A stretch of DNA of 35,856 nucleotides, taken from IMG/VR virus record IMGVR_UViG_3300000101_000015, positions 1-35,856 of that record; one strand, given 5' to 3'. This document shows positions 1 to 35,856 of this stretch, in pieces (the first letter of the stretch is position 1; every line of letters begins with the position of its first letter). Below the pieces are notes generated by a model. It was not told where the DNA came from, did no database searches, and was given only the letters and a program-made list of their open reading frames with translations. The stretch comes from a virus. The position numbers and the translations under genes were made by a program.

Positions 1-1
1 T

Positions 2-931
2 AAATCAGTTTATGTAGATATGGGAGATATAGGTCAGGGAGATGATGGTTATGAACAAGGATGGTTTATACCCGATCCAATAAATGAACCTAATATATTT
101 TGGGTTGGTGCGTCTGGTAGACATACTAAACTTGATGTGACTCCATGTCTTACTGGTAACAATGCCACTGTTATACAAATTACATATGAAGGTTCTACTA
201 ATCCAGGTAATAACTATGCTAATTTAATGAGAGCCGGAGTAAAGTATCAAGATACTCAAGGTACTAAACCAACTGATAGAATGGTAGGTTATCCTAATTT
301 TATTCCTACTGCAGCAGATAGAGGTGCAGCTATGATATCAGGATTCTTAGATCAAGATAATGATAGATATGTTGCTTTACGTAGACATGATACAGTTGTT
401 GAAGATACTACATCAGAAGGTAGAGGAAGATCTTACAGAGCTGATTATGGCTGTAACATTACTAGAATGTATTCAACAAATAGTGTAGAATGGTGGATTC
501 AGATGGGTTATGGATATGATGGACATGGTTTTAGAATATGGGATGCAAAATATGCTAATCATTTTATACCTAATTGGGAAATAGTATATGGACCTTATAC
601 ATTAGATAACTCAGCTTCAGTTGATTTTGTTTTTTGGAATAGAGTGGATTATTTTATTCCTAATGGATGTACACTTAGTTATTATGTATCTAATGATGAA
701 GGAAGAACGTGGGAAATATATTCAGGAACTGATACAGCAGAACATACGTTTTCAAAAGAAGGATATAAGCTTTTATTAAAAATATCTGCATCAGGTGATG
801 TATCTAAAAATGCATATAAGATGAGTGATACAGAAGACTTTATAATGTTTGGAACTAAGTATGCAGCAGAAATGGATCCTGCTATTAAACAAAAAATGAC
901 TAAGTTTAAATTAAGAGGAAAAAAGAAATAA
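2..931 (+). CDS. Adhesin-like tail protein, 5' partial
   Basis: The reading frame is open from position 2 with no stop before the first ATG at position 20. The residues before that ATG read as ordinary protein, so the true start is probably upstream of the window and this is the C-terminal 309 residues. The sequence is rich in Trp, Tyr, Gly and Asn, with alternating patterns typical of beta-sandwich carbohydrate-binding or tail-fibre domains (for example EWWIQMGYGYDGHGF and TLSYYVSNDEGRTWEIY). It ends in a basic tail, LRGKKK. No catalytic motif is visible. One base separates it from the long fibre gene downstream, so the two are probably co-translated. A receptor-binding or fibre-associated role is inferred from composition and neighbours, not from a recognised family. 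Confidence 0.75.
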   Translation, partial: KSVYVDMGDIGQGDDGYEQGWFIPDPINEPNIFWVGASGRHTKLDVTPCLTGNNATVIQITYEGSTNPGNNYANLMRAGVKYQDTQGTKPTDRMVGYPNFIPTAADRGAAMISGFLDQDNDRYVALRRHDTVVEDTTSEGRGRSYRADYGCNITRMYSTNSVEWWIQMGYGYDGHGFRIWDAKYANHFIPNWEIVYGPYTLDNSASVDFVFWNRVDYFIPNGCTLSYYVSNDEGRTWEIYSGTDTAEHTFSKEGYKLLLKISASGDVSKNAYKMSDTEDFIMFGTKYAAEMDPAIKQKMTKFKLRGKKK

Positions 932-932
932 T

Positions 933-3900
933 ATGGCAACAATAACTGGCTCACAAAGATTATTATCTTTAGAAGGTAACACTATGGATACTACTGTTTC
1001 TTTAGGGACAGGTGGTAGGTTCTTTGACCATTCAGGGTCTGCTGGAACTAAGGGTCAGATTCTTAGCACAACAGGTACAACTGTAGAATGGGTTGATGAT
1101 AAAACAGGTACAAATAACTATGTATCAGGTGTTAGCTTTAATACTAGCAATGGAGTTTTAACAATGACACGTTCAGGTCTAGCAGACCTTACAGTAGATT
1201 TAGATGGTAGATATTTAACATCTGCATCAAACTTTTATCTTGATGGTATAACTAAATCAGGTAACACGCTTACATTCAGTGTAAGTGGTGCAACTAACCA
1301 AACATATACATTTGGATCAAATGCATTTAATAGTTCAACTATTTATGCTGAGCCAGGTATATTTAGTGGTGGTGGTACACCAACTTTAGCTTCCGGTGTA
1401 ACTGGAGCAGAAGTAAGGTCATTAATTGGGGCTGGAACAGGTTCAGGATCTATGAGTTCTTGGACAATAAAAGAAGGTAATGGTACTGAGTCAACTTCTG
1501 TTACTAATGGAGAGACTTTTACTATTGCTCAAGGTACGGGTATTACATCTGAGATGACATCAACAAGTAGTGGTGGAACTATAACTATTACTAACACATT
1601 ACCAGATACTGGTAGACCTGCAATTTTATCTGATGGTACAAGTCCAACTTTAAATACAGGAATAAGTGCCTCAGAGGTAAGATCTCTTATAGGGGCAGGA
1701 ACAGGAAATGGTAGTTCTAATTTAGTTATTGGTACAACAGCAACAACTGCAATGGCAGGTAATACAACAACTATTACTTCTACACAGGCAACTGCTATTG
1801 TAAATAACACTAAAAAAGTATCAGATACTGGGGTACCCGCAGTTTTGTCTAATGGAACTACTCCATCATTAAACTCAGGAATATCAGCTGGAGAAATGAG
1901 AAGTCTCATTGGGGCAGGTACAGGTAATGGATCATCTAATTTAGTAATTGGAACTACTTCTACTACAGCTATGGCTGGTAATACTACAACTATTACAAGT
2001 GCTCAAGCATCAGATATTAGTAAAAATAGTCTTAAGGTTAGTGATACTGGTGTACCAGCAATACTTTCAAATGGAACCACACCAACTCTTAATTCAGGAA
2101 TTAGTGCTGCAGAAGTTAGAACATTAATTGGTGCAGGTACTTCAAGTAGTGCTGGAGTTACAAGAGTAAGAGGTACTGCAAATAGAATATCAGTAACTTC
2201 AGGAACAGATCCTATAGTAAATGCAATTACAGGTACAGTAACTTCTTCTTCTACTAATTTAGCAACAGGTGCTCAGATACAAACAGCTATTAATTCAGCT
2301 GTAACAGGAGTATTAAAGTATAAAGGAACTTGGGATGCTGCTGCAAATAGTCCAGCACTAGTAAGTGCAAAGGGAACTGTTGGTGAATACTATATTGTTT
2401 CTAAAGCTGGATCTACAAATTTAGATGGAATTACAGATTGGGCAGTTGGTGACTGGGCAGTATTCTCTGATCAAGCTACAGATGCTTGGCAGAAAATAGA
2501 TAATACTCAAGTAGGTAATGTAACAGGTAGTGGTTCATCAGGAAGAGTTGCATATTGGAATGGATCAACTAATGTAACAAGTGATGCAGGATTAACATTT
2601 AACGGTAGTACAAATGCTTTAACTGTTAGTGGTGCGGTAACTTGGAGTGGTGGTAGTTCAGCAGAATCTAATAATGCATATGATAATACTATTACAGGAT
2701 TTTCTGATAGTGGATCTTCAACAAAGACTTTAACATTAACACAAAGAGATGGTGGTACTTTAACAACATCTTTTAGTATACCACAAGGAACTGTAACACC
2801 AAGTTCATCTGATACATTTACAAACAAAGGTGGTGCTATATCACAGTGGACAAATGATTCAGGTTATAAGACAACAGATAACAATACACAATATACAGCA
2901 GGTTCAGGTCTTTCATTAACAGGAACTGTATTTGCTAACACAGCACCTAATATTGTACAGACAACAGTATCAGGAAATGCAGGATCTGCTACCAAATTAT
3001 TAAATGCAAGAACAATAGCGGGAGTATCTTTCAATGGTACTGCTAATATTTCATTAAACAATAGTAACATTTCTAATGGTAGAGGTTATACAACTAATAC
3101 AGGTACAACTACTGCTTCTAATGCTCAGACATTTACTAATAAAGGTGGTAACATTTCACAATGGACTAATGACTCTGGCTATGTAACATCTTCAGGAGGC
3201 TCAATGTCTTCTTGGATTTTAAAAGAAGGTAATGGTACTGAAGCAAGCACAGTAACAAATGGAGAAACTGTTACGTTTGCACAAGGTAATGGTATACAAT
3301 CTGAACTTACTTCTACTTCAAGTGGTGGTACGTTGACTATAACAAATACAAAACCTAACATTGTCCAAACAACTATAACGGGTAATGCAGGCAGCGCAAC
3401 AGTTTTACAAACTGCAAGAACTATATCAGGTGTATCATTTAATGGTAGTGCAAATATTACTCTGGATAATAAAAATATTACTAACGGTGCAGGTTATACA
3501 ACTAACAACGGTGATATAACTTCAGTAGGTGCAGGAACATTTTTAACAGGTGGAGGAACATCAGGAGCAGTAACGCTTAATGTTAGTGCAACATCTGGAG
3601 CTACAGCAAGCACATTAGTTTCTAGAGATAGTGCTGCTGATATTAGTGCAAGATTATTTAGAGCTAATTATGCTAATCAATCCACAATATCTGGAGCAAT
3701 AGCTTTTAGAGTTAATAATGGATCAGATAATTATCTACGTTACTGTAGTAGTCCTTCAGCTATTAGAAAATTTATAGGAGCAGGAACTGGTAGTGGAAAT
3801 AGTAATTTAGTAATAGGTACTACCTCTACTACAGCTATGGCAGGTAACACAACTACCATATCTAGTACACAAGCAGCAAATATTGTTACTAACAATGGTA

Positions 3901-5021
3901 AAGTATCAAACATTGTGCAAACAACTGTTAGTGGCAATGCGGGAAGTGCAACTAAGTTATTAAATGCAAGGTTGATAGCAGGTGTTTCTTTTAATGGAAC
4001 CGCTAACATTGCATTGGATAACAAGAATATTACAAACGGTGCAGGGTATATTACTAGTTATGTAAACACAACATACACAGCAGGTACAGGATTAACGTTA
4101 GTTGGTACTCAGTTTAGAAATACAATTACTAATAACAATCAACTTACTAACGGTGCAAGTTACTTAACAACTTCTGGAAAAGCAGCAGACTCTAATTTAC
4201 TAGATGGTCTAGATTTATCTACTGGTAGAAATAATGTAGGAAATAAAGTTGTAAGAACAAATAGTAGTGGTTATATAGAAGCAGGTTGGATAAATACTAC
4301 ATCTGGTAATACAACAGCTACAATTACAGATATATATGTAAATACTAATGATGGATATATCAGAAAAGCAACTGCAGCTCAGTTCCGTAAACTAATAACA
4401 GATCCTTATTATACAAATAGTACAGGTGATATTACAGGTGTAACTGCTGGGACAGGAATGTCTGGTGGAGGAACTTCAGGTGCTGTTACATTAAACTGTA
4501 CTATTAATACTCCGGCAGAAGTTGGATTATCAAACCTATCATCTAATGGTAATATTGTTGCTGGTAATTTCACAGTAGGTGGAAGTTTATACGTACCAAG
4601 TGCAATTTATCACACAGGTGATACAAATACATACATGCAGTTTCATGCAGCTGATCAGTGGAGAGTAGTTACAGGTGGCGTTGAAAGATTTGAAGTAAAT
4701 AATACACAAGTAAGTGTTACAGGTAATTTTGTAGCAAGTGGTAATGTAACTGCATACTCAGATGAAAGGCTTAAAACAAACATAGAGACTATTCCTAATG
4801 CACTAGAGAAGGTTAATGCATTAAGAGGTGTTACCTTTGATAAAGACGGTGAACGTGGCTTAGGTGTCATTGCACAGGAAGTAGAGAAAGTTTTACCGGA
4901 AGTTGTATTAGAAGGAGAAGAATATAAGTCTGTTGCCTATGGTAATATTGTGGGTGTATTAATTGAAGCAGTTAAAGAACTTACTAAGGAAGTAGAAGAT
5001 CTTAAAAAACAATTAAAGTAA
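933..5021 (+). CDS. Long repeat-rich tail fibre with C-terminal S74 endosialidase-type chaperone
   Basis: This 1362-residue protein is almost entirely Thr/Ser/Gly/Asn-rich repeats. They include SLIGAGTG...TTAMAGNTTTIT units and GNAGSATKLLNARTIAGVSF units of the kind found in many phage fibres. Residues about 463-526 (YKGTWDAAANSP to WQKIDNTQ) form a recognisable fibre module. The C-terminus matches the intramolecular chaperone of endosialidase (peptidase S74). The predicted self-cleavage site is Ser1276-Asp-Glu-Arg-Leu-Lys1281 (Ser/Lys dyad). It is followed by GVIAQEVE at 1311-1318 and a final heptad coiled coil (EAVKELTKEVEDLKKQLK). In this family the chaperone trimerises the fibre and then cuts itself off, so the mature fibre would be about 1275 residues. 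The start follows an A-rich leader with no Shine-Dalgarno. The next gene begins one base after the stop. Host receptor recognition is inferred. Confidence 0.93.
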   Translation: MATITGSQRLLSLEGNTMDTTVSLGTGGRFFDHSGSAGTKGQILSTTGTTVEWVDDKTGTNNYVSGVSFNTSNGVLTMTRSGLADLTVDLDGRYLTSASNFYLDGITKSGNTLTFSVSGATNQTYTFGSNAFNSSTIYAEPGIFSGGGTPTLASGVTGAEVRSLIGAGTGSGSMSSWTIKEGNGTESTSVTNGETFTIAQGTGITSEMTSTSSGGTITITNTLPDTGRPAILSDGTSPTLNTGISASEVRSLIGAGTGNGSSNLVIGTTATTAMAGNTTTITSTQATAIVNNTKKVSDTGVPAVLSNGTTPSLNSGISAGEMRSLIGAGTGNGSSNLVIGTTSTTAMAGNTTTITSAQASDISKNSLKVSDTGVPAILSNGTTPTLNSGISAAEVRTLIGAGTSSSAGVTRVRGTANRISVTSGTDPIVNAITGTVTSSSTNLATGAQIQTAINSAVTGVLKYKGTWDAAANSPALVSAKGTVGEYYIVSKAGSTNLDGITDWAVGDWAVFSDQATDAWQKIDNTQVGNVTGSGSSGRVAYWNGSTNVTSDAGLTFNGSTNALTVSGAVTWSGGSSAESNNAYDNTITGFSDSGSSTKTLTLTQRDGGTLTTSFSIPQGTVTPSSSDTFTNKGGAISQWTNDSGYKTTDNNTQYTAGSGLSLTGTVFANTAPNIVQTTVSGNAGSATKLLNARTIAGVSFNGTANISLNNSNISNGRGYTTNTGTTTASNAQTFTNKGGNISQWTNDSGYVTSSGGSMSSWILKEGNGTEASTVTNGETVTFAQGNGIQSELTSTSSGGTLTITNTKPNIVQTTITGNAGSATVLQTARTISGVSFNGSANITLDNKNITNGAGYTTNNGDITSVGAGTFLTGGGTSGAVTLNVSATSGATASTLVSRDSAADISARLFRANYANQSTISGAIAFRVNNGSDNYLRYCSSPSAIRKFIGAGTGSGNSNLVIGTTSTTAMAGNTTTISSTQAANIVTNNGKVSNIVQTTVSGNAGSATKLLNARLIAGVSFNGTANIALDNKNITNGAGYITSYVNTTYTAGTGLTLVGTQFRNTITNNNQLTNGASYLTTSGKAADSNLLDGLDLSTGRNNVGNKVVRTNSSGYIEAGWINTTSGNTTATITDIYVNTNDGYIRKATAAQFRKLITDPYYTNSTGDITGVTAGTGMSGGGTSGAVTLNCTINTPAEVGLSNLSSNGNIVAGNFTVGGSLYVPSAIYHTGDTNTYMQFHAADQWRVVTGGVERFEVNNTQVSVTGNFVASGNVTAYSDERLKTNIETIPNALEKVNALRGVTFDKDGERGLGVIAQEVEKVLPEVVLEGEEYKSVAYGNIVGVLIEAVKELTKEVEDLKKQLK
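1668..2105 (+). repeat. Tandem 73-residue coding repeat in the tail fibre (two units, partial third)
   Basis: Two 219-base units (1668-1886 and 1887-2105) encode nearly the same 73 residues, from SEVRSLIGAGTGNGSSNLVIGTT through LSNGTTP.LN.GISA. A partial third unit begins at 2106, and a related segment recurs near 3765-3905. The unit probably repeats a structural element along a trimeric shaft. The protein copies are close, but the DNA copies differ at many synonymous positions. Confidence 0.85.
2949..4061 (+). repeat. Three dispersed 51-residue fibre repeats (NIVQTT..GNAGSAT..)
   Basis: Copies lie at 2949-3101, 3357-3509 and 3909-4061. Each encodes NIVQTT[VI][ST]GNAGSAT followed by AR.I.GVSFNG.ANI and NI.NG.GY. 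This motif is common in fibre shafts of T4-like and Bacteroidota phages. The copies are separated by other low-complexity segments, and their codons differ substantially. Confidence 0.8.
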
Positions 5022-5022
5022 A

Positions 5023-5295
5023 ATGGCAGTTCCATCATCAGGCACATTAACAATGCTGGGTATAGCAAGAGAAAGGAAATACAGTAATTATGTATCTACT
5101 GGTATTATTCCTTATCCTATTTTGATGACTGATTTAATTAATGGTGGTGGACTAAATAACTTCCCTTTATTAAATACTAATTGTTTTCCAAGGCCAAATA
5201 CATCAACACCTCATTCAATGAATGAATGGTATGGTTATGATCAAGACTGTCCTCCACCAAGTAGTTGTAAGGAAATAGATATACGTTATAGCTAG
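5023..5295 (+). CDS. Small tail-associated protein, N-terminal part of a frameshifted gene
   Basis: The ATG lies one base after the fibre gene. The N-terminus MAVPSSGTLTMLGIARERKY resembles short phage proteins that sit next to tail fibre genes and begin with a [VL]PSSG[TA] signature; their function is not known to me. Translation continues through PPPSSCKEIDIRYS and stops at TAG 5293-5295. The +1 frame then continues as credible protein to 5500 (see the next entry), so the intact product would be about 159 residues and this 90-residue frame is probably truncated. No catalytic motif or membrane segment is visible. Confidence 0.7.
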   Translation: MAVPSSGTLTMLGIARERKYSNYVSTGIIPYPILMTDLINGGGLNNFPLLNTNCFPRPNTSTPHSMNEWYGYDQDCPPPSSCKEIDIRYS

Positions 5296-5500
5296 GGCTA
5301 AAAATCCAGCAGATGCATGTTTTGCCCCTTCAGTAAGTATATTTACTGAAAATGCATCAAAGTGGTATACAGAACCAATATATGTTAGTGAATGTGAAGA
5401 ACAAAAATATGCACAGGCTGGTATATATTCAGATGGGATGACATGGGCAATATGGGATGGTATGGGTAATTGGGGCAAACAAGGATTTTGTATCCAGTAA
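5282..5500 (+). pseudogene. Out-of-frame C-terminal continuation of the small tail protein at 5023
   Basis: In the +1 frame relative to 5023, the bases from 5282 encode YVIARAKNPADACFAPSVSI and then a Trp/Tyr/Gly/Cys-rich stretch ending KQGFCIQ before TAA 5498-5500. The composition matches a tail protein, and the frame has no start codon near its beginning. It is therefore best read as the second half of the preceding gene, joined by a single-base difference between about 5279 and 5293. The stretch has no slippery heptamer or long homopolymer, so a mutation or base-calling error is more likely than programmed frameshifting. Confidence 0.65.
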
Positions 5501-5527
5501 ATAGCCATTTTTAATAAATAAAACATT

Positions 5528-5992
5528 ATGAAAAAGAAAAAAGTAAAGAAAGCTAATATAATAACAATAGGGAAACCAAGAGTAAGGAAACCTATTGCTA
5601 AAAAAGTTGTGGTTAAAAAAACAATAGTTAAACCTAAACCGGTTGTCAAAGAATATTTATCAGCTAGATATTCATTTGATGTTATATCAATACAAACAGA
5701 TGCTTTAAAAAGAATTGTTGAAATTGGTTATACATATACTGGAACTTTACTTATTCCCAAATCACTTAAGAGTTCTAATGAACCAAATAGTATTTCAGTT
5801 AGTGGTACATATTTAATAAAAGCCTCTGACAATAATGATATACTAGATAAAGACATTAAATCTTTGAAGAAAAAAGAAGTAGTTGTATTTTTAAAAGATT
5901 CTTTAAGAGATGATTATATATCAGGTATGAGAGAAATTATTGCTAAAGAGTTGTTCCCAGGTCTAAAAAAGAATGAGGTTCTACCTTGGTAG
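5528..5992 (+). CDS. Hypothetical protein with a strongly basic N-terminus
   Basis: This is a 154-residue protein not recognised as a named family. Residues 1-42 are Lys/Val/Pro-rich and very basic (MKKKKVKKAN, KKVVVKKTIVKPKP), which suggests nucleic-acid or polyanion contact or an extended tether. Residues about 43-154 look like a folded alpha/beta domain, with segments such as RIVEIGYTYTGTLLIPKSL and EVVVFLKDSLRDDYISG. The stop is TAG. The gene lies between tail fibre genes and a coiled-coil gene, so a virion or assembly role is possible but unproven. The start follows the A/T-rich leader AAAACATT. Confidence 0.85.
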   Translation: MKKKKVKKANIITIGKPRVRKPIAKKVVVKKTIVKPKPVVKEYLSARYSFDVISIQTDALKRIVEIGYTYTGTLLIPKSLKSSNEPNSISVSGTYLIKASDNNDILDKDIKSLKKKEVVVFLKDSLRDDYISGMREIIAKELFPGLKKNEVLPW

Positions 5993-6007
5993 TTAAAAAA
6001 TTATTAT

Positions 6008-6015
6008 TATCTTTG
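6008..6015 (+). promoter_or_regulatory. Candidate Bacteroidota-type -7 box (TATCTTTG)
   Basis: TATCTTTG matches the TAnnTTTG -7 element of Bacteroidota housekeeping promoters and lies 32 bases before the ATG at 6047. No convincing -33 element is visible. It could equally be a chance match in AT-rich DNA. Confidence 0.3.
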
Positions 6016-6046
6016 AATTATATATTAATGTTAAAAACCAAGTACA

Positions 6047-6307
6047 ATGGCAAAAGCAAAATCAAAAGCTAAAAAACTTACTTCAAAAGAATTAGAAGAA
6101 GTAAAAGATTATCAAAATCAAATTAACACATTGCTAATGAATATTGGTAATGCTGAACTTGTAAAGAATCAATTAGTTACAAGACATACTGAACTTCAAG
6201 CTGAGTGGAAAGATATGACTACTGCATTAGAAGATAAGTATGGTTCTGTCAATATTAGTTTAGAAGATGGAACACTAACTGAAATAGAAGAGGAGAAAGG
6301 AGAATAA
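6047..6307 (+). CDS. Small coiled-coil protein
   Basis: This 86-residue protein has a basic start (MAKAKSKAKKL) and a long predicted helix with heptad spacing from about residue 14 to 65 (KELEEVKDYQNQINTLLM, LVKNQLVTRHTELQAEW). It ends in an acidic tail (TEIEEEKGE). The pattern suggests an oligomerising helical scaffold or adaptor. No enzyme motif is seen and the family is not recognised. It is the last gene before a clear terminator at 6331-6376, so it probably ends the transcription unit that starts upstream of the fibre genes. Confidence 0.87.
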   Translation: MAKAKSKAKKLTSKELEEVKDYQNQINTLLMNIGNAELVKNQLVTRHTELQAEWKDMTTALEDKYGSVNISLEDGTLTEIEEEKGE

Positions 6308-6330
6308 CTTCCTAAACATATTTACTTAAA

Positions 6331-6376
6331 GAAAATTTTAAAATCAAGCATTAGTTGTTTGGTTTTAAAATTTTTT
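6331..6376 (+). terminator. Intrinsic terminator after the coiled-coil gene
   Basis: A perfect 12-bp inverted repeat (AAAATTTTAAAA at 6332-6343 with its complement at 6363-6374) extends inward through further pairs to a loop near 6351-6355. The right arm ends in a run of six T. The stem is AT-rich but long, consistent with rho-independent termination in this AT-rich genome. Confidence 0.7.
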
Positions 6377-6395
6377 GTATATTATTATTGTATAG
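6374..6395 (+). promoter_or_regulatory. Candidate late promoter box (TTTGTATATTA type)
   Basis: TTTGTATATTATTATTG directly follows the terminator T-run and lies about 60 bases before the ATG at 6436. Nearly the same string occurs before the genes at 10651 (TTTGTAAATTATAAATG) and 23434 (TTTGTATATTAATATTA). All three lie in non-coding gaps at cluster boundaries, which supports a shared promoter element, although AT-rich background could produce partial matches. Confidence 0.35.
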
Positions 6396-6435
6396 TTTAC
6401 AACTAGACATTACAGTATAATAAAATTAAGTATCT

Positions 6436-8673
6436 ATGATCCCAACAAGTTCAAGTGCCTCAACAAACGGGTGTGACAATATATCATCTAATTGTGTAGT
6501 ATGGCAAGGTCCAAACATTGCCTGTATTGATTTATGTACAGGTGATACAATTTCAGATGTTACAGCTAAATTAGCAACAAAGGTTTGTGATTTAATTACA
6601 AATGGTGTTGATGCTAATCCAAATCTTGCTGGATTGGATTTAACTTGTTTAAATATAGCTGGTAAAAATCCTACTGAACTAGTACCTGTATTACAGGAAA
6701 TGGTTAATAGTATTTGTGCAAACACTGGTACAGGCCAAACAGCTAGTGGATCTAGCAGTTTATCTAAAAGAGCACAAACAACAGATACACTTCCTATAAT
6801 GACATTACCTGCATGTTTGCAGTACAATGACGCTAATGGAAATCCAGTAACTGAATTACGTTTAGATTTATTTGCATCACTTATTGCAAATCAGGTGTGC
6901 TCTAACCTACAAAGTATTCAACTTATAAATACAACTCTTACTAGTTATGACACTAGAATATCTACTCTTGAAGCATGTGTATTACCTTGCTCAGGTGTAG
7001 TAGCAGAGAAACAAGTTATACCAACTTGCATTATTAATGTAGGTCAACTAACAGATGTATCAGTATTACTTCTGGCTTTAGAAACAAGATTTTGTGCATT
7101 AGAATCAGCAGTAGGTTTACCTTCTGCTATAAATTCAGCAATAACACAAACAGATATAATTGGTTCTTATGCTACATTATCAACAACGGGAACATATGGA
7201 TCTACAACAGGATATAATAATAGCCCTAGTACATTGGCACAAAGCATGCAAAATGCTTGGATTGTTATTGATGATCTATATGATGCTATAGTTTCTATTC
7301 AAACTAATTGTTGCCCTACAGGATGTGATAATGTAACATTTGCATATACAACATCTAATATTTTAGATGGTAATGGAATTATTGATTCAGTTAATTTTAA
7401 TTTTACCGGATCATCAATACCTTCAAATTTTACAACTCCTTCTGGTTATTCAATTATAACTATTACAGATGTAGATGGAAGTTCAATTAATACAACAGCT
7501 GATGTAGCACAACTACAAAACAATGGTGCAGGATTTAATGTATCAATACCTACATTAAACAGGTATGCAGATTTAGATATAACAATAGACTTTAAGGTTT
7601 CTGATTCTTCTGCAGTGTGTGAATCAAGAGAAACATCAGTTATAAAACCAAATCTTCCTTGCCCAAATATAACATTTACTGGTATGACGGCAACAGCAGG
7701 TACTGCAACATGGACAAATATTTATGGAGTTACAGCAACATTAACATTAGATATTAAAGATAAAAATACTGGTGTAGTTATATCAACATATACAATAAAT
7801 AATCCACCTAGTTCAATAGTACAGCCTTTTACAGGGCTAACAGGTGCAACAACTTATGAAGCTATAGTTACAATACAGATAGATGGACAAACTAAAATAT
7901 GTCCTGCAACAGAATTTGTAACAACTTCAGCAGCTGCACCATGTACAAATGGAATGGACGTAGCCTTTGTAATTGATTACAGCGGAAGTATGACAGGTAT
8001 AATTGCAAATGTTCAAGCTGGAGTAGCTGGATTAGTAAATACAATAGATACTTCTTCTGGAGCAGCTAATTACAGACTAGCTTTAGTAACAGCAGATGAA
8101 GAACAAACAGCAACACCTAGATATTCAGCTTGTGTAGATTACACAAATTTACCAAGTGCACAAAAAGTTGCTTCATTAGGACCAAACGGAACATGGCAGA
8201 TTGTTACATCATGGGAGCAATTCCAAGATAACAACGGTACTACATTCACAACTGAGCTAAATAAACTAGCTGGAGGAGTAGATGGTACATGTGTACAAAT
8301 GGGAGATGGAGTAGGAGGACCTGAACCATCTGATTATGCTGCTCAATTAGTAGTAGGTGGTGCAGGATTAGCCGGATCATTTAGAAATAATGTAGCAAAA
8401 TATATAATAATTATAACTGATAACTTACCAGGTGGTCAACAAGATTCATTTAATTCTACTGTTTGGTCTGGTATTCAAAACATGATAAGCGTTGCAAATA
8501 CACAGGGTATTAAATACTTTGTATGTGGACCAGGTGTAGATGGCGTTGGTTCAAATCCTGGAGTTGTAGGAATATATCCTTGGAGAGAATTAGCAACTCA
8601 AACTGGAGGAACATGGAATGCTTCAGCAGATGCTAATGATATCTCTGCAGATATAGTGGCTGGTTGCTCATAA
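6436..8673 (+). CDS. Virion surface or tail protein with C-terminal vWA domain
   Basis: The protein has 745 residues. The N-terminal ~330 residues are Cys-containing helical and low-complexity segments (PNIACIDLCTGDTISDVTAK, DLFASLIANQVCSNLQSIQL, LLALETRFCALESAVG) that look like a trimeric fibre or baseplate shaft. Residues about 409-500 resemble a fibronectin-III beta sandwich. Residues about 505-745 form a vWA domain: MIDAS Asp514-Tyr-Ser516-Gly-Ser518 after AFVI, and a later Thr661-Asp662 in IIIITDN. The Mg-dependent MIDAS site in this family binds protein ligands, so a role in host adhesion or virion assembly is likely. The gene opens a new unit behind a terminator and candidate promoter, and shares a leader-to-stop gap of 15 bases with the Cys-rich gene downstream. 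The fold assignments are inferred by eye. Confidence 0.88.
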   Translation: MIPTSSSASTNGCDNISSNCVVWQGPNIACIDLCTGDTISDVTAKLATKVCDLITNGVDANPNLAGLDLTCLNIAGKNPTELVPVLQEMVNSICANTGTGQTASGSSSLSKRAQTTDTLPIMTLPACLQYNDANGNPVTELRLDLFASLIANQVCSNLQSIQLINTTLTSYDTRISTLEACVLPCSGVVAEKQVIPTCIINVGQLTDVSVLLLALETRFCALESAVGLPSAINSAITQTDIIGSYATLSTTGTYGSTTGYNNSPSTLAQSMQNAWIVIDDLYDAIVSIQTNCCPTGCDNVTFAYTTSNILDGNGIIDSVNFNFTGSSIPSNFTTPSGYSIITITDVDGSSINTTADVAQLQNNGAGFNVSIPTLNRYADLDITIDFKVSDSSAVCESRETSVIKPNLPCPNITFTGMTATAGTATWTNIYGVTATLTLDIKDKNTGVVISTYTINNPPSSIVQPFTGLTGATTYEAIVTIQIDGQTKICPATEFVTTSAAAPCTNGMDVAFVIDYSGSMTGIIANVQAGVAGLVNTIDTSSGAANYRLALVTADEEQTATPRYSACVDYTNLPSAQKVASLGPNGTWQIVTSWEQFQDNNGTTFTTELNKLAGGVDGTCVQMGDGVGGPEPSDYAAQLVVGGAGLAGSFRNNVAKYIIIITDNLPGGQQDSFNSTVWSGIQNMISVANTQGIKYFVCGPGVDGVGSNPGVVGIYPWRELATQTGGTWNASADANDISADIVAGCS

Positions 8674-8688
8674 AAATAAAAAAAAGAA

Positions 8689-9255
8689 ATGGCTTGTAAT
8701 TGTACAAAATGTAGTAGTAAGTGTGGTTGTTCTGATACAGCTTTAACTAATCCTTGTACTTACACTGATTGCAGTGTAGGTAGTGAGAGATGTGATGATA
8801 TCCAATGTGCATCTTGCGTTAGTTATTGTGGGACTTCCTTTCAAATAGGTGACACTAATAGTAAAATAGTTATAACCTCCGGTGAACGGTTGGATTCTAT
8901 TATACAAAAGTTCTCTATGATACTATCAAATGGGTTAGGAGCTTGTACATCAGATGACGTACAACATGATCCATATAATGTATATGCTGGTGTAGTTACT
9001 AGTAGTACAGTAGATGTTATATGGAACGGTGTTTATAGTAATAGTACAGGTTTAAACATATATACTGCACCTCAAATAGGTGGAGGAAGTAATATCTGGA
9101 CATTACAGAATAGTACACCAATTGTAACAACTGTAAATAATTATACTATTACAAATCTAGTAGCTAGTACAGCTTATAAAATAAAAGTTGTTGATAATGG
9201 CAACAGTGCTGCATGTAAACCAATAGAAATTTTAGTTTCTACTCTGGCAGTATAA
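8689..9255 (+). CDS. Cysteine-rich protein with C-terminal fibronectin-III-like domain
   Basis: In this 188-residue protein, 11 cysteines occur in the first 47 residues (positions 3, 5, 8, 12, 14, 23, 28, 35, 40, 43, 47), arranged as C-x-C, C-x2-C and similar pairs. This suggests a metal cluster or disulphide knot. A short helical segment (GERLDSIIQKFSMILSNGLG) resembles a segment of the preceding vWA protein (GDTISDVTAKLATKVCDLIT). The C-terminal ~90 residues look like a fibronectin-III sandwich (VDVIWNGVYSNSTGLNIY, YTITNLVASTAYKIKVVD). The gene ends a two-gene unit closed by a strong terminator. It is probably a virion surface protein working with its neighbour; its exact function is unknown. 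Confidence 0.87.
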   Translation: MACNCTKCSSKCGCSDTALTNPCTYTDCSVGSERCDDIQCASCVSYCGTSFQIGDTNSKIVITSGERLDSIIQKFSMILSNGLGACTSDDVQHDPYNVYAGVVTSSTVDVIWNGVYSNSTGLNIYTAPQIGGGSNIWTLQNSTPIVTTVNNYTITNLVASTAYKIKVVDNGNSAACKPIEILVSTLAV

Positions 9256-9302
9256 AAAAACAACAGGTGGTGGTTTGTTGGTTTTCTACTACAAACGTTG
9301 GA

Positions 9303-9336
9303 AGAGGCTGGGTTTATCCCGGTCTCTTTTTTTTTT
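9303..9336 (+). terminator. Strong intrinsic terminator after the Cys-rich gene
   Basis: A ten-pair stem (AGAGGCTGGG at 9303-9312 with CCCGGTCTCT at 9318-9327, two G-U pairs) closes a five-base loop and is followed by a run of ten T. This is the most GC-rich hairpin in the window and separates the tail-protein unit from the phosphoesterase gene. Confidence 0.92.
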
Positions 9337-9366
9337 AGTATCTTTACAGTAAAAATTTATTGACTT

Positions 9367-10590
9367 ATGAACAATTTAAAAGAAAAGATAATTGAGAGTT
9401 TAAAGTGGAAGAAACACCCTATGTATTGTGCGGAAAAATTAAACATTACAGAATCTCAGTATAAAAAAATTAAGAAAGAAGTTTTACAAGAAAGAAAATC
9501 AAAAAAGAAAAAGAGTTTGTTTTTCAGTAAAGCTGCAGACAGTGCACAGATTGCAGAAGCAATTGATTTAGAAAATGGAACTGGAAAGTTATCAGGAACT
9601 TTTGACCATGAACCTAAAAGTGCTGAAGAAATAATTATGTTATTAAAGATTGATACTGACAAATGGAAACTATCTCAGTATTGGAATAAACAAATGGGAG
9701 ATCACTGGAGAGTATCTGCTTTAGTTAGTCAAATAAAAAACTCTGATACAAAACTTTTTGAAGACCTATTAAAAAACTGGACTCCCAAAAAATACAAAAT
9801 ATCAAATATACCTTACAAAAATAAATTTACTGATGACCCTCATTGTGCTGTAATATCACTGCAAGATATTCATTTTGGTAAAGAAGGTAATGATACTATA
9901 GATAAAGATTTTGAGGATACAGTTAAAAACTTAGTTACTAGAGCAAATGCAATACACCACATAGAAACTATGTACTTTGTTGTAGGAGGTGATTTAATAA
10001 ACATGGATACCTTTCAGGGCACAACTACAAGCGGAACACCTTTAGACAACTGTATGAGCGCTACAGAGGCTTATGTGCAAGCATTTGATGCAATGCATTG
10101 GGCAGTAAGATATATTAAAGCTCACTGTGATAATTTAGTTGTAGTATATGTTCCTGGAAATCATGATAGACTTTCTTCTTTTCATTTAGCTCATGCTTTA
10201 TCAAGATCAATAGAGTGTGATAAAATAACATGGGATGTAAAATATGAAGAAAGAAAGGTTCATGTATGGCATAATAACTTTAATGCATTTGAACATGGTG
10301 ATAAGCGCAGCAAGAATAATCCTTTAATATATGCATCAGAGTATCCAAAGGCCTGGGGTGACACAACAAACAGAACATTATTTAAAGGTCATATACATAC
10401 AGATAGAAAAGTAGAATATATGACATCTAATGAGACTGCAGGTTTTATAGAAAAGACACTTCCTAGTCTAGGTAAGACTGATTACTATCACTATAGTAAC
10501 AAGTATGTGGGTAATAGAAGATCAGGTAAATTAGAAATTCAACACCCAACAATGGGAAATATATGCGTATTAACTTATCAAGCAATATAA
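9367..10590 (+). CDS. Calcineurin-like metallophosphoesterase with N-terminal HTH-like segment
   Basis: The 407-residue protein carries the ordered motifs of the calcineurin-like metallophosphoesterase superfamily: Asp167-Ile-His169, Gly208-Asp209, Gly264-Asn-His-Asp267, His310-Gly-Asp312 and Gly341-His-Ile-His344. These coordinate two metal ions for phosphodiester or phosphomonoester hydrolysis. Residues about 1-45 resemble a small helix-turn-helix (MYCAEKLNITESQYKKIKKE) followed by a Lys-rich stretch, so nucleic acid is a plausible substrate. A nuclease, DNA-repair or nucleotide phosphatase role cannot be distinguished here. The gene lies alone between two terminators inside the structural block, so it may be expressed separately. 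It could be a virion-packaged nuclease or simply an inserted accessory gene. Confidence 0.92.
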   Translation: MNNLKEKIIESLKWKKHPMYCAEKLNITESQYKKIKKEVLQERKSKKKKSLFFSKAADSAQIAEAIDLENGTGKLSGTFDHEPKSAEEIIMLLKIDTDKWKLSQYWNKQMGDHWRVSALVSQIKNSDTKLFEDLLKNWTPKKYKISNIPYKNKFTDDPHCAVISLQDIHFGKEGNDTIDKDFEDTVKNLVTRANAIHHIETMYFVVGGDLINMDTFQGTTTSGTPLDNCMSATEAYVQAFDAMHWAVRYIKAHCDNLVVVYVPGNHDRLSSFHLAHALSRSIECDKITWDVKYEERKVHVWHNNFNAFEHGDKRSKNNPLIYASEYPKAWGDTTNRTLFKGHIHTDRKVEYMTSNETAGFIEKTLPSLGKTDYYHYSNKYVGNRRSGKLEIQHPTMGNICVLTYQAI

Positions 10591-10595
10591 AGACC

Positions 10596-10628
10596 TCACT
10601 TTAAATTTCATTAAGTGATGTTTTTTTT
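10596..10628 (+). terminator. Probable intrinsic terminator after the phosphoesterase gene
   Basis: A six-pair stem (TCACTT at 10596-10601 with AAGTGA at 10613-10618) has an AT-rich loop and is followed two bases later by a run of eight T (10621-10628). The stem is modest, but its position just after the stop and the T-run support termination. Confidence 0.6.
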
Positions 10629-10642
10629 GTAAATTATAAATG
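10626..10642 (+). promoter_or_regulatory. Candidate late promoter box before the neck gene cluster
   Basis: TTTGTAAATTATAAATG begins in the terminator T-run and ends eight bases before the ATG at 10651. It shares TTTGTAwATTA with the gaps before 6436 and 23434. It also contains TATAAATG, which is close to the T4 late-promoter string TATAAATA. Assignment is tentative. Confidence 0.35.
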
Positions 10643-10650
10643 TAGACTGT

Positions 10651-11217
10651 ATGATTAATAATTTTAAAAAACCTGATTTAAACGCTCCAAGATATAGGCA
10701 AAAAAGAATGGGGTTGCTAAATGAAGAAACATATAGAGAATTCAAAGACAAAAAACCTTTGTATTCAAAAATAGATAATAAGAAGCTTAAACTAATAATT
10801 AAAACATATAATCAAAATTTATGGCAAGCTGTAATAGATAATAGAGATGGTGTAGAATTACCTGATTCATTGGGGTTTTTATTTATAGGAACATGCCCTA
10901 ATTCTAAATCAGTTAATACTAATTATGCTCTATCAAATCAATACGGTAAGGTATTGCAAAACAAAAACTGGGAGACTGATGGAAATTTAGGAAAAATATT
11001 TTATACAAATTGGTCTACAAAGTATAGGTTTAAAAATAGAGAGCTCTGGAGATTCAGAGCTTGTAGAAATTTTAAAAGAGGAGTTGCAAAGCAGTATCCA
11101 GAGAATTGGACAAAATATGTAGTAATGAAAAATAAATATAGAGTGGCTCATCTTTATGATAAGACACCAGATAAAACTAGAGAAGCTCTTAAAGATTATA
11201 ATGAATTTGAAATGTAA
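10651..11217 (+). CDS. Conserved crAss-like virion gene-block protein, function unassigned
   Basis: The 188-residue protein is basic and rich in Lys, Arg, Asn, Trp and Tyr. It starts MINNFKKPDLNAPRYRQKRM and contains AVIDNRDGVELPDSLGFLFI and IFYTNWSTKYRFKNRELWRF. I recognise this pattern from a protein next to the ring/neck genes of crAss-like phages, where it has no firm function that I know of. The many aromatic and basic residues would suit binding to DNA or to an assembly intermediate. The next gene starts six bases after its stop, so it is probably the first gene of a neck and tail operon. Confidence 0.85.
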   Translation: MINNFKKPDLNAPRYRQKRMGLLNEETYREFKDKKPLYSKIDNKKLKLIIKTYNQNLWQAVIDNRDGVELPDSLGFLFIGTCPNSKSVNTNYALSNQYGKVLQNKNWETDGNLGKIFYTNWSTKYRFKNRELWRFRACRNFKRGVAKQYPENWTKYVVMKNKYRVAHLYDKTPDKTREALKDYNEFEM

Positions 11218-11223
11218 AAAACT

Positions 11224-11898
11224 ATGTCAACAATAGCAGAAGTAGTATCTAGAGTAAGGGGTCAAGTTAAAGCAGAAGTGCAAGATGCTTTTATTACTGA
11301 TAGATATATTTATAGTTTGATAGAAAAGTTTGCTCAAGTATTAATGAGAAGGCAAGACTATGCAAATAAATTAATGAAGTTTAACTCTGTATGGAAAGCA
11401 TTACCTTATGTTGAACTTATAGAAGTAGATAAAGTAGAAGCAGGGTGCAGTGGAATACAAAGCGGCTGTACAATAAAACGTTCCAAACATAGACTACCTT
11501 CAATGATAGAAGGTTACTGGGGGCCACTAATACGTACTGTAAGCTCCATAGACGGCTCACAAGAGCTTCAAGCAACTCAACCAGGTACATATACATCTAT
11601 GACTAAAACAACGTCATTTAAATACAATACTACAAAATATTTTTGGTGGTTGGATGGATACATATATTCCCCAAATATTTTATGGGATGCAATAAAACTT
11701 GAAGGTGTATTTAATTCTGATATTACTAAATGGAATTGTGAGACAGAAGATGATTGTACTCCTAGGTATGAACAACCAATATATATTCCAGAAGCATTAT
11801 TTGCAGAAATAGAGGGTCAAGTTATACAGACTATGATGGGTACTATGCAAATACCTTCTGAAGATTCAGATAATAAACGTAATTTACATAGACAATAA
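11224..11898 (+). CDS. Ring / head-to-tail connector protein, crAss-like type
   Basis: The 224-residue protein starts MSTIAEVVSRVRGQVKAEVQ and continues with DAFITDRYIYSLIEKFAQVL, VELIEVDKVEAGCSGIQSGC, TIKRSKHRLP and EGYWGPLIRTVSSIDGSQEL. I recall this string of motifs as characteristic of a ring protein in the neck of crAss-like phages, between the portal and the tail barrel. The second half has YFWWLDGYIYSPNILWDAIK and a helical C-terminus (YIPEALFAEIEGQVIQTMMG). The stop overlaps the next start by one base (TAATG), which indicates translational coupling with the second ring gene. Family recognition is from memory and should be tested by profile search. Confidence 0.85.
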   Translation: MSTIAEVVSRVRGQVKAEVQDAFITDRYIYSLIEKFAQVLMRRQDYANKLMKFNSVWKALPYVELIEVDKVEAGCSGIQSGCTIKRSKHRLPSMIEGYWGPLIRTVSSIDGSQELQATQPGTYTSMTKTTSFKYNTTKYFWWLDGYIYSPNILWDAIKLEGVFNSDITKWNCETEDDCTPRYEQPIYIPEALFAEIEGQVIQTMMGTMQIPSEDSDNKRNLHRQ

Positions 11899-12845
11899 TG
11901 GGAGTATCACAAAAATATAGAACATTTAGTCAACTAATGGAAGATGTTTCCATTGACTTTTCTACATATGCATTAGAGGGAATGATAGAACCTCAGCAAT
12001 TAATTAAAGTAGCAACAAGAGTTAACTATGATTTAGGTTTAAGAATTCATAGAACTAAAGAAGTTGTTATAGATATTGAACATGGTAAAGCTCAACTACC
12101 TACAGATTTTGCTTATATAAATTATGCATTTAGATGTGGATCTTATACTATAAATAATTCAATGCCTTCAGGGACTCATATTGAAACTTTTAATGATGTA
12201 CCATATGTTCCTTCTCCAGGAGAAGTAACACAGTGTGAAGACGGACAGGCATGTAAAGATGTATGTGTTGTTAAGACATGTGATGACACAAATAGTTATC
12301 AATTAGTACAAAGAGTTGGTCCTAGTCAATACAGACAGTTTAGTAGTTGGACACAATTGAGAATACAAAATGTAAATAGTCCAACTTGTTTTTGTCCAGA
12401 ATTAGGTGCACAAGCTTTAGATGTTGCTGAAATCCAAGATGGCTATATGATTACTACATTTAAAACAGGCAAAGTATATTTAAGTTATCAAGGTGCAATG
12501 GAAGACTCAAATGGAGACTTGCTTGTATTAGACCAACCTTATTGTAATGAATACTATGAGTATGCCTTAAAAGAAAGGATACTAGAAAATATGGTTTGGC
12601 AAGGTGAAAATGTAAGCCAGCAATTAGGGTTAGTAACAGGTAGATTAAGAGCAGCTAGAAATAATGCTTTAGGATTTGTTAATACTCCAAACTTTGCAGA
12701 AATGAGAAAGTTGCATACAATGAATAGAAGAGCTCAATATCATAATTACTATAATATGTTTTTAAGTTATGCACCTTCAAACCCAGTAGCATCAGGCCCA
12801 GCTGTAATAAATAGTAATGGATCATCATCCACTACAATTGCGTAA
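11898..12845 (+). CDS. Second ring / neck protein, crAss-like type
   Basis: The 315-residue protein begins MGVSQKYRTFSQLMEDVSID and contains EGMIEPQQLIKVATRVNYDL, GLRIHRTKEVVIDIEHGKAQ and LPTDFAYINYAFRCGSY. I recognise these as signatures of a ring/neck protein in crAss-like phages. A Cys-rich insert follows (QCEDGQACKDVCVVKTCDD). The C-terminal half is helical (YEYALKERILENMVWQGENV, TGRLRAARNNALGFVNTPNF), with a conserved-looking end about moving Met/His/Tyr residues. The start overlaps the stop of the upstream ring gene by one base. A neck ring stacked with its neighbour is the likely role. Confidence 0.85.
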   Translation: MGVSQKYRTFSQLMEDVSIDFSTYALEGMIEPQQLIKVATRVNYDLGLRIHRTKEVVIDIEHGKAQLPTDFAYINYAFRCGSYTINNSMPSGTHIETFNDVPYVPSPGEVTQCEDGQACKDVCVVKTCDDTNSYQLVQRVGPSQYRQFSSWTQLRIQNVNSPTCFCPELGAQALDVAEIQDGYMITTFKTGKVYLSYQGAMEDSNGDLLVLDQPYCNEYYEYALKERILENMVWQGENVSQQLGLVTGRLRAARNNALGFVNTPNFAEMRKLHTMNRRAQYHNYYNMFLSYAPSNPVASGPAVINSNGSSSTTIA

Positions 12846-12869
12846 CTAATAAAATATAGCTAACAGATT

Positions 12870-15800
12870 ATGGCAAAGAAGAAGTCTACACCAAAGGATA
12901 CAACCAAAACAACTCCAAAGAGATCTAGCTCAAGTGTGAATAGTAATGCATTTGTAAAGGGGATGAACAAAGATGTTGCACCCTCTTTTGAGAAAAATGA
13001 TTCTTGGTATCATGCCATTAATGCAGCTAATAATAGTTCTGATGGTGATGTTGGGGTTATTGGTAATGAGCCTGCTAATTTACAATGCGGTGTAATACCT
13101 TATACTATAATTGGTGCTATACATAGATATGGAGATGAATGGATAGTATACTCTACAGATGATATAAGTTCAGAGATAGGAAGATTTGATGATAGTGAAT
13201 GTAAGTATACAGTCATTGTTAATGATCCTTGTTTAAACTTTAACAGAAAGTTTTTAATTACAGGAGCAGCAAAAGAAAATTTTGATTGCTCTTGGCAAGT
13301 TTATTGGGATGATGGAAACAATCCATCACGTTCAATGAATATAGATGATATACCATATATTCAAGATATTGTATCTGCTCCTGGTGATGTTTGTATTGTA
13401 TATGAAGATACTACATTTTTAGATTGTGAGAAGATTAGACTCCATCCTTTAGTTGATACACCATGTATAAAACTGACTAAGGCAACAGATGGAGGAACTA
13501 TTTTAAATGGAGCATATCAAGCATATATTGCATACACAGAAAATGATCAAGTAGTAAGTGATTACATAGGTATTTCAAATATACAAACTTTGTGGTCTCA
13601 TAGAGGAGGTGATGGTTCTCTAGATATTAATATAGATGGTTTAGATAAAGATTACTATTACTTTGATTTAGTATTATTAGTTAGACAACAAGGTCAGATA
13701 TATAGTAAACTTATAGGTAACTATAGTACAGAAATAAAACATATAAACATAGATTATATAGATCAAGCTTTAGTATCTATACAGATAAGAGATCTATATA
13801 GACAATCTCCTATATATGAAAAATCAGAAGCAATGTACGTTGTTAATGATTATCTTATAAGACAAGGTCCAACTGAACAATTTGATTTTAACTATCAACC
13901 ACTAGCCAATAATATAAAAGTTAACTGGGTTGTTAATGAAGTAACTCAGGATTACTATATTAAATCAGGTAACAAGATGGGTTACATGAGGGATGAACAA
14001 TATGCATTTTTTATTAGATGGATATATAATACAGGAGAAAGATCATCATCTTATCATATCCCAGGGAGAGCTTCAAAAAATTACACTTTACCTAATGGTA
14101 CAGTTGAAGATGAAAGACAAAATATATTTGGTTCTAATGTAATAGATCCAGCAGGAGATCCTGTATTCAAAGTTTATAATACAGCCAATGTAACCGCTTT
14201 GGTAACTGAACCTCAAGAAGATGGATCAAATATAATTGCAAGAGGTGAAATGGGATATTGGGAATCTACTGAAAGATATCCTGATAAGCAGCCAGAAATA
14301 TGGAATGCAAGTGCACATACATGGTCAAATGAATTTAATCCTGGTGCAGATTTATGTGGAGAATTTATAAGACATCATAAGATGCCTAATGAAATGATTG
14401 ATCCTATATTAGGTTTAAGTGATGGTACTGATACAGGTATATATATCTTAGGTGTTGAATTTGCAAATATCAAAAGACCAGTTTATAATGATGGTTCACC
14501 TATTTTAAATATATCAGGATATGAGGTACTTAGAGGATCTAGACTAGGTAACAGAACTATTTTAGCAAAGGGTATGTTTAAAAACATGCGTGAGTATGAT
14601 GTGCCTGAGTCAGAAAATTTAATTGGTAATGCTCAGGGATTATACCCTAACTATCCTTTTAATGACCTAAGACCTGATGTGTTTCATACAACAAAAAGAA
14701 AAACAACAGGGTGTGATAGTGGTGGTCCTTTTTCAAGTGGTGCAACTTCTGATTTTCCTCCTTTGTCAGGATTTAGAGAAGATGTATTTACATTTCATTC
14801 ACCTGAGTTAATGTTTACTAAGCCATATTTAAATGCATATGAAACTGTATTTTATGGAAAGATAACTGGACAGTCAAGTGGATACTTTAAACCTTCTGAA
14901 GAACATCCACAATTTAAGCTTTTAAGAAATATATCAGCAATACTTAGTGCATGTATTGGTGTTGGTTATGCATTAAAAAATATTAATGGTACACCTAATA
15001 CTACAGCATTACCAGCACAAGGTCTTAATACTGCGTATCCTGAATGGAAGATTAATAAAAGAGGTGGAGGTGGTGGTACTTGGAATGACTTTGCAACTTC
15101 TGTAACACCAACAGGTGTTGCAACTGCTAGTACAACAGGTAATATTAGTAGTCATAATGGTGGTGATGGTAATAATAATGTAAAAGGTGGTGGTGCATAT
15201 ACAGATGCAAATATTGCTATTAATGATTTACCAGGTGCCGGTGGCGGTCCAGGTGGTGGTTGGTTTAATGATTTAATAGATCTTTTTTCAGGTGGTATTG
15301 ATGACATTGGACAAGCTGCAGGATTAACAGATAGTACACAAATAAGATTACAAGAACAAGCTCAAGCTAATTTACAAGATGTTGGTGCTAGTGAAAATGG
15401 TGGAACTATGGGTGGTGGCTCTAATGAAGGTGTTACCTTAGATACATCAGAATCTAATCTTGCTCCACTATTTAAAAAAGCAATGGGCTTAAGTTTACTT
15501 CAAAAAAATATTGCTGTAGGTGGACAAGAGATAATAGATTTAATATATAATTTAGTTTCATTTCAGGAGCATGTATTAAAATATAACTCTCATGGTTTTT
15601 TTAATGACTTTGATGCACACCCATTAACTCTTAACTTTAGAACTAAAAACGAAGCAGCAAATTACATTGGCTCATCTTTTCAAACATTTGATCAAAACAA
15701 ATACAAAATAAATAATTTATTTAGGCCAACAACAGTAGCAGTATCTACTGAAAAACCTATTTCATCTAACTATGGTGTAGAAGATACATCAAGATTTGCT

Positions 15801-18800
15801 CTTGGTGGCTATTATAATAGTAATGGTTCTGCCTCAACACCAGATTGGGAAGATAACTTAAAGAACCCTGAAGGTCCATTCAAGAAACCAATTTCAGCAT
15901 TATATGGTGCATTGAAATTTAATATGGATAATCAGTATGGACAACTTGATGGTATCAAACAAATACAACAAAGATCTTGTGTAGAAATAATAGATCAAGA
16001 AAATCCTATTAATTTTAAATATACAAGTAAAGCAATATTTAGCGGGGATACATTTGTATCACATTATACTGAGAAATGTATTATGCCAATCTTTACTGAT
16101 TTTCTTATGGGTCAGTATGATGGTTTTCCTTATGATTATTATTTAAGAACTAACATACCTTATCCAAGATTCTGGTTGAATAGCAGGAAATTTGATATGG
16201 CAGGAATGGCACAAACTATTTCTACATTAGGTTTTAGTGGTTTTGGTGGAGGATCAATTGATGAAACTTTACCAAATGAATTATATTATTTAGATAGAGG
16301 TGATACTTGTGGTTGGAATTTACTTTCAATATTTCAATCAGATGGTTTGAATTCAGCATTTGCAATGAACCATGCATATATATATTCTCATATTAATGGT
16401 ATAAATGATTTTTATGTAGAGACTGAGATTAATTTACCATACAGAGATTGGGAAGAACCAAAAGAAAGAAGGTTCTATGACAAGTATGAATACAATAACT
16501 TAGATGATTTATTTCATGCAGAGATAGAGAAGTATGATAACTTCTATAAGTATGATGAATCTTTAAGCCCTTCTAAATTTGTTAGTCAAAATTCTACATT
16601 TGCAGAAATGCAACCTAAAGACTACAACCCTTATATTGCAGAAACCTGTTTTGTAAATTATCCTAAAAGATTAATATATTCTTTACAGGCAAATGAAGAA
16701 GATAGAAAAGATTATTGGAGACAATTCTTATTTGCTAATTATAAAGACTTTAAAAATAAAGTATCTGTAATAAAACCATTTAGCAAAACAGGTGCATTAA
16801 TGTTTTTTCCATATCAATCACCTCAATTATTTCAAGGTGTTGATACATTAAAGACTGATGCAGGAACTAAAGTTACTATAGGAGATGCTGGTTTATTTAC
16901 CCAAGCTCTTCAAAATGTAGTAAACTCTGATCTATCAAATGAATACGGTTCATTAGAGAATCATAGAGGAGTTATAAATACACCTGCGGGTCTATTTTAC
17001 GTATCACAAGCTCAAGGAAAAATATTTCAATACACACCTGGAAAAGGTTTAGTACCTATATCTAATGCGGGAATGAAATGGTGGTTTAATAAATATTTAC
17101 CATCAAGGTTCTTAAAACAATTTCCAACATCTGAAAATACAGAATGGATAGATAACCCAGTAGTAGGTGTAGGGTGTCAAGTAATATATGACCCTAATGA
17201 TGATATAGTTTATTTCATGAAGAAAGACTTTTCCATGAAATCTCAATACGTAGCAGCTGCTACATTTGTAGATAGACTAACTAAGCCTGTGGATGTTACA
17301 TTGAATGGTATTACTGTTTCAATAGATATTGGAGATCCAATATACTTTGATGATTGCTCATGGACAATTAGTTATGACCCTAAAGCACAAGCATGGATTT
17401 CATTTCATGATTGGCACCCGGAGTTTGCTTTACCTAGTATAAATCATTTCTTTACTACTAAGACAGTAACAACTAGTGTTCCTCAGTGTCCACCAGGATA
17501 TACTTTTAATCCAGTATCAGGTTTATGTGAGGACATTATAAATATAACTGAACCAAGAGCGGTTGTTAAAAGTGATATCCCAGCTGATATAACAGGTGGA
17601 CCACAACAGTGTCTTATTGATATAGTAGTTACAATGGATGCTTCTGGTAGTACACTTTGGCCAGGCGGGAATGCAGGTAACGGAAACGTATTTCCTTCAT
17701 GGCCTTCCGTTGGTGCAAACACAAGAGGACAAGCATTGATAGATTGGTTAGCTGTTTTTGTAGATGACCCTGCTATTCAGGCAGGATTGACTACTGGTAC
17801 AATTCAATTAGGTTTTAGAGTTTGGGCTACAGGTAGTGCACAAGGTAATCCAACAGGAACAGGACAATCAATGTTAAGTGCAGTTACAGGAAGTCAAGCT
17901 GCAACATGGATGGTAGGCAACTGGACAAACCAAAATGGAATACAAGGTGCTACTAATGCACAAGTTGCAAGGGATACCGGTATAACTCAATTGAATAATA
18001 AAGCTGGCTCAGCATTAGCAGCTAGTTATCCAGCAAGAAGTGCTGATCCTAATTATAGACAAATACTCATAATTGCAACAGATGCTGATGGTATTACTTC
18101 TGGTAATAATCCTATAACGCCACAAACATACAATTGTTGTCAAAGTGCAAACCTTATAGCTGGTGCAACAGGTCCAGCAAACCAAGAAATTTATTCTGTA
18201 TATGTAGGTAATACAAATAATGTACCGGGTAACTCAGGAGTATTAGATCAGTTTACAGTAGGTAATGGTGCTGGGCCTGCAAGTGCTTATTATAATAATA
18301 CAACTAACACACCAGGTCCAGGTCAATTTACAATGGCAGCTAATAACCCTGTTGAATTACAATCTACTGCAGCAGCTGTTGCAGCAGATATTTGTTCTAT
18401 ACCATTTAGTTGTGAATGTCCTCCTGGCTATACACTTATATATCCTGACCCAGCAAATGGTGGAATTTTTACACAGCAATCAGGAACGTGTAGTGATGTT
18501 CCAGGGGAGTCACCTATATGTAGAAAAGTTGAGTGTCCTACTTGTCCTCCGGGGCCAACAGGTACTACAACAACTTCACTGGGTAGTTGTCCTGATACTT
18601 TTCCTGAACTAGGTTTAATAGGTGATCCAACTTGGGTTGACCCAACACCACCTTTATGTAATTATTACTATGCAGATTTTGTACAGGCAAATTACAGAGT
18701 AGGATCATTTTGGAGACACAATGTAAGGTGTGACTTATTTGCTAATTATTATAATGAAAGTTTCCCTTGGGAGATTGAATTAATAAGTAATACTGGCCAA

Positions 18801-19319
18801 GCTGTAAACACAGTAAGAAGTATTGAGTATCAATTAGAAAGTTATATATACAAAGGTGAACCTGAGTATAATATGTGTGGTGGAGATAAATATGAAGATT
18901 TATTATTTAATTTTGACAAAGCCATAATATATAATAATGAGCAAGTATCAGGAATGTTAAATATTGTAATGCAACCTTTTAATGATCCATGGTCTGAGAA
19001 TGCATATCCTATTATATCTCCAAATGATATAACTGTTTTATCTAGTAAGGTTGAACATAAATTTAGGATAAATCAATTTTATGATATTACTAATGATAGA
19101 GGTGAATTTACAAATGCTGAGCAATCAACTTTTGATACAGAATGTAATGGTTACATTAGACCTTTAAACCAAACTAATTTAAATTACTTTAAAAACCCAA
19201 CACAACACAAAAAGTTTAGACATTACTCTAATCACGTTTTATTAAGAAGACAAAATTCAGGTAACAGAAAAATGTTGTTGAGGTTGGCAAATACTAAGTT
19301 ATTATTATCAATGAGATAG
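12870..19319 (+). CDS. Giant crAss-like tail protein with inserted vWA domain
   Basis: The protein has 2149 residues. It has a basic Ser/Thr/Lys leader (3-22), then NAFVKGMNKDVAPSFEKNDS and a long beta-rich region, possibly propeller-like (AIHRYGDEWIVYSTDDISSE). Residues about 731-855 are Gly-rich and disordered, with a short hydrophobic helix (WFNDLIDLFSGGIDDIGQAA). HDWHPEFALPSINHFF and, near the C-terminus, WRHNVRCDLFANYYNESFPW are patterns I know from a conserved large tail protein of crAss-like phages. Between Cys1540 and Cys1850, each starting a CPPGYT module, lies a vWA-like domain with MIDAS Asp1590-Ala-Ser1592-Gly-Ser1594 and Thr1737-Asp1738. The protein probably forms part of the tail hub or barrel; the vWA part may be exposed and bind a ligand. 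The next gene begins one base after the TAG stop. Confidence 0.9.
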   Translation: MAKKKSTPKDTTKTTPKRSSSSVNSNAFVKGMNKDVAPSFEKNDSWYHAINAANNSSDGDVGVIGNEPANLQCGVIPYTIIGAIHRYGDEWIVYSTDDISSEIGRFDDSECKYTVIVNDPCLNFNRKFLITGAAKENFDCSWQVYWDDGNNPSRSMNIDDIPYIQDIVSAPGDVCIVYEDTTFLDCEKIRLHPLVDTPCIKLTKATDGGTILNGAYQAYIAYTENDQVVSDYIGISNIQTLWSHRGGDGSLDINIDGLDKDYYYFDLVLLVRQQGQIYSKLIGNYSTEIKHINIDYIDQALVSIQIRDLYRQSPIYEKSEAMYVVNDYLIRQGPTEQFDFNYQPLANNIKVNWVVNEVTQDYYIKSGNKMGYMRDEQYAFFIRWIYNTGERSSSYHIPGRASKNYTLPNGTVEDERQNIFGSNVIDPAGDPVFKVYNTANVTALVTEPQEDGSNIIARGEMGYWESTERYPDKQPEIWNASAHTWSNEFNPGADLCGEFIRHHKMPNEMIDPILGLSDGTDTGIYILGVEFANIKRPVYNDGSPILNISGYEVLRGSRLGNRTILAKGMFKNMREYDVPESENLIGNAQGLYPNYPFNDLRPDVFHTTKRKTTGCDSGGPFSSGATSDFPPLSGFREDVFTFHSPELMFTKPYLNAYETVFYGKITGQSSGYFKPSEEHPQFKLLRNISAILSACIGVGYALKNINGTPNTTALPAQGLNTAYPEWKINKRGGGGGTWNDFATSVTPTGVATASTTGNISSHNGGDGNNNVKGGGAYTDANIAINDLPGAGGGPGGGWFNDLIDLFSGGIDDIGQAAGLTDSTQIRLQEQAQANLQDVGASENGGTMGGGSNEGVTLDTSESNLAPLFKKAMGLSLLQKNIAVGGQEIIDLIYNLVSFQEHVLKYNSHGFFNDFDAHPLTLNFRTKNEAANYIGSSFQTFDQNKYKINNLFRPTTVAVSTEKPISSNYGVEDTSRFALGGYYNSNGSASTPDWEDNLKNPEGPFKKPISALYGALKFNMDNQYGQLDGIKQIQQRSCVEIIDQENPINFKYTSKAIFSGDTFVSHYTEKCIMPIFTDFLMGQYDGFPYDYYLRTNIPYPRFWLNSRKFDMAGMAQTISTLGFSGFGGGSIDETLPNELYYLDRGDTCGWNLLSIFQSDGLNSAFAMNHAYIYSHINGINDFYVETEINLPYRDWEEPKERRFYDKYEYNNLDDLFHAEIEKYDNFYKYDESLSPSKFVSQNSTFAEMQPKDYNPYIAETCFVNYPKRLIYSLQANEEDRKDYWRQFLFANYKDFKNKVSVIKPFSKTGALMFFPYQSPQLFQGVDTLKTDAGTKVTIGDAGLFTQALQNVVNSDLSNEYGSLENHRGVINTPAGLFYVSQAQGKIFQYTPGKGLVPISNAGMKWWFNKYLPSRFLKQFPTSENTEWIDNPVVGVGCQVIYDPNDDIVYFMKKDFSMKSQYVAAATFVDRLTKPVDVTLNGITVSIDIGDPIYFDDCSWTISYDPKAQAWISFHDWHPEFALPSINHFFTTKTVTTSVPQCPPGYTFNPVSGLCEDIINITEPRAVVKSDIPADITGGPQQCLIDIVVTMDASGSTLWPGGNAGNGNVFPSWPSVGANTRGQALIDWLAVFVDDPAIQAGLTTGTIQLGFRVWATGSAQGNPTGTGQSMLSAVTGSQAATWMVGNWTNQNGIQGATNAQVARDTGITQLNNKAGSALAASYPARSADPNYRQILIIATDADGITSGNNPITPQTYNCCQSANLIAGATGPANQEIYSVYVGNTNNVPGNSGVLDQFTVGNGAGPASAYYNNTTNTPGPGQFTMAANNPVELQSTAAAVAADICSIPFSCECPPGYTLIYPDPANGGIFTQQSGTCSDVPGESPICRKVECPTCPPGPTGTTTTSLGSCPDTFPELGLIGDPTWVDPTPPLCNYYYADFVQANYRVGSFWRHNVRCDLFANYYNESFPWEIELISNTGQAVNTVRSIEYQLESYIYKGEPEYNMCGGDKYEDLLFNFDKAIIYNNEQVSGMLNIVMQPFNDPWSENAYPIISPNDITVLSSKVEHKFRINQFYDITNDRGEFTNAEQSTFDTECNGYIRPLNQTNLNYFKNPTQHKKFRHYSNHVLLRRQNSGNRKMLLRLANTKLLLSMR

Positions 19320-19320
19320 A

Positions 19321-22300
19321 ATGGGAAATAAAAAGAACATAGGCTTACCGGGAGGACCAAATGAAATAATTGTTGATCCAAAAGGGCAATGGAATCATCC
19401 AGGAAAAAATACACGGATTGAAAGTAATCACATTACTATGCAAGATGTAGAATACCCAGTGTGGGCCCAACCTAATGTTGGTCCGGGTACAATGATGATG
19501 CCAGGAGATGAAGACTATATTTTTAAAAATGCAGAATATGTAGATGAGTATCCTATAGCACAAAGAGGTTTAGAGTTAAATAAAAAATATATTGATTCTA
19601 CATTCAATGCTAATATGGATAAACGTTGGGTACAAAGACTTTATGAAAAAAATCCAGAGTTTTATTTAGAAGGACAAACAGATCCTTCAACACATTTTAT
19701 GGAGTCTGGAGACAGTATGGTTTACCCTTTAGTTGTTGAAGGGGATGATGGCAATTTAATGTTTGATAGACAAAAAGGTAGATCCCAAGGAATTAAGTTT
19801 CCTACTGATGAGATAGCCCAATGGTTTGCAGAAAATTATAAAGATGGAACAGATGTATTAAAAGAAAAGCAACGTGGTGGTGGGCTACTAGACAAAACAA
19901 TGAAGTGTAATAACTGTAGTTGGGAATGGAAAGCAGCAGATGGTGGAGCTGATGTATCTACATGTCATAAGTGTGGTAGCAAAGCATTACCAAAAGCTCA
20001 AGAGGGCTTAGGTGTAGGTGTACCAGATCCAACAAAGCAAATTGAATTCATGACTAACTGGGCAAATTCACCAATGCATAATCAAATGTTAGACGCTAGT
20101 TCCAGCTCAGAGAAATTTAAAAATAAAGTTAAGATTGCAAGAAGAAATTTTGATAATGTAAATATAGTTGATGAGGAAGTTGATGGATTTCTGGGGCAAT
20201 ATATTAATGGACAAGTAACAATGAACCCTTCAGCAATGGAAGAGTATGTAATAGGTAATGGTTACGATAGTGTTCTTGTTCATGAATTGTCACATTTTAC
20301 TGATGATGGTAATCCTGATAACGAGGGTTATTTTAATGCAAGTAATATACCTTTATCTGACCGTAGACTAATTAAAAAATATGGTAAAGAAGGAAAAAAA
20401 CGTTTAAAGAAAGAGGAAAAAGAACTTAATGAATTATTAATATCTGAAGGACTTAAACCTAATGATAAGGAAGTTATTGAAGATAGACTCAAACGTGTCA
20501 AATACTTAAATAGAGATACAGAAACAAGATCAAGAATAAATGCTACAAGATATTTTTATGAATTAGATGATGAATTTGGTAGAGAAAGTGATAGTAATAT
20601 AGACAAGAATCTTCCTAGTATATTTAATTCTCCAGTAACCCCAGAGATGATTGAGGTAATGAAAAAAAGTGGGCAGTATCAACAACTACAAGAAATTTAT
20701 ACAGATGATCAGATACTAGAAATGTTTAATACTATATCAGACACAAACAATGTTGATACTGCTATAAATACAGTCAATGCAAAGTATGGGATAGAGGTAT
20801 TACCCAATGCACAAAAAGGAGCTTGGATTAAAACAGGGTTGAAAGCACTTTCAAAACAGTTTCCATCTTTAGCAAAATTTATAGATGATGCAGCAGTACC
20901 AGCTGTTAAAAATGCAACAAATAAAACTGATGAAGTTGTAGAAGAAATGGTTGAAGTTGTAACAGGAGATGGCTCTATAAGAAAAGTTCCTAAAAGTTTA
21001 GCAGTAAGAGTAAACAGAGTTGAAGATGCAAACGTTACCAATAACTCATTTAAAAACTATGAAGATGGAAATTGGTTTGCAGATAAAATAACTCCTCTTT
21101 ACACAAAGCATACTAAAAACGTAATGGATCCCACCAATGCATCACTTTATCCAGAAGACCCAAGAAGATTGTTTACAGCATATTTTGATCCAGAAGATAT
21201 TAAAAAGTTTGGTTTAAAAGATGGGCTGGGTACAGAAAGAGCAAGAAGTTTAAGTGGAGGACCTGGAACACAAGTTCATCCTAATGAATATGTTGTACCT
21301 CCAGCACTTGTAGAGTTTATGAGAAAGACAGGCACAGGTCCGGGATTTAAAACTCAGATATTAAATCAACAAAATACTTTTGATAACATATTTGATTTTT
21401 ACAAAAAACACGGTGGTCAAGTAACTATTGAGGATTATATCAATCAAACTGATCTACCTCAAGCTCAACGTGGTTGGTTCAAAAGCTTAATGAAGCAAGG
21501 TGCTAAGAAGTTAGATGATATACTAGGAGCAGTTAAAAAGGTGGATAATTTTGAATTTAAAAGTTTACCAACTATTGAGAAAAAACAATTTATGAAAGTT
21601 GTAGATGGTGAGTTTGATTCAATTGATTATGATCATCTCATACCTACAACACAAGAAATTTCAGATCTAGCAACTAAAACTAGAAGCAGATTAATGTCTG
21701 ACAAGTTTATAAAAAATAACATGGAAGCTACTGGACGTAGCAAAGATGAAGTAGTTAGTTATGTTGATGATTATATAAAAGAGTTTGAAAATTCTACTCT
21801 TGCTTTTGATAAAACACCAGATGGAGCTGCTGGTTTATATACCCGTGGTAAAATTACTATAGACCCAAGAAACCCTCACCTTACCAAAGAAAATGTATTA
21901 GGAACACTTGAGCATGAAATAGAGCACATGTTTAGTAATGTAAGTCAACAAGGAAGTGATTTATATAGACACCCAAAATTTAAACTTGTTGATAGAACAG
22001 GAATGCCTGACGAAAATCTTGTACAAAACATGGGTCAAGCATTTGAGCAACAAGTAAGGTTTAGAAAAGCACTTGGTTGGCTAGAAAAAAATGCAGGATT
22101 AAAGGTAGGAGATAATGTAACAGATGAACAAGTTGAGGCACTTACAGATGCAATAGCTAATTGGTCAAAAGAACAAGGGAAAGACTTCAGAGGTTCAGGT
22201 GCAAATTTTGATGTTCAACATTTATTTTCAAGTTTAGATGCAGAACAATTTTTAAAACCAGGTCAGTATCTAATGCCTAATGCCCCAAGAACTGCAAATT

Positions 22301-23379
22301 TAAAAAACAGTAATGTTAGACAAGCAATAAAAGATATTTTAAATAAAACATATACTGCCGCAGCTGTAGGAGGATTAGGAGCAGCTTCTCAAATGGGACC
22401 TAAACAAGAAGATGGTCAGTATACATATGGAGGTAGTCCTTCTAAAGCTCAAGTGGGTCTTGAGACAGGTGACTATATAGTTGAGGATGGTGATACATTT
22501 TATGGAATTGCAAATAAAAATAATATATCTTGGAAAGACTTAATTTCTTCTAATCCATCTGTAGATATAAATAGATTATCTTTAGGAGATACATTACAGG
22601 TTCCTGGATACAAAGCACCTGTAGCACCAGAGGAAATAGCAGTTAAACAAAATACATATAATGCATATGCCCCTACAAATGAATTAGCAACTCAAAGAAG
22701 AGCTGATTTAGATTCTGCTTTAAATACAGTGGTAGGTGCTTCAGACAATAATATGAATCTACGCACTCTTTTATTTATGACAGGTGCAATGGAAAACAAC
22801 TGGGGTAATGCTCCTGATGCATATACTGATAAGAAAACAGGCAAGCCAAGAACTTATACTAGAGGAATGATGTCTATTGATGACAACGCATATAAAGATT
22901 TATTTGAACCACGTGGAAACAATGGTAGGTTTGTTGATAATCAAAAGAAAATGTTTGAATGGTTAAAAGGGATAGGTCTTGACTATACTCAAATGAATGA
23001 TATGTTGAGGTCTAATGATCCATTAGCAGGAATGGCAGCTGCAAGAATGCAATACGCTAGAAGACCTGAACCATTACCAGATGGTAATGATCCAGACGCA
23101 GTATATGAATACTATATGAAACATTATAATAGAACAGGTGCAGATCATAAAGAAAGATTTATGGGCAACTGGAATGAGTTTATAAAAAAGAAAGAAAAGA
23201 AAACAGGTGGTGAGACTATATATAATGAATATAAAAAATATGTTGACAGTGGATTTACAGGTTCAAAAAAGTCACAAGAAAATTATGACAAATTAAATAG
23301 AGTGCATTATAGGGATGCAAAAAGTATGGGTATGTCACCCGCTAATTATATAATGACTAATATTTTAGGGTCTTCTTAA
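19321..23379 (+). CDS. Modular virion polyprotein: zinc ribbon, two HExxH metallopeptidases, LysM, lysozyme-like domain
   Basis: The protein has 1352 residues. Modules in order: an N-terminal segment ending YPIAQRG (77-83); a segment with a four-Cys zinc ribbon (Cys196, 199, 215, 218) ending LPKAQEG (223-229); a metallopeptidase-like segment with His321-Glu-Leu-Ser-His325, ending LPNAQKG (494-500); a segment starting with an amphipathic helix and ending LPQAQRG (712-718); another helix plus a second metallopeptidase-like segment with His865-Glu-Ile-Glu-His869; SKAQVG (1041-1046); a LysM domain (about 1050-1097); and a lysozyme-like domain with candidate catalytic Glu1158 (TGAMENN) and a typical C-terminal pattern RRPEPLP (1247-1253). 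A virion-carried enzyme set for crossing the cell wall is likely. The A-Q-x-G boundaries suggest proteolytic maturation. Third zinc ligands were not identified. Confidence 0.9.
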   Translation: MGNKKNIGLPGGPNEIIVDPKGQWNHPGKNTRIESNHITMQDVEYPVWAQPNVGPGTMMMPGDEDYIFKNAEYVDEYPIAQRGLELNKKYIDSTFNANMDKRWVQRLYEKNPEFYLEGQTDPSTHFMESGDSMVYPLVVEGDDGNLMFDRQKGRSQGIKFPTDEIAQWFAENYKDGTDVLKEKQRGGGLLDKTMKCNNCSWEWKAADGGADVSTCHKCGSKALPKAQEGLGVGVPDPTKQIEFMTNWANSPMHNQMLDASSSSEKFKNKVKIARRNFDNVNIVDEEVDGFLGQYINGQVTMNPSAMEEYVIGNGYDSVLVHELSHFTDDGNPDNEGYFNASNIPLSDRRLIKKYGKEGKKRLKKEEKELNELLISEGLKPNDKEVIEDRLKRVKYLNRDTETRSRINATRYFYELDDEFGRESDSNIDKNLPSIFNSPVTPEMIEVMKKSGQYQQLQEIYTDDQILEMFNTISDTNNVDTAINTVNAKYGIEVLPNAQKGAWIKTGLKALSKQFPSLAKFIDDAAVPAVKNATNKTDEVVEEMVEVVTGDGSIRKVPKSLAVRVNRVEDANVTNNSFKNYEDGNWFADKITPLYTKHTKNVMDPTNASLYPEDPRRLFTAYFDPEDIKKFGLKDGLGTERARSLSGGPGTQVHPNEYVVPPALVEFMRKTGTGPGFKTQILNQQNTFDNIFDFYKKHGGQVTIEDYINQTDLPQAQRGWFKSLMKQGAKKLDDILGAVKKVDNFEFKSLPTIEKKQFMKVVDGEFDSIDYDHLIPTTQEISDLATKTRSRLMSDKFIKNNMEATGRSKDEVVSYVDDYIKEFENSTLAFDKTPDGAAGLYTRGKITIDPRNPHLTKENVLGTLEHEIEHMFSNVSQQGSDLYRHPKFKLVDRTGMPDENLVQNMGQAFEQQVRFRKALGWLEKNAGLKVGDNVTDEQVEALTDAIANWSKEQGKDFRGSGANFDVQHLFSSLDAEQFLKPGQYLMPNAPRTANLKNSNVRQAIKDILNKTYTAAAVGGLGAASQMGPKQEDGQYTYGGSPSKAQVGLETGDYIVEDGDTFYGIANKNNISWKDLISSNPSVDINRLSLGDTLQVPGYKAPVAPEEIAVKQNTYNAYAPTNELATQRRADLDSALNTVVGASDNNMNLRTLLFMTGAMENNWGNAPDAYTDKKTGKPRTYTRGMMSIDDNAYKDLFEPRGNNGRFVDNQKKMFEWLKGIGLDYTQMNDMLRSNDPLAGMAAARMQYARRPEPLPDGNDPDAVYEYYMKHYNRTGADHKERFMGNWNEFIKKKEKKTGGETIYNEYKKYVDSGFTGSKKSQENYDKLNRVHYRDAKSMGMSPANYIMTNILGSS

Positions 23380-23409
23380 ACCTTTAAAATTAGTGATTCT
23401 GAGGAATTA

Positions 23410-23429
23410 TTTGTATATTAATATTATAA
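23410..23429 (+). promoter_or_regulatory. Candidate late promoter box before the cargo genes
   Basis: TTTGTATATTAATATTATAA lies in the 54-base gap between the polyprotein gene and the ATG at 23434. It shares its first eleven bases with the box at 6374 and differs by one base from that at 10626. No clear terminator is visible in this gap. Confidence 0.35.
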
Positions 23430-23433
23430 TATT

Positions 23434-24765
23434 ATGAGTTTGAAAGTAAACAAAATAAGTGTAAAGCAAGAGGGAGGATCAATGATACCTGAACAACCTG
23501 GGATGCAACAGCAACCACAAGTTGATCCGCAGGTTGCACAATTGACCCAAGTGATTACTGAATCCGTACAAGGTGGACAAGATCCCCATGACGTTGTTGC
23601 TGGTTTGATTCAAAATGAAGTTGATGGTCAATTAATTGCTCAAGCATTAATGGCGGCAGGAATGGAAGAAGCAGCTGTAGTTCAGCTGTTTGAAGCGGTT
23701 CAACAAAGTATGGAACCAAAAGAATCAAGCCCTGACCAAGTTACACAAAATCCCCAGTTACTTTCTAGGAATGCAGACTTACAAGCTCAACAACAAGAGC
23801 AGGGTCAACCACAACAGCAAATGATGGGAGCACAGGAAGGTGGTGAAAATTTAAATTCAGTTCAAGAATTACCAGAATTTCCAGAGTGGCGTGTAGAAAA
23901 TAATGAAGGACCTGTGACACCAGAAATGAAAGAATATCTTGAAGCTCTTGAATTTAATAAAAAAGCAAGACAAGCTATAGGTACTAATGATAAAGAATTA
24001 CTAGCTTCATTCACATCAAGAAATAACCCAAATATACCTTATGGTAATAATGAGTTAGCAAGAGATTTTTCTGAATTACAAAAACTAAGACAAGCAGCAG
24101 GTTTAGGTTTAAAAGAAGAAGCTTCTATTCTTTTGCCTCATGTTGGTCAACAAATAAGAGGTGGCTTTAATGAAATCTTAGGAACCAACTTTAAAGAAGG
24201 TGGTGAGTTTGAACCACACTTTATGTACAAAGGTGAAAGAAAGATAAGAGCTAAAGATATGGCTACCCATCTTAGATTAAAAGAAAGAGGGTATACACAC
24301 GATGTACCTAAAGCACAAACAGGGGGTGGTGAAGATAAAGGTGGTACTAGTCTAGGAGATATTGCTCTTAGTGCAGCAGGAACTGTTTATAATGGTATTA
24401 ATAATATGCCACGTGGTTTAAATCCATTTTCAAAGTTAGATGACTTCCTGCAGATTTCAGGTGTACCAGCTAATTTAGTTAGAGAAAGTATAGAAGGTTT
24501 AAGTGATAAAGGAGACGGTAGTTTTGATTGGGGAAATATTTTACCTGATTTAGCCGGTACATCAATTTTAGATGATACACCAGATCAAATACCAGTTTCA
24601 CAAACATTAGGTATAGAAGATTGGAAAGCAGCTATGGCTGTAGATATGGGTTTAGATCCTACAACATACATGGGTGCTGGTATTGTAAAAAATTTAATAA
24701 AAAAAGGTGGTAAAGCATTTTTAAAAAGATTCCCTAAAATTGCAAAAAATCTTTTTACCTACTAA
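23434..24765 (+). CDS. Gln-rich virion cargo protein, N-terminal part of a probably split gene
   Basis: The frame encodes 443 residues. A short leader ends in KQEGG (11-15). It is followed by Gln-rich linkers (MQQQPQVDPQVAQ, QAQQQEQGQPQQQ) flanking a small helical domain (about 30-90). AQEGG occurs at 133-137, KEGGE at 254-258 and PKAQTGGG at 292-299. The C-terminus is Lys-rich and amphipathic (KNLIKKGGKAFLKRFPKIAK). The stop TAA 24763-24765 interrupts what looks like one longer protein, because the overlapping +1 frame runs on for 492 residues without an early ATG. No enzyme motif is seen. It is probably an internal virion or ejected protein, inferred from neighbours and the shared Gly-Gly motifs. 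The start sits behind the ATAATATT leader. Confidence 0.82.
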   Translation: MSLKVNKISVKQEGGSMIPEQPGMQQQPQVDPQVAQLTQVITESVQGGQDPHDVVAGLIQNEVDGQLIAQALMAAGMEEAAVVQLFEAVQQSMEPKESSPDQVTQNPQLLSRNADLQAQQQEQGQPQQQMMGAQEGGENLNSVQELPEFPEWRVENNEGPVTPEMKEYLEALEFNKKARQAIGTNDKELLASFTSRNNPNIPYGNNELARDFSELQKLRQAAGLGLKEEASILLPHVGQQIRGGFNEILGTNFKEGGEFEPHFMYKGERKIRAKDMATHLRLKERGYTHDVPKAQTGGGEDKGGTSLGDIALSAAGTVYNGINNMPRGLNPFSKLDDFLQISGVPANLVRESIEGLSDKGDGSFDWGNILPDLAGTSILDDTPDQIPVSQTLGIEDWKAAMAVDMGLDPTTYMGAGIVKNLIKKGGKAFLKRFPKIAKNLFTY

Positions 24766-26218
24766 TGAAACAGGTGGTACACCACCAGCAGACGGGCAAT
24801 ACTTAAATAATGTATTTATACCAGATGAGGATAAAGTAAATCAAGATGCATTAGCTAGTAATTTAAAAAGACCTGCTGAATGGTATAGTGGTATTGATGC
24901 ATCTTTAGGTATAATGCCTATGCAGCCGCCACCAACTGTCAATTTTTTACAAGACACTCTTCAAACAGGAGCAAGGTTGATTGGTAAAGGTAAAGCTGTT
25001 TTTAGTGGAGATTATAGTGAACAAAATGAAGCATGGAAAGAATCTTTGCCTGATTACTATAATAAAAAAATAAATCTAGATGGAGTATACACTGATGAAA
25101 ATAAAGAAAATGTTAAAGATTGGGCTCAATCACAGTATGAGGATTGGAAAGCAGAAACAGAAGCAAACCAGGCAGTATCTGATAAAGAGTTAGAAGGAGT
25201 AGTTAAAACAAAACCTGCAACATTTGAAGATTATTTAAATGAAACTAAGCAAGAAGTTACAGGTAAATCTCCAGAAGAAGTTGCAGCCATGCAGGATATT
25301 TATAGAAGTATGTCTGGTGCAAGAACTAAAAAATATGGTGGTGGTAATTTAGATAAAGCTAAATATGGAAAAGATGATTTCTTTAAGAGATTATTTCCTA
25401 AAGGTTTTGGTACACCAGGTTTTAACCCTGATAAGGATAGTGTAGTAGAAGATGAAGAAGAGGTGGAAACAACAGCAGATAAGTTTGCTAAGATACAAAT
25501 GCCTAGTATGGACATAACCAACCCTATAGATGGATCACTAAATGCAATAGCTGAAAACCCAGCTTTTAAAAGATTTACAGGAATATCTGATATGCTTGTA
25601 GATGGTGCCGGATATGTTAATAGATACTTTGATAGAAAGAACTTTAAAGAGCAGTTTGATAATATGGAAGCAATGTCTATTGCTGATTTAACATATGGTA
25701 CAAAAATGTCTGACCCTATGTCAGAAGGATATCAAGATATAAATTCAGGTATAATGCAAGGTGAAGCTGAAAAAACTCCTGGGTATTATATGAACTTTGC
25801 AGGTAGCCCTAATAGTGATGTTGCACAAGAAGGTTTAGAAATATTACCTAAAGACTTTAGAGAAAGTACAGTAGGTCAAAAACTTAATAATGTAAGTCAA
25901 CCTTCTAAAGAATCTATATTACAGTATTGGGATCAAGCTCAAGGAATTGATAGTATTTCTAGTGGTCTATCATTCTTTAATAATATTGAAAAGCAGGACA
26001 TACAGAACCTTCTGCAAGAAGCTGATATAGATAAATCTGAAGTAAGAGATTTTTTATATAACCAGCCTTTTTATAAAGATACAAGCAGTCTAGGAAGAAT
26101 GGGTATTAGAACAGCCTTGAGTAGTAAGGGTTTAAAACAAGGTGGAGAAGTAATAGATTTATCACAAGATATGATTGCACAATTAATTGCAGCTGGTGCT
26201 GACATAGAAATAATATAA
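24740..26218 (+). CDS. Virion cargo protein, C-terminal part of a probably split gene
   Basis: The 492-residue frame is in +1 relative to the gene at 23434. The marked start is TTG, and the first in-frame ATG is more than 50 codons in, at GIMPMQPPPT, which argues for translation from the upstream frame or a sequence error. The frame is solid: helical, acidic segments (KESLPDYYNKKINLDGVYTD, DWAQSQYEDWKAETEANQAV), YGGGN near residue 200, and RFTGISDMLVDGAGYVNRYF. The end has LKQGG at 465-469 followed by VIDLSQDMIAQLIAAGADIE, a C-terminal style I recall from crAss-like virion proteins. Probably one product of about 930 residues with the upstream frame. No catalytic motif is recognised. Confidence 0.78.
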   Translation: MQKIFLPTNETGGTPPADGQYLNNVFIPDEDKVNQDALASNLKRPAEWYSGIDASLGIMPMQPPPTVNFLQDTLQTGARLIGKGKAVFSGDYSEQNEAWKESLPDYYNKKINLDGVYTDENKENVKDWAQSQYEDWKAETEANQAVSDKELEGVVKTKPATFEDYLNETKQEVTGKSPEEVAAMQDIYRSMSGARTKKYGGGNLDKAKYGKDDFFKRLFPKGFGTPGFNPDKDSVVEDEEEVETTADKFAKIQMPSMDITNPIDGSLNAIAENPAFKRFTGISDMLVDGAGYVNRYFDRKNFKEQFDNMEAMSIADLTYGTKMSDPMSEGYQDINSGIMQGEAEKTPGYYMNFAGSPNSDVAQEGLEILPKDFRESTVGQKLNNVSQPSKESILQYWDQAQGIDSISSGLSFFNNIEKQDIQNLLQEADIDKSEVRDFLYNQPFYKDTSSLGRMGIRTALSSKGLKQGGEVIDLSQDMIAQLIAAGADIEII

Positions 26219-26220
26219 TT

Positions 26221-29160
26221 ATGGCTAAAGTAAGAATAAATAAATTACCACAAGGTTTTGAATTAGTTGATGGTAAGATAAAGAAGAAAGCTTTAAAAAG
26301 AGACGGTGGAATGATAACTGGTGACCAGGCTAATTATGGCTTAGTTACAACTCCTCAAGAGTTTTACGGACAGACAAATTTTAACAATGACAAAGATCAG
26401 TCTGTTAGATACAGCTTATCTAGTGTTGCTAGAGAAGATGCTAACGTAGAAGCAGAAGGTGGAGAAACTGTATTAACTGATCTTAGTGGTGATGGTCAAT
26501 TTGGATTATACGGAATAACAGGACCAAGACACTCTAGTGGTGGTGTTCCAATGTTTTTACCAGAGCAGTCTTTTATTTATTCAGATACTTCATCAATGAA
26601 GATGGATAAAAGTGAACTTGCTGAGTTTGGAATAGAATCAAGAAAGAAAAAAACACCAGCACAAGTATCCAGAAATTATCAACTCAATCCTTTTTACGCA
26701 GAAATAAATAGTCAATATGCAGATGACATATCAACTAGAAGTGCAGAGCTAATGCTCAAAAAGAATATGAGTAACTTATCTAAGTTAGCATTTGGACAAG
26801 AAATAAAAAAGAATTTTGAAGACGGTGTCCCTCTAGCAGCTTACCCCTATCTTACAGAGCAGGGTATAGATCCAATAGATTTTGCTGCAACTGTTGAAGA
26901 GCAAACTAGACAACAAAAAGAACTAGAGCTTATTGCTCAAATGCCACCTCAACAACAACAACAAATGCTTCAAATGCAAGCAATGATGAATAGTGTTGAT
27001 CAGCCACAGCAACAGCAACAGGGGATAGGAGATCCTTCTGCAGAAAATGCAGGAATGCAAGATCCTAGTAACTTAACTCCTGACCAACTTGCAGCTAGTG
27101 ATCAACAGTTAATGGCAACATTGCAAAAAGGTGGAGAAAAAGCTTCAGAATACTTTAATACACAAGGTGTACCTCAAGTAACTAACGAACCTGGCGCAGG
27201 GGGTCTATCATGGCCTTCTGCTATAGAAGATGCTATTTATAATGCAGATACTAAATTATGGGAATTTAATGGTGGTGGTGATTCTTTAAGTACTGATGAT
27301 CTTATAGCATTGGGTATGTCCTATGAACAAGGTATAATACCAGAAGATAGTCCTTATATGGCTTCAGAAACAGAAACTGCAGTAGAAACAGAAACTGCAG
27401 TTGAGGCACCTAATGGTGAAGTTGATGAAGTAACAGCTACAGTTGCTGTATCTACGGATGGTGTAACACTTGATAGTTCTACTGATCCTAATCCTACTTT
27501 AGAAATGCCTGCAGGGTTTCCAACAAATCATCCTGACTATGCTAAATTTAAAGCTGCGGTAGATAGTGGTAACTATACTATAATTGCAACAAGAGATGAA
27601 GTAAACGGAGGAACTAAATATGAAGCTGTAGAGATAATTAAACCTAATAACTTTGAAGATTTTGTTGAGGAAGAAGTAGAGCAGTTTAAAGTTTATGGAT
27701 CTACTGATGATATGATTACTGTAATCAGTCCAGAAGATTCAAAGATTAATGAAATATATGAAGGTGCTGATGCCAATAATGTTAGAATAAGAAAGGGTAT
27801 AGCATCAGGTCAAAAGAGACCAAGAGTTCAAGGACAGGTTCCTGAAGGTATTTCTTTTGGTGGTGATTTTTCTACTCCAGCAGCAGAAAAAGATTTTAAT
27901 ATACGTTATGGTGATGCTATAAAAGAAAGAATGCCTGAGTTTAATTATCAAATGAAATCAGGTGTTTGGAATGGAGACAAACCTATAGATGCTCAAGCTA
28001 AAAAATATTATAACCAGTGGATAAAAGCACAGGGTTTAATGCAAGATATTGAAAATGAGAATCATGCTAAAGCTTTTGGGCCTAATGCAAAAAGTAAACC
28101 TAGGATTTTATTTCCATGTAGTAATGACAGACCCGGTACATGTGTTGATGGTAAATTAGGTTTTGATACATTTAATAAAGGAAGAACATACATAAGGACA
28201 CAGGACCAAGATAGATTTGAAGGTTTTGTAGAAGATCCAAGAAAAACTCCTGAACCAGGGCCTATTCCTGGTGACCCGGTAGATCAACCAGATTGGTGGT
28301 GGCAAGATTTAAATAACATTGCTACTCAAAACTCTTTGGAGAATCCTTTGTTTATGCCTAATGTTCCAAAGATTCCACAAGAAAGAATTAATTATGTACT
28401 TGATGATTGGACTGGTAAAGCCAATATGATAAATGCAAACTTTAATGCTTATGCTAAAAATCTTAGAGCATTTGGAAAAGGTAAAGTTGCAGGGACAACT
28501 GCATATGGTAAAGCTGCTGAACAAATAGGACAAGCTGTAGGTAATACAACACAAGCTAATATCAAAACAATGAATTCTGTTGCAATACCACAAGCTCAAT
28601 TAAATTTAAGAACGGGTGTTGCTAATGCCAAAGCATTTCAAGATGAGTATGATGGAAGCATAAGAGCACTACAAAGATATGTTGATTTTGAAAATTGGAA
28701 TAAAAAGGAAACTAATAAGTTATATAATCAAGCAATAACTAATAGAGCAAATACATATAACATGAATATGCTTAAAGATGTTATGCAGACTAGTCCTGAC
28801 CTAGGTGGTATACAAACTAAAAAGTGGGACAAACCTTTAGACCCAAGTAAAGGGAAGGTTGACCCTAGTACAGCTAGATATGATGAAATGTTAGAATGGG
28901 AAGAAAAGATTAAAAAACAGAATCCTAAAATGGATGCTGAGGAAAGAAGAAAAAGATTAGAATATATTATGCAAGGTAAATTGACCAGCAATAATAGTAG
29001 ATCTAATAAGGATGGTTATGATGATATAAATAATAATGACGATCCTGCAAATGATTTTGACATACCATCTGTATCAGTACCAAATACTCAAGTAAGTAAA
29101 AAAGGAGGGGGAATGAAACGTTTTGCATACCCTTTCTATTCAGGAAAGATGGGTATATAA
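26221..29160 (+). CDS. Large virion cargo protein with GGETVL...GPRHSSGG block
   Basis: This 979-residue protein starts MAKVRINKLPQGFEL and has KRDGG at 26-30. Residues about 78-125 contain GGETVLTDLSGDGQFGLYG and GPRHSSGGVPMFLP followed by SFIYSDT, a block I recognise from internal virion proteins of crAss-like and marine Bacteroidota phages, function unknown. The Asp87/Asp91 loop could bind a metal. Gln-rich linkers (QQQQQMLQMQ, QPQQQQQG) and LQKGGE follow, then an acidic repeat region and a helical C-terminal third (TTAYGKAAEQIGQAVGNTTQ). The end is KKGGG (960-964) plus 15 residues. The protein is not membrane-like and has no recognised active site. It begins two bases after the upstream stop, so it belongs to the same cargo operon. 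Confidence 0.88.
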   Translation: MAKVRINKLPQGFELVDGKIKKKALKRDGGMITGDQANYGLVTTPQEFYGQTNFNNDKDQSVRYSLSSVAREDANVEAEGGETVLTDLSGDGQFGLYGITGPRHSSGGVPMFLPEQSFIYSDTSSMKMDKSELAEFGIESRKKKTPAQVSRNYQLNPFYAEINSQYADDISTRSAELMLKKNMSNLSKLAFGQEIKKNFEDGVPLAAYPYLTEQGIDPIDFAATVEEQTRQQKELELIAQMPPQQQQQMLQMQAMMNSVDQPQQQQQGIGDPSAENAGMQDPSNLTPDQLAASDQQLMATLQKGGEKASEYFNTQGVPQVTNEPGAGGLSWPSAIEDAIYNADTKLWEFNGGGDSLSTDDLIALGMSYEQGIIPEDSPYMASETETAVETETAVEAPNGEVDEVTATVAVSTDGVTLDSSTDPNPTLEMPAGFPTNHPDYAKFKAAVDSGNYTIIATRDEVNGGTKYEAVEIIKPNNFEDFVEEEVEQFKVYGSTDDMITVISPEDSKINEIYEGADANNVRIRKGIASGQKRPRVQGQVPEGISFGGDFSTPAAEKDFNIRYGDAIKERMPEFNYQMKSGVWNGDKPIDAQAKKYYNQWIKAQGLMQDIENENHAKAFGPNAKSKPRILFPCSNDRPGTCVDGKLGFDTFNKGRTYIRTQDQDRFEGFVEDPRKTPEPGPIPGDPVDQPDWWWQDLNNIATQNSLENPLFMPNVPKIPQERINYVLDDWTGKANMINANFNAYAKNLRAFGKGKVAGTTAYGKAAEQIGQAVGNTTQANIKTMNSVAIPQAQLNLRTGVANAKAFQDEYDGSIRALQRYVDFENWNKKETNKLYNQAITNRANTYNMNMLKDVMQTSPDLGGIQTKKWDKPLDPSKGKVDPSTARYDEMLEWEEKIKKQNPKMDAEERRKRLEYIMQGKLTSNNSRSNKDGYDDINNNDDPANDFDIPSVSVPNTQVSKKGGGMKRFAYPFYSGKMGI
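27367..27402 (+). repeat. Two 18-bp tandem repeats coding ETETAV
   Basis: Two copies of GAAACAGAAACTGCAGTw encode ETETAV-ETETAV in an acidic linker of the cargo protein at 26221. The copies differ only at the last base, unlike the strongly recoded fibre repeats, so this looks like a recent slippage duplication. Confidence 0.85.
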
Positions 29161-29165
29161 ACATT

Positions 29166-29196
29166 AAAGGTTTATTTAATTAAATAGGTAAACTTT
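29166..29196 (+). repeat. Imperfect inverted repeat centred on TATTTAATTAAATA
   Basis: A perfect 14-base palindrome (29173-29186) is flanked by AAAGGTTTA on the left and TAAACTTT on the right, which pair except for one base. It lies in the 59-base gap before the ATG at 29220. It may be a weak terminator hairpin or an operator. No T-run follows, so termination is uncertain. TAAATTTG at 29208-29215 resembles a -7 box but is very close to the start. Confidence 0.4.
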
Positions 29197-29219
29197 ATAA
29201 ATTATAGTAAATTTGAATT

Positions 29220-32200
29220 ATGGCTACATTTTTAAAAGGAGAGAAGAATTTTTACCCGGAGGTTAAGGCTTTTACACCAGATTATAAGTTTTTATCTGCA
29301 ACATTAGATGCAAGAGAAAGCAAGTATATGTCAGGGTGGGAAGCTACTAATGATGTATATAGTAGAGTATACTCTGATTTGAGTAGACAAGATAATAAAG
29401 AAATCCAATCACAGTTTATAGATAGCTTAACACCTAAGCTAGAAAAAATATCAGGTCTTGATTATTCTGTTGCAAGAAATGTAGATGCGGCCAAAGGTGT
29501 ATTTGCTCCTTTTTTTGAAGATGATTTAATTGTAAAAGATATTGTGTATACATCTACATATAAAGATCAATTAAAATTTGCAACACAACTGGAGAATGCA
29601 GCAGATCCAGAAGCACGTGAACTTTTTAACCCAATTGCAATAGAGGCAATGCAGTTTAGACTAAAAGAATTTCAAGAAGCTGGTAGAAATCAAGCATTAA
29701 ATATGAGGCTGCCAAAGTTTGTTGAAGATGCAGACTTAACTCAATATGCACAAACATATTTAAAAGAAAGAGGTTTAACAGCTGTACAAGATACATTTCA
29801 AGGAGGTGGTCCAGGTAAAGATGGAATTTATGGTACTGATGATGACAAAGCACCTAACACACATTTTATAATCAAGAAAAAAAACGGAGACCTGATTGAA
29901 GGTAGAGCACGTAATATGATTATGAATGACCTTTTAGATGATCCAAGAGTAAGACAATGGTATGATACAAGAGCATATGTAGAGAGTATGAGGTTTGCTG
30001 AAGGAGCAATGAAAGATGGTGCGGTAGAATCTAGGGCTCAAGGTGTAAGCATATGGGCTAAACAACAACTAGAAGTCTTACAGGATATTAATGGCAAGCA
30101 AACAGCAAGTACAGGTAATGAGATAAATAAAAGAAAATCAGCAAATGTTTCATGGGAATCTTATAAAGAATCAAAAGGACTTTTACCAGCTGAAAAGAAA
30201 CTGGTTGAAGAAAATAAGAGTACTATAGAACAGCTCCAAGATGATTTAGAAAGAAGACTTGGTACTAAAGAGTTTATAGAGATGCCAGACAATAGTGATG
30301 AAGCATCTGTTTCAAAAGCTTATGCAATACTTGCTAATCAATATATGATTCAAGACATGAATAGAGGAGCCTTTCAGTATGCCTATACTGATACGGAAGA
30401 AACTATGAGAGAGAATAAGTTTAAGCTTGAAGAGGTTAAACAAGGTTATGAGTTAAGTAAAATTAGATTGAAGGCATACTTTACTTCTAAACAATCAACG
30501 CAAGACTTTGATGAAGCTACTCTGTTGGCTGATCAAGATGGTAATATAAAAGCATCACTAGCTAATCAAGACTTTCAAAATAAATTAAAGTTACAACTTG
30601 CAGAAGATGAAAGCAAAGGAAAAGAACTAACAAAAAATAGACAGAGTTCAACATATGATCCAGGTAGACCGGGTTCTCAGTTATTTTCAATAAATGAAGA
30701 AGGAGAATTTAAGCATGATGGTTTTATGAACTCAAACACTAATGCAATTGCTAAAGATGAAGAAGCTTTTATAGTAGAGAAAGCAGATCTTATAAAAGAA
30801 ATGCTTGCATTAAGATATCCAGGTCAAGAAAAATACTCTATTAATATAGGTACAGAAGATGAGCCTAATATGGTAGAAAAAAACCTTGATGAGATTGGAA
30901 TATTACTTAATGAAAAAGTAAAAGTCTATAATAAAGATACGCAAACTGAAGAAGATTCAGATAAATTTGCAAACATAGGATTGTTAGAAACACTATTTAA
31001 AGACAACGCAAATTTCTTTGGTACTGAAAATGCAAAAAATGTATATAAAGAACACCCATCTTGGGTACTTGGTGATGACGGTGTTAGAAATTCAGGTGAT
31101 GAAGCTAATACTTCTTACAATAAAATGGTAGCAAGGTTATATGGTGTAGATCCACAGAACCCTGACCAACAAGGTATTATAACAAGAGAAAGTACTTTTA
31201 ATAAAATGGTTAAAAGAAATTCAGAGACTTGGTATAATGCTGCTGATAATGCTAACTCAGCATTAACTGCTGAAAAGGGGGGTAATGTGGCTTACACAGA
31301 AATGGTTAACGCTGGCTATCCTGTACCATATGTAATAGAAAATGGTGTAAAACAATTCATGAATAAGGCTGATTACGTTAAGAAGTTTACAGAGATGGCT
31401 ATGTCAGGATCAATTCAAAACTTTGATGTAACTGGTCTTGGTGGAGATGAAAATTCTGGTGATTCTAATCCTGATTGGATGGATAATCAATTAAAAATGA
31501 TACCCGGTTTGACAACTCCTATTCTTGTGAACTTGCCAGACATGGATGCTATTCAAGGTAAAGCAAGTTTTATGTATGAAACTTTAAAGCGATCAGCTAA
31601 CATGTATGTTGGGAATACAGATGTTCAAACTTACTTAGGTTTAAATAGAGAAACTAGTATACCGGGAAGCAACATTGCATTTACAACTACAGAAAGAGTT
31701 ACTAGTACAGCTAATCCATTACCAGGAACAGATGCATATAGAATCCAAATGCAAGTTCTTAATCAATACAAGCAAAGTAGTAAAGATCCTAATCAAATAG
31801 TTACAGTAATACAGATACCAGAAACTGTGCAAGATATAAAGTATATAGATGTTACTAAACCAGATTTAACTAGTGTGTCATCAAGAGCAGCAAACATGTT
31901 GTTTCAAGAAGCAATTGTAAAAGGTAATGAAGCTGCTAGCTTTTTTGAGATTGAGTACTTTCAGAACTATGGTGAAGAACAGTTTGATGACATGGGTGAA
32001 TTAATATCTGTTCCTAAAGCAGGGTATGTTATTAAAAACTTTGATCCTGCATTTATTAAAAAATTAGTAGAAGATGATAACACTCTAACTGATGACGCAA
32101 TAAACGCTGCAGCTAAAAGAGGTGTAATGTTTGTGTTTAAAAGAGATAGTGATATTAGCCCTGGTAGTTTTGAAAAATCATCAAAAGGTTCCTATATCAA

Positions 32201-32648
32201 AAAAGAAATTATGCTTTCTGATAATAATGTATTTAAATATACAAGCCCAGGAGATTTATTTTCTCCAGGTGCAGCAACTTTTCAACAAGTAAGTGAAGGC
32301 CATATAAATATTAGTCTTACAAGAAATGTTTACAATCCTTTGAGTACAGATCCTAGTAACCAATTTACAGTTGTAAATGATTCCCCAATAGAAATCAGGT
32401 ATGATGCAGGTGAAAATTATTCACTTGATCTTACAAAAAAATATGAACAAGTTCAAAACATACTTAAAGCAACTGAAAGAAATAACAATGCTGTTATGTT
32501 TCAGATGAGAGCTAAAAGTTTAACTGAGGAAAAATGGAAAACAGAATGGAAAGTAAAAAATCCTGGACTAAAGCCTGATGCTGCAGATGTAGCATATAAG
32601 ACAGCAATGGAACAAGTAAATAGTATTGAACAACTGCAAACTAAGTAA
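29220..32648 (+). CDS. Large helical virion cargo / ejection protein
   Basis: The 1142-residue protein starts MATFLKGEKNFYPEVKAFTP and is mostly charged helix. Examples are VYSDLSRQDNKEIQSQFIDS, IAIEAMQFRLKEFQEAGRNQ and a possible coiled coil near 326-350 (VEENKSTIEQLQDDLERRLG). Residues about 196-210 contain a compact Asp/Gly loop (GPGKDGIYGTDDDK) that could bind calcium. No signal peptide, membrane segment or catalytic motif is visible. Size, solubility and position among giant late genes fit the internal cargo proteins of crAss-like virions that are thought to be ejected into the host; this role is inferred. Six bases separate its stop from the next start. Confidence 0.87.
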   Translation: MATFLKGEKNFYPEVKAFTPDYKFLSATLDARESKYMSGWEATNDVYSRVYSDLSRQDNKEIQSQFIDSLTPKLEKISGLDYSVARNVDAAKGVFAPFFEDDLIVKDIVYTSTYKDQLKFATQLENAADPEARELFNPIAIEAMQFRLKEFQEAGRNQALNMRLPKFVEDADLTQYAQTYLKERGLTAVQDTFQGGGPGKDGIYGTDDDKAPNTHFIIKKKNGDLIEGRARNMIMNDLLDDPRVRQWYDTRAYVESMRFAEGAMKDGAVESRAQGVSIWAKQQLEVLQDINGKQTASTGNEINKRKSANVSWESYKESKGLLPAEKKLVEENKSTIEQLQDDLERRLGTKEFIEMPDNSDEASVSKAYAILANQYMIQDMNRGAFQYAYTDTEETMRENKFKLEEVKQGYELSKIRLKAYFTSKQSTQDFDEATLLADQDGNIKASLANQDFQNKLKLQLAEDESKGKELTKNRQSSTYDPGRPGSQLFSINEEGEFKHDGFMNSNTNAIAKDEEAFIVEKADLIKEMLALRYPGQEKYSINIGTEDEPNMVEKNLDEIGILLNEKVKVYNKDTQTEEDSDKFANIGLLETLFKDNANFFGTENAKNVYKEHPSWVLGDDGVRNSGDEANTSYNKMVARLYGVDPQNPDQQGIITRESTFNKMVKRNSETWYNAADNANSALTAEKGGNVAYTEMVNAGYPVPYVIENGVKQFMNKADYVKKFTEMAMSGSIQNFDVTGLGGDENSGDSNPDWMDNQLKMIPGLTTPILVNLPDMDAIQGKASFMYETLKRSANMYVGNTDVQTYLGLNRETSIPGSNIAFTTTERVTSTANPLPGTDAYRIQMQVLNQYKQSSKDPNQIVTVIQIPETVQDIKYIDVTKPDLTSVSSRAANMLFQEAIVKGNEAASFFEIEYFQNYGEEQFDDMGELISVPKAGYVIKNFDPAFIKKLVEDDNTLTDDAINAAAKRGVMFVFKRDSDISPGSFEKSSKGSYIKKEIMLSDNNVFKYTSPGDLFSPGAATFQQVSEGHINISLTRNVYNPLSTDPSNQFTVVNDSPIEIRYDAGENYSLDLTKKYEQVQNILKATERNNNAVMFQMRAKSLTEEKWKTEWKVKNPGLKPDAADVAYKTAMEQVNSIEQLQTK

Positions 32649-32654
32649 ATCAAC

Positions 32655-35600
32655 ATGGCTGAACTAAAGAATGAAGAGTTAAGTAACTCTACACCAGAAC
32701 AAGATTTAAGTTTAAAGGATCAGATTATTGGAGAATCATCTTCAATGAATCCAATTGATTCTTCTAAGCCTTACATGAATATTCAAGATATGCTTTCTGA
32801 TGATCCTAATCTTGTACCAGATCAATATAGAAATACAGTATCAGAATATAGAACGGCTATGGATCAATTTGGACCAGAGGCTATTGCTAATTCATACATG
32901 ACTGATTTTTATCCTGACTCTCCAGGATTAGCTACAGGAACATATAACCCAATGCCTGAAAAAAGTTCTTATGAGAATGAAATTTCAGCACTGAGAGATT
33001 CTTTAAGAGCACCATTAGAAAAAGAAGAGGGAACAATTTCCGCTCCAATCTGGGATAATGTTAGAGCATTAAACTTTGATAGAGCATATGAAAGCAATAT
33101 GTTTAGTGATATAGGTTTTACACCTTATGCTGACATGGATCAAACATATAATAGAAACCATAGTGCATGGGATGGTTGGTCTAGAGGATGGGATCAATTT
33201 AAAAATCTTGCTGGAACTGGTATGGTTTCTAGTTACAGATCTTTATATGATTTAATTGATGGTGATGATTATTTAAGCTCCCCAGATTTAGACTCCGCTT
33301 TTGAAATGGAGGATGCAATGAGAATAGGTGGAAGTACTGATGGAAGCTTTATGGGTAAGTTGGGTAACATAGGATTAAACTTTGGTTACACAGCTGGTAT
33401 TGTAGCTTCCGTTGCTGTAGAAGAAGCAGTAGCTGCGGTAGCTTCTGCAGCAATGACTATCCCTTCAGGTGGTGCAAGTTGGTCTGTATTTGGTGCAACA
33501 ACTTTAAGAAACTTAGGCCGTATAGGAAATCTTTTTGATTTTAAAAGAGCAGCATCAGCATCAGCTGCATTGTTAAAAAGTTTGAATAAAATAGAATCTT
33601 CAAGAGATTTTTATAGAGCATCTAAAGGAGCACTAAATGCTGGAGGTAAACTTTTTGTTCCTGAGATTACTCATGCAATTAAAAATTGGAAGACTACAGG
33701 TAATACTGCACAGAACTTATTAAATATAGGAAAGAACAGACATATCTTTGGTGCATTTTATAGAGATGTTAGAATGATTAATGCATCAATGTCTGAATCA
33801 AAGATGGAAGCCGGTATGGTTTATAACCGTGTTGAGCAAGATGCAATCAATTATTTTAATTATAAAAATGGTGTAGGTAAAGGGGTTACTAATGAGCAAG
33901 CTCAACAAGCAAGAGTGAAAGCAGCAGAAGCAGCATTCAGTGCTCAGATGAGAAACTTTTTAATCATACATGCTTCTAACAGAATTGTACTTAGAAATGC
34001 ATTTGGAGGATGGCAAAGAAAAATAGGAGAGGCAAGCAAAAGAGTTTTAGCTACTGGTGTTAAAGGACAAGCTACCAAAGGATCAAAATGGCTATTGTCA
34101 AGAATGAGACAAGAGTATAAAATATCTAAAGCCCTTAATGGTTGGAAAGCAGCACCTAAAGTAATGGGTTCTCAATTACTCAGATATGGTGCAGCTAATT
34201 TTGCTGAAGGTATACAAGAGGTTTCACAAGAAGCTATATCATCTGCAACAGTAGGTTACTATAGTTCTTTGTTGAGAGATCCACTAGCTGGAGCTCCAGG
34301 AACTTATGGTGCTTATGGTACACAAGCTGCTGGTAATTTATTTTCAGCAGAAGGAGCAGAGGTTTTTGCAAGTGGTTTTTTAATGGGTGGTCTGGCAGGA
34401 CCATATCAACAAGTGCTTTTCCAAGGAATGCCTGCATTATACAGAAGAGGTCAATCTGCTTATAATAAAAAGTATAAGATGCAAGAGGATGGTAAATACT
34501 CCAACCCTTACAAAGAATATAATGATGCACGTGAGAAAGCTGTTGATGATATTGTTTCTCAAGTTAATAAGTTTGCTGATGCAACTTATGATGGTAAAAA
34601 TCCTTTACAAGGTATACTTTCACCAGAGCAATTAAAGCTATCAATGCAAAAACAAATTGCAGGAGAAATAAATTTGAACATTGCTGTGGGTGATAGAAAA
34701 TCATATTTTGATAATAGAAATATGTCTGAGTTCAATAACCTTTACACTGCATATCAAAATGGTTCAATAAAATTTCAAAAAGATGACTTGAAAGCATTGT
34801 CTAAATTAAATGATAAAGACTTAGAAGCAGCATTTGGAGATACTAAAAGAACAGCAAAATCATTAAGAAAAAAAATAGGAAGACAACTAAATCTTATAGA
34901 TGAGTATGGTAAAAACTATGCTGGTAAGTTAGAAGGTATATTTCCTAGTAACAGATATGATTTGTCTCAGTTAAAAAGAGGTACTGTAGAATATGAAAAA
35001 ATGGCTTTTAGAAAGCAAGCATTTGAACACTCAAAAATGCTTTACATATTCACTAATGAATCTTTCAAAGATGCTGTTAAGAGACAAGCACAAATAGAAC
35101 AAGAACTAGAATCTGAACCATTGTTTGGTAATCAATCATTTACTGATATAAGATTGCTGTATACAAACGATACTATACAAGAAGAGCTTTCTGTTTTACA
35201 AGATGAGATTAATGCTTCAGAAAACTTAACTCCTAAAGAGAAAGAGTTAACTGCAAAAAGAAAAAAGAAAAGAGCAGCATTAGAAAAGTACTCTAAAATT
35301 TTTAATGACCCAAAGAACCAAACTAAAAAAGGATACTTTGCTAAAAATAAAGTAAATAGCTCAGGGCTAAAGGGGGCTTTTAAAGAATACATACAAATGC
35401 TTGCAGGTAGTAATAATGATTTTATTAACTACAGCAATATAGATAACGCATTAACATTGCTTACAGATCATGTAGCCTTACAAGAAGATGCATCTGCATT
35501 TAGTAAGTCAGTGGATTGGTTAGCTAACCCAGAAGGTCAGAAGCAAATAGAAGATAGAACAACTGAGTATTTAGAGTTCCTATACAGTAACAGAAAAGAA

Positions 35601-35856
35601 ATATATGCAAGACAGACTAAAAATTATTTAGATGTTATTCAGAAAAATGATTTAATAAATGCATTTTCAGAAAAAGGTATATTGGTAGAAGAAGAATTTC
35701 TTAAAAGTTTCCTAGAAGATGACATTACTATAGAGGAGTTTACTGATGGTATAAGACAAGGTAAGTTTATAGAAGATGGTAGACGCTTAAATATGAACAT
35801 AGAGGCGGATGCAGATAAACTAGCTTATGTTATTGCTGTAATTAATACTTATGCTG
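32655..35856 (+). CDS. Giant virion protein with hydrophobic segments, 3' partial
   Basis: An open frame from ATG 32655 runs without a stop to the window end, giving at least 1067 residues. The start MAELKNEELSNSTPEQDLSL follows a six-base gap after the upstream stop. Residues about 237-285 form an Ala/Gly/Val-rich hydrophobic stretch (LNFGYTAGIVASVAVEEAVA, AAVASAAMTIPSGGASW). Residues about 512-582 are a second Gly/Ala amphipathic stretch (RYGAANFAEGIQEVSQEAIS, GTQAAGNLFSAEGAEVFASG). The rest is charged helix, including a Lys-rich segment (KEKELTAKRKKKRAALEKYS). Helical proteins with such insertable stretches are typical of ejection proteins that line a channel through the envelope. No polymerase or hydrolase motif appears in the visible part. 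The C-terminus lies beyond the window. Confidence 0.88.
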   Translation, partial: MAELKNEELSNSTPEQDLSLKDQIIGESSSMNPIDSSKPYMNIQDMLSDDPNLVPDQYRNTVSEYRTAMDQFGPEAIANSYMTDFYPDSPGLATGTYNPMPEKSSYENEISALRDSLRAPLEKEEGTISAPIWDNVRALNFDRAYESNMFSDIGFTPYADMDQTYNRNHSAWDGWSRGWDQFKNLAGTGMVSSYRSLYDLIDGDDYLSSPDLDSAFEMEDAMRIGGSTDGSFMGKLGNIGLNFGYTAGIVASVAVEEAVAAVASAAMTIPSGGASWSVFGATTLRNLGRIGNLFDFKRAASASAALLKSLNKIESSRDFYRASKGALNAGGKLFVPEITHAIKNWKTTGNTAQNLLNIGKNRHIFGAFYRDVRMINASMSESKMEAGMVYNRVEQDAINYFNYKNGVGKGVTNEQAQQARVKAAEAAFSAQMRNFLIIHASNRIVLRNAFGGWQRKIGEASKRVLATGVKGQATKGSKWLLSRMRQEYKISKALNGWKAAPKVMGSQLLRYGAANFAEGIQEVSQEAISSATVGYYSSLLRDPLAGAPGTYGAYGTQAAGNLFSAEGAEVFASGFLMGGLAGPYQQVLFQGMPALYRRGQSAYNKKYKMQEDGKYSNPYKEYNDAREKAVDDIVSQVNKFADATYDGKNPLQGILSPEQLKLSMQKQIAGEINLNIAVGDRKSYFDNRNMSEFNNLYTAYQNGSIKFQKDDLKALSKLNDKDLEAAFGDTKRTAKSLRKKIGRQLNLIDEYGKNYAGKLEGIFPSNRYDLSQLKRGTVEYEKMAFRKQAFEHSKMLYIFTNESFKDAVKRQAQIEQELESEPLFGNQSFTDIRLLYTNDTIQEELSVLQDEINASENLTPKEKELTAKRKKKRAALEKYSKIFNDPKNQTKKGYFAKNKVNSSGLKGAFKEYIQMLAGSNNDFINYSNIDNALTLLTDHVALQEDASAFSKSVDWLANPEGQKQIEDRTTEYLEFLYSNRKEIYARQTKNYLDVIQKNDLINAFSEKGILVEEEFLKSFLEDDITIEEFTDGIRQGKFIEDGRRLNMNIEADADKLAYVIAVINTYA

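Follow-up and report, generated by a model that had tools for sequence, protein, structure and literature searches.

The AQxG motif marks module borders and cargo front ends across a sizeable uncultured group of crAss-like phages

Why does a single phage protein carry the same short motif, Ala-Gln-x-Gly (AQxG), five times along its chain? The protein, 1352 residues long, is encoded in a stretch of 35,856 nucleotides (the window) belonging to a 61.3-kb virus record which may itself be a fragment. The first-pass annotation had proposed that the motifs lie between domains and are cut by a phage-encoded or host maturation protease, which would convert one precursor into separate virion enzymes, or else that they are linkers left from domain fusion. 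All five are present where it had placed them, starting at residues 80, 226, 497, 715 and 1043, and Leu-Pro precedes three of them as described (LP-x-AQ-x-G) while the first reads YP-I-AQ-R-G.

The gene immediately upstream is a crAss-like muzzle homologue: its tblastn matches are virion structural or muzzle proteins of phages phi17:2, Fpv1, csAssE-Sib and Lbo-JY46. The 1352-aa protein therefore opens the cargo cassette. The order muzzle, cargo genes, giant RNA-polymerase-like genes is that of the same four phages. By these homologues and this gene order, the window phage appears to belong to Crassvirales or to a close relative (of the four, phi17:2 and Fpv1 are themselves listed outside Crassvirales). 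Leptolyngbya phage Lbo-JY46, recorded from a cyanobacterium, has the same muzzle-cargo cassette (L110 19602-29543), including a protein starting MKIRIIGLPKAQIG; the hosts of the other cultured relatives are Bacteroidota, far from a cyanobacterium. The next cargo protein is a single 945-aa ORF in two relatives (L003 and L008). Its division in the window may be genuine, or may stem from a frameshift or from faulty assembly. The overlap at 24740-24765 adjoins A- and T-rich runs. The 4873-aa giant (window 32655-35855 continued in L001 2-12277) carries DFDID and HEAFH motifs and is followed without a gap by a 1921-aa ORF. The giants are putatively RNA-polymerase-like, judging from gene order and from the DFDID of the window's own copy.

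Table 1. Features of the window discussed in the text (window coordinates)
Feature	Position	Strand	Remarks
Muzzle-type virion protein, 2149 aa	12870..19319	+	upstream of cargo gene; tblastn
Probable polyvalent cargo protein, 1352 aa	19321..23379	+	first gene downstream of muzzle gene
N-terminal module, residues 1-81	19321..19563	+	GQWxHPG...ITM...YPV...EYPxAQ; internal in other phages
AQRG motif 1, residues 80-83	19558..19569	+	
Module 1, residues 82-227	19564..20001	+	CxxC...CxxC Zn-ribbon-like stretch at its end
AQEG motif 2, residues 226-229	19996..20007	+	pLDDT <50
Module 2, residues 228-498	20002..20814	+	HELSH zincin-type domain; many different orders in relatives
AQKG motif 3, residues 497-500	20809..20820	+	pLDDT about 50 or lower
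Module 3, residues 499-716	20815..21468	+	unknown domain
AQRG motif 4, residues 715-718	21463..21474	+	
Module 4, residues 717-1044	21469..22452	+	HEIEH zincin-type domain
AQVG motif 5, residues 1043-1046	22447..22458	+	
Module 5, residues 1045-1352	22453..23376	+	LysM (1052-1095) and lysozyme-like C-terminal domain
Next cargo protein	23434..26218	+	two ORFs: 23434-24765, 24740-26218
AQxG, residue 133 of 23434 ORF	23830-23841		
AQxG, residue 294 of 23434 ORF	24313-24324		
AQxG, residue 362 of 24740 ORF	25823-25834		
Further cargo-cassette genes	26221..35855	+	979 aa, 1142 aa, 4873-aa giant running beyond window

The 1352-aa protein is built of a short N-terminal module and five larger ones (Table 1). 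Module 1 has homologues in relatives but gave nothing above cut-off in a Pfam scan. Module 2 shows a weak match to Peptidase_M91 (E 0.006, under the cut-off) and, like module 4, carries Glu/Arg motifs downstream of its HExxH. A homologue of module 3, 40% identical and without AQxG, lies inside a 771-aa protein of L010 (5770-8085). Module 5 matches LysM (E 6.8e-9), over which endolysin and transglycosylase PHROGs also match, and phrog_3108 spans residues 1136-1290. In two relatives (L005 and L008) an ART domain follows the AQRG corresponding to that ahead of module 4; the L005 domain matches ART-PolyVal (PF18760) with 56.1 bits against a cut-off of 31.2, and on this match the family can be grouped with the polyvalent proteins. 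These are multidomain proteins of phages and conjugative elements, deployed with the invading DNA and rich in zincin-like MPTase and ART domains, for which processing has been proposed (Iyer et al. 2017, PMC5512222). Chains of this family do combine several such catalogued enzymatic domains, of MPTase type in the window protein and with ART in the L005 orthologue. The protein itself gave no tblastn match in a cultured-phage collection. It is probably a polyvalent cargo protein that a crAss-like phage carries inside its virion and injects.

Five AQxG in this protein contrast with 0.27 expected from its composition, and in 20,000 shuffles the count never exceeded four. Three more occur in the two following ORFs and none in any other protein of the window, including the window copies of the 979-aa, 1142-aa and giant cargo genes. 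The same restriction to the cassette is observed in 11 related genomes, where this protein and the next one contain 56 AQxG against 8.0 expected whereas all remaining proteins contain 41 against 47.9, the level of chance. Shuffling and the comparison of cassette with remainder thus reject chance or composition as the cause. AQ is the most over-represented of the 400 dipeptides preceding x-G (234 versus 69 expected), although AQxG counts include homologous sites and reflect conservation as well as recurrence. Removal of sites with similar flanks left 138, and the consensus is [IL]-P-K-A-Q-x-G-x-x-hydrophobic: ahead of the motif Pro occurs at 8.6 and Lys at 5.8 times background, and hydrophobic residues are preferred before the Pro and three positions after the Gly. 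Within the motif the codons used for A, Q and G match the background, indicating selection on the protein rather than on the DNA; a DNA-level recombination site was rejected on the same ground. At the end of the HELSH module A-[QKR]-x-G is kept in all 14 of the homologues listed, and degenerate copies also exist (AK, AR, FQDAG). AQxG behaves as a short linear motif that is selected at the level of the protein; it marks the borders of modules and, in several other cargo proteins, a leader at the N-terminus.

Besides AQxG, the cargo proteins (L030-L109) are enriched in another type of junction, [MFY]-[KQEA]-x-G-G, which dominates in Cellulophaga phage phi17:2 (L111 28737-31424). In polyproteins of L004, L031, L032, L041 and L046 the string GGWLDK[YF] recurs: it serves as a linker within chains, and several chains end exactly with it.

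Placement between domains is supported by comparison with relatives. Of the ends of homology blocks, 20% lie no more than 8 residues from an AQxG, versus 4.7% of random positions; the effect is weaker for block starts (9.5% versus 4.6%). Two relatives, G001 and G005, share most of the protein and differ after the same AQRG, where one has an HEIEH module and the other an ART-type module. An overly strict paired-motif pattern search of G000 found no match. At 29 points where genes separate in one phage are fused in another, AQxG is present in 17%, the random figure being 5% (p about 0.014). For AQxG/AKxG or GG the values are 38% and 22% (p about 0.03); GG alone was not significant. This support is modest since the start of an alignment is not exactly placed and some fusion events are not independent of one another.

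The predicted structure agrees for two of the sites. In an AlphaFold model of residues 200-730 the HELSH module is well folded (pLDDT mostly 74-94) and adjoins the low-confidence sites 226 and 497 (Table 1), whereas site 715 begins a helix (pLDDT 60-70). The model of residues 690-1352, which includes sites 715 and 1043, is poor (mean pLDDT 43.6). Foldseek returned no significant match with the 200-730 model; its top, non-significant matches include deuterolysin, PprI and AsaP1, all of them zinc peptidase folds. The first-pass annotation had added that AQxG falling at random inside folded domains of homologues would count against it. In dozens of related phages the motifs are instead non-random, conserved and located at module borders. 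Such recurrence of a specific motif at module borders is what would be expected of a processed polyprotein.

AQxG is not confined to internal borders. Its density is four times higher in the first 20 residues than further in (2.07 versus 0.50 per 1000), and that of [LI]PxAQxG about 20 times higher (1.35 versus 0.06). It occurs at residues 8-23 of other cargo proteins and of the RNA-polymerase-like giants in G010, G011, G014, G015 and G017; a leader in Lbo-JY46 reads LPKAQIG near residue 11. With only some 8-13 residues of leader, no domain precedes the motif, so AQxG cannot be an interdomain linker there. These extreme N-terminal copies and the specific flank preferences weaken, without removing, the earlier suggestion of linkers left from domain fusion.

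We tentatively favour proteolytic processing as the function of AQxG. The chain would be cut at or near the Gln, so that a single translation product would yield separate enzymes and short leaders would be removed. The motif's non-random distribution, conservation, generality and position at module borders speak for this part of the initial proposal; its phage-encoded protease was not found. S78, ClpP and M3 families were absent from 20-22 related phage records, as was S77, the search for which had no positive control, and no protease was recognisable by eye among the proteins beside the capsid gene of G010, where portal and capsid are separated by an acidic protein resembling a scaffold. A substrate of a T4- or phiKZ-type prohead protease was rejected as an identity for the motif, which has Gln in place of Glu (the residue after which the T4 enzyme cuts), in addition to the lack of an S77 match in the search without positive control. 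The protease is thus probably no recognisable phage prohead protease, and a host endopeptidase would be the most economical candidate, as for protein gp7 of phage P22. The enzyme acting there, OpdA, is one that we take to belong to the M3 peptidase family; M3 peptidases occur in a Bacteroides control genome. Against processing, the homologous junctions of phi14:2 and crAss001 do not carry AQxG, and some copies of the motif are degenerate. The MS/MS-based annotations of phi14:2 g070 and phi4:1 gp41 make no note of processing.

Other readings would leave the chain uncut. AQxG might be a targeting or docking tag, carried by each module and each cargo protein, that attaches them to some part of the head or tail (scaffold, portal or barrel) for ordered packing or threading. 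Its N-terminal position on several unrelated cargo proteins and its confinement to the cassette would fit, as would the observations that segments of the crAss001 cargo protein gp45 bind portal and barrel (PMC10172136) and that T4 propeptides direct proteins into the prohead core (PMC10052503). However, no binding partner is known and five copies at the module borders of one chain would be redundant for simple targeting; we rate this reading as somewhat unlikely. We consider it less likely still that the motif is a selected but inert flexible hinge, spacing modules, aiding tail threading and inherited by module duplication. Sites 226 and 497 are predicted to be poorly ordered, the end of the HELSH module takes the motif along with it, and other Gly-Gly hinges occur at similar places, all of which is consistent with a hinge, whereas an invariant Ala-Gln with preferred Pro-Lys ahead is atypical of one. 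Moreover, the extreme N-terminal leaders link nothing, and outside the cassette the motif stays at chance level despite other multidomain giants.

If the chain is cut, its own zincin modules could be responsible. The window protein has two HExxH modules, and Iyer et al. propose that zincin-like MPTases process polyvalent proteins (PMC5512222). However, zincin modules vary between phages while the motif is constant, and the cassette of a 108-kb record (G015) contains six AQxG and no HExxH, the only one listed for that record being in a 1165-aa protein outside the cassette. Self-cutting is therefore unlikely as a general rule, and we regard it as very improbable.

Throughout this sizeable uncultured group of crAss-like phages, AQxG lies where exchangeable enzyme modules meet and near the start of other cargo proteins. 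Searching for it is a simple means of locating module borders within giant cargo proteins, most of which lack annotation, and a common motif supplies exact candidate cut sites that can be tested in cultivable relatives (phi4:1, phi17:2 and Lbo-JY46). A broader picture is possible, if rather doubtful: a large group of dsDNA phages would make its injected enzymes as polyproteins, cut at [IL]PKAQ-x-G by a protease other than a prohead protease, perhaps the host's, and shuffling of modules between cut sites would generate new effectors.

The junction motif is real and lies in a known kind of protein; no earlier description of it was found in the literature searched. A text search of the polyvalent-protein study (PMC5512222) found no junction motif, whereas in the present family a single motif returns again and again, between modules as well as at the N-termini of cargo. 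Prohead proteases of the T4 and phiKZ/SPN3US types strip N-terminal propeptides, some of 20-24 residues, from head and ejected proteins, SPN3US gp245 cutting after A-X-E (PMC10052503). S77 and S78 gave no match in relatives, the S77 search having no positive control. Host OpdA removes 20 residues from the P22 ejection protein gp7 at SYPE/KGG. The likeness lies in an injected protein losing a short N-terminal leader at a Pro-acidic/Lys-Gly-Gly site; gp7 differs in being cut once, in not being a polyprotein and in having Glu rather than Gln before the cut. Its site SYPE/KGGKG resembles YPxAQ/KG, an analogy that proves nothing here, and no sequence homology is claimed. Among cultured phages the counterpart is phi17:2 gp042, of 739 aa, in which a phage-lysozyme domain is accompanied by two zincin-type domains; the same junction is kept between these two as YAQAGG, at residue 519. 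The phi17:2 protein gp041 has VPNFQAGG and similar sequences. The gp042 orthologue phi4:1 gp41 is a virion protein by MS/MS, and phi14:2 g070, which lacks AQxG, was likewise detected in virions by MS/MS. These Cellulophaga counterparts have fewer modules than the window protein and mostly [FYL]-[QK]-x-G-G junctions, but all three carry zincin modules and are encoded beside the muzzle gene, as in the window.
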